Assembly: GCF_006476605.1 (NCBI RefSeq)
Contig: NZ_ML636802.1
Coordinates: 62,001 to 126,000, forward strand
Direction: 5' to 3'
Source: Brucella gallinifaecis
GTDB taxonomy: Bacteria; Pseudomonadota; Alphaproteobacteria; Rhizobiales; Rhizobiaceae
DNA length: 64,000 bases
Notes under the pieces: model-generated
The model's database searches: none
What the model was told of the DNA's origin: nothing
What the model saw: the letters and a program-made list of their open reading frames with translations, nothing else
Position numbers and translations under genes: made by a program
Part shown: positions 1 to 64,000 of the stretch, one piece after another
Numbering within the stretch: the stretch's first letter is position 1
Layout: each line of letters begins with the position of its first letter

Positions 1-661
1 AGATGATATTGGCGCGGCCCACCAGATTTTCATAAGGCACATAGCCAACACCAAAACGGCTGTCGAGCGAGTTATCGCGATTGTCACCCATCATGAAATA
101 ATGACCGGCAGGTACTTCAAATACGCGCGTGTCATCACCGATCAAATTCTTTCCCAAATCAAGCGTATCATAGGATACGCCATTGGGAAGCGTTTCACGA
201 TACACTTCCACCGGGCGGTTTTCTTCCGTCACATCAGGATTGTCAATTGTGCCAACAAGCTCACGCTGGACTGCAACATCATTGATATAAAGCACACCGC
301 CGCGCACCTGCACGCGATCCCCCGGCAAGCCAATAACACGCTTGATATAATCGACATTGGTATCGCTTGGCAGCTTGAAGACAACAACGTCGCCACGCTT
401 GGGCTCTGCGCCCCAGATACGGCCATTGAACAGATCGAAGCCAAAGGGCAGCGAATAGCGCGAATAGCCATAGGCATATTTCGACACAAACAGATAATCG
501 CCTTCCAGAAGCGTCGGGCGCATAGAGCCTGACGGAATGCTGAATGGCTGGAAAAGCAGGCTACGGATAACCAGCGCCAGCAGCAGCGCTTGCACGATAA
601 CGCTGATGGTTTCGCCAATGCCACCCGATTTTTTAGTTTCACTTTTGCTGGACACGCTCAT
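1..661 (-). CDS. lepB: Signal peptidase I (partial, C-terminus off the left edge)
   Basis: Leader peptidase that removes Sec/Tat signal peptides on the periplasmic face of the inner membrane. Reading back from the ATG at 659-661 gives 220 codons still open at the window edge. Visible are one N-terminal membrane segment (about residues 18-36), the PSGSM box with the catalytic serine at about S46, and YIKRVIGLPGD with the catalytic lysine at about K107. The conserved GDNRDNSLDSR box lies further on. These are the S26 family hallmarks. The gene follows acpS in the same direction, the order seen in Brucella (acpS-lepB-rnc-era). The identification is firm; only the C-terminal part is missing. Confidence 0.96.
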   Translation of the reverse strand, partial: MSVSSKSETKKSGGIGETISVIVQALLLALVIRSLLFQPFSIPSGSMRPTLLEGDYLFVSKYAYGYSRYSLPFGFDLFNGRIWGAEPKRGDVVVFKLPSDTNVDYIKRVIGLPGDRVQVRGGVLYINDVAVQRELVGTIDNPDVTEENRPVEVYRETLPNGVSYDTLDLGKNLIGDDTRVFEVPAGHYFMMGDNRDNSLDSRFGVGYVPYENLVGRANII

Positions 662-905
662 TGTATCTCCGCTTGCCGATGTGCGATGTAATAACGGCTA
701 TGATTGCATGACGCAATCCGCTCACCATTAACTCGCACGATTATGAGCAGGAGTTTACCTGTCACAATAGCAATTGTTTTGGGGTATGCTGCCATTACGC
801 AACATAGATGCGATCATATTTTGATCTGATTTTATCAAATCGACGCTTTTATGTTTTTAACACGCATCTTGCCTGCAAAACGTTTCACAGTTTTCAGACT
901 ATGCT

Positions 906-1310
906 TCATTCAGTTTCCGGCAATGCTTCGATAATCACGAAAGCCTGTGCGAGAGGAAAATCATCTGTAATTGTCAGATGTATGGCAGCGCGTTTGCCTT
1001 CGGGCAGAATACGCATCAACTGCTTGGCCGCACCGCCCGTGAGCTTCATGGTCGGTTTGCCTGAAGGTGTATTTTCCACCCCCATGTCACGCCAGAAAAC
1101 ACCATTTGAAAGCCCGGTTCCCAGCGCCTTGGAACAGGCTTCCTTGGCCGCAAAACGCTTTGCATAAGAGGCTGCACGCTGTTTGCGGCCTTCTGACTTG
1201 GCCTGTTCAATCTTTGTAAAAACACGCTGGATAAAACGATCACCATGTTTTTCGAGCGTCTTTTCTACGCGGCGGATATCAATCAGATCGCTGCCAATAC
1301 CGATAATCAT
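906..1310 (-). CDS. acpS: Holo-[acyl-carrier-protein] synthase
   Basis: Transfers 4'-phosphopantetheine from coenzyme A to apo-ACP, activating it for fatty acid synthesis. At 134 residues it has the usual AcpS length. The N-terminal GIGSDLIDI holds the Mg-binding aspartate (D8), and the [14 protein letters not shown] block holds the second metal ligand (E57). Its ATG overlaps the stop of the DUF2062 gene by 4 bases, so the two are probably translationally coupled. lepB follows 244 bases downstream. Confidence 0.97.
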
Positions 1311-1882
1311 GATTTCTGCGGCTCCCGGACATGATGCCTGTTGTGTTTCTCAGCCAGCCGCTCAAGTCTGCGGCGGCGAAATGCAGTGACCGCAAAGCGT
1401 GTCACAAAATAGGCAATCACCGCAAAAATTGCCCCGAGGATTGTTGATCCAAACAACATTGGCTTGAGCAAAGGTGTCCAGACCTCTGCGAGCTTCATCG
1501 TTTGCAATGCGTGTCCCAGATGCATTGGGGGCGCATTTTCCATGTCACCACTGATAACAAAGCGCCCGAGTTCATATGTACTGCCCCATATGAAGGGAAG
1601 TGTCAGGGGATTGGCAAGTGTGGTGCCCAATGCTGCCGCAGCTATATTTCCAGCCAGAAAATATGCCAGAACAATCGCAATAATGAGATGAAATCCAAAA
1701 AAAGGTGTGAAAGCCGCGAAAACCCCAACCGCCAGCCCTGCTGCAACAGCATGGGGAGACGCGGCAATGCGCAGCACACGCTTGCCACCATATTTGAATG
1801 AGCGGGCAAAGGACCGGCGGGGCCAAACAAGCGTACGGATACGCTCTTTACGGGTCGGAGGATTTCGGCGCTGAAACAACAT
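1307..1882 (-). CDS. DUF2062 domain inner-membrane protein
   Basis: A 191-residue protein of the DUF2062 family, function unknown. It begins with a basic, arginine-rich segment, followed by two or three hydrophobic stretches (about residues 46-100) containing the [21 protein letters not shown] and NPLTLPF motifs typical of the family. A third hydrophobic segment lies near residues 140-165, and the tail is basic. It is the first gene of an apparent DUF2062-acpS-lepB operon, with a 4-base overlap with acpS. The family assignment is solid from the motifs; no role can be deduced from context. Confidence 0.88.
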
Positions 1883-1930
1883 GGCTTCTCATACTTCTCT
1901 CAATGCATCGAGACAATTGTTATTATTTAA

Positions 1931-2800
1931 CTATTCTGAAGACGTTTGATCCTGTGTTTCAACAGACATCGCATATATACGCGGTAAATAGAACTTTGGC
2001 GATACACCCAGCATGCGGCGAAACATTGTCGTAAAGGCTGAAACGCTGTCATATCCAAGATCAAGCGCAATGCTTGTGACGGCTTCCCCTTCCGTCAGAC
2101 GCGGAACCGCCGCAAAAAGACAAGCCTGCTGACGCCATACAGACAGGCTGACACCTGTCTCACGCTGGAAATGGCGCGTGAAAGAACGTCTGCTCATGGC
2201 CATTTTTTCCGCCCAGTCATCAATTGTCGCACGCGCCAAAGGTGCTTTTAAAAATTGGCGGCAAAGATGTTGCAATCGGGAATCTGTGGGAAAAGGCAAG
2301 CCAAGGGGCCGTTTGGGTAATTTATGCAGATCTCTGAGGATGAGTTCGATCACCAGCGCATCTCTGCTTCCCGGATCAGGAATACGATCAACCGATGTTG
2401 CATCAATGATCAGACAACGCATCAGATCGCTCAAACCGACCACATGCAGATAATCAGGCACACCTGAAATAGCATCAACTGCCACATAGATTGATCGCAT
2501 GAATACATCGCCAACAATCTCGACAGAGTGCTTTACGCCCGCCGGAATCCACATCGCATGGTCGCCGGGAATCATCCAGCGTCCAGCATCCGTGGTGACA
2601 AGAACAACGCCTTGTGAGGCACACAATAATTGTGCACGGCTGTGGCTGTGTTTTGGGACGAAATAACCATCGGGATATTTGGTCGGCAGGGCAATGAGCG
2701 GACCGTCAAGCTGTTCCAGCATGTCAATGCGCTGTTCATGAAACCTTTGCAGGTCTTCATTTCCCGGTAACAACAGCTCTGATGATGATTTCAACTTCAT
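1931..2800 (-). CDS. AraC-family transcriptional regulator
   Basis: An N-terminal cupin-like sensing region (the HSHSRAQLLCASQGVVLV stretch, then PGDHAMWIPAGVKHSVE) is followed by a C-terminal AraC double helix-turn-helix: ATIDDWAEKMAMSRRSFTRH and the second HTH ending in the SPKFYL box. The layout matches the short AraC subfamily that controls adjacent efflux pumps. The ATG at 2798-2800 is chosen because the alternative is a GTG 13 codons upstream with a weak ribosome site. The gene diverges from the fsr-like transporter across about 170 bases, so it probably controls that gene; this is inference from position. Confidence 0.88.
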   Translation of the reverse strand: MKLKSSSELLLPGNEDLQRFHEQRIDMLEQLDGPLIALPTKYPDGYFVPKHSHSRAQLLCASQGVVLVTTDAGRWMIPGDHAMWIPAGVKHSVEIVGDVFMRSIYVAVDAISGVPDYLHVVGLSDLMRCLIIDATSVDRIPDPGSRDALVIELILRDLHKLPKRPLGLPFPTDSRLQHLCRQFLKAPLARATIDDWAEKMAMSRRSFTRHFQRETGVSLSVWRQQACLFAAVPRLTEGEAVTSIALDLGYDSVSAFTTMFRRMLGVSPKFYLPRIYAMSVETQDQTSSE

Positions 2801-2970
2801 CTTCTTTGGCCCACTCTCGAAGGTAATGGACCAAATCACGAAAGCAGGCGCGAAACAATATGATTATGAAATGGACAGGTTAGAAATATTTGAAAACATC
2901 CGGTTGGGGCGAATATTTAATCAGCATAATGTCTGGGAAACCGCCCTAATGATTTCTTCGGAGTAGAACT

Positions 2971-4188
2971 ATGAGCACGAGTGCTGCCGAACAGCCATCA
3001 AACACTGTAGGGAACGATGCGGCGAACAATACAGTTTTAGCAATTATCATGGCCACAAGCATGGCCCATTTTCTCAACGATATGATGCAATCGCTGCTTC
3101 CTGCGATCTATCCGATGTTGAAAGACAATTACAACCTAACATTCTGGCAGATTGGCTTGCTTACATTCACCTTCCAGATCACTGCTTCGATCTTACAGCC
3201 TGTTGTCGGTATCTATACAGATCGACGTCCGATGCCTTACTCGCTGCCCTTTGGCATGGGATGCACTTTTGTTGGTCTTATCCTGCTTGCAACAGCGCAT
3301 CATTATTCATTCCTGCTGTTGGGGGCGGCCTTCATCGGCTTCGGCTCATCAGTATTTCATCCGGAAGCTGCACGTGTGGCACGTCTGGCCTCAGGCGGTC
3401 GCCATGGTTTTGCACAATCGGTGTTTCAGGTTGGGGGTAATTTCGGATCGGCTATCGGGCCGTTGCTTGCAGCTTTCATTGTCCTGCCATTCGGTCAGGC
3501 CAGTGTTTCATGGTTTTCGATTGCCGCTCTTATTGGTATGGCGCTGCTATGGTATGTCGGCAACTGGTACAACCAGCACAATATTGCAAACAGGAGCAAG
3601 CCGAAGGCCGATAAAACCCTGTTGCTGCCACGCAAGACTGTTATCATTTCGATCTCGGTACTCGCCGTGCTGATCTTTACCAAATATGTCTATATGGCCA
3701 GTCTCACAAGCTATTACACCTTTTATACCATCAGCCATTTCGGCGTGAGCGTTCAGGCCTCACAATTGCTGCTGTTCCTGTTTCTTGGCGCTGTTGCCGC
3801 AGGCACGATTATTGGTGGTCCTATCGGTGACAAGATCGGTACACGCACGGTAATCTGGGTATCAATCCTCGGTATTGTGCCTTTCACTCTGGCTTTGCCT
3901 TATGCAAATCTTGAAATAACTGCCATTCTGACCGTGATTATCGGTTTCGTGCTGGCTTCTGCTTTCCCGGCAATCATCGTTTTTGCGCAGGAACTGCTGC
4001 CCGGACGCGTCGGCATGGTCTCAGGATTATTCTTCGGACTGGCGTTTGGCGTTGCCGGTATCGCGGCAGCACTGCTCGGAATCATTGCAGATCGTACGAG
4101 TATCGAATTCGTCTATAAAATCTGCTCATATCTTCCGCTTCTGGGCCTTCTGACAATCTTCTTGCCGAAAATGCACAAGGCTCAATAA
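2971..4188 (+). CDS. fsr: MFS efflux transporter, fosmidomycin-resistance (Fsr) type
   Basis: A 405-residue major facilitator with about 12 hydrophobic segments. The N-terminal half carries motifs of the Fsr family: HFLNDMMQSLLPAIYP, FQITASILQPVVGIYTDRRP and GFGSSVFHPEAARVAR. Fsr of E. coli exports fosmidomycin; the substrate here is unknown. A run of hairpins follows the stop codon, beginning with an 11-bp perfect stem. The divergent AraC regulator is the likely local controller. Confidence 0.9.
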   Translation: MSTSAAEQPSNTVGNDAANNTVLAIIMATSMAHFLNDMMQSLLPAIYPMLKDNYNLTFWQIGLLTFTFQITASILQPVVGIYTDRRPMPYSLPFGMGCTFVGLILLATAHHYSFLLLGAAFIGFGSSVFHPEAARVARLASGGRHGFAQSVFQVGGNFGSAIGPLLAAFIVLPFGQASVSWFSIAALIGMALLWYVGNWYNQHNIANRSKPKADKTLLLPRKTVIISISVLAVLIFTKYVYMASLTSYYTFYTISHFGVSVQASQLLLFLFLGAVAAGTIIGGPIGDKIGTRTVIWVSILGIVPFTLALPYANLEITAILTVIIGFVLASAFPAIIVFAQELLPGRVGMVSGLFFGLAFGVAGIAAALLGIIADRTSIEFVYKICSYLPLLGLLTIFLPKMHKAQ

Positions 4189-4195
4189 TAAAAGC

Positions 4196-4229
4196 GGAGC
4201 ACCGCTCATCCCCCAACAAGCGGTGCTCC
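4196..4229 (+). terminator. Terminator-like hairpin after fsr
   Basis: An 11-bp perfect stem (GGAGCACCGCT / AGCGGTGCTCC) with a 12-base loop starts 8 bases after the fsr stop. There is no T-run after it, so it may rely on Rho or act as an mRNA 3'-end stabiliser. Two further perfect hairpins follow before hemN. Confidence 0.7.
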
Positions 4230-4271
4230 TAAGCCACTGACCTTCTGACGGCCCGGTACAGCGGCAGCTCT

Positions 4272-4338
4272 GAAATAGAGGAAACAACTCTATTTCTTTG
4301 TTATTCGCATGTTGCGACAAGCTCATCTGCAACATGCG
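4272..4338. terminator. Two perfect hairpins between convergent fsr and hemN
   Basis: Positions 4272-4280 and 4288-4296 form a 9-bp perfect stem (GAAATAGAG / CTCTATTTC, loop of 7). Positions 4306-4315 and 4329-4338 form a 10-bp perfect stem (CGCATGTTGC / GCAACATGCG, loop of 13). The second lies just beyond the hemN stop and would serve hemN transcripts; the first is followed by TTTG on the plus strand. Confidence 0.5.
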
Positions 4339-4349
4339 TGAATTCCTTC

Positions 4350-5684
4350 TCACACAGCGAAGCTGAAGCCGTGCATCGTTTCCTTGCGAAACTCATCAAA
4401 TGTTGCAGCAACCAGCCGGATCAGTGGTTTGCCTTCCTGCGTTGCAGTGATTACACCGTCGCGCACTTCTACCAGCCCATCTGCAACCAGCGGGCGAAGC
4501 AGCGCAAGCTCATCAGCAAATTCAACGCCCGGTGCCGCCATATTAAGATCAACGCGGAAATTACACATAAGCGCCGTAATGATTCCGGCACGCAGACGAT
4601 CGCTGTCCCGCATTATATAGCCACGCACTGTTGCAAAGCCCCCCGCCCCAACACGCTTGCTATATTGCCCTATGTCAGAAATATTCTGCGTATATCCGCC
4701 CGGAAATTGCGAAATGGACGAAGGGCCAAAACCAATCAATATATTGCAGCGATCTGTCGTATAACCCTGAAAATTGCGGTGCAATGTGCCATTTTCAGCC
4801 GCAATTGCCAGCGCATCTTCCGGCAATGCGAAATGATCGATACCAACGGGCTGATAACCGTAACTGACAAAGCTTTGAGCAACAGCGCTTGATTGTGCAA
4901 AGCGTTCATCTGCATCCGGCAGAGTGCTTTCATCGATCAAACGCTGATTTGCTCGGCGCTGTGGCAAATGCGCATAGCCAAAACAGGCAATGCGATCCGG
5001 TTTCATCTCCATAACCCGTGCACAGGTTTCACGCAGACTGCTTACTGTCTGATGTGGCAAGCCGTAAATCAGATCAAAATTGAGCTTGTTAATACCCACT
5101 TCACGCAAGAGCGCCACAGAGCGGGCAACAGTTTCAATAGGTTGAAGACGACCAATAGCCTTCTGCACTTCAGAATTAATATCCTGCACGCCCAAGCTTG
5201 CACGATTGACCCCGATCAAGGCCAGAGTCTTTGCCAGAACCGGATTGACCGTGCGTGGATCAAGCTCAATCGCATGTTCCATATCCGGATGGAAATCAAA
5301 CGCCAGCGCAAGTGCTGCCATGATCCGTCTGAACTGCGTTGCGTGCAGGATAGAAGGGGTGCCCCCGCCCCAATGTAAGTGCACGACTTGCGGACGAGCC
5401 GTCAGACTTGCACTTACAGTTTCAATCTCGCTCAAAAGAGCAATTACGAAATTCTCGATCACATCCTCGCGGATGGCCATTTTTGAATGACAACCACAAT
5501 AGTGGCAGATCTCTTTGCAATATGGCACATGGATATAAAGCGAAACGCCTTCTTCCGGGCCAATCTGGCGTAACCAGCGTTTTGTATTGTCAGCATTGCA
5601 GGGTGTAAAATCTGCAGCAGTCGGAAATGAAGTATAGCGCGGAACGGCCAATGCCGCATAACGTCTTATCGTATCTTCATGCAT
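4350..5684 (-). CDS. hemN: Oxygen-independent coproporphyrinogen III oxidase
   Basis: Radical-SAM enzyme that decarboxylates coproporphyrinogen III to protoporphyrinogen IX without oxygen, in haem synthesis. The cluster motif CKEICHYCGC gives C56, C60, C63 and C65, as in E. coli HemN. The N-terminal RYTSFPTAADF and the HLHWGGGTPS motif agree. At 444 residues it is full length. It lies downstream of fnrN on the same strand, and a perfect FNR box sits in the 283-base gap, so anaerobic activation by FnrN is expected. Confidence 0.96.
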   Translation of the reverse strand: MHEDTIRRYAALAVPRYTSFPTAADFTPCNADNTKRWLRQIGPEEGVSLYIHVPYCKEICHYCGCHSKMAIREDVIENFVIALLSEIETVSASLTARPQVVHLHWGGGTPSILHATQFRRIMAALALAFDFHPDMEHAIELDPRTVNPVLAKTLALIGVNRASLGVQDINSEVQKAIGRLQPIETVARSVALLREVGINKLNFDLIYGLPHQTVSSLRETCARVMEMKPDRIACFGYAHLPQRRANQRLIDESTLPDADERFAQSSAVAQSFVSYGYQPVGIDHFALPEDALAIAAENGTLHRNFQGYTTDRCNILIGFGPSSISQFPGGYTQNISDIGQYSKRVGAGGFATVRGYIMRDSDRLRAGIITALMCNFRVDLNMAAPGVEFADELALLRPLVADGLVEVRDGVITATQEGKPLIRLVAATFDEFRKETMHGFSFAV

Positions 5685-5928
5685 GGCGACTGAACTCCCC
5701 GCCCCTGACGATCTGGCAAGAGTTTTTCACTTTTACGCATACTGGACGAAGACGGACATTCCGCTGGACAAACAGACATGATGCGACAAGGAAGCCCACA
5801 TGCATGACAGCCGATATTATAATTGCCAGCCACAACGACACCTGCTCACCTCGTTATCATCAGGCAGCTTTCCAATAAACCACCTCAACTCGCACGATCA
5901 GATGTAGAGTGTATTCCAGCTACATTCA

Positions 5929-5942
5929 TTGATTTGAATCAA
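5929..5942 (-). promoter_or_regulatory. FNR/FixK-type box upstream of hemN
   Basis: TTGAT-TTGA-ATCAA, a perfect match to the TTGAT-N4-ATCAA consensus bound by FNR/FixK regulators. It lies 26 bases past the fnrN stop and 245 bases before the hemN ATG. If the box is centred near -41.5, hemN would have a leader of roughly 200 nt. Confidence 0.75.
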
Positions 5943-5967
5943 CGCAACTGAGACAATAAAATTGTGA

Positions 5968-6717
5968 TCAGATATTTTCGGGATCCATGCCGGCAACAGA
6001 TGCCAGCGAACGGCGAGAAACTATCTCAACTGTATTCGCATCAAGTAACTGAATGAGCCCCTGGGTTTTCAGCTTGGTGAAACTACGGCTGACTGTTTCA
6101 ATCGTCAGACCAAGATAATCAGCAATATCGGTACGGTTCATCAACAGATGAACGCGATTGCCCTTGCCACCGCGTTTTTCAGTCCGCGCGGCCAGAACGA
6201 GAAGAAAGCTGGCAAGCTTTTCCACCGGTGCCAGACGGCCAAGAACAAGCTGATTATCACGCGCCGTCCGCAATGCTTCCCGCGTCATCTGATAAAGGCG
6301 CTCTTTCAATTTCGGGAACTTCTCCATCAGTTCATCCATTTCCTTTGTCGAAAATGCACACAGAACAGACGGAATAACGGCTTCTGCAGATTGCGAGTAA
6401 ACATCATCATCTGCCAGACCGAGATAATCACCCGGCACAAGAAAACCTGCGATCTGCCGACGACCGTCCGGCAGAGATGTATAAATACGAAGCATACCGG
6501 AGGTGAGACTAAAAACCCGGCGTTTGTGATCACCCTCTTCAACCAGCATTTCATTGGCGTCGAGTTTTTTGGACGTCATGATGGCTTCAAGCGCCCCAAG
6601 ATCACCGTCATCAAGAGCAGAGCAGACGGCCATATGGCGGACATCACAGTCAACGCACACACCACATGGCGCCCGATAAGGGGATTTTGGGTCAAAAATC
6701 AGAGGGGCGACGGCCAC
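5968..6717 (-). CDS. fnrN: FnrN-type oxygen-sensing transcriptional regulator (CRP/FNR family)
   Basis: A 249-residue CRP/FNR protein. The N-terminus has cysteines at 18, 21, 24 and 32, and a central one at C120. C21-x2-C24-x7-C32 plus C120 fits the four ligands of an oxygen-labile [4Fe-4S] cluster in FnrN. A cyclic-nucleotide-like beta roll follows, then the helix-turn-helix DIADYLGLTIETVSRSFTKL near residues 195-215, with the E-x2-S-R contacts of FNR-box binders. A GTG start at 6715-6717 is preceded by AGGAA at good spacing. The FNR box downstream points to hemN as a target. Confidence 0.93.
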   Translation of the reverse strand: MAVAPLIFDPKSPYRAPCGVCVDCDVRHMAVCSALDDGDLGALEAIMTSKKLDANEMLVEEGDHKRRVFSLTSGMLRIYTSLPDGRRQIAGFLVPGDYLGLADDDVYSQSAEAVIPSVLCAFSTKEMDELMEKFPKLKERLYQMTREALRTARDNQLVLGRLAPVEKLASFLLVLAARTEKRGGKGNRVHLLMNRTDIADYLGLTIETVSRSFTKLKTQGLIQLLDANTVEIVSRRSLASVAGMDPENI

Positions 6718-6841
6718 AATAAATTCCTAAAAAGGGGGATGAGCATAGATATGCTCTTCCTCCTAAATTAAGGGGAACAAATGAATACCGCAAAGCGCAA
6801 TTTCGACGCAGGGTAGTAAAAGCATTCTGCCAAAGCTGCAT

Positions 6842-6857
6842 TAGGGTCAGGACCCTA
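6842..6857. repeat. Palindromic repeat, GGGTCAGGACCC family
   Basis: TAGGGTC-AG-GACCCTA, 7-bp perfect arms around a 2-base centre, between pyrE and fnrN. The same core occurs at six other places in this window (13837, 14083 inverted, 22092, 24038, 25742, 48232). Here it sits just after the pyrE stop and could also act as a weak terminator. Confidence 0.7.
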
Positions 6858-6870
6858 GTATAGAAAGCGC

Positions 6871-7449
6871 TTATATATTGCGGCTACCGGGCTTAATTGC
6901 TGGAATGGCAGCCAATTCTTCCGGCAAATTATCCGGCGAATAAGCAGGCACTTCATATTCAGCAAGCGCAATAAGCTTTGTTCCGACATCAGCCTTGCCA
7001 GCCGATCGATCAACGATACAGGCTGCGGCAACCACTTCAATGCCGATATCTTTCATGCAATCGATGGTTTCGCGAATCGACAGGCCCGTTGTGACAATGT
7101 CTTCCACGATGACGACCCGTGCACCTTCAGGCACATCGAAACGGCGCAACCGGAATGTGCCATTTTCACGTTCAACCCAGACCGATGGCACACCAAGATG
7201 ACGCGAGGTTTCATAGGAAGGTATGAGACCACCAATCGCCGGGCCAACCACATAATCGATCTGCCCAAGACCGGCCTGTCTGATTTTTTCTGCCAATGCC
7301 TTGCAGAGTTTTTCCGTCTTGTCAGCATGCATGAAAACACGTGCTTTTTGCAAAAAAACCGGGCTGCGAAGGCCGGAAGTCAGAATAAAATGGCCTTCAA
7401 GAATGGCTCCCGCTTCGCGAAAAACCGCAAGGACGTCTTCTGTTTTCAT
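6871..7449 (-). CDS. pyrE: Orotate phosphoribosyltransferase
   Basis: Converts orotate and PRPP to orotidine monophosphate in pyrimidine synthesis. The 192-residue protein has the PRPP-binding loop [12 protein letters not shown] near residues 111-122, the [13 protein letters not shown]-terminal block and [11 protein letters not shown]. It starts 4 bases after the rsh stop, so rsh and pyrE are probably co-transcribed, an order also found in Brucella. A palindromic repeat lies just after its stop. Confidence 0.96.
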
Positions 7450-7453
7450 TTTT

Positions 7454-9697
7454 TTATCCGTTTACACGCGTAGCACCGCTGACGCTCGTGCTTTCTTTCA
7501 ATTGAGAAATGATGCGATTGAGATGTTTGAGATCCCAGACTTCAACATCAATGATCATTTCGGTAAAATCGGGCGCCGTGCGCACCATCGACAGATTGTG
7601 AATATTGGCATCATTTGCAGCAGCTATCTGCGCGATTTCAGCAAGGGAACCCGGCGAATTGATCGCTGATACGCTGATACGGGCAGGAAAGCGTTCATGC
7701 ATTCCTTCATCTATATCCCAGCGCACATCAATCCAGCGTTCCGGCTGATCATCATAGGCTGTCAATGCGGGAGACTGAATCGGATAGATCGTAATGCCGG
7801 CACCGGGTTGAAGAATACCGACAATACGATCCCCCGGCACAGCACCTTCAGGTGCAAAGCGCACTGGCAGATCAGGGTTTGTACCCCGGATCGGCACAGC
7901 TTTACGCTTTGGCTTCTTGCCCTCTGCTTGCGGTTCCTGCGCGGCTTCAGACCCTTCAGGCACCTTGAAAATCATTCCGGCTGCATTCTGAATATTAAAC
8001 CAGCCTTTTTCACCCGTTTTTGCCGGATTGCTCTGCGTTGTGACGCGCGTATCCTGATAATCAGGATAGACCGCCTTCACAACATCACTTGATGGCAGTT
8101 CGCCGCGACCGACTGCCGCCAGAACATCTTCAACCTCTTTACGAGCCAGACGTGGCAGACCGGGTTTAAGAATATCCTTGCTGAAAGCTTTACCGGCCCG
8201 CTCAAAAGCCCGCTCCAGAATACGCATGCCAAGACCGGAATATTGCTTTCTCACCGCCGAGCGCGTTGCACGACGGATCGCCGCACGTGCTTTACCCGTC
8301 GCAACGAGAGATTCCCATGCGGCTGGTGGCACCTGCGCCTTTGAGCGAATAATATCGACTTCATCGCCATTTTTAAGCTCTGTCATCAAAGGCATGATGC
8401 GGCCATTCACCTTTGCACCCACACAACTGTCACCAATATCGGTGTGTACGGCATAGGCAAAATCAATAGGTGTTGCACCGCGCGGCAAAGCAATAAGCCT
8501 GCCCTTCGGCGTAAAACAAAAGACCTGATCCTGAAACAGTTCCAGCTTGGTATGTTCCAGAAACTCTTCAGGATTATCGCCTTCGGAAAGCTGCTCAATC
8601 GTCTGGCGCAGCCATGCATAGGCATTGGTTTCTGTTGATATCTGATGCGGATTGCTGGCGCTGCCACGATCCTTGTAAATTGAATGGGCAGCAACACCAA
8701 ATTCTGCAATTTCATCCATCATGCGGGTGCGTATTTGCAATTCGATACGCTGACGGGACGGACCAATGATCGTGGTGTGCAAAGAACGATAATCATTCTG
8801 CTTGGGCGTGGAAATATAATCCTTGAACCGCCCGGGAACCATGGACCATGTGGTATGGATCAAGCCCAGTGCGCGATAGCAATCCTGCGTGGTTTCCACC
8901 ATAACGCGGAATCCAAAAATATCGGACAATTGTTCAAACGACAGCCCTTTGGTTTCCATCTTGCGGAAGACAGACCATGGTTTTTTCTGCCGGCTTTTAA
9001 CGCTCGCCTTGATACCGTTCTTCTGAAAAATTTCAGACAGGTCTTCTTCGATCTTCTGCAAAAGCCCGCGATTCTTCTCGAGAATCTCTGCCAGCCTGTC
9101 AGTTACAGCACGCCATGCATCCGGGTTGATGTAGCGGAAAGCAAGCTCTTCAAGTTCTTCGCGCGTGTCCTGCATACCCATGCGGCCAGCAAGCGGCGCA
9201 TAAATATCCATGGTTTCTTCAGCAATGCGCAGACGTTTGTCTTCGCGCATCACGCCAAGGGTTCGCATATTATGCAAACGATCTGCAAGCTTCACCAGAA
9301 GAACGCGCACGTCTTCCGAAATGGCAAGCAAAAGCTTGCGCAGATTTTCAGCCTGCACTGCCTTCTTGGAAACAAGATCAAGTTTCTTCAGCTTGGTCAG
9401 GCCTTCAACAAGCTTGCCGATCTCCGGGCCAAAAAGCTGATCGATTTCCTGCCGCGTGGCAGTGGTGTCTTCAATCGTATCGTGCAGAAGCGCAATCGCA
9501 ATGGTCGCTTCATCCAGATGCATGTCTGTCAGGATGGCAGCAACTTCAAGTGGATGAGAAAAATAAGGATCCCCGGATGCTCGCTTCTGGCTACCATGTT
9601 TCTGCATCGCATAAACATATGCCTTGTTGAGAAGCGCCTCATTCACGTCTGGCTTGTAACGCTGCACACGCTCTACAAGCTCATATTGGCGCATCAT
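7454..9697 (-). CDS. rsh: Bifunctional (p)ppGpp synthetase/hydrolase (RelA/SpoT homologue)
   Basis: Makes and degrades (p)ppGpp, the starvation alarmone. At 747 residues it has the full RSH domain order. The HD hydrolase domain has H48 and H72-D73 in LLHDTIEDT. The synthetase domain lies near residues 240-340 (FGFRVMVET, then [12 protein letters not shown]). A TGS domain begins at [18 protein letters not shown], and a C-terminal ACT domain covers roughly the last 75 residues. Both catalytic regions look intact, as expected for the single Rsh of alphaproteobacteria. rpoZ lies upstream and pyrE downstream; a GATCTGATT-family repeat separates rpoZ from rsh. Confidence 0.96.
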
Positions 9698-9851
9698 CTA
9701 CCGAAACTCCTCAAACAATATACCGAAACAACAGACATCCCGGCCAGATGTATAGAAAATAGATTATTTTGCGACTTTCTGAACCTGCTTTCTGCAAACA
9801 GGCTTAATTTCGTGATTAAATCCCGATCAAAAGCCAATAAGTGTGGCTGTT

Positions 9852-9957
9852 GGAGCACGTTTCGATCTGATTGAATCAGATCGGCGCTCTAACTCCATTT
9901 ATTTGAAACATAATCTTATCGATCCTCGTTGAACGAAGATCGGATCATGCTCTAAAA
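9852..9957. repeat. Dispersed palindromic repeat, GATCTGATT family
   Basis: Two adjacent palindromes: 9863-9883 is a perfect 21-base one (CGATCTGATT-G-AATCAGATCG), and 9920-9942 is imperfect, flanked by GAGCACG and CATGCTCTAAA ends. A near-identical copy is at 23951-24060, with degenerate ones near 811-848 and 22155-22330. Such intergenic palindromes are common in Brucella and other Rhizobiales. Confidence 0.75.
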
Positions 9958-9987
9958 AACACTTTTAAATGCCAGGCAGATAAAAAT

Positions 9988-10019
9988 ATGCGCTACAGCC
10001 TTGCCAGACTGCAGCGCAT
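9988..10019 (-). terminator. Rho-independent terminator of rpoZ
   Basis: An 11-position stem with one mismatch (ATGCGCTACAG / CTGCAGCGCAT), 26 bases after the rpoZ stop. On the minus strand it is followed by a run of five T residues. Confidence 0.75.
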
Positions 10020-10045
10020 ACAAATTACAATCATCAGGATGATGA

Positions 10046-10450
10046 TCAGAAATCGTCGCTTTTCTCAGGTGCAACAAGACCTTCGATACCAGCAAGAAGC
10101 TCTTCTTCCGACATACGGTCGAAAGTTACGATGTCATCTTCTCCAGCTTCAGCGATACCTTCAACCAGTGCTTCAGAAGCATCAGCGATCAGAACAGGAG
10201 CCGCAGCTTCCGGTTCGTCAACCTCAACATGCTTTTGCAGCGAATGAATGAGATCTTCTTTCAAATCATCCGGCGACAGTGTTTCATCTGCGATTTCGCG
10301 AAGCGCAACAACCGGGTTCTTGTCATTGTCACGATCAATCGTGATCTGAGCACCCTGGGAGATCTGACGCGCACGGTGACCGGCCAGAAGAACCAGTTCA
10401 AAACGGTTCTCGACCTTATCTACGCAGTCCTCAACGGTGACGCGGGCCAT
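10046..10450 (-). CDS. rpoZ: DNA-directed RNA polymerase omega subunit
   Basis: Small subunit that helps assemble the beta' subunit and carries part of one ppGpp site. The 134-residue protein starts [29 protein letters not shown]-like, with the conserved [15 protein letters not shown] block near residues 45-60. The acidic C-terminal extension is typical of alphaproteobacterial omega. It lies upstream of rsh in the same direction, but a terminator lies between, so the two are separate units. Confidence 0.96.
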
Positions 10451-10864
10451 AGGCGGTCCCTTTCATCTCTTAAAACTATAACAGAATTTTTACTAACTGA
10501 ACTTTTCTTGGACATAACGCTTGTGCGCTAAAATTTCAAGCAAAAGCGCAAACAGCTATATGCACGTCCACGATATCCAGAAAAATCATCGATTTTTCAT
10601 GAATCTGCCTGACAAATACACGCCATGCCTCAATTTGAAACAATAGATCGCAAAGGATTCATGATTGCTGCAATAAAATAACCCCAATAGGTAATTAAGA
10701 ATGTTCAAACAACAACCTTAGGTTGCTTGTTTTTCTATAATATCTCCTTAGAACACAAATAAATGTCATTTGTAAAAATGAATACCCCCGCCGTTTAAGA
10801 AACAAATCTGAATACGCGGTCGCAGGCCCACTCCCTAACGACCGCAGAGTGGATATATTGCACG
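10451..10864. other. AT-rich divergent intergenic region (414 bp)
   Basis: No convincing gene on either strand. It must hold the promoters of rpoZ and of the NYN-domain gene. At 10707-10732 there is a terminator-like hairpin on the plus strand (AAACAACAACC / GGTTGCTTGTTT, one bulged base) ending in a T-run. No plus-strand gene lies upstream of it, so an unannotated small transcript may end there. Confidence 0.5.
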
Positions 10865-11446
10865 ATGTTCGATTCTCGTGAAAAAATTGCGCTTTTTATT
10901 GACGGCGCAAACTTATATGCAGCTTCAAAAACTCTCGGTTTTGACATTGATTACCGGAAACTTCTGAAAGCTTTCCAGAAACGCGGCTACTTGCTGCGTG
11001 CCTATTATTATACGGCTCTGGTTGAGGATCAGGAATATTCGTCCATTCGCCCACTGATCGATTGGCTTGATTATAACGGTTACAAGGTCGTTACCAAGGC
11101 TGCAAAAGAATTTACTGATTCAACCGGCCGCCGTAAGGTAAAGGGCAATATGGACATCGAACTGACCGTCGATGCCATGCAGCTCACAGAAACTGTCGAT
11201 CATTTTGTGATCTTCTCAGGCGATGGTGATTTCCGCTCTCTGGTCGAGGCACTGCAGCGCAGAGGCCGTAAAGTTTCCGTTATATCAACGCTGACCACAC
11301 AGCCTGCAATGATTTCGGATAAGCTGCGTCGTCAAGCTGACCACTTTATCGATCTGGTCTCTTTGAAAACAGAAATTGGCCGCGACCCTTCCGAGCGTCC
11401 GCAGCAAATACGCCGTCAGGATGACGATCTCGACGACGACTATTGA
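10865..11446 (+). CDS. NYN domain protein (LabA/DUF88 family)
   Basis: A 193-residue protein with the PIN-like NYN fold, a putative Mg-dependent ribonuclease domain. The acidic positions are visible in ALFIDGANLY (about D14), GNMDIELTVDAM and IFSGDGDFRSLV. The tail is short and very acidic (DDDLDDDY). Its physiological target is unknown. The family-5 uracil-DNA glycosylase starts about 30 bases downstream and is probably in the same transcript. Confidence 0.9.
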   Translation: MFDSREKIALFIDGANLYAASKTLGFDIDYRKLLKAFQKRGYLLRAYYYTALVEDQEYSSIRPLIDWLDYNGYKVVTKAAKEFTDSTGRRKVKGNMDIELTVDAMQLTETVDHFVIFSGDGDFRSLVEALQRRGRKVSVISTLTTQPAMISDKLRRQADHFIDLVSLKTEIGRDPSERPQQIRRQDDDLDDDY

Positions 11447-11476
11447 CGACATTCATTGTACAGTTCATGCAAGGTC

Positions 11477-12127
11477 ATGATTTCAGAACCCTCTCCAAAC
11501 TGTACAATCTGTCCCAGACTTCATGCTTTTCTTGAAGAGTGGCGGCGCAAAGAGCCTGAATGGCATAATGCGCCGGTTTCACCGTTTCTTCCTGCTCATG
11601 ATGATGATGTTCAGCTTCTGATCGTGGGTCTTGCGCCCGGATTGCGCGGCGCCAACCGGACCGGCCGGCCTTTTACCGGCGATTATGCAGGTGAACTTCT
11701 TTACAGCACATTATGCGAATTCGGTTTTGCATCCGGCCATTTTGAAGCCAGACCAGATGACAGCCTGAAACTCGTGGACGCGGGTATCGTCAATGCGGTG
11801 CGCTGCGTACCGCCTGAAAACAAGCCCGTGGGCAGTGAAATCAACAATTGCCGCCAGTTTTTCAGCCCCCTGCTCACGCATTTTAAAAACCTGCATGCTG
11901 TTGTCACACTCGGCACAATCGCGCATCAATCCACGGTGCGGGCTATGGGGGCAGCTGTCTCGCGCCATCCTTTCGGGCATGGCAGAGAGACGGACATTGG
12001 TGGCCTGCGTATATTCTCAAGCTATCATTGCTCGCGATATAACACCAATACGGGCAAGCTGACCGATCCGATGTTTCGGGATGTTTTCAGAAATGTACGT
12101 AGCTATCTGAATAAAAAAAGCGCCTGA
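11477..12127 (+). CDS. Uracil-DNA glycosylase, family 5 (UDGb-like), Fe-S type
   Basis: Excises uracil and related lesions from DNA. Family 5 signatures are GLAPGLRGANRTGRPFTGD in the N-terminal half and SSYHCSRYNTNTGKLT near the C-terminus. Four cysteines suit the structural [4Fe-4S] cluster: CTIC near the N-terminus, one in VRCVPP and one in NNCRQF. ATG 11477 is chosen because the upstream TTG alternative lacks a ribosome site. The terminator stem begins within its last codons. A second glycosylase, of family 4, lies at 34138. Confidence 0.88.
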   Translation: MISEPSPNCTICPRLHAFLEEWRRKEPEWHNAPVSPFLPAHDDDVQLLIVGLAPGLRGANRTGRPFTGDYAGELLYSTLCEFGFASGHFEARPDDSLKLVDAGIVNAVRCVPPENKPVGSEINNCRQFFSPLLTHFKNLHAVVTLGTIAHQSTVRAMGAAVSRHPFGHGRETDIGGLRIFSSYHCSRYNTNTGKLTDPMFRDVFRNVRSYLNKKSA

Positions 12128-12138
12128 AGGCGCTTTTT
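12115..12138. terminator. Bidirectional terminator between the UDG gene and smpB
   Basis: AAAAAGCGCC-TGAA-GGCGCTTTTT, a perfect 10-bp stem with a tetraloop and A/T runs on both sides. It overlaps the glycosylase stop codon, which forms part of the loop, and serves smpB from the other side. Confidence 0.9.
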
Positions 12139-12156
12139 ATCTGTAAATGATCCACA

Positions 12157-12633
12157 TCAGCCGCGATCGCGCAACAAACGTGATTTTTCCCGATTCCAGT
12201 CGCGTTGCTTTTCAGTCTCGCGCTTGTCGTGATTCTTCTTGCCGCGTGCAACTCCGATTTCAAGTTTCGCGCGACCGCGATCATTAAAATAAAGCTTCAG
12301 CGGAACAACCGTCATGCCTTCGCGTGAGATCGAATTAAAAATTCGCGCCATCTCGCGACGGCTTATCAAAAGCTTACGCAGACGCCGCGGCTCATGGTTA
12401 AACCGATTTCCTTGCGTATATTCCGGGATATAGGAATTGATCAGCCAGAACTCGCCATTTTCAAAGCTCGCATAGCTTTCGGCAATGTTAGCCTGATTGG
12501 CACGCAAGGATTTAACCTCGGTACCGGTCAGAACCAGACCAGCTTCGAGTGTATCGGTAATTTCAAAATTATAGCGCGCCTTACGGTTTTCAGCGACCAT
12601 CTTGCGTGCAGGTGAATTTTTCGACTTGTTCAT
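12157..12633 (-). CDS. smpB: SsrA-binding protein
   Basis: Binds tmRNA and delivers it to stalled ribosomes for trans-translation. The 158 residues contain the SmpB landmarks [17 protein letters not shown], the NINSYIPEY-like segment ([11 protein letters not shown]) and the basic C-terminal tail [12 protein letters not shown]. It lies downstream of dapA on the same strand, but a terminator separates them. No tmRNA gene was recognised in this window. Confidence 0.97.
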
Positions 12634-12670
12634 AATGGCACCATATAATGCTCATTGCCGGAAATGAAAA

Positions 12671-12692
12671 CGCTCTCGAACAAGCGAGAGCG
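12671..12692 (-). terminator. Terminator after dapA
   Basis: An 8-bp perfect stem (CGCTCTCG / CGAGAGCG, 6-base loop), 34 bases past the dapA stop. Four T residues follow on the minus strand. Confidence 0.8.
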
Positions 12693-12725
12693 TAAAAATC
12701 AATGAACCAAGCAAGAATGTCAGCT

Positions 12726-13607
12726 TTAATTAACGAGGCCAGCATGTTTCATGGCCAGGTCGATCTTTTCAGCCGTAGCTGGCTCAATTGTCACCATCGG
12801 TGAACGCAGAACATTTTCAATGCGGCCAAGGCGCGACAGAGCATATTTGGGACCTGACGGGTTCGGCTCAATAAACAAAGCCTTATGCAACGGCATCAAC
12901 CGGTCCTGTAATTCCAGCGCCTTTGCATAATCACCTGACTGACAGGCATTCTGAAATTCTGCACAAAGACGTGGTGCTATATTTGATGTCACAGAGATAC
13001 AGCCCACACCGCCATGCGCATTGAAACCAAGTGCAGTCGCATCTTCGCCAGACAGTTGAATGAAATCAGTGCCGCAGGTCAAGCGCTGTTCAGACACGCG
13101 CTCAATCTTGCCTGTCGCGTCCTTTACCCCGATAATATTCTTGTGATCACGCGCAAGTGTGCCCATGGTTTCCGGCGTCATATCAATAATTGAACGACCG
13201 GGAATATTGTAGATCACAAGCGGAACAGAGATCGAGCGTGCCACACGCGAAAAATGCTCATAAAGGCCGCGCTGGTTTGGCTTGTTGTAATAAGGCGTCA
13301 CGACCAGAACGGCATCAGCGCCGGCCTTTTCAGCGTGCTGGGCAAGCTCGATCGCTTCAACCGTGTTGTTGGATCCTGCTCCCGCAATAACTGGCACACG
13401 CCCGGCAGCAACCTCGATACATACTTCGATAACGCGCTTGTGCTCATCATGAGAAAGCGTAGGCGTTTCACCTGTCGTACCGACAGGAACAAGACCTTTT
13501 GTGCCTTCTTCGATCTGCCAGTTCACGAAGTCACGAAAGGCTTTCTCGTCGAACGCTCCTTCACTATCGAATGGCGTGACAAGTGCGGTAATCGAGCCTT
13601 TCAGCAT
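12726..13607 (-). CDS. dapA: 4-hydroxy-tetrahydrodipicolinate synthase
   Basis: Condenses pyruvate with aspartate semialdehyde, the first committed step to lysine and meso-diaminopimelate. The 293-residue TIM barrel has the GTTGETPTL loop, Y133 in VIYNIPGR and the Schiff-base lysine K162 in IIGVKDATG. Length is standard. It is divergent from the lytic transglycosylase gene; the 270-bp inverted-repeat element lies between the two. Confidence 0.97.
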
Positions 13608-13836
13608 CAGTGAACTCCTGAAAAATAGAGACGGTCCTCACAGTATAATCCCGGCATAAAATAAACCAGAATGCCGTAAGGCGTTGCACCATAGTCTCGG
13701 AGTTGAAATCCGGCAAGCGGGGGAGCCGCGCAAATCTGCATTCAAATGACAGTTTTACGTAAAAATCTGTCACTCCCCTTTCATTTGACGGCTACATCTT
13801 ACTGCTATCGCAAAAGAAACAGGTCTATATGAGAAC

Positions 13837-14106
13837 TAGGGTCAGGACCCATTAATTTGATGAGAATGGCATCTGAAATGACCAGATATGCAAGGAGAGA
13901 CGTGAGGACCGGGGTAGTTCCCCCGGTTGAGCGGCTCGACGCAGCAGATCGCCAAGTCATTTCGATGTCCGAAGGATGTGGCCCATCCGCCCGGCCTACT
14001 TCGTCGAAAAGTCTTGAAAATGAACCACATTTCCTACGCCTTTCCTTCTCGTATCCGAACGGATAGCCTCACACCATTCTCGTCAAATTAATGGGTCCTG
14101 CCCCTA
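13837..14106. mobile_element. MITE-like element with 33-bp terminal inverted repeats
   Basis: The left end 13837-13869 and right end 14074-14106 are inverted copies, matching at 31 of 33 positions. Both begin with TAGGG, so the element appears to be flanked by TA, as after insertion by an IS630/mariner-type transposase. No transposase is encoded in the roughly 200-base interior, which has some GC-rich palindromic pieces but no believable gene. The tip of each end is itself the GGGTCAGGACCC palindrome found alone elsewhere in the window. It lies between dapA and the transglycosylase gene. Confidence 0.75.
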
Positions 14107-14278
14107 ACGCAAGAAAAGAAGCTATAACTCTTTATTAACCAAAGCTTCATGTATCGCGCTCATAGTTTTAATGAGGATATACTCCCTGACAAGCAGGCTT
14201 AGAAAAGCCTGATTTCAACACTATTTTGACCATGCTCAGGCACTGTTTCTCGTTGATTATATATAAGAAAATATAGGT

Positions 14279-16408
14279 ATGTCATTGAAGCAAAGACATT
14301 GCTTTTCAAGCGGAATGATTATCGCTGGCTCGCTTCTTGCGGGTCAGTTGGGGGCAGCTTATGCTCAATCTTCCTTGCCAGCCGATATACCCACACCGCT
14401 TGCGCGTCCATTTGCACCGGCAATGGCGCATGAATCTCCTATAAATCTTGTCACCCCCAAAGCGCGGCCCGCCGCACCGGATCCTGTCATCACCTCCTCA
14501 TTCAGCCGTGTTGAAAATCCAGCTGCAATCAGCGGCACCTTAAAAAGCGGTCTTGATACGCTTTATTCACGCGATGTTGCTGGCGCGATTGCCTATCGCA
14601 ACGGCATGGCAAAAGGCTCTCTTGATCGTCAAATTCTGACCTGGTCCATTGCGACATCAGGTATGAATGGCGTAGCAAGTGCCGAAATAACAGCAGCGAT
14701 CTCAGAATTACCGGGCTGGCCGGGTATGGGTGCTTTGCGTCGCAATTCGGAACGTGCGCTTTTCAAGGAAAATGCACCGGCATCAACGATCATAACCACC
14801 TTTGGCAATACACGCCCTCAGACCACGGAGGGGATGATTGCACTTGCCCGCGCCTATATGGAAAATGGCGACAAGACAAAAGCACACCAGCTTCTGGCGC
14901 CCTGGTGGGCTACGCAACGTCTTTCTAATGAAGATGAGACAAAGGTTCTTAAAGAATTTTCGGGCGTTCTCACCCGCGACGATCATCAGCGCCGTCTTTT
15001 GCGTTCGCTTTACAATGATCGTTTGCAATCGGCGAAACTTCTGTCAGGCCCGGCACAGGCACAATCACTTTATAACGCCTTTGCCGCACTCGCTCAGAAA
15101 TCGCCTGACACTGCCAAGGCTATCGCAAATGTAGATAAGTCATGGCATGCAAGCCCAATCTATACATTCTTGCAGATACGCTATCTGCGTCGTGCGGATC
15201 GTTTCGATGACGCGACTGCCTTGATGCTAAAGGCGCCTAAAGATGCCAAATCTCTGATCGATCCCGATGCCTGGTGGGTTGAACGGCGTATTTTATCGCG
15301 AGAACTTCTCGATATAAACAAACCGCAACTCGCATACAGGCTTGTGGCAGCCCATGCAGCAGAATCGCCAACAATGGCCGCGGAAGCAGAATTCCATGCT
15401 GGTTGGTACGCATTGCGCGCACTCAAACAACCAAAGCTGGCAGCGCCACATTTTGCAAAGATTGCGGAGATTTCCTCCCGCCCGATTTCTGCCTCGCGTG
15501 CCTATTACTGGCTGGGGCGTGCTGCCGAAGCGGGTGCTGGTGGCAATGCAAAGGACTATTATCGGCGTTCTGCACATTTCGGAACCACTTTTTACGGACA
15601 GCTTTCCGCTGCAACGCTGAAAGAAAAAACACCGGAGCTGGCTTATCCAAAGCCGTCCGATGCAGAACGTATACGTTTTTCAGGCCGCCCCGCTGTGCAG
15701 GCAATCAGACGTCTTGAACAGATTGGCTATGGCAACCGTGCAACCGCGCTTTACACACAGCTGTCACAAGAGCTGAACAGTGTTGGAGAGCTGGCCCTGC
15801 TTGCCGTGATGGCAGAAAAGAACGAAAATCATTATCTCGCATTGCGTGTTGGAAAAAATGCTGCATTTCGCGGCCTCGATGTCGGTGCGCTATCGCATCC
15901 TGTTGGTGCGATTCCGGCACATGCCAATATCAGCGGCTCTGGCAAAGCGCTCGCCTATGCAATTGCGCGTCAGGAAAGCGAATTCAATGTCGGGGCGGTC
16001 TCCAAAGCAGGTGCACGTGGCTTGCTGCAATTGATGCCGGCAACAGCTAAAAGCGTTGCAACACGCAATGGCATGGCTTTCTCGGCACAAAAACTAACCA
16101 GTGATGCCGCCTATAATGCTACGCTTGGCGCGCATTTTCTGGGCGAACAGCTTGACCGGTTCAACGGCTCTTATGTGCTTACTTTCGCCGGTTATAATGC
16201 CGGTCCGCGTCGTGCATCGGAATGGATCGAACGCTATGGTGATCCACGCGGCAAGTCGATTGAAGAGGTTGTCGACTGGATCGAACGCATCCCCTATTCT
16301 GAAACGCGCAATTATGTGCAACGTGTGATGGAAAATTACGAAGTATATAAGGCCCGGCTTACAGGCAGCGCTGATATTCGATCTGACCTCATTTATGGCA
16401 GACGATAA
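14279..16408 (+). CDS. slt: Soluble lytic murein transglycosylase
   Basis: Periplasmic enzyme that cleaves peptidoglycan glycan strands with formation of anhydromuramyl ends. The 709-residue protein has a signal peptide (about residues 1-29, ending in AYAQ). A long alpha-helical, TPR-like superhelix follows, then a C-terminal SLT domain. The catalytic glutamate is E566 in AIARQESEF, followed by GARGLLQLMPATA and FAGYNAGPRR. The architecture matches Slt70. It is separated from dapA by the MITE-like element. Confidence 0.93.
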   Translation: MSLKQRHCFSSGMIIAGSLLAGQLGAAYAQSSLPADIPTPLARPFAPAMAHESPINLVTPKARPAAPDPVITSSFSRVENPAAISGTLKSGLDTLYSRDVAGAIAYRNGMAKGSLDRQILTWSIATSGMNGVASAEITAAISELPGWPGMGALRRNSERALFKENAPASTIITTFGNTRPQTTEGMIALARAYMENGDKTKAHQLLAPWWATQRLSNEDETKVLKEFSGVLTRDDHQRRLLRSLYNDRLQSAKLLSGPAQAQSLYNAFAALAQKSPDTAKAIANVDKSWHASPIYTFLQIRYLRRADRFDDATALMLKAPKDAKSLIDPDAWWVERRILSRELLDINKPQLAYRLVAAHAAESPTMAAEAEFHAGWYALRALKQPKLAAPHFAKIAEISSRPISASRAYYWLGRAAEAGAGGNAKDYYRRSAHFGTTFYGQLSAATLKEKTPELAYPKPSDAERIRFSGRPAVQAIRRLEQIGYGNRATALYTQLSQELNSVGELALLAVMAEKNENHYLALRVGKNAAFRGLDVGALSHPVGAIPAHANISGSGKALAYAIARQESEFNVGAVSKAGARGLLQLMPATAKSVATRNGMAFSAQKLTSDAAYNATLGAHFLGEQLDRFNGSYVLTFAGYNAGPRRASEWIERYGDPRGKSIEEVVDWIERIPYSETRNYVQRVMENYEVYKARLTGSADIRSDLIYGRR

Positions 16409-16451
16409 AACAGGCTTGCAGTTTTTCCTGTACTGATCACAGCCTTGTGGC

Positions 16452-17141
16452 TTAAGCCTGCTTTTTCTTTGAGCGCACCGGTGTTTTGGTTTTTACTTCA
16501 GCCTTTTTAGGCTTTGCAGGACGCTTGCTTGTGCGCTTGATTGAGCGCTTGGCAGTCTTGCTAGATACTATTTCGGCAAGTTTTCCAGCCTGCCCTATCC
16601 AGTCTTCCCGTGTCACACGGCCGGCAAAGCCGATATGGCGCTCAATCCATCCAGCCTCATCGAGGCTCCATTGCGCTATTTGTGCATAATGAAAAATTCC
16701 AAGCTTGCGCAGCTCGCTTTCAATTGCTTTACCAATGCCGTTAATTGCAGTCAGATCGTCCGGTTTGCCACGTAATGGAGCATCGAGTAACTCCGGCTTA
16801 TCAGCTTCAACAACAGCAATAACCTCTTCACCTGCAATTTCTTCAGGCACTTCCGCAAAGACCGCGGGTTCAGCTTTTTTCTCTTCGGATAAAGCCTCTT
16901 CAGCTGTTTCAACAGCAGGTTCAGCCTGCTTTACCTGCGGTTCTTCAACCACAATTTTCTTAGGCAATGCGACTGGTTCTGGCTTTTCATCTGCCGCTGG
17001 CGATGAAAGAGCAGCCGCGACCACAACATCTTCCCGGATTTTGTCAGCAGATTTCCTGCCTTTAAGAAGGCGACCCAGAATGCAGCCAATTACAAAAGCA
17101 ACGGCAATTAAAATAGCCAATTGAACAATCAACATCGGCAT
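16452..17141 (-). CDS. Membrane-anchored protein with C-terminal helix-hairpin-helix domain
   Basis: A 229-residue protein in three parts. First is an N-terminal membrane anchor (LIVQLAILIAVAFVIG, about residues 4-24). Then comes an acidic, Ala/Glu/Val-rich low-complexity linker (about residues 40-120). Last is a compact domain, DLTAINGIGKAIESELRKLG and onwards, ending in a Lys-rich tail. The last domain resembles the helix-hairpin-helix module found at the end of some alphaproteobacterial NuoE proteins. The role is unknown; the basic tail could contact nucleic acid or the membrane. Confidence 0.75.
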   Translation of the reverse strand: MPMLIVQLAILIAVAFVIGCILGRLLKGRKSADKIREDVVVAAALSSPAADEKPEPVALPKKIVVEEPQVKQAEPAVETAEEALSEEKKAEPAVFAEVPEEIAGEEVIAVVEADKPELLDAPLRGKPDDLTAINGIGKAIESELRKLGIFHYAQIAQWSLDEAGWIERHIGFAGRVTREDWIGQAGKLAEIVSSKTAKRSIKRTSKRPAKPKKAEVKTKTPVRSKKKQA

Positions 17142-17226
17142 TGAGGATTCCTCTTATTCCATGCATCTGCGCGTGGTGCCAACCACAAAGATCGATAAAA
17201 CACTGCGTGATTTACCCAACGGACTC

Positions 17227-17316
17227 TTACCTGGAAGCCGTCAGCCACCCCACTGCCACACCAATCACACCCGACAGAAGAAGCACGGGCCAAAACATCT
17301 CTGCAAGATAAAGCAT
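17227..17316 (-). CDS. Putative 29-residue single-span membrane peptide
   Basis: ATG at 17314-17316 and TAA at 17227-17229. It encodes MLYLAEMFWPVLLLSGVIG and then VAVGWLTASR: one hydrophobic helix and a positive C-terminus. An AGGCGAG ribosome site lies about 7 bases upstream. It is oriented with the helix-hairpin-helix protein 86 bases downstream, whose membrane anchor has a similar look. It is too short for ordinary gene finders. It may be a genuine small protein; comparative evidence is needed. Confidence 0.5.
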   Translation of the reverse strand: MLYLAEMFWPVLLLSGVIGVAVGWLTASR

Positions 17317-17442
17317 TTAAAACTCGCCTGCCAACCGATCCGAAGCACTTAATTTATATACAGCAAAGGCAGCAAAGCCGCTGCTGTCAATCAAATGAGA
17401 TGAAGAAACGGGGGATGAAAAACATTTCGTGGCAAATCACTA

Positions 17443-18078
17443 TCAAAACTTTACAATATTCGACCTGACCAAGGAAAGACCATAAGGTAACGGTCCATTC
17501 AATTCAGTCATAATAGCGTGCAGGCTCTTATCATCTCTGACTTTCCCCTCAACAGAAAGTGCCCCGTCTGAAATTTCAACTTCTGCAACGCTCAGCTTTT
17601 TAGCAAGATCAACCGCAAAAAGAACGCGCGCTTCAAATTCTGGCTGCGCACCACGTGCAAGCGCCATCTGATCATCGACCAATCGGCCAGCTCCACCTGA
17701 TTCCGCTGCACTCATGATTGCATCTCGCATAGAATTATCAGGTATATAACCTGACAGGATAACCCCCTCATCACTTTGGCTAAGTCTGAAAATATAGGGG
17801 CTAGCTGCTTCAAGCATAGTTGTCAGATCAGAAAAATCACCGATACCGCGAATATCCTGCACAACCTGAACTGCCGCTTTGTGTGATTCAGGGTCTGGGG
17901 CCATGCCTTTCAAGGCGATATCACGGCCATCAATATCAAATCCGGCCCAAGAATAAGGCAAAAGTGCTCGCGCTATCCGCTCACCAATATCAGTTTCGAC
18001 CCTGTCAGCACCAAACCAGACTGCCAAAGATGTCAATGCGGCAGTCCATGTCAATGTTGGCCAAAACCATTTTAACAT
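17443..18078 (-). CDS. BON-like envelope protein with N-terminal signal anchor
   Basis: A 211-residue protein from the ATG at 18076-18078, preceded by AGGAG/AGGA. A TTG 21 codons upstream is the longer but unlikely start. One N-terminal hydrophobic segment (WPTLTWTAALTSLAVWFG) is followed by PYSWAGFDIDGRDIALKGMAPDPES. That resembles the BON repeats which precede the OmpA domain in alphaproteobacterial OmpA-family proteins. A second such motif (EISDGALSVEGKVRDD) follows. No OmpA peptidoglycan-binding domain is present, so it is either a short paralogue or a different family. Function unknown. Confidence 0.7.
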   Translation of the reverse strand: MLKWFWPTLTWTAALTSLAVWFGADRVETDIGERIARALLPYSWAGFDIDGRDIALKGMAPDPESHKAAVQVVQDIRGIGDFSDLTTMLEAASPYIFRLSQSDEGVILSGYIPDNSMRDAIMSAAESGGAGRLVDDQMALARGAQPEFEARVLFAVDLAKKLSVAEVEISDGALSVEGKVRDDKSLHAIMTELNGPLPYGLSLVRSNIVKF

Positions 18079-18181
18079 AGTCCTGTATCTCCTATGCACG
18101 TTATTGCATGGTTCATGAGGCAAAAGTTCTGCTTTAAGCAATCATGCAATGAATAAGCTATATTTCAAATCCAAGACAACA

Positions 18182-18212
18182 AAAAACCCGACAGCGAAGC
18201 TGCCGGGTTTTT
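18182..18212 (-). terminator. Terminator of the porin gene
   Basis: Stem of about 12 bp with one mismatch (CCCGACAGC / GCTGCCGGG plus flanking A/T), starting 21 bases beyond the porin stop. A T-run follows on the minus strand. Confidence 0.88.
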
Positions 18213-18232
18213 CTCAAACCAATCCGTTAGGA

Positions 18233-19405
18233 TTAGAACGAACGCTGGAAGCGAACCATACCCTGCCAAGCGTCCTGGCCCTTGAGAACCGACTTGTCGT
18301 CGTTCCACTTGGTGTAGGAAACTTCTGGAGTAATGGTGAAGCCTGGAACGAGCTGGTAAGCTACGTTTGCAGTTGCTGCAAAAGTGCCAGCATCTTCCCA
18401 TGCAGCCTGGATGTTGAAGGTTGCCTTTTCAGTAGCTACGAACTTCGCACCACCCCAGACAGCCCAATCGCCACCCCAGGTGCCGTAGAAGCTGTTGACC
18501 AGGCGAACGCCACGATGAAGCGAGCTGCCATTGCCGATGACCAGATCGTCATTAGCATCATAATAACCGTAAAGATCATTGTTCGACTTGTAGCCGCCCT
18601 GTACCCATACGGAGAACTGATCGGTTACGTTTACGTCGAGGCGAACCTTACCAGCCCACTCTTCGTTACGTGCGTCGTAAGCTGCAACACCCACGATCGA
18701 ACCCCAGCCCTGAGCATATTTCAGACCACCAACAACATTTGGTGTGTAGTCGTCGATGATACCGTAATCGAGGAATACGTCACTCTTGTTGCCCTGTTCA
18801 AGAGCGATAATAGCCGAGAAGCCATTACCACCAGTGAAGGTGTAGCTGATTGCATTGGTGCGATAACCACCACCAGGAATCACGTCATCGTTGATAACAT
18901 CGCCATAGTAACCAGGGAAAGTTACGAAAGCAGATTCATCAAGACCAACGCGCAGACCGCCGAGCTGAATGTAAGCGAAGTTGAGCGAAGTGCCCGAATC
19001 GCCGCCATTTTCATAGTTGAAGCGTGTTTCTGTATATGTCTTCAAAGTGCCCAGTTCGGTTTCCGAAGCGGTCGAAGTGCGCAGTGTGAAACGTGTCAGG
19101 AAGTTGTAGGTGTCGCGGTCTTTACCCTTGTCCGTAAACTTGAAACCACCACCTTCAACAGCGGTAATACCACCGCCACGGTAATAAACGTCGTCGCCGC
19201 CCTTGATGTCAGCGCGAACATAGCCGTGGATGCGCAGGCAGGTTTCTGTGCCTGGGATATAGAAGTAGCCAGCGCCGTAAGCATCGCAAACGCGGACATA
19301 TTCAACTGCTTCTGGCTCTGGAGCGACGATAGCGTCTGCTGCCTGAGCGCCGGTAGCTGCAACGAAAGCTGCAGCGGAGCCGAGGAGAAGGCTCTTAATG
19401 TTCAT
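18233..19405 (-). CDS. Omp2-type outer-membrane porin
   Basis: A 390-residue trimeric beta-barrel porin. Start ATG 19403-19405 follows a GGAGGT ribosome site. The signal peptide is [20 protein letters not shown], cut after QA. The mature N-terminus reads [20 protein letters not shown], as in Brucella Omp2b. Later [30 protein letters not shown] and the C-terminal RFQRSF with terminal phenylalanine match the family. Brucella carries two convergent copies (omp2a/omp2b); only one is seen here. The codons are GC-rich at third positions relative to the flanking DNA, as expected for high expression. Confidence 0.93.
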
Positions 19406-19977
19406 TTCTGACCTCCAGTCAAAGTTAAAAATGGGTCTGGGCATTCTGATTTGGCTGAAGGACAACCTGTCCCCATCCCCTGATGAAAAAGTCGCCCCGA
19501 AGCGCTCCTTCTTCTGAAACTGAAGATACTCGCCAAGTTTTTCGATTCAACATAGAATATTGATAACCAGCCTAATTAGCACTCTATCAAAGTGCGCTGT
19601 TGCAGAAATGACACGAAATCGCCATCTAGGATTGCATAATTTAGATTGTATTAATGTTTCTAAACGGCAATTAACCAGTCTTAATACTTGAAACCATATA
19701 TATTTTAGCGATCGACAAGGTCTGGCGTGCGAATCCTATGCTTTTATGCAGGACAAGAGGTCTCGTAGTGTAAACTGTCATTATATTAGCGGACAGAACG
19801 GGCGAATCCATATTGAGAACAACTGCTTATTCCCTTCTCAAAAAGACAGGAAATGGCCAGAATCCGTGCTTCTTGAATGATTGCCTACATATAAAATGTG
19901 AAATTAACTGTAAAATTTGCTTTTCTGTGCTCAATTCGCTTGAAATGATGAGGCGTACCAGCTATCTCGCCTTCATT
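19406..19977. other. Porin upstream region (572 bp)
   Basis: AT-rich stretch between the porin start and tRNA-Ser. No convincing protein-coding gene is visible. It should hold the porin promoter, with an mRNA leader ahead of the GGAGGT ribosome site, and the promoter of the tRNA gene. No clear long palindrome was found. Confidence 0.5.
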
Positions 19978-20068
19978 GGAGAGGTGGCCGAGTGGTCGAA
20001 GGCGCTCCCCTGCTAAGGGAGTAGACCTCATAAGGGTCTCGTGGGTTCGAATCCCATCCTCTCCTCCA
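19978..20068 (+). tRNA. tRNA-Ser (anticodon GCU)
   Basis: Class II tRNA of 91 bases. The acceptor stem GGAGAGG (19978-19984) pairs with CCTCTCC (20058-20064). The anticodon arm is CTCCC-CTGCTAA-GGGAG with anticodon GCT at 20012-20014. There is a long variable arm (GACCTCATAAGGGTC) and the T-loop GGTTCGAATCC. CCA is encoded at 20066-20068. It reads AGC/AGU serine codons. The AT-rich glycan genes start about 250 bases further on. Confidence 0.97.
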
Positions 20069-20317
20069 TTTCGGTATAAAGCCGGTAATATAGATATTTA
20101 TCCGCTTCCTCTTTTCTCAGCTGTCACATCCATAACAGATGTTATCAGTTTCAGAATACGATTGCATTGTATTCAGTTGCCATACGAATCCTTAACGCGT
20201 TCATGTAGATAAATAGCCGAAACTTATCAGTGACGAATAAGAATGCCGCTAGCAGAAACGCCTTGCTACAATAAGCGGGATATATGAAGCATGCGCGATC
20301 TACTCAAACGCGCCCTA

Positions 20318-21019
20318 TTATTTTAACGCAACCCTCAACAATGCCTCTAATGTTGAATGCCGATAGCGAATGTAAATACGGGGTATGCCAAATACATCAT
20401 CGTCTGGTTTCGCTCGTCTACTAATCGTTGTTGTAGCACTGGTATATCCGGACTCACGAGCGATCTGCCTGTGTATTTGTTCGTTACCGCCATATGGATA
20501 GCAAAAGCTAGAGACTTCTGACCCCACCATATCTTCCAAAGCACCCTTGCACTCCGAAATTTGACGATGCGCATCAGCAAAGGGTAGTTGAGGAAGAAGG
20601 CAATGATCTAAAGTATGCGCTCCGACCTCATGCCCCAAGCTATCCCATTCCCGCAATTGAGCGACATTCATGCACGGCGATAGTGGTATGTTTTCTTTTT
20701 CGTCCCAGACATTGCTGCCTCCAACTTGATTTGCCACGAAATAATTAGTGGCGGTAAATCCCACTTCAGCTAATGCTGGCGCTGCATTCTCTAGCGTATT
20801 CAAGAAACCATCATCAAACGTGATTACAACGACCTTACCTTTCTTTTCGCCTCTTAAATAAGGCCAGGCATCACGCACAGAAAGCCCTTTGTACCCCAAT
20901 CCTTTCAACCACCTCATCTGAGATCGAAAGCTTCTCGGATGAACAAAAAGACCTTTATACGGGACTTTTGGATCAGGGAGTTCAGCAATCTGGTGATAAA
21001 GAAGCACAGGTACTGACAT
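20318..21019 (-). CDS. Polysaccharide deacetylase family protein
   Basis: A 233-residue NodB-homology (CE4) protein. The family motifs are VVVITFDDGF (metal-binding Asp pair near residues 66-70), HEVGAHTLDH (the H-x3-H metal site) and SSFCYPYGG. It lacks an obvious signal peptide and opens with VPVLLYHQI, as many cytoplasmic or surface-glycan CE4 members do. The likely role is removal of acetyl groups from a surface polysaccharide; the substrate is not known. It is divergent from a family-25 glycosyltransferase 45 bases away. Both are AT-richer than neighbours, suggesting transfer. Confidence 0.88.
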   Translation of the reverse strand: MSVPVLLYHQIAELPDPKVPYKGLFVHPRSFRSQMRWLKGLGYKGLSVRDAWPYLRGEKKGKVVVITFDDGFLNTLENAAPALAEVGFTATNYFVANQVGGSNVWDEKENIPLSPCMNVAQLREWDSLGHEVGAHTLDHCLLPQLPFADAHRQISECKGALEDMVGSEVSSFCYPYGGNEQIHRQIARESGYTSATTTISRRAKPDDDVFGIPRIYIRYRHSTLEALLRVALK

Positions 21020-21064
21020 TATTCGCCATCTTTAGATAAGAAATTAAGGATCGGGGGCACATTT

Positions 21065-21883
21065 ATGAAATGCTATATTATTAATCTTGACCGCGCACCA
21101 GAACGAATGAAACGTATGTCTGATCTACTAAGATCACATTCAACGGATTTCATTCGTTGTGCCGCTATTAATGGTGAGCATTTTACAGAAAGTGAAATGC
21201 TTCTATACAGAAGCAGACAAAACCAGAGCAAGCCTTTGACGGCTGGTGAAATTGCTTGTTCAGAATCGCATTTATCAGCTTACAGGCAAATAATAGCAGG
21301 CACAGATGAATATGCCGTTATAATGGAGGATGATTTACATCTGTCCAATGATGTAGGCAACTTCCTTAATTCCACTGACTGGATTCCCGAGGGAGCGGAA
21401 ATCATCAAGCTTGAGACAGTTGATGAACCAACCCTCGTTTCAACCGATGTAATCAATACAAAAAACAATCGGAAATTATGTCGTCTATATTACAAGCACT
21501 GGGGTTCAGGGGCTTATGTCATTAGCAAAAGCGCAGCCAAAACAATGCTTGATAAATATTGTCCCGGCTCAATCCCGATTGACGATTATCTTTTCGATCC
21601 AAGCGTAACCTCATTTTCATTATGGCAGCTTCAACCTGCTATTGCTGTTCAAGACGTCATTTTGATGCGTAACAGCGGAACCGATATCGGTTTTTTAGAA
21701 AGTGAAATTGAATTGGAACGGAAAAAACAAATCCGATTGAAGCATTCGAAAATTAGTGTGCCTGCACTTATCAAAAGAGAAACCATGCGGCTAATTCGCA
21801 AAAACAGCAAACGTATTATTTTTTTATGGGGTATTCATATTTCAAAGAAAATTACACGTACCAAGATACCATTTAGAATGTAA
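21065..21883 (+). CDS. Glycosyltransferase family 25 (LPS biosynthesis type)
   Basis: A 272-residue cytoplasmic transferase, probably using a UDP-sugar for surface glycan or LPS core. It opens MKCYIINLDRAPERM, and has the GEIACSESHLSAYR block and the acidic VIMEDDLHLS motif (about residues 94-103), as in GT25/LgtB-like enzymes. The C-terminus is Lys/Arg-rich (KKQIRLKHSK onwards). DNA here is distinctly AT-rich with AAA/AAT codons, unlike the housekeeping genes around, consistent with horizontal acquisition together with the adjacent deacetylase. Confidence 0.87.
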   Translation: MKCYIINLDRAPERMKRMSDLLRSHSTDFIRCAAINGEHFTESEMLLYRSRQNQSKPLTAGEIACSESHLSAYRQIIAGTDEYAVIMEDDLHLSNDVGNFLNSTDWIPEGAEIIKLETVDEPTLVSTDVINTKNNRKLCRLYYKHWGSGAYVISKSAAKTMLDKYCPGSIPIDDYLFDPSVTSFSLWQLQPAIAVQDVILMRNSGTDIGFLESEIELERKKQIRLKHSKISVPALIKRETMRLIRKNSKRIIFLWGIHISKKITRTKIPFRM

Positions 21884-22351
21884 AAAAATGAGAAATGAAA
21901 ACCATATATCAATTCAATAAATTCAAAGAATAATAGAATATACCTTTATTACTGAAGGCCTATTACCCTTTCCACTGGTTCGTCATCAAGTTTAAAACTT
22001 CTACCGTCAACGGCTTCCCTTCTCCTGAAACCAAGAATGCACAACAGGAAGTTCAGCGACCCCATGATGCAGTACCTTGTACCTCATCATGTAAGGGTCA
22101 GGACCCTACATTATTCAGTCCATATCACTGATTGAGATACACTGAACCGGATGAGGAAATCTGATCATGATCAGATTTCCGAGTAAAACACTTAGCTGAC
22201 AGAAATCAGTCGCTTTATTCCACAAGATAAAGAGGCATTTCAAGTTTCGCTTGAATCAGGATAAATAGACTTAGCTATAGTTTTACACACATATCAATCC
22301 GAAAACCGGCTATTACTTTTCGGATTGTGCTCTAATTGACCGGAATAATAA
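21884..22351. other. Repeat-rich intergenic region upstream of hisC (468 bp)
   Basis: No gene seen. It holds three separate palindromes. The GGGTCAGGACCC core is at 22095-22106. A perfect 26-base palindrome is at 22155-22180. An 11-bp perfect stem is at 22295-22305 / 22317-22327 (CAATCCGAAAA / TTTTCGGATTG) ending in GTGCTCTAA. The last two resemble the dispersed intergenic palindromes of Rhizobiales. Confidence 0.65.
22155..22180. repeat. Perfect 26-base palindrome
   Basis: Every base pairs with its mirror position around the centre TCATGA-like core. The inner part, ATCTGAT-CATG-ATCAGAT style, matches the GATCTGATTGAATCAGATC repeats at 9863 and 23960. It is therefore more likely a repeat-family member than an operator for hisC, which starts 172 bases downstream. 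Confidence 0.7.
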
Positions 22352-23464
22352 ATGGTATCGCCTCGCCTCACCCCGCTTGTAGAAAGCCTCCCCTCCACGG
22401 TTCCTTTCGTTGGTCCTGAAACACTCGAACTTCAGCGCGGAAGACCTTTCCTTGCACGTATTGGTGCAAATGAAAGCAGTTTTGGCCCTGCTCCTTCTGT
22501 CATTGCGGCGATACAACAAGAAGCCTCCGAAGTCTGGAAATATGGTGATCCTGAAAACCATGAACTGCGCAATGCAATTGCCGCTCATCACGGAGTAGAA
22601 CCGGAAAATATAATGCCCGGTGCAGGTGTCGATGCTCTGTTGGGCCTCGTTGTTCGGCAATATGTTCAGCAGGGCGACAAGGTCATCAACTCCCTTGGGG
22701 GCTATCCCACCTTCAACTATCACGTTGCGGGCTTTGGCGGTGCTTTGCTGACAGTGCCTTACAAACAGGATAAACCTGATCTCGATGCTCTGATTGAAAA
22801 AGCGCAAACGGAAAATCCGGCTCTGCTTTACATTGCAAACCCGGACAACCCGATGGGTACATGGCACGAAGGCTCGGATATTCAGTCATTTATTGAGCGC
22901 ATACCTGAAACCACTATGCTCATTCTCGATGAAGCCTATTGCGAGACTGGCCCTGCATCTGCTTTTCCGCCATTTGATCCGGAGCGTCCCAATCTGCTTC
23001 GGATGCGCACTTTCTCAAAAGCCTACGGGCTGGCCGGAATCCGTGTCGGCTATGTGCTGGGAAATCGAAATGCGATCAACGCATTTAACAAGATTCGCGA
23101 TCATTTTGCTGTTAACCGCCTCGCACAGGCAGCCGCTATCGCAGCCCTGAAGGATCAGGATTATCTGCACGAAACCGTCGCCAAGATTCACACTGGGCGT
23201 GACCGCATTGCAAAAATCGCTGAACGGCATGGTCTGAAGCCTATTCCTTCGGCTACCAACTTCGTGACGATTGACTGTGGTCATGGTGGCAGCTTTGCAA
23301 ATGCCGTTCTGAATAGCCTGATAGAGCAAGATATTTTCGTCCGAAAACCCGGCGTTGCCGTTCTTGATCGCTGCATTCGGGTGAGCGTTGGCGTGAGCGA
23401 ACAATTGGACAAGTTTGAGGCTGCACTTCCAGAAGCACTTCTGAACGCGCAAAAAAGCCTTTAG
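22352..23464 (+). CDS. hisC: Histidinol-phosphate/aromatic aminotransferase (HisC-like)
   Basis: PLP-dependent fold-type I aminotransferase, 370 residues. It shows RIGANESSFGP at the N-terminus, NPDNPMGTWH, LDEAYCE, and the PLP lysine K223 in TFSKAYGLAGIRVGY. These are HisC-family signatures. The enzyme interconverts imidazole-acetol phosphate and histidinol phosphate, or aromatic 2-oxo acids. It stands alone outside a his operon, so it could be the aromatic-type paralogue rather than the main biosynthetic HisC. The annotation is firm at family level. Confidence 0.88.
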   Translation: MVSPRLTPLVESLPSTVPFVGPETLELQRGRPFLARIGANESSFGPAPSVIAAIQQEASEVWKYGDPENHELRNAIAAHHGVEPENIMPGAGVDALLGLVVRQYVQQGDKVINSLGGYPTFNYHVAGFGGALLTVPYKQDKPDLDALIEKAQTENPALLYIANPDNPMGTWHEGSDIQSFIERIPETTMLILDEAYCETGPASAFPPFDPERPNLLRMRTFSKAYGLAGIRVGYVLGNRNAINAFNKIRDHFAVNRLAQAAAIAALKDQDYLHETVAKIHTGRDRIAKIAERHGLKPIPSATNFVTIDCGHGGSFANAVLNSLIEQDIFVRKPGVAVLDRCIRVSVGVSEQLDKFEAALPEALLNAQKSL

Positions 23465-23563
23465 CTGCTTGCTCCAGGCACATATTGATCCAAAAGCTGC
23501 ATCATAGTTTCAGTCGATGCCCAGTCAGTTCAACGCATTTTCTACCCAGCTGCGGAGAAAACC

Positions 23564-23935
23564 ATGTCAAAACAACTCTATACACCAACACGCAATCCAT
23601 TGTTTGGCACACTTGCTGGACTTTGCGGCGCTCTGGCAATTGCAGCCTATGTCGGCGCGGCTCATGGGACTGAGAATCACTTAGGCGCAATAGCACCAAT
23701 CCTGCTTGGTCATGCGCCTGCCTTGTTAATTCTGTCATTGATTGTTCCCAACAGTCGCGTAGCAACTATTGGTGGCGCCATACTTGTTGCAGGACTGATA
23801 TTATTCTGTGGCGACCTTTATATGCGCGATATAGCGGGAAGCAGACTGTTTCCCATGGCGGCGCCAACAGGTGGAAGCCTGATGATTCTGGGCTGGCTTG
23901 TTATCGGAGTAAGCAGCTGGTTCAAACAAAGCTGA
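23564..23935 (+). CDS. DUF423 family membrane protein
   Basis: A 123-residue protein with four hydrophobic segments, covering about residues 15-35, 43-60, 66-83 and 95-117. The GALAIAAYVGAAHG and FCGDLYM motifs and the length match the DUF423 (YgdD-like) family of inner-membrane proteins, whose function is unknown. It follows hisC by 99 bases on the same strand and may be co-transcribed. A GATCTGATT-family repeat and a strong terminator follow it. Confidence 0.85.
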   Translation: MSKQLYTPTRNPLFGTLAGLCGALAIAAYVGAAHGTENHLGAIAPILLGHAPALLILSLIVPNSRVATIGGAILVAGLILFCGDLYMRDIAGSRLFPMAAPTGGSLMILGWLVIGVSSWFKQS

Positions 23936-23950
23936 TTGTCAGGCTTTTAA

Positions 23951-24060
23951 AGCGCTTGTTGATCTGATTGAATCAGATCAACACTCTAAAATCTTTTAGC
24001 TTGAAGCATAATCCTGGCAACCCTAATTGCACGCCGATAGGGTCAGGACTTATGCTCTAA
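23951..24060. repeat. Dispersed palindromic repeat, GATCTGATT family, carrying a GGGTCAGGA end
   Basis: A perfect 21-base palindrome at 23960-23980 (TGATCTGATT-G-AATCAGATCA), then ACTCTAAA, TTGAAGCATAATCC and a closing TATGCTCTAAA. This is the same layout as the copy at 9852-9957. Unlike that copy, TAGGGTCAGGAC (24038-24049) is embedded near its right end, so two repeat families meet here. Confidence 0.7.
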
Positions 24061-24061
24061 A

Positions 24062-24093
24062 AAAAGAGCCTTGCAAATCTGCAAGGCTCTTTT
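24062..24093. terminator. Bidirectional terminator
   Basis: A 14-bp perfect stem (AAAAGAGCCTTGCA / TGCAAGGCTCTTTT) with loop AATC and A/T runs on both sides. It ends the DUF423 transcript and the convergent three-repeat protein gene. Confidence 0.92.
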
Positions 24094-24145
24094 CTCTAAA
24101 ACGGAATAAGTTCAAACCGACTCATAGGCCGCCTCAGATTTGAGA

Positions 24146-24793
24146 TTATGAATTGCCCTTGAGACGGGCATTGCACAGACTGTAGTAGCCGCCGCCCTTC
24201 TGCACCCATTTAAGATTACCAAGAGCATTGGCATTTTTCAGAGCATGATACTGCTCAAGGCAGGTATGCATACGGGCCTTGCCTGGCGACTCGTTAGAGA
24301 ATTTGGCCGATATGGCTGACGGAAATTTCATGCCTCTTGGGGCTGCAACAGTAGGCGCTGCCGGCTCTGAGTTGCCATCTGTAGTCAGTGCCACAGGATC
24401 GGCTCCCGGACCACATTCCGTCTTACGGAAATCATTCCATTTTGCACCGCCATCTGCGCCGGCATCTTTCGCTGCCTGATATTTGGCGCTGCATTGCTGC
24501 ATGGTAAGCCCTTTGGCTGCAGCATCAGAAGAAGCTGTATTTTTCGCAGGTGCGGCAGCTTTCTTTGCAGGGGTCGCAGGTGCAACAGGTGTCGCAGCCG
24601 AATCGTCTGCGCATTGGGTTTTACGGAAATCATTCCATTTTACATTTCCCAATGTGCCAGCATCTTTCGCTGCCTGATACTTGACGCTGCACTCTTTCAT
24701 GGTCAACGCACTCGCCTGCGTCGAAAAAACAAAGGCCGAGGCGCCTAAAATCAGCGCAGTCCCAGCCATAGCTGCAATGGTACGAATAGACAT
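24146..24793 (-). CDS. Secreted protein with three cysteine-paired repeats
   Basis: A 215-residue exported protein: a signal peptide (about residues 1-29, cut near ASA), then three copies of a roughly 30-residue module. Copies one and two (about residues 32-61 and 96-125) are nearly identical: M-x2-C-S-x-KYQAAKDAG, KWNDFRKT, then C. Copy three at the C-terminus is diverged (MHTCLEQYHALKNANALGN, KWVQKGGGYYSLC). Each module carries one Cys at each end, suggesting an intramodule disulphide. Linkers are Ala/Pro/Lys-rich. No function is known to me; a periplasmic or cell-wall location is inferred. Confidence 0.75.
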   Translation of the reverse strand: MSIRTIAAMAGTALILGASAFVFSTQASALTMKECSVKYQAAKDAGTLGNVKWNDFRKTQCADDSAATPVAPATPAKKAAAPAKNTASSDAAAKGLTMQQCSAKYQAAKDAGADGGAKWNDFRKTECGPGADPVALTTDGNSEPAAPTVAAPRGMKFPSAISAKFSNESPGKARMHTCLEQYHALKNANALGNLKWVQKGGGYYSLCNARLKGNS

Positions 24794-25106
24794 CTCGTAG
24801 CTCCTATCGGATATAGACTATTAATTCCGGTGCTTTGTTAACTCTTATGTCGCTTGAGGCGACCAATCACAACATCAGATTTGCTTTACAAGCCCTTATG
24901 TTCTCTGGATTTTACATTCGGCATTGATTTTGGTACCCGGCCAGTTGACTGTCAATTGCTCTGTTAATATTACCATTGTCTATAATGCAAAAATTCTAAC
25001 TATCATTCTTCAAAAGTTACTGTGTATTTTTACAATGAAAGTAGATCTACAGTAATTATAAATCCGTGTCTCAATATTATTGAAACAGAGTTAAAATCCA
25101 AGGTTT
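24794..25106. other. AT-rich divergent intergenic region (313 bp)
   Basis: Upstream of both the three-repeat protein and the FlaR-like gene. No gene, strong palindrome or RNA was recognised; presumed promoter DNA. Confidence 0.45.
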
Positions 25107-25652
25107 ATGAATATGCTGAAAAGAGTCATGATATTTGGCGGAGCGGGTTCAGGAAAGTCTACTCTAGCCCGTACTCTTGGCAAAATAACCGGATTACCCG
25201 TCATACATATCGACACTATCTACTGGCTGCCTGACTGGACAATGCGACCACGCGATGAGATTGGACAGCTTACAGAGCAAATCGCAGATAGCGATGAATG
25301 GATATTTGAAGGCAATCACAGCGAAACAATGGCCTATCGCGCAGCACGCGCTGAGATGCTTATTTTTCTGGATATTTCAACACCAAGGCGTCTTTGGCGA
25401 ATCCTCCGACGAACATTTCGCTACTATGGCAAATCACGTCCTGACATGGCAGAGGGTTGCACAGAACGACTGGATTGGGAATTTCTCAAATTCGCAGCAA
25501 ATTATCGCAAAAATGGCCGTATTCGTGCACTTGCCTTCATGGAAAAGGCGCCAGCACATCTAGAAAAGCACCATTTGCGCAATCCGGCTGAGGTAAAGCG
25601 GTTTCTTGCGAAAATACAGCGCGAAATAATCCAAAACAATCCGACTGCATAA
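25107..25652 (+). CDS. P-loop nucleoside/adenylate kinase-like protein (FlaR family)
   Basis: A 181-residue P-loop protein with Walker A GGAGSGKST at about residues 11-19. HIDTIYWLPDW and EWIFEGNH follow, as in the 'DNA topology modulation protein FlaR' family of small adenylate-kinase-like ATPases. The RRLWRILRRTFRYYGKSRPDMAEG stretch (here given as a landmark only) matches the lid region. The substrate is unknown. It stands alone, with long AT-rich flanks on both sides. Confidence 0.82.
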   Translation: MNMLKRVMIFGGAGSGKSTLARTLGKITGLPVIHIDTIYWLPDWTMRPRDEIGQLTEQIADSDEWIFEGNHSETMAYRAARAEMLIFLDISTPRRLWRILRRTFRYYGKSRPDMAEGCTERLDWEFLKFAANYRKNGRIRALAFMEKAPAHLEKHHLRNPAEVKRFLAKIQREIIQNNPTA

Positions 25653-25826
25653 GCGCGATAAAATCGAAAAACAGAACGTAAAATAACAATATTACCAGCA
25701 GTGCAGCTCTATGGGCATGATGCTATATTAATAGAGCTTCATAGGGTCAGGCCCCTGAGCAAAATGCCAGAGGTCGCTCTGGTCATTTAAACAATTTGTT
25801 CGATTTTCGCAGATTCGGAGTTGATC

Positions 25827-26471
25827 GTGGCAGACAGCGTATCCCCGCTTGCCGGTGCAACAAGTCTCATTACGCCTGATCGCCATCATCTTTATGAAGA
25901 TGCGATAGCGATGTTGATTGGCACTTCATTCATTGCATTGGGCATCACGCTTTACAGTCAAGCCACACTCATGACGGGCAGCACCGCTGGCATTGCACTG
26001 CTTGTCCAATACGCTACTGGCATTGGCTTTGGGACACTCTATTTCCTGATTAATCTGCCATTCTATTATTTTGCAGCCAAGCGGATGGGCTGGGCATTTA
26101 CAATCAGGACATTCATTGCTGTCGCACTGATGTCTTTCTTTGCCAAAATTATACCTATGTGCGTTGATTTCAGCTCTATCAATCCGCTGTTTGCAGCGCT
26201 GATGGGCGGAACTCTTGTAGGAATGGGCGTATTGGCGCTTTTCCGTCACCGCTCTGGCGTAGGTGGTGTTAACATTCTGGCGCTTTATTTGCAGGACTCA
26301 TATGGTATTCGCGCTGGCTGGTTCCAGCTCGCGCTTGACATGATTATCATGCTTGGTTCGCTGTTCTTCATTCCATGGCAAAATATGCTTCTATCGCTGG
26401 CAGGCGCTGTCGCAATGAATGTCATTATTGCAATCAATCATAAGCCCGGTCGCTATCTTGGAATAAGCTAG
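25827..26471 (+). CDS. YitT family membrane protein
   Basis: A 214-residue inner-membrane protein with five to six hydrophobic segments and the family motifs GITLYSQATLMTGSTAGIAL and GGVNILALYLQDSYGI. A GTG start at 25827 sits 7 bases after GGAG; the in-frame TTG two codons earlier is less well placed. Function of the YitT/DUF161 group is not established. An inverted-repeat element begins 12 bases after the stop. Confidence 0.83.
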   Translation: MADSVSPLAGATSLITPDRHHLYEDAIAMLIGTSFIALGITLYSQATLMTGSTAGIALLVQYATGIGFGTLYFLINLPFYYFAAKRMGWAFTIRTFIAVALMSFFAKIIPMCVDFSSINPLFAALMGGTLVGMGVLALFRHRSGVGGVNILALYLQDSYGIRAGWFQLALDMIIMLGSLFFIPWQNMLLSLAGAVAMNVIIAINHKPGRYLGIS

Positions 26472-26483
26472 GGGCAATCTGGC

Positions 26484-26755
26484 CTAGGGCCAATCGACAT
26501 TCATGTTTTGAGGCGTGGTATGGACGAAAATTGTCCAGTTTCAGGAGCGAAACCGAAGGTGGAGTGTCGCTCCATCGAGGTTTAGCGACGCCAAAATGGG
26601 CAATTTGCGCCATATCCCTTTGGGACGTGGCGGATTTTGTCCCTGAATGCGTCGAAAAGCCCTCATGGTGTTCACACCACCTCGGCCTTTTCTTCTGTTC
26701 TGCGACAAAATCCGGCTCACGCCCCGCCCGAAAAATGAATGTCGATTGGCCCTAG
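26484..26755. mobile_element. MITE-like element with perfect 21-bp terminal inverted repeats and CTAG ends
   Basis: Positions 26484-26504 and 26735-26755 are exact inverted copies beginning CTAGGGCCAATCGACATTCA. Complementarity continues imperfectly inwards (for example GCGCAAATTGCCCAT-like and CATGGTGTTCACACCA segments), so the 272-bp unit is largely foldable. No transposase is encoded; the 74-codon plus-strand reading frame inside looks fortuitous. Its right end overlaps the last codon region of the neighbouring Sel1-like gene and supplies that gene's TAG stop. Confidence 0.78.
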
Positions 26756-27009
26756 TGCGCGGTCATCCATTCACGGGCACCACGAAGTGCTGCGGCAAGC
26801 TCGCTCTTTGTCATGGTTGCAGCAACCTGATTGCGCATACGCTCAGCCTTCTGATTGCCCCGAATAGCCGCGATATTGAGCCATTTATGTGCTTCAATAA
26901 CATCGATCTCACAATCCCGGCCTACAGCGTATTTCAAGCCCATTTCCAATAAAATGCGGTCTTGCGTTCCCGCCTGGTTCTGCTGCGTCATGCTCTGAAA
27001 CTGTGTCAT
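26752..27009 (-). CDS. Small Sel1-repeat-like protein
   Basis: An 85-residue cytoplasmic protein with one Sel1-like unit: ILLEMGLKYAVGRDCEID, then IEAHKWLNIAAIRGNQKAE (about residues 19-56), and a C-terminal helix ending AREWMTAH. Short one-repeat Sel1 proteins of this form are common in alphaproteobacteria, with no assigned role. The TAG stop (26752-26754) lies within the terminal repeat of the adjoining element, so the original C-terminus may have been slightly longer. Confidence 0.75.
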   Translation of the reverse strand: MTQFQSMTQQNQAGTQDRILLEMGLKYAVGRDCEIDVIEAHKWLNIAAIRGNQKAERMRNQVAATMTKSELAAALRGAREWMTAH

Positions 27010-27430
27010 TTTTTTATCCCTGTTAAATCCCGAGAACCGTCCGTTCTTTGTTTCCAGAACTGGCTATTCACCGCTCTGGAACTGTCGGATCTGTCATTCC
27101 GTTCATGGTCTTGAGATTAGGCGAGAGAATTAAAATGCACGTTAAACCAGATGCTTAACAAGGCGACAACAAAATCCAAACAAGGTGTAAATTTGGGATT
27201 TTGTTAAACATGCAAGCTTAGCGAATTACAGCATTTTTCTAAAAACCCCGCTTTTTCATCCACAGCTCCCGGAAACCAAATGATAACCATGGTGCAAATA
27301 GGCTCAATGAAAGCCAGCCGGACCGCGCCTTCAATTATCCCTCTTTCGCTTTGAGTGAAATTCGATTACGTTTACGTTTGCGTAAGTTTTCTGCAAGGCG
27401 CATTGCCTTGCCGCATTTTGGGAGGAATGC
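27010..27430. other. Intergenic region upstream of DUF2147 gene (421 bp)
   Basis: No gene seen. It contains the divergent promoters for the Sel1-like gene and the DUF2147 gene. A TTTACG-N4-CGTAAG palindrome lies at 27371-27386, about 45 bases before the DUF2147 start. Confidence 0.45.
27371..27386. promoter_or_regulatory. TTTACG-TTTG-CGTAAG palindrome
   Basis: A 16-base interrupted palindrome of the TTnACG-N4-CGTnAA type, which resembles sites of MerR-family LiuR regulators of branched-chain/fatty acid catabolism. A similar site is at 33980-33995. Position fits an operator for the DUF2147 gene; the regulator is a guess. Confidence 0.4.
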
Positions 27431-27790
27431 ATGATCCGCAATTTAATGATGGGACTGACTGCTGCCGTTGCACTGACGGCCAGCCTTGCCCTACCCGCCT
27501 TTGCTGAAGAAGCCATTGTCGGCACATGGAAGCGGCCAAACGGAACGATTATCAGCTATGCGGCCTGTGGTGGCGGCAAATATTGCGGCACGGTTCAGAC
27601 CGGCGAATATAAGGGCAAATCAATCGGCACCATGTCGGGAAAAAACGGCAGCTATAAAGGTGAGGTCAACAAGCTTGATGAAGGCAAGACCTATACTGGC
27701 AAAGCCAGCGTCAAAGGCAATACGCTTTCGCTTTCTGGCTGCGTGATGGGTGGATTGATCTGCAAAAGTGAAAGCCTGACCCGACAGTAG
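27431..27790 (+). CDS. DUF2147 family exported protein
   Basis: A 119-residue periplasmic protein. The signal peptide (about residues 1-25, ending LPAFA) is followed by IVGTWKRPNGTIISY, a GGGKYCGTV turn and the C-terminal GNTLSLSGCVMGGLICKS. These match the small beta-rich DUF2147 fold. Function unknown. The strong GGAGG ribosome site lies just before the ATG. A shared terminator follows. Confidence 0.85.
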   Translation: MIRNLMMGLTAAVALTASLALPAFAEEAIVGTWKRPNGTIISYAACGGGKYCGTVQTGEYKGKSIGTMSGKNGSYKGEVNKLDEGKTYTGKASVKGNTLSLSGCVMGGLICKSESLTRQ

Positions 27791-27800
27791 GAAAAAATAT

Positions 27801-27825
27801 AAAGGCGGCCTGTCAGCCGCCTTTT
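27801..27825. terminator. Bidirectional terminator between DUF2147 and GST genes
   Basis: A 9-bp perfect stem AAAGGCGGC / GCCGCCTTT, loop CTGTCA, extended by T residues on the plus strand. It serves both convergent genes. Confidence 0.85.
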
Positions 27826-27829
27826 ACTA

Positions 27830-28540
27830 TTATCGCGCTTTTTGGCCAAAGAGCACTTTCTGCTCTTCTTCCTTGTTTGCATGCGCCATTGCATGTTCAC
27901 GCTCTTCCTTGCCAACCGCAAGACCGCGCTGCACAGCAGGCCGTGCGTTCATGATCTCATGCCAGCGCTTGAGATTGGGAAAATCTTCCAGTTTCTGATC
28001 GTAATTCTTATAAGCGTTAACCCAGCCGATGCTCGCCATATCAGCAATAGAATATTCGCCTGTAATATAGTCCTTGCCTTCAAGCTGGCGGTTGAGAACA
28101 CCATAAAGGCGATTGACCTCATTGGTGTAACGATCAATGCCATATTGTACTTTTTCAGGCGCATAAATGCGAAAATGGCCTGCCTGACCCGACATGGGAC
28201 CAAGTCCAGCCATCTGCCACATCAGCCATTCATCGACAGCGACGCGCTTTCGTTCATCGGCTGGATAGAACTGGCCAAATTTACGACCGAGATATTGAAG
28301 AATTGCACCAGATTCAAAAACCGAAATCGGCTCACCGCCCGGCCCTTCCGGGTCAATAATCGCAGGCATACGATTATTGGGGGCAATTTTAAGAAAATCC
28401 GGCTCAAACTGATCGCCCTTGCCGATATTCACATATTTGACTTCATAGGGAACACCCAGCTCCTCCAGCATAATGCTGACCTTGAAACCATTTGGTGTCG
28501 GCCAATAGTAAAGCTCGATGGGGTTTGACTGATCAACCAT
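27830..28540 (-). CDS. Glutathione S-transferase (YfcG/YghU-like)
   Basis: A 236-residue cytosolic GST. The N-terminal thioredoxin-like domain has ELYYWPTPNGFKVSIMLEEL, NRMPAIIDP and the ESGAILQYLGRK glutathione-binding segment. The all-helical C-terminal domain ends HANKEEEQKVLFGQKAR. The TPNGFK start is typical of the Nu-class YfcG/YghU enzymes, which show disulphide-bond reductase activity. Not in an evident operon. Confidence 0.9.
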   Translation of the reverse strand: MVDQSNPIELYYWPTPNGFKVSIMLEELGVPYEVKYVNIGKGDQFEPDFLKIAPNNRMPAIIDPEGPGGEPISVFESGAILQYLGRKFGQFYPADERKRVAVDEWLMWQMAGLGPMSGQAGHFRIYAPEKVQYGIDRYTNEVNRLYGVLNRQLEGKDYITGEYSIADMASIGWVNAYKNYDQKLEDFPNLKRWHEIMNARPAVQRGLAVGKEEREHAMAHANKEEEQKVLFGQKAR

Positions 28541-28758
28541 GGGTATTTACCTCCCGCTTTTTTGGCTTTGTCGGTATTTTCAATGCGAGCTAACATAAGC
28601 GCTGTTGAGCCCGGCACAAGGGTAAACAAGGGCGAAGCGATCACGTTAATGAAACATCAATATTCTTGAACGCCGGATGAATGCTCCTCTCAGGAACAGT
28701 TCAGGTGACACCATTAAATTCAGGCTTATAGAGCAAAAGATTTTGAGCCGGAGAAAAT

Positions 28759-28923
28759 ATGCTGCTGTGGCGTGTCACTATTGTCTGTTTAATGATTGCA
28801 GGTCTGACGATCATCGCCAGTCTTTTTGTTGAGCGCAAATATGATGTTTATCATAATCAACCAGTCATTAGCATGATCACGCCAATGGATATCAAACAGG
28901 CGGATGGAGGTGAAAGACCATGA
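28759..28923 (+). CDS. Putative 54-residue membrane protein
   Basis: ATG 28759 is preceded by GGAG at ideal spacing, and the frame closes at TGA 28921-28923. The protein starts MLLWRVTIVCLMIAGLTIIA, one membrane helix, then a short polar tail (VERKYDVYHNQPVISM). Its TGA overlaps the ATG of the next small ORF in an ATGA arrangement, which suggests translational coupling. It lies upstream of amn on the same strand. No family recognised. Confidence 0.55.
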   Translation: MLLWRVTIVCLMIAGLTIIASLFVERKYDVYHNQPVISMITPMDIKQADGGERP

Positions 28924-29087
28924 CCTCTTCTTTCCGCAATTCAGCATTCATTGCGCTTCGTGTCCTGCTTTTCACTGCCATCTTCACAGGCCCTGCTGCA
29001 ACCTTCGCCTACACCCAGATCGGGCAAAAATCGGAAATGAGCGGTATCGGTCTGGTACTTTATGTAAGCCTGCAACGTAGTTCGTAA
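28920..29087 (+). CDS. Putative 55-residue exported or membrane protein
   Basis: ATG 28920 overlaps the TGA of the preceding 54-codon ORF; the frame ends at TAA 29085-29087. The sequence starts MTSSFRNSAFIALRVLLFTA and continues with a small-residue segment ending ATFA, resembling a signal peptide or single membrane helix, followed by about 25 polar residues. It ends 42 bases before amn. Two overlapping small ORFs with a good ribosome site make a real gene pair plausible. Confidence 0.5.
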   Translation: MTSSFRNSAFIALRVLLFTAIFTGPAATFAYTQIGQKSEMSGIGLVLYVSLQRSS

Positions 29088-29129
29088 ACAGGAACATGCA
29101 GCTGTCATGGAGTTTGCTATAATTGAAAA

Positions 29130-30632
29130 ATGACACAGCGAATCGATCAGCCTTTTCTTACAGAAATTAAAATGCCTCCTTTTGTGGAGCCTGAAATATT
29201 TACCGATGCAAACGCGGCAGTTGCCGCGTTGCGCAAGCTTTATGACCGCAACACCGCATTCCTGCGCACAGCTTTTGAGCAATTGGCAAAGGGAGAGGTT
29301 CGTCCTCAGCGGTACCGCGCATTTTATCCAGAAATCTGCCTGTCCACATCCAGTTTTGCACATGTGGATTCCCGTCTCGCTTATGGGCATGTGAGCACAC
29401 CCGGCGATTATGCCGCGACAATTACCCGGCCCGATCTGTTTGAGCATTATCTCAAGGAGCAAATCCGCCTGTTGATGCGCAATCACGGCGTGACAGTCAC
29501 GGTTCAGGAATCGAGCACACCAATTCCAATCCATTTTGCCTTCATGGAAGGCACTTATGTTGAGGCATCGGTTGCCAATGCCTTCACATATCCAATGCGC
29601 GATCTGTTTGATGTGCCTGATCTTGCCGCAACAGATGACAAAATCGTCAATGCAGACTTTGACCCGATCCCCGGAGAGCCAATGCCGCTGGCACCGTTCA
29701 CGGCACAGCGTGTTGACTATTCTCTGCACAGGCTTGCGCATTACACAGCAACCAGTCCCAAGCATTTCCAGAACTTTGTCCTGTTCACCAACTATCAGTT
29801 CTATATGGACGAATTCTGCGCCTATGCACGCAAGCTGATGGCTGAAGGTGGCGGCGGCTATGACAGCTTCGTTGAGCCCGGCAATGCAATAACACGCGCA
29901 GGCGAAACTGCACCTAGCAATGGTGCTGCACTACAACGTATGCCGCAAATGCCCGCCTATCATCTGCAACGAGCAGATCATTCCGGCATCACCATGGTCA
30001 ATATCGGTGTCGGACCATCCAATGCAAAGACAATTACCGACCATATTGCAGTTTTGCGCCCTCATGCATGGGTCATGCTCGGGCACTGTGCAGGTTTAAG
30101 AAACAGCCAGCAGCTCGGTGATTATGTGCTGGCCCATGCTTACATGCGTGAAGACCACGTTCTTGATGACGATCTTCCGGCATGGGTGCCGTTGCCAGCC
30201 CTTGCCGAAATTCAGGTGGCACTGGAAGAAGCGGTTGAAGAAATTACCGGCCTTGAGGGATATGATCTTAAACGCATCATGCGTACCGGCACGGTCGCTA
30301 CTATCGACAATCGTAACTGGGAATTGCGCGACCAGCGCGGCCCTGTTCAGCGGTTATCACAGGCGCGAGCAGTCGCACTTGATATGGAATCGGCCACCAT
30401 TGCCGCCAATGGTTTCCGGTTTCGTGTTCCCTATGGCACGCTGCTGTGCGTTTCCGACAAACCACTGCATGGCGAATTGAAGCTGCCCGGCATGGCCACG
30501 GAGTTTTACAAGCGTCAAGTTGCACAGCATCTGCAAATCGGCATTCGCGCAATGGAAAAAATCGCAGCCATGTCGGATGAACGGTTGCATTCACGCAAAC
30601 TTAGAAGCTTCTATGAAACAGCCTTCCAGTAA
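29130..30632 (+). CDS. amn: AMP nucleosidase
   Basis: Hydrolyses AMP to adenine and ribose 5-phosphate, controlling adenylate pools. The 500-residue protein has the N-terminal AMP nucleosidase domain and a C-terminal phosphorylase-like domain. Landmarks include TMVNIGVGPSNAKTITDH, PHAWVMLGHCAGLRN, ALDMESATIAANGFRFR and LCVSDKPLHGELK. Length and order match bacterial Amn. The ATG at 29130 has a weak ribosome site, so an internal ATG at 29172 is possible. Two small membrane ORFs precede it. Confidence 0.95.
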   Translation: MTQRIDQPFLTEIKMPPFVEPEIFTDANAAVAALRKLYDRNTAFLRTAFEQLAKGEVRPQRYRAFYPEICLSTSSFAHVDSRLAYGHVSTPGDYAATITRPDLFEHYLKEQIRLLMRNHGVTVTVQESSTPIPIHFAFMEGTYVEASVANAFTYPMRDLFDVPDLAATDDKIVNADFDPIPGEPMPLAPFTAQRVDYSLHRLAHYTATSPKHFQNFVLFTNYQFYMDEFCAYARKLMAEGGGGYDSFVEPGNAITRAGETAPSNGAALQRMPQMPAYHLQRADHSGITMVNIGVGPSNAKTITDHIAVLRPHAWVMLGHCAGLRNSQQLGDYVLAHAYMREDHVLDDDLPAWVPLPALAEIQVALEEAVEEITGLEGYDLKRIMRTGTVATIDNRNWELRDQRGPVQRLSQARAVALDMESATIAANGFRFRVPYGTLLCVSDKPLHGELKLPGMATEFYKRQVAQHLQIGIRAMEKIAAMSDERLHSRKLRSFYETAFQ

Positions 30633-30698
30633 GACAACAGATGCCGAAAGCAATGTTTTCGGCATCATTATCACGCCGCAATCAGCCGCTAGTCACCC

Positions 30699-31718
30699 AT
30701 GATGTCAAACACTCGCGACACAATTTCATTGACCCTGCTGATCGTCGCTGTTGTGGTATCAGTACCGCTGGTGCTGGGTTTTCTTGGATCAGCACATCCG
30801 ATATTCGATTCATTTGCGCATTTTCGGCCACAGCTCGCAATTCTGATGGGATTGCTGGCTCTGCCGCTTCTGTTCACGAGGATGCGGCGTGAGAGCATAA
30901 TGATCCTGCTGTTTGCCATCCTTGCTTTCAGCACAACATTGGGTACAACGCGCAATCTGCTCGACAGATCCACGTCTGCGCAGAGCAATGCGCCAACAAG
31001 CGGCGCCCGCTACAGTCTGGTACAGATCAATCTGCGCTATGACAATCCAGAACCAAAGCGCGTTTTGCAAATGATTGCCCACGAAAAGCCTGACATTATC
31101 ACCTATCAGGAAGCCGGCCCGGATTAGGCCATGTGGATCGATATTCTCAAAAGCACATATCCCTATCATTTTGAATGCCGCAAAAATGGAAGCAATATGG
31201 GAGTAGGTATTCTGTCTCGCCGTCCGTTCAGTGAAGGCAGTGAACAGGCCTGTCTGGGCGATGACCACCTTGCCATGACTTCAATCGATTTCAGCGGTAC
31301 AAGCGTCCATGTTGCATCCTATCATGCCACACTTCCATGGCCGTTCAATCAGGCAGCGATCATCGATGTGCTGGTGCCGGAATTGCAGAAATTCAATGGG
31401 CCTTCAATCATCGCAGGTGATTTCAACGCAACACCATGGAGCAATGCGGTCCATCGCATCGAAATGGCTTCGCAAACAATGGCAATGACTGGAATCGGCG
31501 GCACATGGATGCTCCAGAGTCTTCCGGTCACACTCGCGCCCTATGCCGGTCTGCCCATCGATCAGATTCTTGTAAGCCATGATATTGAAGCACCTGTTGC
31601 AGCTGTGCGTGAGGATGTGGGCTCCGACCACTTGCCTGTAAGGCTTGAGTTTTCAGTTCCGCTGCCAATACGTCCAGATACAGACGAGCCAGAAACGCAG
31701 TCAGTCATGCTCCAATAA
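30699..31718 (+). pseudogene. Endonuclease/exonuclease/phosphatase-family gene interrupted by an in-frame TAG
   Basis: Codons 1-142 (30699-31124) and 144 onward (31128-31718) are in the same frame, separated by a single TAG at 31125-31127. The first part has two or three membrane segments and then starts the EEP fold: YSLVQINLRYDN and DIITYQEAG. The second part holds the remaining catalytic motifs: IIAGDFNATPWS, PIDQILVSHD and VGSDHLPVRL. A TGG to TAG change would explain it, as EEP proteins often have W here. An ATG follows the TAG by one codon, so reinitiation is conceivable, but it would separate the catalytic residues. Otherwise intact, implying recent loss, suppression or a sequencing error. 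Confidence 0.82.
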
Positions 31719-31743
31719 AAAGGCGGTTTCAAACCGCCTTTTT
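31717..31743 (+). terminator. Terminator after the EEP gene
   Basis: A 12-bp perfect stem AAAAAGGCGGTT / AACCGCCTTTTT with loop TCA, overlapping the stop codon region, with T residues following. Confidence 0.88.
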
Positions 31744-31760
31744 CAATTATATGGATACGC

Positions 31761-32060
31761 AAACAGGCCTTCGCCGGCATTTTTTCACGGCGGGCGAGAC
31801 GGACACAGTTCCCATAAACATTACATGTTTACGTAAACAGGTCCTTCGCCGACATTTTTCACGGCGGTCGAGACGGACACAGTTCCCGTAAACATTACAT
31901 GTTTACGTAAACAGGTCCTTCGCCGGCATTTTTTCGCGGCGGTCGAGACGGACACGGTTCCCGTAAACATTACATGTTTACGTAAACAGGTCCTTCACCG
32001 ACATTTTTCACGGCGGTCGAGACGGACACGGTTCCCGTAAACATTACATGTTTACGTAAA
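31761..32060. repeat. Tandem array of about four 74-75-bp units derived from the 3' end of etf-QO
   Basis: AAACAGG/AAACCGG marks recur at 31761, 31835, 31909, 31984 and 32058, giving periods of 74, 74, 75 and 74. Units are about 90-95% identical. The fifth start runs into the etf-QO coding end: the final nine codons and stop of etf-QO (EGPVYVNM and TAA on the minus strand) are part of the unit. Each unit contains the palindromes GTTTACGTAAAC and GTAAACAT-TAC-ATGTTTAC. Units 1 and 3 share GGCATTTTTT and units 2 and 4 share GACATTTTT, suggesting duplication of a dimer. It is not a CRISPR: there are no unique spacers. Confidence 0.9.
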
Positions 32061-33765
32061 CCGGTCCTTCGCCGCCTTGTGGCGGAACCCAATTGATATT
32101 CTGGTTGGGGTCCTTGATGTCGCAGGTTTTGCAATGCACACAGTTCTGCGCATTAATCACATAACGCACATCCTTGGCCTGCGGGTCAGCAGCAGAATTG
32201 CCATCTGCATCCACCCATTCATAAACACCTGCCGGACAATAGCGCGTCGATGGGCCAGCAAAAACATCATGCTCAGATGTCTGTTGCAGCTTCATATCAG
32301 CAACCTGCAAATGTACCGGCTCGTTTTCGTCATGATTGGTATTGGACAAAAACACCGATGACAAACGATCAAAGGTCAGAACACCATCCGGCTTCGGATA
32401 GTCGATCTTCTTGTGTTTTGCGGCTGGCTCAAGGCTCTGCGCATCGGTCTTGCCGTGCTTCAATGTGCCGAAAAATGAAAAACCAAATAACTGGTTTGTC
32501 CACATATCAAACCCACCAAGCGCCACACCCATAACTGTCCCAAGCTTCGACCAGAGCGGCTTGACGTTACGGACTTTCTTGAGATCCTTGCCAATTGCAC
32601 TGTCGCGCCAGCTGTTTTCAATCTCGATCGGCTCGTCATTGGCACGACCGGCGCTCAAGGCTTCTGCAATCTTGTCGGCTGCAAGAATGCCCGACAGAAC
32701 CGCGTTATGGCTACCCTTGATGCGCGGTACATTGACGAAACCAGCCGAACAGCCGATCAGCGCTCCACCCGGAAATGACAGCTTGGGTACCGACTGGAAG
32801 CCGCCTTCTGTAATCGCGCGTGCGCCATAAGACAGACGCTTGCCACCTTCAAACGTATCGCGGATTGCAGGATGCGTCTTGAAACGCTGAAACTCTTCAA
32901 ACGGCGACAGATATGGGTTCTTGTAATTGAGATGCAGCACAAAGCCGACTGCAACCATATTATCTTCAAGATGATAAAGGAACGAGCCACCGCCGGTCTT
33001 CATATCAAGTGGCCAGCCAAAGGAATGCTGCACCAGACCAGCCTTATGCTTTGATGGATCAACCTGCCAGAGTTCTTTCAGACCAATACCGAATTTGGCT
33101 GGCTCACGACCTTCATCAAGCTTGAATTTTGCAATCAGTTCCTTGGTAAGCGAACCGCGCGCACCTTCACCAATCAGCACATATTTGCCCAGCAAAGCCA
33201 TGCCGCGTGTATAATTTGGACCATGCGTGCCGTCACGCTCAACGCCCATATCACCGGTCGCAACGCCGATTACAGCACCTTCATCATTATAAAGCACTTC
33301 GGTCGCGGCAAAGCCCGGATAGATTTCAACACCCAGCTCTTCAGCCTTGGTGCCAAGCCAGCGGCAAACATTACCAAGCGACACGATATAATTGCCATGA
33401 TTGCTCATCAGCGGCGGCATTGCGAAATTTGGCAAACGCACCGAACCCGCAGGACCAAGCAGCAGAAAATGATCATCGGTCACAGGGGTCTTGAACGGAT
33501 GCCCCTCTTCTTCGCGCCAGCCCGGTAAAAGCTGATCGATGCCGCTCGGATCAACAACGGCACCAGACAATATATGCGCACCGACCTCGCCGCCTTTTTC
33601 AAGAACGACGACTGAAAGCTCCGGGTTAATTTGCTTGAAACGGATAGAAGCAGCAAGACCTGCAGGGCCTGCGCCAACAATCACCACATCAAATTCCATG
33701 CTTTCACGTTCGGGGCTTTCGCGTTCAGAAAGTTCCGGATTCGCGATTGCCGGGGCGTCAGACAT
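32044..33765 (-). CDS. Electron transfer flavoprotein-ubiquinone oxidoreductase
   Basis: Membrane-associated enzyme (ETF-QO) that passes electrons from ETF, reduced in fatty acid and amino acid oxidation, to ubiquinone. The 573-residue protein has the FAD dinucleotide fold DVVIVGAGPAGLAASIRF near residue 26. A ubiquinone-binding central part includes FGWPLDMKTGGGSFLYHLED. The C-terminal ferredoxin-like domain has [4Fe-4S] ligands C510, C542, C545 and C548 (CPAGVYEW, then CVHCKTCDIKDP). It is full length. The last nine codons are also the seed of the downstream tandem array. Confidence 0.95.
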   Translation of the reverse strand: MSDAPAIANPELSERESPERESMEFDVVIVGAGPAGLAASIRFKQINPELSVVVLEKGGEVGAHILSGAVVDPSGIDQLLPGWREEEGHPFKTPVTDDHFLLLGPAGSVRLPNFAMPPLMSNHGNYIVSLGNVCRWLGTKAEELGVEIYPGFAATEVLYNDEGAVIGVATGDMGVERDGTHGPNYTRGMALLGKYVLIGEGARGSLTKELIAKFKLDEGREPAKFGIGLKELWQVDPSKHKAGLVQHSFGWPLDMKTGGGSFLYHLEDNMVAVGFVLHLNYKNPYLSPFEEFQRFKTHPAIRDTFEGGKRLSYGARAITEGGFQSVPKLSFPGGALIGCSAGFVNVPRIKGSHNAVLSGILAADKIAEALSAGRANDEPIEIENSWRDSAIGKDLKKVRNVKPLWSKLGTVMGVALGGFDMWTNQLFGFSFFGTLKHGKTDAQSLEPAAKHKKIDYPKPDGVLTFDRLSSVFLSNTNHDENEPVHLQVADMKLQQTSEHDVFAGPSTRYCPAGVYEWVDADGNSAADPQAKDVRYVINAQNCVHCKTCDIKDPNQNINWVPPQGGEGPVYVNM

Positions 33766-34137
33766 TCCATGCCTCCATCAGATTCACATGTCCTCACTAT
33801 TTCAGTGCGAAAAATGCATCCAGTTATTTTTTCTCATAACCCCATCGCGATTAACGATAAACGTTACCGCAAATCGAGTTTCCCCATATTGGCCCTACCC
33901 TCTCGCAGAGTTAAGGACTGTCGCATATGCGTCCAATTGTCCAAAAAATCTCCAATTACTACAATAAGTAATATTTACCTTAACGTAAACGTCAATTTTT
34001 AAATCAATAAAATTCAGCATTGAGGCATTCTGCCGCAAACAGAATTTATACTAAGACGATCACTTTAAAGCAGAAAGCAATGACATGCTCTTGCTTTCAG
34101 AGCCAAAATTCGCCACCTCATTTGCTGAGGTACAAGA
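33766..34137. other. Divergent intergenic region (372 bp) between etf-QO and udg
   Basis: AT-rich promoter region for two divergent genes. No gene or RNA was recognised. A TTnACGT-type palindrome lies at 33980-33995. Confidence 0.45.
33980..33995. promoter_or_regulatory. TTAACGTAAACGTCAA palindrome, LiuR-like site
   Basis: A 16-base interrupted palindrome (12 of 16 positions symmetric) of the form TTnACGTnnACGTnAA, about 215 bases before the etf-QO start. MerR-family LiuR regulators of branched-chain and fatty acid catabolism use such sites, and ETF-QO belongs to that metabolism. The match is by eye. Confidence 0.4.
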
Positions 34138-35001
34138 ATGAAAAATGATCGTGAAATGCTGGATATGGAAGGCTTGCTGCGTTTTTATGCAGAAGCAGGC
34201 ATAGACATGCCGCTTTCAGAAACACCTGTAGATCGTTTTGCTGCCCCACCCCCCACATCAACACGGGTGCCGGATACGCATTCTGCTGCAATGCCAGGCT
34301 CGCGGCCAGAGCGGACACAACAGCCGCCACGCGCAGCAACGCCTTCGGCGTCAAACAGACCTGTCAAGGCAGCGTCCGACGTGCCGGACAATGCACAGAT
34401 AGAACTTGCCCGGGTGGCCGCAGCGCAAGCACGTTCACTGGAAGAATTGCGCGAAGCGCTGGCAGCTTTTGATGGCTGCAGCCTGAAATCAACGGCCAAA
34501 AACCTGTGCTTTGCTGATGGTGATCCGGCATCCGATATTATGTTTGTCGGCGAAGCGCCCGGACGTGATGAAGATATGGAAGGGCTGCCTTTCATGGGCA
34601 AGTCAGGGCAACTGCTCAACGGGATGATTGAAGCTATCGGACTGAAACGCGAAAATATCTATATTGCCAATATAATTCCATGGCGTCCGCCCGGCAATCG
34701 CCCTCCAACACCGCTTGAAACCGAACTATGCCGCCCGTTCATTGAACGGCAGATAGAGCTTGCATCACCCAAAATTCTGGTCGCGCTGGGCGGGCCTGCT
34801 GGCAAGTTGCTGACAGGAGCAACCGAAAGCATCATCCGTATGCGTGGCAACTGGAAGATCCACACCACTGCGTCGCGTATCAATATTCCGGTCATGCCGA
34901 CCCTTAATCCTGACTCGCTTTTGCGTACCCCTGCGCAAAAGCGCTTTGCGTGGCGCGACTTTCTTGATGTAAAAATGAAGCTGGCTGAATTACGCGATTG
35001 A
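34138..35001 (+). CDS. Uracil-DNA glycosylase, family 4 (Fe-S), with altered motif II
   Basis: A 287-residue glycosylase of the thermostable/family-4 type. It has a variable Pro/Ala-rich N-terminal extension (about residues 35-85). Then come cluster cysteines around FDGCSLKSTAKNLC, motif I GEAPGRDEDMEGLPFMGKSG and ANIIPWRPPGNRPPT. The expected motif II, HPxxLLR, reads NPDSLLR here (AAT instead of a His codon), near residue 259. The histidine contributes to catalysis or base contact in the family, so activity may be changed. The rest is intact and full length. Divergent from etf-QO. Confidence 0.88.
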   Translation: MKNDREMLDMEGLLRFYAEAGIDMPLSETPVDRFAAPPPTSTRVPDTHSAAMPGSRPERTQQPPRAATPSASNRPVKAASDVPDNAQIELARVAAAQARSLEELREALAAFDGCSLKSTAKNLCFADGDPASDIMFVGEAPGRDEDMEGLPFMGKSGQLLNGMIEAIGLKRENIYIANIIPWRPPGNRPPTPLETELCRPFIERQIELASPKILVALGGPAGKLLTGATESIIRMRGNWKIHTTASRINIPVMPTLNPDSLLRTPAQKRFAWRDFLDVKMKLAELRD

Positions 35002-35107
35002 TCTTCACATATTTCAATGGCATCGGCAGAAGCACTGTCACCAGCAAGCCGCAAATGCCCGGTAATTGACTGTTTGATTCTTAATTCAGTTCTTCACGGA
35101 GCTTTTC

Positions 35108-36361
35108 ATGGCCGGTCAGCTTTTGCCCATCGCAGCACTTTTGGCGAGCACATTTTTAATGCTGCTTGCAGGTGGCCTCGCAGGTATTCTGCTGCCTATT
35201 CGCGGCGGTCTCGAAGGCTGGTCGACCACAACCATTGGCTGGATGGGGATGACCTATTCGCTTGCCTTTACAATAGGCTGTATCGCCATTCCGCATCTGG
35301 TGCGGCGTGTCGGGCATGTTCGTGTTTTCTCGGCACTCCTGACACTTTTATCGATTGCCTTGCTACTCCATTCGCTGATCATCAGCCCATATGCATGGAT
35401 GATTTTTCGCGGCATTGCAGGTTTCTCACTGGCAGGCTCCTATATGATTATTGAAAGCTGGTTGAATGAACGTGTCACCAATGAATCGCGTGGCCGTGTT
35501 TTTTCGATTTATATGATCATAACAATGCTCGGCCTGATGTGCGGCCAGTATATTTTGCCATTTGGAGATGCCAGTACCCAGACCCTCTTCATCATCTGCG
35601 CCATCATTTATGCAAGCGCACTCCTGCCTACGGCCCTATCCAGTGCGCAGTCCCCAAACCCTCTCACACAGGTCAGGATCGATCTGAAAAGCCTCTATCG
35701 CCGCTCTCCGGCAGCGGTTATCGGCTCACTGATTGCAGGTATTGTCGCGGGAACATGGAACTTTCTTGCTGCTATTTACGGCGAGATGAATGGGCTTTCG
35801 ACCTTTGGTATCGCGACGATGCTTGCATGTGCGATGATCGGCGGCGTTATTTTCCAATATCCGCTCGGACGCGCTTCTGATGTCGTGGACCGGCGTTATG
35901 TAATGGTGATCGCAGGGGCTGTCGGTTTTATAATATCAATGATCATGCTGGTCGTGCATCCCACTTCAACCTATGCACTTTATGCGATGATGTTTTTCTT
36001 CGGTTCCGTTATCTATCCAATTTACAGTCTCAATGTGGCCCATGCCAATGACTATGCCGACACAAGCGAATTCGTAGAGGTTTCAAGCGGACTGCTCATT
36101 ATTTACGGTGCTGGCAGTGTCATTGGCCCTGCACTATCGGGTCCGCTTATGGACATGATGGGGGCATCCGGTTTCTTCGTCACCATGGCGATTGCCTATG
36201 CTGTTTATGGACTGCATGCCTATTGGCGTATTCGCCGTTTTGAACGGCCAGCGGTCAGCGATCAAAAAACTGAATTCAAGATCTATACACCGGATGGACA
36301 ACCGACACCTGAAACCATGCAGCTCGATCCGCGTGCGGAAGGTACGTCCGGCCAGTCCTGA
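35108..36361 (+). CDS. MFS transporter (YcaD-like)
   Basis: A 417-residue major facilitator with 12 predicted membrane segments. The cytoplasmic loop motif between helices 2 and 3 is PHLVRRVGHVRVF. ESWLNERVTNESRGRVFSIY between helices 4 and 5 is typical of the YcaD/UMF1-like group. The C-terminal tail of about 40 residues is soluble. Substrate unknown. A GGAG ribosome site precedes the ATG. It converges on a DMT transporter only 3 bases away. Confidence 0.87.
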   Translation: MAGQLLPIAALLASTFLMLLAGGLAGILLPIRGGLEGWSTTTIGWMGMTYSLAFTIGCIAIPHLVRRVGHVRVFSALLTLLSIALLLHSLIISPYAWMIFRGIAGFSLAGSYMIIESWLNERVTNESRGRVFSIYMIITMLGLMCGQYILPFGDASTQTLFIICAIIYASALLPTALSSAQSPNPLTQVRIDLKSLYRRSPAAVIGSLIAGIVAGTWNFLAAIYGEMNGLSTFGIATMLACAMIGGVIFQYPLGRASDVVDRRYVMVIAGAVGFIISMIMLVVHPTSTYALYAMMFFFGSVIYPIYSLNVAHANDYADTSEFVEVSSGLLIIYGAGSVIGPALSGPLMDMMGASGFFVTMAIAYAVYGLHAYWRIRRFERPAVSDQKTEFKIYTPDGQPTPETMQLDPRAEGTSGQS

Positions 36362-36364
36362 TTT

Positions 36365-37354
36365 TCACTGGGTTTGTTGCGGTGTGTTTTTCTTGTGTGG
36401 TTCAATCGCCAGCTGGTGTTCGCGATAAATAATATAGCCCCCGGCGCCCATGACAATCGCGCTGCCCAACAGCATTTCCAATGTTGGAATATCGCCAAAA
36501 AAGAAAAATCCTATTCCGAGACCAAGCAGCATGGAGGTATATTCAAACGGTGCAATCGTACTCATCGGTGCATGGCGATAGCATTCGGTGAGCAGAATTT
36601 GCGCGATACCGCCCGCGATACCTGCACCGATCAGCATACCAAATTGTGGCAAGCTTGGCATGACCCAGCCGAATGGAATACTCACCAGCGAAATAACTGT
36701 TGCTGAGATCGAAAAATAAATAACAACAGTCGATGTGCGTTCGGTCTGAACCAGGCGACGCACCAGCATCATCGCAAAAGCAGCCATGATTGCGCCACCA
36801 AGTGCTGCAAGAGCGCCCAGTGCCTCACTATGCCCGACCTGACCTTCTGCAAACAGGGTCATACGCGGCCATATGATAATCAAAACGCCAATGAGTCCGA
36901 TTACCACAGCACTCCAGCGATACATTCTGACAACTTCATGCAAGATGACCGCCCCAAGAATGACTGCAATCAGCGGCGAGGCATAATTAATGGCGATTGC
37001 TTCGGGCAAAGGCAATTTTGTCAGGGCATAAAAGCTTAAAGACATAGCCATGACACCGATCATCCCGCGCCAGAAATGGCTGAACCCGTGTCGTGTATGA
37101 AGAATGCCCGATATTTTTCCCCGTAGCGCAAAGTAAACAAGGATCGCAAGAACTGCAAAAAAGGAACGGAAAAAGATCAACTGTCCAAGCGGAATACCGT
37201 CCGCGGCCTTGAGCAAGGTTGACATGCCAACAAAGACTGCAACCGAAGCAACTTTGAGACTGATGCCCAGCATTGGATTGTTTTGAAGCAGATCCGGTTC
37301 AGCCGCTTCATTGTCCTGTACATTTGCGGCAGCCGCGTCCTGAGGGGACTTCAC
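36365..37354 (-). CDS. DMT-superfamily (EamA) transporter
   Basis: A 329-residue inner-membrane protein with ten hydrophobic segments forming two EamA repeats (about residues 28-170 and 185-315). Landmarks are the first-repeat PLGQLIFFRSFFAVL and the closing LLGLGIGFFFFGDIPTLEMLLGS region. The N-terminal 25 residues are soluble and acidic. Such carriers export amino acids or other metabolites, but the substrate cannot be told. It is divergent from pepN. Confidence 0.86.
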   Translation of the reverse strand: MKSPQDAAAANVQDNEAAEPDLLQNNPMLGISLKVASVAVFVGMSTLLKAADGIPLGQLIFFRSFFAVLAILVYFALRGKISGILHTRHGFSHFWRGMIGVMAMSLSFYALTKLPLPEAIAINYASPLIAVILGAVILHEVVRMYRWSAVVIGLIGVLIIIWPRMTLFAEGQVGHSEALGALAALGGAIMAAFAMMLVRRLVQTERTSTVVIYFSISATVISLVSIPFGWVMPSLPQFGMLIGAGIAGGIAQILLTECYRHAPMSTIAPFEYTSMLLGLGIGFFFFGDIPTLEMLLGSAIVMGAGGYIIYREHQLAIEPHKKNTPQQTQ

Positions 37355-37549
37355 AACGCAATTCCTTAATTGGGAGATATGAGAGCAAGGTGGGACATTA
37401 TTATCAATGCGCTATTCATAGGCATGTTTGCAACAAAGCGCCAGACTTGTTCGCCCCAAAAAACAGCGATCAACTTCGCTTTTCTTGTCGTTTGCTAAAA
37501 AGCCGGATACGACTCCAGCATTAGAGCAATAACAAAGAAGAGTTTCGCA

Positions 37550-40201
37550 ATGCGTACTGATTCCGGCCAGACATTCCGCCTTGAAGATTATCGCCCGACC
37601 CCTTACGCAATTCCAGAAACGAAACTCGATTTCACGCTTGAACCGGAAAAGACGCTCGTTCGTGCGGAACTGACGATTGAACGGCGTGACACAACAAGCG
37701 TTGCAACGCCGCTTGTTCTGGATGGTGACGAGCTGAAACTGATCAGCATCAAGCTTGATGGTAAAAAACTTAATGATAACAGCTATTCCGCGACAGCTGA
37801 CAGGCTGGAAATTACCGATCTGCCAGACACCAGACGCTTTACACTGGAAATAATCACTGAAGTTAACCCGACCACCAATCGGCAGCTTTCGGGTCTTTAT
37901 CGCTCCAGCAATGTCTATTGCACACAATGCGAAGCTGAAGGCTTTCGACGTATCACCTATTATTATGACCGCCCGGATGTGTTGTCAGTCTATACGGTGC
38001 GCCTTGACGCCGAAAAAGCAGCAGCACCCATATTGCTGGCAAATGGCAATCCTGTCGAACAGGGCATGGTTTCAGGCCAGCCGGACAGACATTTTGCCAT
38101 CTGGCACGATCCACATCCGAAACCGTCATATCTGTTTGCGCTCGTTGCCGGTGCGCTTGATGTGGTGACGGACCATTTCACAACGCAGTCTGGCCGCCCT
38201 GTCGACCTCGCCATTTATGTCGAACATGGCAAAAAGGATCGTGCGCTTTATGCTATGGATGCGCTGAAACGATCCATGCGCTGGGATGAAGAAAAATTCG
38301 GGCGCGAATATGATCTCGATATTTTCAATATTGTTGCAGTGTCCGACTTCAACATGGGCGCCATGGAGAACAAAGGGCTTAATGTCTTCAATGATAAATA
38401 TGTTCTGGCCGATCCTGACACAGCAACAGATGCTGATTATGCCGGCATAGAAGCCGTTATCGCGCATGAATATTTCCATAACTGGACCGGAAACCGTATC
38501 ACTTGTCGCGATTGGTTCCAGCTTTGCCTCAAGGAAGGGCTGACGGTCTATCGCGATCACGAATTTTCAGCCGATGCACGCTCCCGCCCCGTCAAACGCA
38601 TTTCGGAAGTTAAAATTCTTAAAGCGCAGCAATTTCCTGAAGACAGCGGCCCGCTCTCGCATCCTGTGCGCCCACGCCAATATAGCGAGATCAACAATTT
38701 CTATACTGCAACGGTCTATGAAAAAGGCTCTGAAGTCGTGCGCATGATCCGCACCATTATCGGCTCTGAGCTTTTCCGCAAAGGTATGGATCTTTATTTT
38801 GAGCGCCATGATGGTGATGCGGCGACAATTGAAGACTTCATCAAGGTCTTTGCTGATGTATCCGGGCAGGACTTTTCGCAATTTGCCCTCTGGTATGATC
38901 AGTCAGGCACTCCAAAAGTCGAAGCAGATTTTGATTTCGATGCGCTACAGCAAAGCTACACCATCAGGTTCAGGCAATCACTCGCTCCCACACCCGGCCA
39001 ACCGATAAAAAAACCAATGCATATTCCCGTGGCTTTCGGCCTGCTTGGTTCTGACGGCAAGGATATGCAAATCTCGTCTGTTGAAGGCGGCAATGTTCAT
39101 GACGGTATAATTCATCTGCATACCTCTTCAGAAACAATCACCTTCAAAGGCATTAAAGAGCGCCCTGTCCCATCGCTGCTGCGTGGCTTCTCAGCGCCTA
39201 TCAATCTGATCATCCCCCTTGATACACAGGATTGGACGTTCCTTGCACTCAATGACAGTGATCCGGTTGCTCGCTGGCAGGCGCTCACCGTCATCCTCAC
39301 ACAGGCCTTGCTTGAAGGTGCAAAGCGTTTCCGTGGCGGACATGCGCCTGAAACTGATCGCAAAATCATTGAGCTTATAGGCAGGATCGCTTCTGACGAA
39401 ACGCTTGATGCTGCATTCCGTGCTTTATGCCTGACCTTGCCCAGCGAGAGCGACATTGCGCGTGAGACGGGTGAGAATGTTGACCCCGACGCAATCTTTG
39501 CAAGCCGTGAGCATCTGATCGCTGCAATCGGAGCCGCTTATGCCAAAGAATTTTCCGGGCTTTATACAAGTTTGCAGCAAGATGGCCCATTTTCACCGGA
39601 TGCTGCATCTGCGGGCAAACGCTCATTACGCAATGTTCTTCTCGACTATCTCAGCCACTATGAAAACAGCCCGGCACGCGCGGCGCAACAATTTACAAAT
39701 GCCAATAATATGAGCGAACGTGCAGCGGCGCTGAGCGTGCTGGTGCACCGTTTTGGTGACAGCCACGAAGCGCAAAATGCGCTTTCGGCCTTTGAAAAAC
39801 GCTTTGGCGATGACGGTCTGGTCATGGACAAATGGTTTGTCGTGCAAGCAACGCGTCCGGGTGAAAAGGCACTTGAAACAGTTCGGTCACTGACAAAACA
39901 CAAATTGTTTTCGTTCGACAATCCCAATCGCGTGCGCTCGCTGATCGGTGCTTTTTCCGCAGCCAACCCGACCGGGTTCAACCGTAAGGATGGCGCAGCT
40001 TACAGTTTCTTTGCAGATATTGTTCTGGCCATTGATCCTGAAAACCCGCAGCTTGCTGCACGGCTTCTCACTGCATTGCGGTCATGGCGGTCTTTAGAAA
40101 ATACACGCCGCGAACAGGCACGTACTGCCCTCGCCCGCATTTCAGGCACCCAAAAACTTTCGACTGATCTGCGTGATATCGTGGACCGGACGCTGAACTG
40201 A
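37550..40201 (+). CDS. pepN: Aminopeptidase N (M1 metallopeptidase)
   Basis: Cytosolic zinc exopeptidase that removes N-terminal residues from peptides. The 883-residue protein has the GAMEN substrate motif near residues 269-273. The zinc site is HEYFH, with H306, E307 and H310, and the third ligand E329 lies 18 residues on. The N-terminal beta domain, thermolysin-like core and large alpha-helical C-terminal half are all present. The length matches E. coli PepN. An AAGAAGAG ribosome site precedes the ATG; a strong terminator follows. Confidence 0.97.
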   Translation: MRTDSGQTFRLEDYRPTPYAIPETKLDFTLEPEKTLVRAELTIERRDTTSVATPLVLDGDELKLISIKLDGKKLNDNSYSATADRLEITDLPDTRRFTLEIITEVNPTTNRQLSGLYRSSNVYCTQCEAEGFRRITYYYDRPDVLSVYTVRLDAEKAAAPILLANGNPVEQGMVSGQPDRHFAIWHDPHPKPSYLFALVAGALDVVTDHFTTQSGRPVDLAIYVEHGKKDRALYAMDALKRSMRWDEEKFGREYDLDIFNIVAVSDFNMGAMENKGLNVFNDKYVLADPDTATDADYAGIEAVIAHEYFHNWTGNRITCRDWFQLCLKEGLTVYRDHEFSADARSRPVKRISEVKILKAQQFPEDSGPLSHPVRPRQYSEINNFYTATVYEKGSEVVRMIRTIIGSELFRKGMDLYFERHDGDAATIEDFIKVFADVSGQDFSQFALWYDQSGTPKVEADFDFDALQQSYTIRFRQSLAPTPGQPIKKPMHIPVAFGLLGSDGKDMQISSVEGGNVHDGIIHLHTSSETITFKGIKERPVPSLLRGFSAPINLIIPLDTQDWTFLALNDSDPVARWQALTVILTQALLEGAKRFRGGHAPETDRKIIELIGRIASDETLDAAFRALCLTLPSESDIARETGENVDPDAIFASREHLIAAIGAAYAKEFSGLYTSLQQDGPFSPDAASAGKRSLRNVLLDYLSHYENSPARAAQQFTNANNMSERAAALSVLVHRFGDSHEAQNALSAFEKRFGDDGLVMDKWFVVQATRPGEKALETVRSLTKHKLFSFDNPNRVRSLIGAFSAANPTGFNRKDGAAYSFFADIVLAIDPENPQLAARLLTALRSWRSLENTRREQARTALARISGTQKLSTDLRDIVDRTLN

Positions 40202-40235
40202 TTCGCTACTCAATTATTGATTCCTGTGATTCGCC

Positions 40236-40262
40236 AGACCCGCCCCGAAAAGGGGCGGGTCT
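40236..40262 (+). terminator. Terminator after pepN
   Basis: A GC-rich perfect stem of 11 bp (AGACCCGCCCC / GGGGCGGGTCT) with a GAAAA loop, 34 bases beyond the stop codon. Confidence 0.8.
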
Positions 40263-40596
40263 GATCATTTCAAGGCTTTTGGTGCAAAGCTGCGCCCATC
40301 CTTAAAACGGCTGGAATTTTCATGAGTCTTTTCATGGTGTTAGAAGAAGCATCTATCAAACTGATTCCAGTTAACAGGTTGAGATTCAACAATATTCCCC
40401 CTCCCGAAACCATATATTTTACTTCTCGTTAACGAATTTGCTGGACAGCGCGAATCACTTTTGATTCAGTAGCCATATTCGGTGATGGCGTATTCCGAAG
40501 CATTTCGAGTAGTAATTTCAAGTTCATACAGTTTTGGGTGGACAGCGCTTCTGGCGTATTTCTGGAACTGTTTCAGCATATCAGAGGGACCTATAG
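40263..40596. other. Upstream region of pleC-like gene (334 bp)
   Basis: No gene seen. It presumably holds the promoter of the sensor kinase. A GTTAACGAATT stretch and other TTAAC words are present, but no clean TTAA-N7-TTAA CtrA site was found. Confidence 0.4.
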
Positions 40597-42951
40597 ATGG
40601 TGAGCACCGACGCGTATAACGCGACGGCGGAGAAGAGGCGTGGCTCCGGCGGCAGGCGAAAGAAAGGCAGGCTCTCAGGTCATGCCAAGCTTCTCGCAGG
40701 CCCGGCCTACGGTAAATTCATGGCCGTAGAACCTTCGCTGCGCCGCCTGGTTCCAGCCCTCATCATCATTTTTCTGGTTATTCTTGGCGTGGCACGGGTT
40801 TTCTCAATGCTGTCCTGGCGCGAAGACATTGAGCTTCAGCATAAAGCCGCCCTGTCTGCTGCAACTGCCAATCTCGCGCAAATGATCGAGCGTGCCGCCA
40901 ATGGCACCCAGTCTGGTGCGCAAATGTCGCCCAAAGATCTTGATAATATAATTGTTGAATTTCGATCACGCGGACTTTCATCCAGCGGTATGACTGTCGC
41001 ACTGGTCAATGATGATTTTGTCATTGTCACCGCATCCGGCCCCGCAGCAGATATTGTGGGCAAGCAAGCCGATGATGTGTTCAGCGACATTCAGCCTCTC
41101 TTCATGTTTGCAGAACGTGCTGGCGTTCTGACAATTGTCATGAATGGTGAAGTTGCTTTTGGCACGGTTTCAAAGCCGATTACCGTTCCCTATGCGATCA
41201 TCGCAGCAGAACCCGAAAGCACAATATTGGCAGAGTGGACTCGTGCCGTCTATCTGAACATAACTCTTTTTGCGGGCACGACCGCCATGATGTTTGCCAT
41301 TCTCTACGCCTATTTCAGCCAGGCGGCGCGAGCGCGTGAGGCAGACGATCTTTCAGCCCAGATTCAGCGACGTATTGATATGGCGCTTGCACGTGGCCGT
41401 GGCGGCCTGTGGGACTGGGACATGGCACGCGGACGCATCTACTGGTCCCGATCCATGTATGAGATGCTGGGCTATGAAGCGCAGGACGCAGTGCTCGCTT
41501 TTGGCGACGTATCGGCAATCATCAACCCGGAAGACGGCGACCTCTATTCCATTGCTGAACAGGCGGCGGCAGGCGATATTTCCCATGTTGATCGTGTTTT
41601 CCGCATGCGTCATGCTGATGGCTCATGGGTCTGGATGCGGGTTCGCGCCGAAATCACCACTGAAAATGAACTGCATCTTGTAGGCATTGCCTTTGACGTC
41701 AGCGAACAGCACCGTTTCGCACAGCAAACGGCAGAAGCCGATATGCGTATCCGTGAAGCGATTGAGAATATTTCCGAAGCCTTTGTTCTCTGGGACGCCA
41801 ATAATCGTCTGGTCATGGCCAATTCCAAATTCAGCGAATATGCGGGTCTGCCAGTCTGGACATTGAAGCCCGGTGTGCCACGCAATGAAGTTGACGCGCA
41901 TACCCGCCCATTCAGCTTTGAACGCCGTATGGCAAACGAACATAATCGCGCAGGCGGGCAGACCTTTGAACGACAGCTGGGCGATGGCCGCTGGCTACAG
42001 GTCAATGAACGGCGCACACAGGACGGTGGTCTTGTGTCCATTGCAACCGATATTACACAGATCAAGCAGCATCAGGAACGTCTGGTCGAAAGTGAGCGCC
42101 GTCTGATGGCCACCATTCACGATCTGTCGATCGCACGAAAAGGCGAGCGCGACCGCGTGCGTGAGCTTTCAGAACTGGCACGCAAATATAGTCAGGAAAA
42201 AGAGCGTGCAGAAGCAGCAAACCGCTCGAAATCCGAATTCCTTGCCAATATGTCCCATGAATTGCGCACGCCACTCAATGCAATCATCGGGTTCTCGGAA
42301 ATGATTCAGGCTGGCACATTCGGGCCGCTCGGTTCGGACCGCTATGAAGAATATATCAATGATATTCACACCAGCGGCAATTTTCTGCTCAATGTTATCA
42401 ATGATATTCTCGACATGTCGAAAATTGAAGCCGGTCATTTTTCACTCGACCGTGAGGAAATCGATCTCTGCCCATTGATCAAGGAAACTGTGCGGATGAT
42501 CTCGCTTCAGGCTGATGAAAAAAACATCACTGTCGAGACACGGATCGAAGAAAATATGCAACTCAATGCCGATCGTCGTGCGGTCAAGCAGGTGTTGATC
42601 AACCTTCTGTCAAACGCAGTGAAATTCACTTCACATAACGGCCACATCACCGTGCGTGCCCGCAAGACCGGATCAGCTCTGTTTATGACTATTCAAGACA
42701 CCGGTGTCGGCATTCCAAAATCCGCCATACGAAAAATCGGCCAGCCGTTTGAACAAGTGGAAAACCAGTTCACCAAGTCTCATAGCGGTTCTGGTCTTGG
42801 CCTTGCAATTACCCGCTCCCTTGCAGAACTGCATGGTGGCTGGCTACGCATTCGCTCAACCGAAGGTGTAGGAACCGTGGTTGCAGTCTGCATTCCAGAC
42901 CGCAAACAATGGACATCGACTGTTCTCGACAATGAAATTCATGCTGCCTGA
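40597..42951 (+). CDS. pleC: PAS-domain sensor histidine kinase, PleC-like
   Basis: A 784-residue membrane kinase/phosphatase. It has two membrane segments (about residues 48-68 and 212-236) around a periplasmic sensor domain. Two PAS domains follow: the first near 255-370 (RGGLWDWDMARGRIYWS), the second near 380-490 (NISEAFVLWDANNRLVMANS). A coiled-coil precedes the H-box HELRTPLNAIIGFSEM with H554. The ATPase boxes N (NLLSNAVKF), G1 (DTGVGIPK) and G2 (GSGLGLAI) are complete. The HELRTPLNAI signature belongs to the PleC/DivJ/PdhS group acting on DivK in cell-cycle control. The position next to glnE supports PleC; DivJ or PdhS remain alternatives. Confidence 0.85.
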   Translation: MVSTDAYNATAEKRRGSGGRRKKGRLSGHAKLLAGPAYGKFMAVEPSLRRLVPALIIIFLVILGVARVFSMLSWREDIELQHKAALSAATANLAQMIERAANGTQSGAQMSPKDLDNIIVEFRSRGLSSSGMTVALVNDDFVIVTASGPAADIVGKQADDVFSDIQPLFMFAERAGVLTIVMNGEVAFGTVSKPITVPYAIIAAEPESTILAEWTRAVYLNITLFAGTTAMMFAILYAYFSQAARAREADDLSAQIQRRIDMALARGRGGLWDWDMARGRIYWSRSMYEMLGYEAQDAVLAFGDVSAIINPEDGDLYSIAEQAAAGDISHVDRVFRMRHADGSWVWMRVRAEITTENELHLVGIAFDVSEQHRFAQQTAEADMRIREAIENISEAFVLWDANNRLVMANSKFSEYAGLPVWTLKPGVPRNEVDAHTRPFSFERRMANEHNRAGGQTFERQLGDGRWLQVNERRTQDGGLVSIATDITQIKQHQERLVESERRLMATIHDLSIARKGERDRVRELSELARKYSQEKERAEAANRSKSEFLANMSHELRTPLNAIIGFSEMIQAGTFGPLGSDRYEEYINDIHTSGNFLLNVINDILDMSKIEAGHFSLDREEIDLCPLIKETVRMISLQADEKNITVETRIEENMQLNADRRAVKQVLINLLSNAVKFTSHNGHITVRARKTGSALFMTIQDTGVGIPKSAIRKIGQPFEQVENQFTKSHSGSGLGLAITRSLAELHGGWLRIRSTEGVGTVVAVCIPDRKQWTSTVLDNEIHAA

Positions 42952-42965
42952 TTATCCAATAATAT

Positions 42966-42998
42966 CAAGGCGCCAAGATGCTATCGCATCGCGCCTTG
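42966..42998 (+). terminator. Nested hairpin after the pleC-like gene
   Basis: Outer stem CAAGGCGC / GCGCCTTG and inner stem GATGC / GCATC (loop TATC), separated by three unpaired bases. It begins 15 bases past the stop and is followed by AAAAGG rather than a T-run. Confidence 0.6.
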
Positions 42999-43031
42999 AA
43001 AAGGTTCAATCGCCACACGGGCTTACCCCAA

Positions 43032-45995
43032 TCACGATGAGTATGACTCATCCAGATTGGGTATAAGTCTCTCAAAACTGGTTCGGACACTGACAGAAAG
43101 TTCACTGATATGATGTTCAACACGCTTAATATCTGGCAATTCAGCCGCGCGGCAAAGAAGATCAATCATTCCGGGAATGAACTCTTCACGCGCCGCGTCA
43201 CTGCCCAGACAGAGCCGAATGGTCTGACTGAGATTAGTGTAGAAACGATGCGCCTGAACGAGATCATCAATCGTCTTCGGATCGGCAAATGAAGGATCAA
43301 GACTGGCCAGAACCTCCTCCGTTGCCAGAGGGCGCGGCTGCTTTGTCACTTTTCCAGTAAGAACGGCAAATTGTGCGATAAATTCCAGATCAATAATACC
43401 GCCGGGCTTAAGCTTGAAGTCCCAGTCGTCACGCGGCGGCTTTTCCTCATAGATCAGATTGCGCATTTCACGAACATCTCCGGCGATGCTCGCGCTGTCA
43501 GATTTGCTCGATAAAACATCGTCAATTTCACCTTTAATGAAATTCACAAATCCCGCATCGCCATGGATTGGACGTGCGCGTGTCAGGGCCATATGCTCCC
43601 ATGTCCATGCTTCACTGCGCTGATATTTGCCAAAAGATTCGATATGGGTCGCAACCGGACCTTTATTGCCGGATGGACGCAAACGCATATCAACTTCATA
43701 AAGAACGCCTTCAGCGGTCGGAGCAGACAGGGCTGCAATCAGACGCTGCGTGAGGCGAATATAATATTGCGAAGGCGCCAGCGGCTTTTCGCCATCAGAA
43801 TAATCCGTATCCTTATCATGGTCATAGAGCAGGATCAGATCGACGTCAGAACCTGCTGTCAGTTCCCGGCTGCCCAGTTTACCCATGGCAAGCAATGCAA
43901 CTTTCGCACCTTTCACCTTACCATGGCGGCGTTGCAATTCAGATTCCACCGCCTCAAATGCCTTGCCGATCATCAGTTCAGCCAGATCGGAAAAGGCACG
44001 CCCTGCCCGCACGCCATCAATCGCGCTGGTGAGCAAACGAATACCAATCAGAAAACGATGCTCGGCTGCGAAGATGCGCAGGCGATCAAGCACCTCCTCA
44101 TAATCGCTGGCCGAACCCAAAAATGCATGCAAACGCTCTTCGAGATAATTTCGTGTCGGCATTTCCGAAAAAATTGCCGGATCAAGCAACCCGTCAAAAA
44201 CATGCGGATTGCGGGTAATCACTTCCGCAAGCCGTGGCGCCGCACTCATGATCATTACGAGAAGATTGAGAAGACGCGGATTGGATTGGAGCAGACTGAA
44301 AAGCTGAATGCCGGAAGGCAGCCCCTGCAGAAAAGCATCGAAACGCAACAGCGATTCATCGGCGCGTTTTGTTTCGGCAAAAGCTTGTAAAAGAGCTGGC
44401 GTGAGTTCCGTCAGACGCTCCCGTGCCTCTGCGGATTGCGTGGCACGATAACGGCCAAAATGCCATATACGGATGACACGGCATATATCGCTGGGACGCT
44501 CATAGCCCATAGAGGCAAGTGTTTCCAATGTGCCCGGATCATCCACATCACCTGTGAAAACCAGATTTCCACTCGATGAGCCAAGCTCCGGGGCCTGCTC
44601 GAAAAGTGCTGCATAATGCTTTTCGACAATCTTGAGGGTCGACAGAAATATATCGGAAAACTCTGCCGGATCGCTGTAACCCATCATATGCGCAACACGG
44701 GCAAAGCCCTCATCGTCTTCCGGCAGAATATGGGTTTGCTCGTCGGCAATCATCTGGATGCGATGCTCAACATCACGCAGAAAATAATATTCCTTAGCGA
44801 GGGCGTCCCGGGCCTTTTGCGTGATCCAGCCGCGTTCGGCAAGCCTTGCCAGCATGGGCACAGTCTGATTGCCGCGCAATTCAGGAAAGCGACCGCCGGC
44901 AATCAATTGCTGTGTCTGCACGAAAAATTCAATCTCGCGGATGCCGCCACGACCAAGCTTCACATTATGCCCGCGAACCGCAATATCGCCGTGACCTTTA
45001 TGGGCGTGTATCTGACGTTTGATCGAATGCACATCAGCAATTGCCGCATAATCAAGATATTTGCGCCAGACATAGGGCGCCAGTTCTGCCAGCACTTGCA
45101 GGCCGGATTCGCGATCACCCGCCACCGGACGCGCCTTGATCATCGCGGCGCGTTCCCAGTTCTGGCCACGCCCTTCATAATAATGAAGGGCCGCGCCAAC
45201 AGGAATCGCCAATGGCGTTGATCCCGGATCAGGCCGCAAACGCAAATCAACACGGAAGACATATCCGTCAGCCGTGCGATCTTGCAAAATACGTACAAGA
45301 CGCCGTGTCAATCGTGAGAATAGATCAACACGTTCATAGGGATCAATGATTGCCGGACGCTCGGAATCAATAAAAACAATGAGGTCAATATCGGAGGAAT
45401 AATTCAGCTCGCGGGCACCGAACTTGCCCATGCCAAGCACGATCCAGCCGCTTTCTTTTTCGGGATTGTTGCGATCCGAAAGCTTGATCTTGCCTGCGCT
45501 ATCGGCCTCGCGAAGCAGAAAACGGATAGCAGCACCAGTGCAGGCCTCTGCAAGATCAGTGAGCCAGCCGGTTGTCGCTTCAGTATTAAAAATCCGGGCC
45601 AGATCACAAAGTGCGATCAGCACATGCGCTGCACGTTTATGCTGGCGCAGGCTGGCCATTAAAGCTGCTTCACTAATGCCCTCTTCTATTCCTGAACTGG
45701 AAATCTGCGCAAGCAGATCGTTAAGCGCCATTTCAGGTGGGCTGGATATAATCCGCTCAAGGATGGCTGGGTTGCGGATCAGCGACTCGCGGATGAAGGG
45801 AGAAAGGTCGAGAACCGCCGACAAAAAGCTCTGCACTTTTTCATTGTGCAAAAGCTCCACAACAAGGCTCAGTTCTTCGCTCTGCGCCCGCTCCCGAAGA
45901 TCGGCCAGATAGAAGCGTGCTCTCTCAAGATGAAGAGGCGTCAGCCCACAAAGGTTTCGATCAAAAAAAAGTGCCTTTGCGTCGTCAGTTGCCAT
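43032..45995 (-). CDS. glnE: Bifunctional glutamine synthetase adenylyltransferase/deadenylase
   Basis: Adds or removes AMP on glutamine synthetase in response to PII, tuning ammonium assimilation. The 987-residue protein has two nucleotidyltransferase halves. Landmarks are GKFGARELNYSSDIDLIVF in the first (deadenylylating) half and GKLGSRELTAGSDVDLILLY in the second, each followed by RLRPDPGSTP- or RLRPSGNKGP-type motifs. The length matches GlnE. It lies directly after a sensor kinase gene on the same strand (26-base gap) and may be read in the same transcript. Confidence 0.96.
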   Translation of the reverse strand: MATDDAKALFFDRNLCGLTPLHLERARFYLADLRERAQSEELSLVVELLHNEKVQSFLSAVLDLSPFIRESLIRNPAILERIISSPPEMALNDLLAQISSSGIEEGISEAALMASLRQHKRAAHVLIALCDLARIFNTEATTGWLTDLAEACTGAAIRFLLREADSAGKIKLSDRNNPEKESGWIVLGMGKFGARELNYSSDIDLIVFIDSERPAIIDPYERVDLFSRLTRRLVRILQDRTADGYVFRVDLRLRPDPGSTPLAIPVGAALHYYEGRGQNWERAAMIKARPVAGDRESGLQVLAELAPYVWRKYLDYAAIADVHSIKRQIHAHKGHGDIAVRGHNVKLGRGGIREIEFFVQTQQLIAGGRFPELRGNQTVPMLARLAERGWITQKARDALAKEYYFLRDVEHRIQMIADEQTHILPEDDEGFARVAHMMGYSDPAEFSDIFLSTLKIVEKHYAALFEQAPELGSSSGNLVFTGDVDDPGTLETLASMGYERPSDICRVIRIWHFGRYRATQSAEARERLTELTPALLQAFAETKRADESLLRFDAFLQGLPSGIQLFSLLQSNPRLLNLLVMIMSAAPRLAEVITRNPHVFDGLLDPAIFSEMPTRNYLEERLHAFLGSASDYEEVLDRLRIFAAEHRFLIGIRLLTSAIDGVRAGRAFSDLAELMIGKAFEAVESELQRRHGKVKGAKVALLAMGKLGSRELTAGSDVDLILLYDHDKDTDYSDGEKPLAPSQYYIRLTQRLIAALSAPTAEGVLYEVDMRLRPSGNKGPVATHIESFGKYQRSEAWTWEHMALTRARPIHGDAGFVNFIKGEIDDVLSSKSDSASIAGDVREMRNLIYEEKPPRDDWDFKLKPGGIIDLEFIAQFAVLTGKVTKQPRPLATEEVLASLDPSFADPKTIDDLVQAHRFYTNLSQTIRLCLGSDAAREEFIPGMIDLLCRAAELPDIKRVEHHISELSVSVRTSFERLIPNLDESYSS

Positions 45996-46020
45996 GATCC
46001 CTCAGCATATTAGCATTAAA

Positions 46021-47418
46021 TTAGTCATCTTTGAGCAAAGGGAACTCTAATACGGCGCGTAAGCCCGGCCCATTGTCTTCCAGACGAAGAGCGCCACCGT
46101 GCAATTTCATCACCGCCTTGGCAAGGCTTAAACCAAGTCCCGATCCCGGCTGTGTACGGCTTTCCTCTAAACGGACAAACCGCTCGGTTGCTTGTTCGCG
46201 TTTGTCTTCCGGTATACCCGGACCATTATCAGCAACAACAATGCGCACCCAATGCTGATCACGCTCCATCGAAAGGGTCACGGCGGCAACGTTCTCACTG
46301 CTCAGCGCATATTTGATTGCATTATCAACGAGATTGGAAACCGTCTGTCCAACAAGTTCACGATTAATCCTCAGAGGTACATCATCCAGCGCAGCAAGCG
46401 TCAACTGAACACCTGCGTCTTCGGCGACAGGTTCATACATTTCAGCCACATCACGGACAATCGGAGCGACAGGCATCTCGTCGAGGTTTTCTGACGAATA
46501 GCCGGCTTCAAGGCGGGAAATCATCAATATGGCGCTGAATGTGCGGATCAGTTGATCAGATTCGCCAATAATATCTTCAAGCGCCGCGCGATATTCTGGT
46601 CCGGCTTTCTTGCCCGACAAAGCTTCTTCAGCACGATTGCGAAGGCGGGTCAGCGGGGTCTTGAGATCATGGGCAATATTGTCTGAAACCTGTTTCAAAC
46701 CTTCATTCAGCTCAAGAATACGCCCAAGCATGACATTGAGATTGCCCGACAAACGATCAAACTCATCACCTGAACCATTAACCGGCAGGCGCCCTGTCAG
46801 ATCGCCATCCATAATGCGCTGCGATGCGCGTGACATATCGTCAATACGCTTGAGTGCACGACGGCCAACAAAGAACCAGATCAAAAGAGCGCCAACACCC
46901 ATGATGCCAAGCGCCAGCATCAGCGAGCTTCTGACAAGATCACGGAAGCGTTCCGGCTCACCAAGATCGCGCCCCACCAGAAGGCGCATACTGTTAGGCA
47001 GCGCAATCACCACGGCAATGGCACGATGCTCGGTCTCAGTTCCCTGTTCGCCGTAGCGACGATATTTGAACGCCCGTTCAACAATCCCGTCCGTGTCCAG
47101 CACGCCCGGTTCAACACCCTCGACATTGCCAGACAAGATACGCCCTGACGGATCAGCCACCAGATAGAGATAAGCGCCCGGCTGCCGCGAACGATAAGCA
47201 ATTGTGCGCACAAGCTGAGGTATGCCGCCACGGGCATAGGCCTTGCCAATGCTGGCGACTTCCTCGCCCAGCGCTTCCTGCGTCTGGCTATTGATAATGG
47301 AGGCGGAAAGGTTGGTCATATAAAAGACCAGAGCCACGGCTCCGACCGCAAACAACAGCAGATAGAGCGCCGAAAGACGCGCCGCAGTGGTGCGCATGAG
47401 CGCAGAAAAACGGCTCAT
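46021..47418 (-). CDS. Sensor histidine kinase (two-component, EnvZ/CpxA-like layout)
   Basis: A 465-residue inner-membrane kinase. It has two membrane segments (about residues 15-34 and 163-184) around a periplasmic domain, then a HAMP linker (RRALKRIDDMSRASQRIMDG). The HisKA box is NIAHDLKTPLTRLRNR with H250, and the ATPase domain has NLVDNAIKY, DNGPGIP and GSGLGLSLAK. Its start overlaps the end of its partner regulator by 4 bases. The pair lies between degP and glnE, an order seen in other Rhizobiales. A role in envelope stress is plausible but inferred from the neighbour only. Confidence 0.92.
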   Translation of the reverse strand: MSRFSALMRTTAARLSALYLLLFAVGAVALVFYMTNLSASIINSQTQEALGEEVASIGKAYARGGIPQLVRTIAYRSRQPGAYLYLVADPSGRILSGNVEGVEPGVLDTDGIVERAFKYRRYGEQGTETEHRAIAVVIALPNSMRLLVGRDLGEPERFRDLVRSSLMLALGIMGVGALLIWFFVGRRALKRIDDMSRASQRIMDGDLTGRLPVNGSGDEFDRLSGNLNVMLGRILELNEGLKQVSDNIAHDLKTPLTRLRNRAEEALSGKKAGPEYRAALEDIIGESDQLIRTFSAILMISRLEAGYSSENLDEMPVAPIVRDVAEMYEPVAEDAGVQLTLAALDDVPLRINRELVGQTVSNLVDNAIKYALSSENVAAVTLSMERDQHWVRIVVADNGPGIPEDKREQATERFVRLEESRTQPGSGLGLSLAKAVMKLHGGALRLEDNGPGLRAVLEFPLLKDD

Positions 47419-48125
47419 CCGTCCACCTTGGCGCTTGCAGCAGCTTTGGATTTTGCGGCTTTGAGCATATAGCCCGCGCCCCGTACGGTATGCAGAAGTG
47501 GGCCGTCAAAGCCCTTTTCAATTTTCGAGCGCAAGCGCGAAATATGCACGTCAATCACATTTGTCTGCGGATCAAAGTGATAATCCCAGACATTTTCCAG
47601 CAGCATCGTACGGGTGACAACCTGCCCTGCATGACGCATTAGATATTCAAGCAAACGAAATTCGCGTGGCTGGAGGGTGATATCCACATTCTGTCTGCGT
47701 GCGGTATGTGCGAGACGATCCAGTTCCAGATCACCCACACGATAAATCGTATCGGCCTCGCGCGGGCTTGAACGGCGCTGCAAAACTTCGACACGTGCCA
47801 GCAGTTCAGAAAATGCATAGGGTTTGGTGAGATAATCGTCCCCACCAGCACGCAGACCCGTCACACGATCATCGACTTCGCCAAGGGCGGACAGGATAAG
47901 AACCGGGGTTTCCATGCCTTTTGCACGCAAGCCCGCAACAACCGAAAGTCCATCGCGCTTTGGCAGCATGCGATCAACCACCAGCACATCATAATTGCCA
48001 TGTTCCGCAAGCGCGTAACCGGTCTCGCCATCACCCGCAATATCAGCATTATGGCCAGCCTCGCTAAAGGCCTTCTCAAGATAGCGAGCCGCTTCGCGGT
48101 CATCTTCAATAACGAGAATTTTCAT
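47415..48125 (-). CDS. OmpR/PhoB-family response regulator
   Basis: A 236-residue regulator starting MKILVIEDD at ATG 48123-48125; an ATG six codons upstream is less likely because MKILVIEDD is the normal receiver start. Receiver residues are D8/D9, the phospho-acceptor D51 and K101 in DDYLTKPY. The winged-helix DNA-binding domain has QPREFRLLEYLMRHAGQVVTR and VDVHISRLRSKIEKG. The Lys/Ala-rich C-terminal tail is longer than usual. Forms an operon with the kinase and sits downstream of degP. Confidence 0.94.
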   Translation of the reverse strand: MKILVIEDDREAARYLEKAFSEAGHNADIAGDGETGYALAEHGNYDVLVVDRMLPKRDGLSVVAGLRAKGMETPVLILSALGEVDDRVTGLRAGGDDYLTKPYAFSELLARVEVLQRRSSPREADTIYRVGDLELDRLAHTARRQNVDITLQPREFRLLEYLMRHAGQVVTRTMLLENVWDYHFDPQTNVIDVHISRLRSKIEKGFDGPLLHTVRGAGYMLKAAKSKAAASAKVDG

Positions 48126-48188
48126 GGCTCTACCCCAAAGCAAGCGACGATGATTGTAAAAACAATAAGTTGTCAGGGAAAATGAAGC

Positions 48189-48217
48189 AATGGCAGGCGG
48201 ATTGTCCGCCTGCCATT
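48189..48217 (-). terminator. Hairpin between degP and the response regulator
   Basis: A 13-bp perfect stem (AATGGCAGGCGGA / TCCGCCTGCCATT) with loop TTG, about 50 bases after the degP stop. The minus strand lacks a clean T-run, so readthrough into the regulator is possible. Confidence 0.65.
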
Positions 48218-48231
48218 TTGTTTCAAAACGC

Positions 48232-48253
48232 TAGGGTCAGGACCCATTAATCA
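48232..48253. repeat. Solo end of the 13.8-kb MITE-like element
   Basis: TAGGGTCAGGACCCATTAAT followed by CA matches the first 20 bases of the terminal inverted repeat at 13837 exactly. No partner end lies within 1 kb. It sits 13 bases from the degP stop codon. Confidence 0.65.
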
Positions 48254-48265
48254 AAAGCTTTCGCC

Positions 48266-49810
48266 TTATTCCTGATCAATCGGTAGCGCTACAAAACGGC
48301 TCTGATCATCATTCTGGAGCTGTAGCAGCACAGCCTTGCGGCCAGCCTTGGCTGCTTCGGCAATTGCCTTGTCGATATCTTTTGCACTGTTGACGACCTG
48401 ATTGTTTACACTCACGATCGTTTCACCAGTACGAATACCACGCTCAGCTGCATCGCTATCAGGATCGACATTGGTGATCACAACACCGTCCCCATCCTCA
48501 GACGGTGTGACAGTCAGGCCATAAGAGTCGAGTGTCTCACCCTGCTCTGTATCACCGGAGCCGGACTTGCCTTTGTCGGCCTTGCCCAGATCCTGCGGCA
48601 TTGCACCGATCGTGATATCAATCTCCTGAGCCTTGCCCTTGCGCCATACGGTCAGGGCAGCTTTTTCACCCGGTACGATATTGGCAACTTTACGAGCCAG
48701 ATCACGTGGATCCTGAACAGTTTCACCATTCACCGCTGTAATCACATCACCCGCCTTGATGCCGGCTTTTACAGCAGGGCCATCAGCCTGAGGTGACGAA
48801 ACAAGCGCACCCTTTTCCTCGGCCAGTCCGAGCGAAGCAGCAATATCCTTGTTAACCGGCTGAATCTGCACACCAATCCAACCACGTTCGACCGAGCCTT
48901 TCTCAATCAGCTGGTCAACAACCTGCTTGGCAGTCGATGCCGGAATTGCAAAGGCAATACCCACACTGCCACCCGAAGGCGAGAAAATTGCAGTATTGAT
49001 GCCGATAACTTCACCCGATAGATCAAAGGCCGGACCGCCAGAATTGCCCTTGTTCACAGCAGCATCAATCTGGATAAAATCATCGTAAGGACCGGCGCCA
49101 ATGTCGCGACCACGCGCCGAAACAATACCAGAGGTTACAGTACCGCCAAGACCAAATGGATTACCAACAGCAACAACCCAGTCACCAACGCGGATTTTGT
49201 TGTCATCGCCAAGTTTCACATAGGTAAACTTCTGCTTTGGATCATTAATCTTGAGCACCGCAAGATCAGTGCGCGGATCAGTACCAATCAGCTTTGCATC
49301 GAGTTCTGTTCCGTCATCAAGCACAACGCTGTAAGCATCGCCATCGGCAACGACGTGATTGTTGGTAACAAGATAACCGTCTTCAGAGATGAAGAAGCCG
49401 GAGCCCTGTGCGAAAGGACGTTCATGACCGGGGCGAGCCTTTGAACCTTTTCCACGACGACCTTCAGGGCGTGCATCACCACGCGGTTCCATACCGAAAT
49501 CACGGAAGAAACGCTTCAGAGGATGTCCGTCCGGCAACTGATCAAAACCCGGAGGGGTCATCGTTTGCGAACCGCGGCTATCAGCTTCCTGCACGTCTTT
49601 CTTGACACGGACACTGACAACAGCAGGACGCACTTTTTCAACAAGATCGGCAAAGCCTGCCTGCTGTGGTGCAGTTACGCTCACCGCATCGGCACGAGCA
49701 TTTTCCATAACACCGAGTGGACCGGTTGCGACAAACGCACCGGCAAGTGCTGCGGACAGCGCTATTGCTGCAACGCTCTTACGATACTTCGAGGTAATGA
49801 TCTTCGACAT
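48266..49810 (-). CDS. degP: Periplasmic serine protease/chaperone, DegP/HtrA family (Do-type)
   Basis: Degrades or refolds damaged envelope proteins. The 514-residue protein has an N-terminal signal sequence (about residues 1-41). The trypsin-like domain carries H152 in TNNHVV, D182 in RTDLAVLKI and S257 in GNSGGPAF. Two PDZ domains cover about residues 285-390 and 410-500. The insertion rich in Gly/Arg/Lys before the protease domain is typical of Rhizobiales DegP. It is followed by the two-component pair, which may sense the same stress. Confidence 0.95.
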   Translation of the reverse strand: MSKIITSKYRKSVAAIALSAALAGAFVATGPLGVMENARADAVSVTAPQQAGFADLVEKVRPAVVSVRVKKDVQEADSRGSQTMTPPGFDQLPDGHPLKRFFRDFGMEPRGDARPEGRRGKGSKARPGHERPFAQGSGFFISEDGYLVTNNHVVADGDAYSVVLDDGTELDAKLIGTDPRTDLAVLKINDPKQKFTYVKLGDDNKIRVGDWVVAVGNPFGLGGTVTSGIVSARGRDIGAGPYDDFIQIDAAVNKGNSGGPAFDLSGEVIGINTAIFSPSGGSVGIAFAIPASTAKQVVDQLIEKGSVERGWIGVQIQPVNKDIAASLGLAEEKGALVSSPQADGPAVKAGIKAGDVITAVNGETVQDPRDLARKVANIVPGEKAALTVWRKGKAQEIDITIGAMPQDLGKADKGKSGSGDTEQGETLDSYGLTVTPSEDGDGVVITNVDPDSDAAERGIRTGETIVSVNNQVVNSAKDIDKAIAEAAKAGRKAVLLQLQNDDQSRFVALPIDQE

Positions 49811-49962
49811 CTGGCTCTCCTTACAAGAAGCGATCCGGGACTGGTCCTCTGGGGCGGCACCGACCCTGTTAATCTGTTATGATGTTAAGATAGTCAGCGC
49901 TACCTTACCGCTCAATTTCCAGAAAATGAAAGTTTTGTAAGGTTTGGGAATTGGTTGAGTGC

Positions 49963-50439
49963 TTATTTATCGTCCAGAAGGCGGGAAAGCTCGGCTTTTT
50001 CATGCTCGGACAACGGCTTTTGCACTTCCTTGATGCTGCTGCGCCTGCGAAAAGCAATGATTAAAGCAATAGCACCCAATAGAAGCACGACGACAGGGAA
50101 ACCCCAAAGTATTGCTGTTTGCGTATTAAAACGTGGTGTAAGAAGAACAAACTCGCCATAGCGATCGACAATAAAATCAACGACCTGCTTATCTGAATCA
50201 CCCGCTGTCAGACGTTCACGCACCAGAATACGCAGATCACGCGCCAGTTCAGCATTGGAATCATTAATTGATTCGTTCTGGCAGACCATGCAGCGAAGCT
50301 CTGCCGAGATTTGACGCGCGCGCTTTTCAAGCTGCGGATCAGGCAGGATTTCATCCGGATTGACAGCGAATGCGAGTGATCCCTGAAATGCTATAAAGAG
50401 AATCAGGAAAAACGCAGCTATCTTTTTGCCAGGCATCAT
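49963..50439 (-). CDS. ccmH: Cytochrome c-type biogenesis protein CcmH (CycL)
   Basis: Thiol protein of the system I haem lyase that reduces the CXXCH cysteines of apocytochrome c. The 158-residue protein has a signal peptide (about residues 1-25), the redox motif RCMVCQN with C50 and C53, and one C-terminal membrane helix (about residues 108-128). Its start overlaps the ccmF stop by 4 bases. It is the last gene of the ccmI-E-F-H operon. Confidence 0.95.
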
Positions 50440-52427
50440 ATGGCAGCCCCCGCTTGTTTCGCTGAGCGCTTTCGCGCCTTTGAAGGGGCTCCAACACGCA
50501 AACGACGATCAGCAAGCGAAAAGATTGCGCCAATCATCATGATCAACGCACCATACCAGATGAGCGTCACATGCGGTTTCCACCAGACACGAACAACAAT
50601 TGAACCATCACCCGTTTCATCGCCAAGGGCAACATAGACCTGACTGAACCATAGCGTTCTGATGCCAGATTCTGTCGTTGGCATCTGCCGGGCCGGAAAA
50701 AAGCGCTTTGACGGCTCGATCACTCCCATTTCGCGGCCTCCAGAATCGATCAGCATGAAAGTCCCGCGACTTTCAGTGAAATTTGATCCGGTCAGTGGGC
50801 GCAAACCATTAAAACGCAATGAATAATCTGCTGCTTTTGTGGTATCGCCCGGGCGCATGACAAGAACATTTTCGGTACCATAAGTGGTTACGCTGACAAT
50901 GCCAAGAAGCGTCACACCAAGGCCTATATGTGCAAGCGCAGTTCCAAAAACCGAACGTGGAAGACCTTTGAAACGGGACAGCGCTTTAAGCACTGACACT
51001 TTGCCAATACCAGCTTTCAGCCACAGATCAGTAAGGCTTCCAGCAATCAGCCAGACAGCAAGACCAATACCCATGGCAGCCAGTACAGAGTGGGAGTTAC
51101 TCTGCCACAAAACGAAACCTATCGTGATAAGAGCCAGCGCAAAAGCCGTCATCAGCCTTTGGGCGACGCCATAAAGATCACCGCGTTTCCATGCCAGTAA
51201 AGGCCCGAATGGAACTGCAAAAAGCAGTGGGATCATCAGCGGACCAAAAGTCATGTTGAAGAAAGGCGCACCAACAGAAATCTTTTCGCCCGTCAGAACT
51301 TCGAGCAACAATGGGTAAAGCGTACCGATGAGAACCGTTGCAGCAGCGGTTGTAAGAAACAGGTTGTTAAAAACCAATGCACCTTCACGCGATATTGGCT
51401 GAAACAACCCGCCCGATGACAGGCTTTGAACGCGCAAGGCAAAGAGCGACAGCGAACCACCGATAAAAATTGCGAGAATGGCAAGGATGAAAAGACCGCG
51501 CCCCGGATCGGTTGCGAAACTGTGCACTGAAGTCAACACACCGGAGCGCACGAGGAAAGTCCCGAGCAGGGAGAGCGAAAACGTCAGTATCGCCAGTAAT
51601 ACTGTCCAGATCTTAAGCGCCGAGCGCTTTTCCATAACGATTGCCGAGTGCAGCAAAGCTGTTCCAACCAGCCATGGCATGAAGGAAGCATTCTCAACCG
51701 GATCCCAGAACCACCAGCCACCCCATCCAAGCTCGTAATAGGCCCAGTAAGAACCCATCGCGATGCCGCCGGTCAAAAACATCCATGCGACCAGCGCCCA
51801 TGGGCGAACCCAGCGTGCCCAGGCCGCATCAAGCCGTCCTTCGATAAGGGCTGCAACAGCAAAGGAGAAACAGACTGAAAAACCGACATAGCCGAGATAA
51901 AGCAGCGGCGGATGGATCGCGAGACCAATATCCTGCAAAATCGGATTAAGATCAGAACCTTCTATTGGTGCCGGCAGAATGCGTGTGAAAGGATTGGATG
52001 TAAAAATGATAAATGCCAGAAATGCCGTTCCAATCCAGCCCTGAACACCCAGAACATTCGCCCGCAGAGTTTCCGGCAGATTAGCGGAAAAAGCTGCAAC
52101 AAGTGCGCTGAAAAAGCTTAGAATCAACACCCACAAAAGCATGGAGCCTTCATGATTGCCCCATACGCCGGTGATCTTGTAGAGCATCGGCTTTTGCGAA
52201 TGGGAATTTTCGACCACATTCAGAACCGAAAAATCCGACACCACATAGGCAAATGTCAGGACCACAAAGGAAAAAGCAATGAGCGCAAAAACCGCCAGAG
52301 TGGTGGGCACTGCAACGCCCATAAGCTGCATATCCCTGCGCTGCGCACCAACGACAGGCACAACAGACTGAACCACGGACAATGCCAGCGCCAGAACAAG
52401 CGCAAAATGACCTATCTCAACATTCAT
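50436..52427 (-). CDS. ccmF: Haem lyase subunit CcmF (CycK)
   Basis: Large inner-membrane subunit of the cytochrome c haem lyase, 663 residues with about 14-15 membrane segments. The WWD haem-handling motif is intact: [19 protein letters not shown], around residues 230-250. [14 protein letters not shown] and [14 protein letters not shown] are also present. It overlaps ccmH by 4 bases and lies 18 bases after ccmE. Standard operon order and length. Confidence 0.96.
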
Positions 52428-52445
52428 AGGTTTTTCCAGTTCCCA

Positions 52446-52943
52446 TCATTCACCTTCCCACACACCCTTCTTTTTCAGGCTGTCGGCAAGATCCTTCGGG
52501 ACATAATTTTCATCATGCTTGGCAAGAACATTATCAGCGCGAAAAATACCATCGGGTTCAAAGCGACCTTCCGCAACGACCCCTTGTCCTTCTCTGAACA
52601 GATCAGGCACAATACCTTCAAACACAACTTTCACGGTCTTGATCGTATCTGTGACGGTGAATCGAATTTCACTGCCCTCTCGCACAACCGAACCTTCCTC
52701 AACGAGACCGCCAAGTCTAAACCGGGCACCGGATGTCATTTCCTGTGCGGTGAGGTCGGCAGGGGTTCGGAAAAAGCGAATGTCCTGATTGAAAGCCATC
52801 AGCATCAATCCAACAGCAACTGACAATACGACCAATGCGCCAGCAATCAGCATCAGCCGCTTTCGCTTCCTTCGGCTAACGGTGCGGGCCAGATTGCCTG
52901 CCGGTTTTATATTGCGCCTGTTGTTTTCTGCAGTCGCACTCAT
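52446..52943 (-). CDS. ccmE: Haem chaperone CcmE (CycJ)
   Basis: Periplasmic, membrane-anchored chaperone that carries haem covalently to CcmF/H. The 165-residue protein has an N-terminal basic segment, one membrane helix (about residues 31-50), an OB-fold domain, and the haem-attachment histidine H143 with Y147 in [10 protein letters not shown]. The Lys-rich C-terminus is normal. Its start overlaps the ccmI stop by 4 bases. Confidence 0.96.
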
Positions 52944-54079
52944 TGTTTTGCGCTCCCTGCTTCCAATCCCAGCCCTGAGGCAAAATTTTTCAACTCTGTC
53001 CGCTTTTCAACATCCAATGCCGCGATACCACGTTTCAACGCATCAAGAGCTGCCTCACGGCGATCAAGGATCATATAAGAGCGCACAAGGCGTTTCCAGC
53101 CTTCAAGATTCTGAGCATTTTCACGCAGGCTTTCATCAAGGCGCTCAACCATGCCTTCAATCATAGCCTGACGGTCTTCCCGGCTCATTGAGGCTGCGGC
53201 ATCGACGTCATCACTTGTCGGACCCTTAACGGGTGACTGTGGCGCAGTATCATTGTCTTGAATACGCGCAATTGTCTGTTCAACCTGCATGCGCCACGGT
53301 GCGTCTGCCGGCGCATTATCAAGAAGTGTCTGCAATCGTTTTACGGCAGCGTGAGAGTTACCATCCTGCAACTGTGCTTGTGCAAGATAATATTGCGGAC
53401 GTATATCATCAGGCTGCAAAGCGGCCGCTTTGTTAAAAAGATCTTCCGCTTCCGCAGTGATCGGACCACCCGACACTGTGATCAAAGCTTCGCCAAGACC
53501 AAGAACACGCGAGAAATTTTCGCCTTCAAGCCGGATCGACGAACGATAGGCATTGGCCGCATCGCGCCCACGCCCCATACGCTGATAAATTGGCGCCAAT
53601 ACATCCCATCCACGCGCATCATCGGGATTTTGCGCCAAATGCTTTTCAGCCCGTGCGACCAGTTCATCAAGCGAACTGCTTTGAGGACTATTCGCCAATC
53701 GTTCAGCCAGCGGCATTGACGGGACGCCAGGCGCTCCGAAGATTGGATAAATGCCCCAGGCAATCAAAGGGACAGCCAAAACAGAAACAAGAGCCAATAT
53801 ACGCGCTGAAGGCCCTTTTTTTAAACCTGCCTTCATCCCGGAGCTGTCTTTCTCAGCATTGAGAATACGACGCGAAATTTCAATCCGTGCCTGCTCGGCG
53901 CTTGGCGCATCAATCATGCCACGGGCGGCGTCAGCATCGACTTCCCGCAACTGGTCGCGATAGACTTCCAGATCATTTTTTTCAGGAGGCAAAAAATCCT
54001 GCTTGTTCCGTACAAGCGGCAATAAAACAATCATTATAGCTGCAACTGTCAGCAGCGCGGCAATCAACCAAAAATCCAT
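52940..54079 (-). CDS. ccmI: Cytochrome c biogenesis protein CcmI (CycH)
   Basis: Apocytochrome c chaperone that delivers substrate to the haem lyase. The 379-residue protein has two membrane segments (about residues 4-20 and 92-112) and a cytoplasmic loop between them. A periplasmic TPR region follows ([19 protein letters not shown], then [14 protein letters not shown] and further repeats). The C-terminal extension reaches residue 379. It is the first gene of the ccmIEFH operon; no ccmABCD genes lie in this window. Confidence 0.94.
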
Positions 54080-54263
54080 GAATGTGATTTAATCGCAGCC
54101 AACATAAAAACCAACTCGAACTGTGTCGAATCCGGTTGGCTAGGGCAATTCGCCGCAAATCGACAATCACCCGACTGCGCTTTCTTATGAAATGATCAAG
54201 CAATAAAAAACCATATGCAGTTTGCGCGGCAGCAAATAACGACTTGTAAATTTCACAACAGTT

Positions 54264-54710
54264 CTATGTCAGCGGTGTCCAGCTTCCATCCGCATTGCGG
54301 CAGGCAGTGCCACGAACAGTGTGAGGTGCACCCGCTATCACAAAACTATGCGTATATTGACGGCAATTCTGCGAGCCAACCTGATAGGGCTGTGCTGCGC
54401 TCACATCACCCGATGTCGATCCACCACCGCTCCATGAAACGGTTTTGCCTGCTGGCGAATATTCAAGGGCGCGATACTCTGCTTCAAGCGCTTTTCTGCG
54501 ATCGCCCATTGTCAACTGTCCCGCCGAAGACCCAAGCAAACCATTTCCAAGAGACGCAAGAAGATCAGGACGTGTTTCTGCTTTTGAGGAAAGGCCTCCA
54601 AGCGAAGTCAGCCCAGTCCCCTTGCTGCTGCCGGAGGTTCCACAAGCAGACAGCGCAAGCGCAACTGAAACAAGCAAAAACGGAACGGAAAACCTGGAAA
54701 CCATCATCAT
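54264..54710 (-). CDS. RT0821/Lpp0805-type surface lipoprotein (17-kDa-antigen-like)
   Basis: A 148-residue outer-membrane lipoprotein. The signal peptide ends in the lipobox LSAC (lipidated Cys near residue 23), followed by a Gly/Ser-rich linker. The C-terminal domain has MGDRRKALEAEYRALEYSPAG and ends with QNCRQYTHSFVIAG and TACRNADGSWTPL, with paired cysteines. These are features of the 17-kDa surface antigen relatives common in Rhizobiales. Function unknown. It lies between the ccm and feu operons. Confidence 0.85.
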   Translation of the reverse strand: MMMVSRFSVPFLLVSVALALSACGTSGSSKGTGLTSLGGLSSKAETRPDLLASLGNGLLGSSAGQLTMGDRRKALEAEYRALEYSPAGKTVSWSGGGSTSGDVSAAQPYQVGSQNCRQYTHSFVIAGAPHTVRGTACRNADGSWTPLT

Positions 54711-54804
54711 AACAAGCCGACCTTAATAAATATGAGCATGCATATTATCGCAAAATGCAGCCGTTACTCTAACCTTGTAGTTAGGCTTTATGCAAAAACA
54801 ACCA

Positions 54805-56166
54805 TCAATCTTCAGTCAGCGGCAACACAACGCGCACGGCAAGCCCACCCATATTGCTTTTTCCAAGATGCAGGCTGCCACCATATTCGCGCACAGTATC
54901 CTGAACAATCGATAAACCAAGTCCTGTACCCGGTTTGGTTTCATCGACGCGATTGCCCCGCTTCAGCGCCGCTTCAATCTTGTCTGGCGCCAGCCCCGGA
55001 CCATCATCTTCAATCAGGATTTCAAACTGTCGTTTGCCGTCTGCCGCCGATCGAAGAAGGATTTTTATACGCCTGCGCCCCCACTTAGCCGCATTTTCCA
55101 AAAGATTTCCGACAATTTCTTCCAGATCTTCTTTTTCGCCAGCAAATACGGCACCCGGAAGAAGATTTCTGAAGTTGATATTGAAGGAAGGATTGAGTTT
55201 GACCGTTACCCGTTCCATCCGTTCCAGAACGGGAGTGACCGGTGTTCTGAAGACAACACTGTCACGTTGCGCTGCAATGCGTGCCCGTTGCAGGTAATGC
55301 TGTATTTGCACCTGCATGGATTCGCTTTGTTCAAGAACAACGCGCCCCTGCTCCCCTCCCATGCTCCGCGCTTCATTGACGAGAACCGAAAGTGGCGTTT
55401 TGAGAGAATGCGCAAGATTGCCAACCTGTGTACGCGAGCGCTCAACAATACGACGATTATTCTCAATCAGGGCATTCATCTCTTTGGCAAGCGGGGCAAT
55501 TTCAATCGGTAAGGATGTGTCGAGTCTAGCTGAACGGCCTTCGCGAATATCTGTAAGTGCCAGACGCACCTTGTCGAGTGGGCGCAAACCGAACAGGATA
55601 ATAGCAGCATTGATGAAAACACTGCCCAGCCCAAAAATCGCAAGATAGAAAGCAAGTTTTCTACGAAAGTCAGAGATTTCTCTCATCACTTCGCTCAGAT
55701 TACCCATTACACGAAAACGCGCTACACGATTGTCATTATCCAGAACGACTTCCGTTTCGACAATATAGAGCTCTTCACCATTGAGTCCCGGCAAGGTGTA
55801 GCTGCGCATGAATGAGCTGTCGAAAGGGACCTGCGATAGCGGGATTTCCGGAACAACACGTCCAACAGACGACAGGGATTGCAGCTTGCCACTCACATTG
55901 TCCGAAATGGGATCGACCGACCAGTACCAGCCAGAAAGCGGACTGGAATAACGCAACTCACCCAATTCAGGCCGACCTTGAAGGATGCCATCCGTTGTTA
56001 TGCTCACTGCACCGACAAGGCTGAACAGATGAGCCGTCAGCAGTCGTTCAAAATTATTACGCGCCGCATCGCCATAAAGGGTGCTGATCAGTGTGGCTAC
56101 AACCACAAGCGCTAAAATAACCCAGAGCGTCGACAGGGTAACGACGCGTATTGCCAGCGAACGCAA
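54805..56166 (-). CDS. feuQ: Sensor histidine kinase, FeuQ-type
   Basis: A 453-residue inner-membrane kinase with two membrane segments (about residues 10-30 and 171-193) around a periplasmic sensor region. The phospho-acceptor is H253 in NLAHSLKTPLSVL, and the ATPase boxes are NLLENAAKWG, EDDGPGLA and GTGLGLSIV. The layout is PhoQ-like. It follows the regulator by 23 bases and, with the small exported protein upstream, forms the order known for feuN-feuP-feuQ of Sinorhizobium, which controls osmoadaptation and envelope genes including glucan export. Assignment rests on order and architecture. Confidence 0.85.
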   Translation of the reverse strand: MRSLAIRVVTLSTLWVILALVVVATLISTLYGDAARNNFERLLTAHLFSLVGAVSITTDGILQGRPELGELRYSSPLSGWYWSVDPISDNVSGKLQSLSSVGRVVPEIPLSQVPFDSSFMRSYTLPGLNGEELYIVETEVVLDNDNRVARFRVMGNLSEVMREISDFRRKLAFYLAIFGLGSVFINAAIILFGLRPLDKVRLALTDIREGRSARLDTSLPIEIAPLAKEMNALIENNRRIVERSRTQVGNLAHSLKTPLSVLVNEARSMGGEQGRVVLEQSESMQVQIQHYLQRARIAAQRDSVVFRTPVTPVLERMERVTVKLNPSFNINFRNLLPGAVFAGEKEDLEEIVGNLLENAAKWGRRRIKILLRSAADGKRQFEILIEDDGPGLAPDKIEAALKRGNRVDETKPGTGLGLSIVQDTVREYGGSLHLGKSNMGGLAVRVVLPLTED

Positions 56167-56189
56167 AGGGGGGAAAATGCGGAGCAGTT

Positions 56190-56879
56190 TCAGTTCCCGC
56201 TCCCTTTCAAATCTCCCTGTCCGTCAGACCGGATACGATAGCCCATACCGCGTACGGTTTCGATCAGATCGACGCCCATCTTCTTGCGCAGGCGACCGAC
56301 AAAAACTTCAATTGTATTGGAATCACGATCAAAATCCTGATCGTAAAGATGCTCCACCAGTTCCGTGCGGGACACAACCTCATCCATATGATGCATCAGA
56401 TAGGAGAGCAGCCTGTACTCATGCGAGGTCAGCTTGAGTGCTACACCGTCCACGCTGGCCCTGGAGGTCTTTGTATCAAGATGCAATGAACCACATATGA
56501 GTTCAGACGATGCATGTCCTGCCGCACGGCGTATCAATGCACGCAACCGCGCCATGACCTCTTCTATATGGAAAGGTTTTGCAACATAATCATCTGCACC
56601 GGCATCAATACCGGCAACCTTATCACTCCAGCGATCACGCGCAGTCAGCATAAGCACAGGCATGGCCCGACCGTCACGCCGCCAGCGCTCCACAACGCTG
56701 ATACCATCCATCAATGGCAAACCAATATCGAGAATCACCGCATCATAGGGTTCAGTGTCGCCCAGATGATGGCCTTCTTCACCATCAAAAGCACTATCCA
56801 CGACATAGCCTGCGGCAGCCATCGCATCCGAAAGCTGCCTGTTAAGGTCTTTGTCGTCCTCAACGATCAGGATACGCAA
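56190..56879 (-). CDS. feuP: Response regulator, FeuP-type (OmpR family)
   Basis: A 229-residue regulator. The receiver domain has D8/D9, phospho-acceptor D51 (VILDIGLPLMDG) and K101 (DDYVAKPF). The winged-helix output domain has LTSHEYRLLSYLMHHMDEVV and FVGRLRKKMG. Partner of the kinase immediately downstream. It lies 36 bases after the small exported FeuN-like gene. Confidence 0.88.
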   Translation of the reverse strand: MRILIVEDDKDLNRQLSDAMAAAGYVVDSAFDGEEGHHLGDTEPYDAVILDIGLPLMDGISVVERWRRDGRAMPVLMLTARDRWSDKVAGIDAGADDYVAKPFHIEEVMARLRALIRRAAGHASSELICGSLHLDTKTSRASVDGVALKLTSHEYRLLSYLMHHMDEVVSRTELVEHLYDQDFDRDSNTIEVFVGRLRKKMGVDLIETVRGMGYRIRSDGQGDLKGSGN

Positions 56880-56915
56880 GCCATGTTTCCTTGCTTGTTA
56901 CTGTAGCAAATCCGC

Positions 56916-57215
56916 TTATTGTGCCGGAACAGCCACTTCAACACGACGCGGGCGTTCACCATCGCGCCCCGGCACAAGCACCACAACAACGCATACGGCA
57001 CGGCCATTCTGCGTTGATGGCGTTGACTTTGCCAATTGACCACCCTGAGAGGCAGCCACTCGTTCACCAATGGCCGCACAATCAGCAGCCGCAGCAACCA
57101 GAAAGCTTGACTTCTGCGGTGATGCAATTGGCAGAGCACCGGCGCTGACCGGCAACAGACCGATGCTTGCGGCCAGAAGCGCGAAAATTTTAAGAGCAGG
57201 GTTCTGTTTCATCAT
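56916..57215 (-). CDS. feuN: Small exported protein, probable FeuN (modulator of FeuQ)
   Basis: A 99-residue protein from the ATG at 57213-57215 (AGGGA just upstream); a longer frame to 57332 has no ribosome site. The signal peptide covers about residues 1-26. The mature part holds two cysteines (DCAAIGERVAA, then GRAVCVVVVLVPG) likely to form a disulphide, and ends RRVEVAVPAQ. In Sinorhizobium meliloti, FeuN is a small periplasmic protein encoded just before feuP that restrains the FeuQ kinase. Position, size and export match; sequence identity could not be tested here. Confidence 0.7.
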   Translation of the reverse strand: MMKQNPALKIFALLAASIGLLPVSAGALPIASPQKSSFLVAAAADCAAIGERVAASQGGQLAKSTPSTQNGRAVCVVVVLVPGRDGERPRRVEVAVPAQ

Positions 57216-57428
57216 GTCCCTTATATAGCGCCTGTCAGCTGAACAATGCATGAATGATACACTCCGCTGAGGGACACAAAGGAATTTAGGCCCATAAAAC
57301 AGCACAAATCCATATAGCTGGACCAGCACCATTTAAACTATTGTTTTTACGCATAATATTATCCGGAACATCCGTCAATATTCCGACATCAGGCGTATTT
57401 CACACCATTGCTATCACGGTTTGTAAAA

Positions 57429-57635
57429 TTATGAAATGCGTGAAGTTGCCCCTATGCGGCCCAAAATAGTAACAAGGCCGGCAATTGCGGTGGCAAGTTG
57501 CAGCAATACATCAGTCATTGCACCGGAATCGACTGTTTCACTCACAAGGCCAAAGGCACCAGCCAGCGACAGAAACAAGGCAACCAACCCAGCCCAAACC
57601 GTTCGAGAGAGATACCAGGCTTTATCATCAGTCAT
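57429..57635 (-). CDS. Small holin-like membrane protein at the end of the GTA cluster
   Basis: A 68-residue protein from the ATG at 57633-57635, preceded by GAGGAC. Two hydrophobic segments (VWAGLVALFLSLAGAFGLV and LLQLATAIAGLVTILGRI) are separated by a short polar turn. This size and topology suit a phage holin. It follows gp15 by 16 bases on the same strand, as the last gene visible in the cluster. The lysis role is inferred from topology and place only. Confidence 0.6.
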   Translation of the reverse strand: MTDDKAWYLSRTVWAGLVALFLSLAGAFGLVSETVDSGAMTDVLLQLATAIAGLVTILGRIGATSRIS

Positions 57636-57651
57636 TATATGTCCTCTTAAC

Positions 57652-60600
57652 TTAAAAATTGCTCTCAATCGGGATTGAGGTAAAATCGCCCACCCCGACC
57701 CTTGCGCTCAGCATTGCAATCCGAATTTCAAAATCGCTGTTTCCCACTTCAGAAAATCGTATGGTACCCGGATATGTCCAGGCTGCCGTGAATACCTCAG
57801 CCGTCCTGAGCAAGACGCCTGCCTGCCAGACTTCCACGCGATAATTTTCGCTGTCCTCGCCAAGCGGAATATCTGCCCCCATCCAGCTATCAGCATCAAC
57901 ACGCCCTCGCCTGATCCAGTTGAGCAACAAATCACCATTGCCGCGCCGCTCGACCTTCACATGCACAGGGCTTAGGGGCCTTAATGCCTGCAAGCCACCA
58001 ATCGCTTGAACCGTATCGAAATATTCATCTGAAAACGATTTGCCAGCAGCACCGATACGCCAGTTAAGCTCCAGTCCTATTTCAGATAGCTGCAAACCAA
58101 CGCTCTGCACGCCACCATCAAACAATATGAATGGCGTTCCTGCTGGCTTTTCAAGCCATGCCGCGGGTTCTGTTCCAAGCTGACCACGCAACAGACCGCT
58201 TAACCGCCATTGATTTGATCCGGTTTCATGAGCTTCAAGAAACTGGATCACTTCCCATTTTTCATCGGGAGATTTCATCATGGCCATATTCGCACCATTG
58301 AGGATCTGGGCGAGCGGCCTTGATTGCAACTCACCCGAATAAAGCGTCAATTCTATCATCTGCGCATTGATCAAACGTCCGCTCGGACCACTTGCCAGCG
58401 GAGCGCTCAGCTCGCCCATTACAGCCCGTTCAGCAATGAGGCTGCGCTCTGCAAAGCCATCATCCATGGGAGATGCATAAGCCATCACACCGCGCCACGG
58501 TCTGGCATAAGCGGCAACACGGAACTGGCCGGCCGGGTCTTCTGCACCCGGCCACAATGGCAGATCAACAAGATGGAAAACAGGCTTCATATCCGAAACC
58601 GGCTCACCCGGAGGCAGTTTAGGCGTCTCTCCCCGGTCAGCAAAGACAATATTGGGGGCAAGCGCCACGGCCTTGACTGCACGCACTTCCCCGTCTTCCA
58701 CAGTCGAAACAACGTAATCACGTGCACCACCAAGCATATCAAGCCGCACCCGGTCGCCGACATGAAGGGCAGCTTCAGACCATGGCAGTGAAAAACTTGC
58801 CGTACGGCGCTCGGCATAACGACGTGCCAGCCATGCTTCCGCAAGGGCGCTTGCCTGCCCCGGCTCCATAGAACCGGACAGGCTGAGACTTTCCGTACCC
58901 TGCCCTTTATCGCGCCGCACCGATGCACCCGCCACCTGAAAATCCCGCAGCGGATCGTTACAGAAAATCTCGGCTACAGAAGGCAAATCGCCCTGATCAT
59001 CCAATATGGCTGTCAGCGCGTCTCCATCCTGAGGCTCAACAAGTGTGATTGCTACATCAAGTGCAGGCGATGCCCGTGCGATACTCCGAAATACAAATTT
59101 ACCGGCCTGTTCAAAACCATGCACCCCGAAAACATTCATCAAGGGTTCCAGCACGCCACGCGCCGTGGACGGCTCTGAAATGACAAAACCAGTCAAATGC
59201 CCGTCAGCGCCCGAACAATCCGCTTGCGGCAACCCGTAATCAGCAAGAATTGCTGCAATCAATTCATCAAGCGCTATACCACTGATACGACCATTGAGCC
59301 AATGACCAAGCCGCCAGTTGGGTGTATCACCCCATATATCACCTTTCAGAGGAAACTCTGGAAACGGTCTTGTATCCCATGACCAGAGATAGATGCGCTC
59401 CATGTCGAGCATCGGCCCGCCATAGACGGACGAAACCGGATTATGCTGTGGCCAATATTGATAATGCGCCCGCAAAAACCGATCCATCGCAATGTCGGAG
59501 CGCGAACCATTGGAAAAATAAGGTGTCGCGTTTTCCGATGATTTCGGATCAGGAAACACATTTGGCTGGTTTGGCCCTTTATCGACTGCCGGACAGCCAA
59601 GTTCGGTAAACCATACGGGTTTTGCCTGCGGCACCCACATGGTTGGCACGTCCACTTCCATGCCATCGATACGGTTATAATGCGGATTGCTCCACCATGA
59701 GCGGATGTCCTTATAGCGATAGACCCAGGGCTTAGCGGCCGTTCCATCGGTAATCGGTGTACGATTTCGTGCCTCCCGATCTTCGTGACTTGCATAATAC
59801 CAATCAAAGCCCTCGCCAGCTTCAATGTTACGGCTCAGACCATCAAGATCATAAGCTCCTTCAAAACCGTCCGGGTTGCCGCCCTCAAGATCATCATCAC
59901 GCCAGTCGGCAAGCGGCATATAATTGTCGATACCAATGGCATCGATTGCCGGATGTGCCCATAATGGATCAAGGTTGAAGAAGAAATCGCCGCTACCGTC
60001 CTGCGCCTGATAACCAGAATATTCGCTCCAATCCGCGCCGTAACTTATGCGGCAGTCTGGCCCCAGTCTGGTGCGCATTTCGGCAGCTAGTGCACAAAGA
60101 TGCGTGACAAAGGGGAAACCATCGCGACTTTCGCGAATACTGGTCAGGCCGCGCAGTTCAGAACCCAGCAGGAATGCATCAACCCCACCCGCCTGCTGGC
60201 TCAGACTTGCGCAGTGATTCAAAAAACGCCTGTAACCCCATGTTCCATTGACAAAAGCTTCAACCTGATTGGCCGCTTCCTCCGTCTTGTCGGGCGAGCC
60301 AGCAACACCAATGGCAGGATGACAGGTAATACGCCCGCGCCATGGATAAACAGATTGCCCTATTCCGCCATAGGGTGAGGGCAGCTGATTATCAGCCGCA
60401 ACATCCATCATGATGAACGGATAAAGCGTTACCTTCAATCCACGCGATCTGGCATCACGAATTGCGTCAATCACACTCTTATCAGACGGTGTACCACCAT
60501 AGGCGGCCCCCTCGCCGCTGGTTGAAATCAGATGCGCCACGCTGCGTGTAACGTTTTCAACCTTCCATGTCTGGTTAGAGAACACAGAACCCCGATGTGT

Positions 60601-61458
60601 AACACCCGGTCTGATCTGACATGACCCGGCACGCAGATCATTACCAAACCATGGCAGAACGATTGCCACACTCTTAAGTTGTGGACACAATGCCTGCAGC
60701 TCGTCCATCGCGACTGTCCAGTCGCTGCGTCCACGTTTTGCGTTGCGATTTAGTTTTTGCCGCAATCCTAAAAAAAAGCCATCCGCAACAGGCGTCGGGG
60801 ACAGGCCAAATTCTGTCGAGCCTGGAATAAGTGCGATTGCACGGACATCCTGCGCGACTTGCCCGACAGGGCGCAACACTTCAAATTGAAACAGCGGCAG
60901 CCGATTGCCGTAAGTATCGAGCGGAAGGCGCTCAAATACCACATAGGCCGTTCCACGATAGGCAGGGGCATTGCCTGTCCCTTGCTTGGCTTCGATCAGC
61001 GGATCAGGCTGCTGCGTATTCGTGCCATGATAAATACGCATTTCAACTTCAGTAAGATCAAGCTCCTGCCCGTCTGCCCAGACGCGCCGGATTCCTGCAA
61101 TGGCACCTTCGGCAACTGCATAGGCAACATTGCCAAAATAGCTGTAGGATGTCACTTTCGGGCCACCCTTGCCGCCCTGACGTTCGGTTGTTTTCTTTTC
61201 TTCAAAGCGCGTCGCCCAGATCAGCGTGCCGGAAACTCGTGCCGTGCCGTAGACAAAAGGCAATGCGGCCCCTTCTTCGGCGCTTGCAACACGGCCACTG
61301 TTCAGTCGCGCCCCTTCCATGTGACGGGTGGAATTGATGATAGCCGTATCAACGGCATAACCGCCCATGGCACCCAGCCCCGCACCAATAGCCGCACCGA
61401 CAGGGCCAAAAATACCACCTACGGCAGCGCCCACCGCCTGCAGAACAACAGTCGCCAT
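57652..61458 (-). CDS. GTA host-specificity/tail tip protein (gp15-like)
   Basis: A 1268-residue protein homologous in layout to Rhodobacter GTA gp15, the large baseplate/receptor-binding protein. The N-terminus is Gly-rich (LQAVGAAVGGIFGPVGAAIG). A GTA TIM-barrel-like domain lies in the middle (about residues 430-750), with YGADWSEYSG, IDAIGIDNYMPLADW and KPVWFTELGCPAVDKG. A phage-tail J-type domain follows (about residues 780-960) and then beta-rich modules. The protein is full length. It is preceded by the gp14-type peptidase, 3 bases away. Confidence 0.92.
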   Translation of the reverse strand: MATVVLQAVGAAVGGIFGPVGAAIGAGLGAMGGYAVDTAIINSTRHMEGARLNSGRVASAEEGAALPFVYGTARVSGTLIWATRFEEKKTTERQGGKGGPKVTSYSYFGNVAYAVAEGAIAGIRRVWADGQELDLTEVEMRIYHGTNTQQPDPLIEAKQGTGNAPAYRGTAYVVFERLPLDTYGNRLPLFQFEVLRPVGQVAQDVRAIALIPGSTEFGLSPTPVADGFFLGLRQKLNRNAKRGRSDWTVAMDELQALCPQLKSVAIVLPWFGNDLRAGSCQIRPGVTHRGSVFSNQTWKVENVTRSVAHLISTSGEGAAYGGTPSDKSVIDAIRDARSRGLKVTLYPFIMMDVAADNQLPSPYGGIGQSVYPWRGRITCHPAIGVAGSPDKTEEAANQVEAFVNGTWGYRRFLNHCASLSQQAGGVDAFLLGSELRGLTSIRESRDGFPFVTHLCALAAEMRTRLGPDCRISYGADWSEYSGYQAQDGSGDFFFNLDPLWAHPAIDAIGIDNYMPLADWRDDDLEGGNPDGFEGAYDLDGLSRNIEAGEGFDWYYASHEDREARNRTPITDGTAAKPWVYRYKDIRSWWSNPHYNRIDGMEVDVPTMWVPQAKPVWFTELGCPAVDKGPNQPNVFPDPKSSENATPYFSNGSRSDIAMDRFLRAHYQYWPQHNPVSSVYGGPMLDMERIYLWSWDTRPFPEFPLKGDIWGDTPNWRLGHWLNGRISGIALDELIAAILADYGLPQADCSGADGHLTGFVISEPSTARGVLEPLMNVFGVHGFEQAGKFVFRSIARASPALDVAITLVEPQDGDALTAILDDQGDLPSVAEIFCNDPLRDFQVAGASVRRDKGQGTESLSLSGSMEPGQASALAEAWLARRYAERRTASFSLPWSEAALHVGDRVRLDMLGGARDYVVSTVEDGEVRAVKAVALAPNIVFADRGETPKLPPGEPVSDMKPVFHLVDLPLWPGAEDPAGQFRVAAYARPWRGVMAYASPMDDGFAERSLIAERAVMGELSAPLASGPSGRLINAQMIELTLYSGELQSRPLAQILNGANMAMMKSPDEKWEVIQFLEAHETGSNQWRLSGLLRGQLGTEPAAWLEKPAGTPFILFDGGVQSVGLQLSEIGLELNWRIGAAGKSFSDEYFDTVQAIGGLQALRPLSPVHVKVERRGNGDLLLNWIRRGRVDADSWMGADIPLGEDSENYRVEVWQAGVLLRTAEVFTAAWTYPGTIRFSEVGNSDFEIRIAMLSARVGVGDFTSIPIESNF

Positions 61459-61461
61459 TGC

Positions 61462-61911
61462 TTAACCTTTTGTTTCAGGGAAAATAAAAATTCCGGCAAT
61501 ACGCTTGCGCCACTGGGGCACCAGAGCAGAGGCCATCACACAATGCCCCTCATAGGCATGGATAAACCGGTTCTCACGCGCCATAATGCCGAGATGTTTG
61601 GCAGCAACATCTGATCGCCAGCGAAAGATCAGCAGATCGCCCGGTTGTGGCTCATTCTCTTTACGTTGCTGCATATGTCTTGAAGCTGCTTCCAGCAGCG
61701 GTTCACCCAAAGCTGCTTCCGCCCAATCAGGCGCATAGACAGCAGGCGTTTCCGGCTCTCCACCATAAAGTCTGCGCCAGATACCGCGCACCAGACCAAG
61801 ACAATCACAGCTTATGCCGCGGGTAGATGCACCATGCCGATAGGGTGTGCCGATCCAGCTTTCAGCTTCGGTCAAAATCCTGTCGGCAATATTGATGGGA
61901 TTGGCTATCAT
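61462..61911 (-). CDS. GTA NlpC/P60 peptidase (gp14-like)
   Basis: A 149-residue NlpC/P60 hydrolase thought to open peptidoglycan during particle attachment. WIGTPYRHGASTRGISCDCLGL carries the catalytic cysteine near residue 35-37 (given as landmarks), and the catalytic histidine is in RFIHAYEGH or the neighbouring KHLGIM segment. Overlaps the gp13-type gene by 4 bases and leads into gp15, the standard GTA order. Confidence 0.9.
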   Translation of the reverse strand: MIANPINIADRILTEAESWIGTPYRHGASTRGISCDCLGLVRGIWRRLYGGEPETPAVYAPDWAEAALGEPLLEAASRHMQQRKENEPQPGDLLIFRWRSDVAAKHLGIMARENRFIHAYEGHCVMASALVPQWRKRIAGIFIFPETKG

Positions 61912-62783
61912 GGAACCAGCGCACTCCCATCATATTCATTACCGGAACTGACATAGGCAAAGGCGGCATCATTGCCCGGGAGATGCGGGAAACCGCGAAA
62001 ATTCGTGCCATTGGCAAACTTTGCCTTACAGGTAGCAAAGCTTTTGTCGCATCCTGCAACAAGACGAAAACTATCACCCGGCCTTGCGGTCAATACCGGC
62101 GATTCTGTGAGGCTCAGACTATTGCCGCTCTGTGCAACAACATGCACCGATCTGCCCAGATTATCCCCGCTTGTCCATGTCAGCAGACCAAGCGAAAACC
62201 AGCCACTGGCAAATCCATCCAAGCCGGTGACACTCAGCATGGAACCAGCAGCACGCGTCACGGAACCATCTGCAAAAAATCGCGGATCACTGGTGTTAAC
62301 ACCACAGCGCTGATCACCCAGAACAGCGTCGCACTGGCGCAAAACACGCCTTCCACAGACAGAATCAAAGGCAGCCGCAGCACCTTTCAGTTCCATTACA
62401 AAACGGCCGTCTGTGCGCGTTATCGCTCCCACCGTCCAGCGCCGCAAAAGCATATGCTGGTCCGGCCTGTTCCAGTTGACGAGATAGGTTTCGACCCTTG
62501 CCCCATCAAAGCGCCCCTGCTCGATATCGGTCTCGCTGATACGCGAAGACGACAACACGCCCTCGACATCGCCGCCCGCAATTGCCAGACCAAGCGTTGT
62601 CGAGGCTTCACTGCTGTTAAGACCGGTCAGGGGTTCGCAGGAAATACCATCAAGATCAAGCGTCCGGTCATGATCCGTAAAACCCATGACAATCTGATCT
62701 GAACGCCTGATAAGCCATGCAAAACAATGGGTTGTCACTTCGCCTTTCAGATGTGATTCAAGTTGTGGCGGAACCGGGATCAT
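61908..62783 (-). CDS. GTA DUF2163 tail protein (gp13-like)
   Basis: A 291-residue DUF2163 protein, a component of the tail hub of gene transfer agents. Landmarks are HCFAWLIRRSDQIVMGFTDH, QGRFDGARVETYLVNW and the C-terminal GCDKSFATCKAKFANG and NFRGFPHLPG, where the cysteines bind an Fe-S cluster in RcGTA gp13 relatives. It overlaps both neighbours by 4 bases, showing tight co-translation. Confidence 0.92.
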   Translation of the reverse strand: MIPVPPQLESHLKGEVTTHCFAWLIRRSDQIVMGFTDHDRTLDLDGISCEPLTGLNSSEASTTLGLAIAGGDVEGVLSSSRISETDIEQGRFDGARVETYLVNWNRPDQHMLLRRWTVGAITRTDGRFVMELKGAAAAFDSVCGRRVLRQCDAVLGDQRCGVNTSDPRFFADGSVTRAAGSMLSVTGLDGFASGWFSLGLLTWTSGDNLGRSVHVVAQSGNSLSLTESPVLTARPGDSFRLVAGCDKSFATCKAKFANGTNFRGFPHLPGNDAAFAYVSSGNEYDGSALVP

Positions 62784-63409
62784 GCCTTGACCTCAATGAT
62801 GGGAATGGAAGGAATTTCACCCGCCCGAAATGATGCAATGCTGGCAGTCAGGCGGTCTGTGTCAAAACGAACCGGCACATCAAACAGGAAACCAGCCGTC
62901 ACCAGGGCACCCTCGGCAGGCACATAATCCGGGCTGAAAGAAACAATGCCCGTGGCATGATCGAGCGTATAAGCCTCGCCCTCGCTCAACCTGATCGCGT
63001 TAACCCCAATGAGCACAGATCCCACGACAGGACGGGTGATCGGGCGGCTATAATTTTCATAATGTTTGACAAGCTGAAATTGCATTGTGGAACCATCACC
63101 GGTTCCAATAGGCTGATCATTATGGGAGGGTGCAGCTGTTCCGTTCACCGATGAAAAATCAAATGGATCGGAGAAGCGGAATGTATGCAGCGATCCGCGC
63201 CGTGCTTCGAAAAAGGCAAGCACAGCTTTCAGATCGTCCAGCGAGCGCAAACCTGTTCCGGCATCAAAATGCCTGCGCGAATGCGCCCAGCGTGCATTGC
63301 GCTTTTCCATGCCTGATATGAGCGTGACAATTTCGTTGCGCCATTCCGGCCCACTCGTTGCTCCAAAAGAAACGCCCAGCGGAAAACGGACATCGTGAAA
63401 AGCTTCCAT
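62780..63409 (-). CDS. GTA DUF2460/TIGR02217 tail protein (gp12-like)
   Basis: A 209-residue protein starting MEAFHDVRFPLGVSFGATSG at ATG 63407-63409. The longer frame to 63493 overlaps gp11 and lacks a ribosome site. It matches the TIGR02217 family of GTA tail distal proteins: RNEIVTLISGMEKRNARW, FFEARRGSLHTFRFSDPFD and VRFDTDRLTASI. It starts 2 bases after the gp11-type stop. Confidence 0.92.
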   Translation of the reverse strand: MEAFHDVRFPLGVSFGATSGPEWRNEIVTLISGMEKRNARWAHSRRHFDAGTGLRSLDDLKAVLAFFEARRGSLHTFRFSDPFDFSSVNGTAAPSHNDQPIGTGDGSTMQFQLVKHYENYSRPITRPVVGSVLIGVNAIRLSEGEAYTLDHATGIVSFSPDYVPAEGALVTAGFLFDVPVRFDTDRLTASIASFRAGEIPSIPIIEVKA

Positions 63410-63410
63410 C

Positions 63411-63959
63411 TCACATCCTCCGGGCGCCGCGGCGCACCGCACCCGCGAGCATGGTGGAAAGCTGCGCTTCTGATTTTCGGAAGGAGGATGCATCAGGCGA
63501 GGTCATGTTGAACACGACCTGAACCGGCTTGACCCCATTGCCACCGGTGGCCACGCCAAGCCTGCCATCGGCACCACGCGCCAAAGGCAGGATCGCTTCG
63601 GCTCCCGCCTCGCCCGTCAGCCCCAGCGAGCCATTGCCCATGCCAAAGTAAGTCGGGCTTGAAACCACACCACCCTTGGCGAAAGGCATGATACCGCGAA
63701 GGCCACCAAGCATGTTTGTCATCAGCGACGAGCCAAGATTTTGTAACGGTTGCAGCCCGGCGGAAAGGGCCGAACCTGCCAGACTGCTGGCAAGTCCGCG
63801 CAGCACATCTTCCAGTCCCTTACCGGACACGACTGCACTTTTAAGGGCAGTCGTCAGACTTGTTCCAAAGCTCGACGAACGCTTTTCAAGGTCGATCAGA
63901 GCGCGGTCAAACGCGCTCGTATCCGCCTCGACGGAAACGGTTACAGTTTCATCTGTCAT
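63411..63959 (-). CDS. GTA tail tape-measure-like protein (gp11-like)
   Basis: A 182-residue protein with an N-terminal amphipathic, coiled-coil-prone part (TSAFDRALIDLEKRS). The C-terminal block is conserved in phage tape-measure proteins: FAKGGVVSSPTYF, then GLTGEAGAEAILPLARG. GTA tape-measure proteins are short, matching the short GTA tail. The position before gp12 agrees. Confidence 0.88.
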   Translation of the reverse strand: MTDETVTVSVEADTSAFDRALIDLEKRSSSFGTSLTTALKSAVVSGKGLEDVLRGLASSLAGSALSAGLQPLQNLGSSLMTNMLGGLRGIMPFAKGGVVSSPTYFGMGNGSLGLTGEAGAEAILPLARGADGRLGVATGGNGVKPVQVVFNMTSPDASSFRKSEAQLSTMLAGAVRRGARRM

Positions 63960-63965
63960 ATAAAA

Positions 63966-64000
63966 TCACCTGTCGGGAAAGGCATGCATCAGCGCATCGA
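63966..64000 (-). CDS. Last codons of the preceding GTA gene (partial)
   Basis: The minus-strand frame ending at TGA 63966-63968 reads DALMHAFPDR and runs off the right edge. The location, six bases before gp11, is where the small DUF2376-type tail assembly chaperone sits in rhizobial GTA clusters, and such proteins end in a similar ALM-x2-FPD pattern. Too short for a firm call. Confidence 0.5.
   Translation of the reverse strand, partial: DALMHAFPDR

Follow-up and report, generated by a model that had tools for sequence, protein, structure and literature searches.

The window, a stretch of 64,000 nucleotides of Brucella gallinifaecis DNA, carries on its minus strand the gene etf-QO (32044..33765), which was recognised from the open reading frame (ORF) list and encodes an electron transfer flavoprotein-ubiquinone oxidoreductase of 573 amino acids. 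The product contains the Pfam domains Fer4_ETF_QO and ETFQO_UQ-bd (PF05187, PF21162) and, according to the ORF translation, ends in GGEGPVYVNM*. Because the gene lies on the minus strand, the tandem array that adjoins it is located at its 3' side. TRF places the array at 31756-32074 with a period of 74 (4.3 copies, 93% matches) or 149 (2.1 copies), that is, as head-to-tail copies in the manner of a VNTR locus. The first-pass annotation had described about four tandem units, each carrying the last codons and the stop of etf-QO, and both statements hold: the units measure 74-75 bp, and the gene end reappears beyond the stop at +74, +149 and +223 and, in degenerate form, at +297. The exact unit number is provisional, since the assembly consists of 36 contigs.

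Reading of related loci revealed the layout of the array as S-(S'-S)n, in which S stands for the last ~30 nt of etf-QO and S' for an imperfect reverse complement of the gene's own end. The flank of about 47 bases that had been assigned to each unit next to the coding end is thus an inverted copy of that coding end. All elements of the array lie on the minus strand. S1 (32044..32073), read from the sequence, comprises the last nine codons and the stop of etf-QO and forms the 5' arm of the hairpin on which selection appears to act; S'1 (32011..32043), assigned by folding and covariation as the imperfect reverse complement of S1, forms the 3' arm. Matches to an RNA model, R1, delimit hairpin units 1 to 4 at 32006..32076 (94.8 bits), 31932..32002 (78.7 bits), 31857..31927 (83.5 bits) and 31783..31853 (79.1 bits), and a copy search places the degenerate fifth copy of S at the array end (31747..31776). 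A dimer pattern proposed earlier is present in the sequence: units 1 and 3 share AAAAATGT and units 2 and 4 share AAAAAATGC, while in a second set of variants GAACC is common to units 1 and 2 and GAACT to units 3 and 4.

Between the array and a convergent gene lies a terminator-like inverted repeat, AAAAAGGCGGTTTCAAACCGCCTTTTT (31717..31743, no strand assigned), which was recognised from the sequence, is conserved in relatives and was left unflagged by a terminator consensus scan (0 found in 31600-32200). The convergent gene, a member of the endonuclease/exonuclease/phosphatase family (30699-31718, plus strand), is split into two ORFs in the same frame (30699-31127 and 31131-31718), the second of which matches Exo_endo_phos only from profile position 62 onward; it may be a pseudogene or reflect a sequencing error. 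The unit core occurs four times in the genome, always within the array, and when the interval was compared with the whole genome at the DNA level, the array itself was the single match, with no second place. A dispersed palindromic repeat of the REP or RIME type was rejected on the ground of this single locus.

For the first unit of the window, folding predicts an S:S' hairpin of -39.5 kcal/mol (z -5.8, unmatched by any shuffle) whose three-base apical loop contains the stop codon. Because the opposite strand of this unit folds almost as well (-37.7, z -6.8), the window alone cannot show which strand matters; as its own first stem is free of G-U pairs, strand can be argued from the sequences of relatives only. 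An initial stem measure, in which pairs were walked outward in the MFE structure, gave a fraction of 0.04 for the window against shuffles and was dropped as a poor measure, since shuffled flanks often give similar values. In a comparison of 31600-32300 with Rfam, 5 matches were obtained at E values up to 1, none of which reached the gathering score, and the identities mir-30 and sraA, being sub-threshold matches, were discarded.

Evidence for the stem was obtained from a set of 210 distinct etf-QO ends. With the 5' arm fixed adjoining the stop codon and 8 pairs scored, at least 7 of 8 Watson-Crick pairs were found in 38 of the 210 loci, compared with 1.3 on average and 5 at most in 200 UTR-shuffled sets. 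The arms are built from many different words, such as CCCAACAT/ATGTTGGG, GTGAACAT/ATGTTCAC and GCCAATAT/ATATTGGC, and across 45 stem loci native arms match at 7.22 of 8 positions versus 5.89 when arms are swapped between loci (maximum 6.38 of 500). An alignment of 32 loci (28 with and 4 without a direct copy; 7 of the 39 listed loci were left out) was then used for covariation. De novo prediction with RNAalifold yielded 25 pairs, of which 9 changed on both sides. The named structure is paired in 93.5% of cells, a value inflated by the choice of all 32 rows for having the stem, and slid controls reach 31-50%. In the same rows, 80 double-changed cells were observed versus 21.8 after shuffling (0/500) and 9 pairs with a double change versus 6.2 (6/500). 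At the third position of a proline codon and its UTR partner, all four combinations GC, AU, UA and CG are found. Compensatory changes beyond the controls, the mark of a structured RNA, are thus present, and as judged from these alignments the hairpin is maintained by compensatory change in which synonymous codon positions vary together with the 3' UTR. Each unit had been credited with two palindromes; the one that spans the stop is kept by covariation, whereas GTTTACGTAAAC is not conserved in relatives.

The identity of the imperfect pairs discriminates between the molecules under selection, because a DNA palindrome has no reason to favour G-U over A-C on the coding strand. For this comparison, 44 loci were chosen by their direct copy alone, the stem being ignored, and the 166 loci without a copy served as reference. 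Six or more of the 8 pairs are Watson-Crick in 30 of the 44 loci with a direct copy and in 15 of the 166 without. Imperfect pairs in stems of at least 5 comprise 19 G-U, 2 A-C and 6 others in the copy-bearing loci, as opposed to 9 G-U, 21 A-C and 44 others in the 166 loci (Fisher p 1.7e-5; binomial p 2.2e-4 for 19 of 21), p-values that overstate independence because the rows share descent. In 20 further loci, 18 of them found by an RNA model that is itself tolerant of G-U, the copy carriers show 5 G-U, 1 A-C and 4 other pairs. The excess of G-U over A-C suggests that selection acts on the sense mRNA and not on a DNA palindrome, and the earlier idea of an array of protein-binding sites, which would be DNA dyads, fits less well with imperfect pairs that are G-U, not A-C, on the coding strand.

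A difference between the first and the later units emerged from the same kind of count. The first hairpin contains 338 Watson-Crick, 20 G-U, 2 A-C and 8 other pairs, the later units 231, 19, 7 and 15, respectively. Non-pairing cells amount to 10 of 368 in the first hairpin versus 22 of 272 in the later units (p 0.003), and the latter still favour G-U (19 versus 7 A-C, p 0.03). Selection is therefore most evident for the hairpin that includes the coding end. A multi-hairpin mRNA 3' end, which had been suggested beforehand, is supported as far as the hairpin itself is concerned, but clear selection is seen on the first one and the later units are more relaxed.

The etf-QO region is present in all 35 genomes of the genus. 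Local alignment against shuffles (z >=4) detects a direct copy in 44 of the 210 ends, an inverted copy in 26 and both in 23. Carriers that use their own C-terminal codons occur in Pseudochrobactrum (L074), Paramesorhizobium (L125) and Allorhizobium (L071, L133); Rhizobium contributes L141 and, without direct copy, L068, and in Mesorhizobium (L138) the outer stem only is found. Model R1 was built from the 32 aligned rows. In the present genome its matches at E<0.01 are confined to the coding strand of the array, one for each of the four units, and its weaker matches (E 0.06 and 0.55) fall on the array's own reverse strand. In the family, R1 matches 63 of 394 Rhizobiaceae genomes and 28 of 109 genera, with members matching by construction and weak matches perhaps owing much to coding sequence; the other 331 sampled genomes gave no match under the stricter filters of the family and order searches, by which weak matches are lost. 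Among 297 genomes of the order, R1 matched only the present genome, a further two of its family and, in another family, L266 in G322. This last match is borderline (E 2.5e-4) and lies at an etf-QO end that lacks a direct copy and has a weak stem (6/8); it was left out of the carrier count.

The control with other genes was limited to 51 ORF ends of the window plus 507 from the named loci, taken from a crude ORF caller that kept spurious overlapping ORFs and lost some etf-QO ends; within it, a direct copy scoring at least 18 was found at 8 ends, all of them etf-QO. Outside etf-QO, stop-loop stems with at least 7 of 8 pairs were also seen at one end in the window and account for 6 of the 11 ends of this kind in the named loci. 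At the end of a gene at 11456-12127 (plus strand), the stop codon is enclosed by a stem with 8/8 pairs, AAAAAAGCGC-CTGAAG-GCGCTTTTTA, that has the look of a terminator placed over the stop. As far as sequence comparison can tell, etf-QO has long carried the hairpin in many Rhizobiaceae. A recent expansion had been proposed for the array, and this applies to the copy number but not to the unit itself, which is old and present in several genera.

The number of copies is variable. In a set of 230 loci, at least 54 contain two or more full S copies (42 with 2, 8 with 3 and 4 with 4), ungapped counts that represent a lower bound, and within the 35 genomes of the genus gene-end copies range from none to the four of the window. 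Extra copies are scattered on a tree of the 3' 930 nt of etf-QO (41 rows, three contig-edge loci of the genus omitted). Two close relatives whose genes are 99.2% identical differ in copy number, as expected of a VNTR: G219 has 2 extra copies and G208 has 0, with a collapsed remnant of the unit retained in the latter. In L054, L060 and L143, one S is followed directly by the terminator-like repeat, a junction that would be the product expected from deletion between S copies. Within each lineage the gene-end copies are homogenised to the local coding end. The slippage-prone, labile locus envisaged in the first-pass annotation is supported by this variation among close relatives, and the expansion looks like a labile by-product.

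Several peculiarities of individual loci were recorded along the way. A palindromic repeat of ~50 bp (GAGCATTTCCAGCAAAAGTGCG...), which presumably resembles the RIME-type rhizobial repeats, is inserted in the unit, where it occupies one of two loop positions of the hairpin: between S' and S2 in L035, L038, L039, L052, L056 and L058, and between the stop and S', in the apical loop, in L057 and L147, where the stem arms remain. A second etf-QO is carried by G219, G199, G210 and G222 (L148, L149, L150, L151, L041); L148 and L150 are without S', and L041 (G222) is identical to L149 (G199) over 930 nt, which suggests transfer between species. Both contigs of G212 concerned (L146, L147) start at the etf-QO end, so that the assembly breaks near this point. 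The etf-QO end of L144 is out of frame in a genome (G204) that is 69% complete, possibly by assembly error. A copied gene end is a hallmark of site-specific integration; this origin was rejected, as neither a recombinase gene nor cargo lies between the copies, which are set apart by no more than 44-52 bp of S' or, in some relatives, also by the ~50-bp repeat. An extended protein produced by recoding through the first stop was also rejected: the distance from stop to S2 varies (43-52 nt, or ~97-106 nt with the inserted repeat), and the reading frame is therefore not kept across the stop.

Taken together, the unit is probably an old hairpin of the etf-QO mRNA that has been maintained by compensatory change and tandemly amplified in many lineages. 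Its 5' arm would be formed by the last ~10 codons, its apical loop by the stop codon and its 3' arm by the inverted coding end in the 3' UTR, and the unit of S' plus a new S would have been duplicated in many lineages, probably through slippage or unequal recombination between S copies. Since the final codons and the stop are the same in every S, the protein stays unchanged when a unit is gained or lost.

The most serious competitor, which we consider unlikely, is a DNA palindrome devoid of function, whose S' would have arisen by template switching, whose arms would be kept alike by template-switch correction and which slippage would have spread. A long quasi-palindrome combined with a direct repeat, copies homogenised to the coding end of each lineage and a labile copy number are all compatible with such a history. 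Correction should, however, be neutral to G-U and A-C, yet the first hairpin shows 20 versus 2; the loci without a copy display the opposite balance (9 G-U to 21 A-C), and the same S' bulges (GTC, A) are seen in several genera, where correction should have removed them. Even less probable is a ribosome-gated switch with a hairpin present at all times, in which S' would pair with S1 when this is free and with S2 while a ribosome occupies the stop. Both registers do fold (medians of -37.0 kcal/mol for S1:S' and -31.25 kcal/mol for S':S2 in 58 loci), and 25 of the 58 S':S2 folds reach z <= -3. The switch is given little weight because substitutions in S2, at paired sites where it differs from S1, break the pairing with S' in 40 of 71 cases and keep it in 31; these substitutions are moreover G-U in 28 and A-C in 19 instances, and the stem also exists in loci that have no S2 (15 of 166 at >=6/8).

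An intrinsic, possibly bidirectional, transcription terminator would account for a stable hairpin at the end of a gene that faces a convergent one. In 55 loci with eight standard inner pairs, however, a T-run of 4 follows within 12 nt of the hairpin in a single locus and a separate terminator-like site lies within 450 nt downstream in 35; the element is therefore no ordinary intrinsic terminator. None was reported by the consensus scan of 31600-32200 either, and we regard this explanation as very improbable. Equally hard to credit is a 3'-UTR-derived small RNA whose S' would act in trans. In its favour, the S' core CCGTCTCGACCGCCG is recognisable across genera; against it, this core differs in Rhizobium-type loci (CCGCACGGACC), and the complementarity of S' is to its own gene.

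For the mRNA hairpin, the anatomy, the covariation, the bias to the sense strand and the labile copy number are computed results, and it is inferred that the etf-QO RNA is made and folded as predicted. Stem-loops at 3' ends are established as protection of mRNA ends, and our best guess at the role is 3'-end protection once ribosomes have left: the hairpin would cap the mRNA against 3'-to-5' exonucleases while no ribosome terminates. As a counterpoint, a terminating ribosome should melt the first hairpin. A more speculative and rather doubtful extension is that a translation-gated element, tuned by tandem copies, is present at the 3' end of etf-QO mRNA in Rhizobiaceae. A terminating ribosome would melt the last codons; after the ribosomes are gone, the coding end would fold onto the 3' UTR, hide the stop in the loop and mark or protect the 3' end, and tandem copies would tune this effect with the protein untouched.

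A stem built from synonymous positions and the 3' UTR implies that selection on RNA structure reaches into the ORF end of an ordinary metabolic gene. The natural variants, with no copy, a single copy, multiple copies or a loop insertion, represent a ready series for the study of stop-codon hairpin effects on mRNA stability, termination and decay in alphaproteobacteria. The array also illustrates that a seamless repeat spanning a stop codon can expand and leave the protein unaltered.

A literature search among open-licence papers retrieved no paper on a stop-codon hairpin of etf-QO, and comparison was made with three kinds of known system. Protective stem-loops at mRNA 3' ends are provided by REP-type elements and by the trimmed ends of Rho-dependent transcripts. 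Like the etf-QO hairpin, they are stable, lack a U-tract and stand at a gene end; REP-type elements are dispersed through the genome, whereas the etf-QO hairpin occupies a single locus and overlaps the stop codon. Bacterial VNTR loci share with the array head-to-tail units whose number varies among close relatives, but the etf-QO unit holds a covarying inverted copy of the gene end, and its gain or loss does not affect the protein. The nearest described kind appears to be the L17 downstream element, reported in the relevant passage as a structured RNA in potential 3' UTRs (Weinberg et al. 2010, PMC2864571); Rhizobiales-1, which that passage gives without Rfam accession, stands outside the comparison (PMC2864571). 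As described there, the L17 element is likewise a structured RNA 3' of one gene family that was found by covariation, and its authors also chose the strand by G-U pairs (PMC2864571). The coding 5' arm, the stop codon in the loop and the tandem amplification distinguish the etf-QO hairpin from the L17 element of that description.
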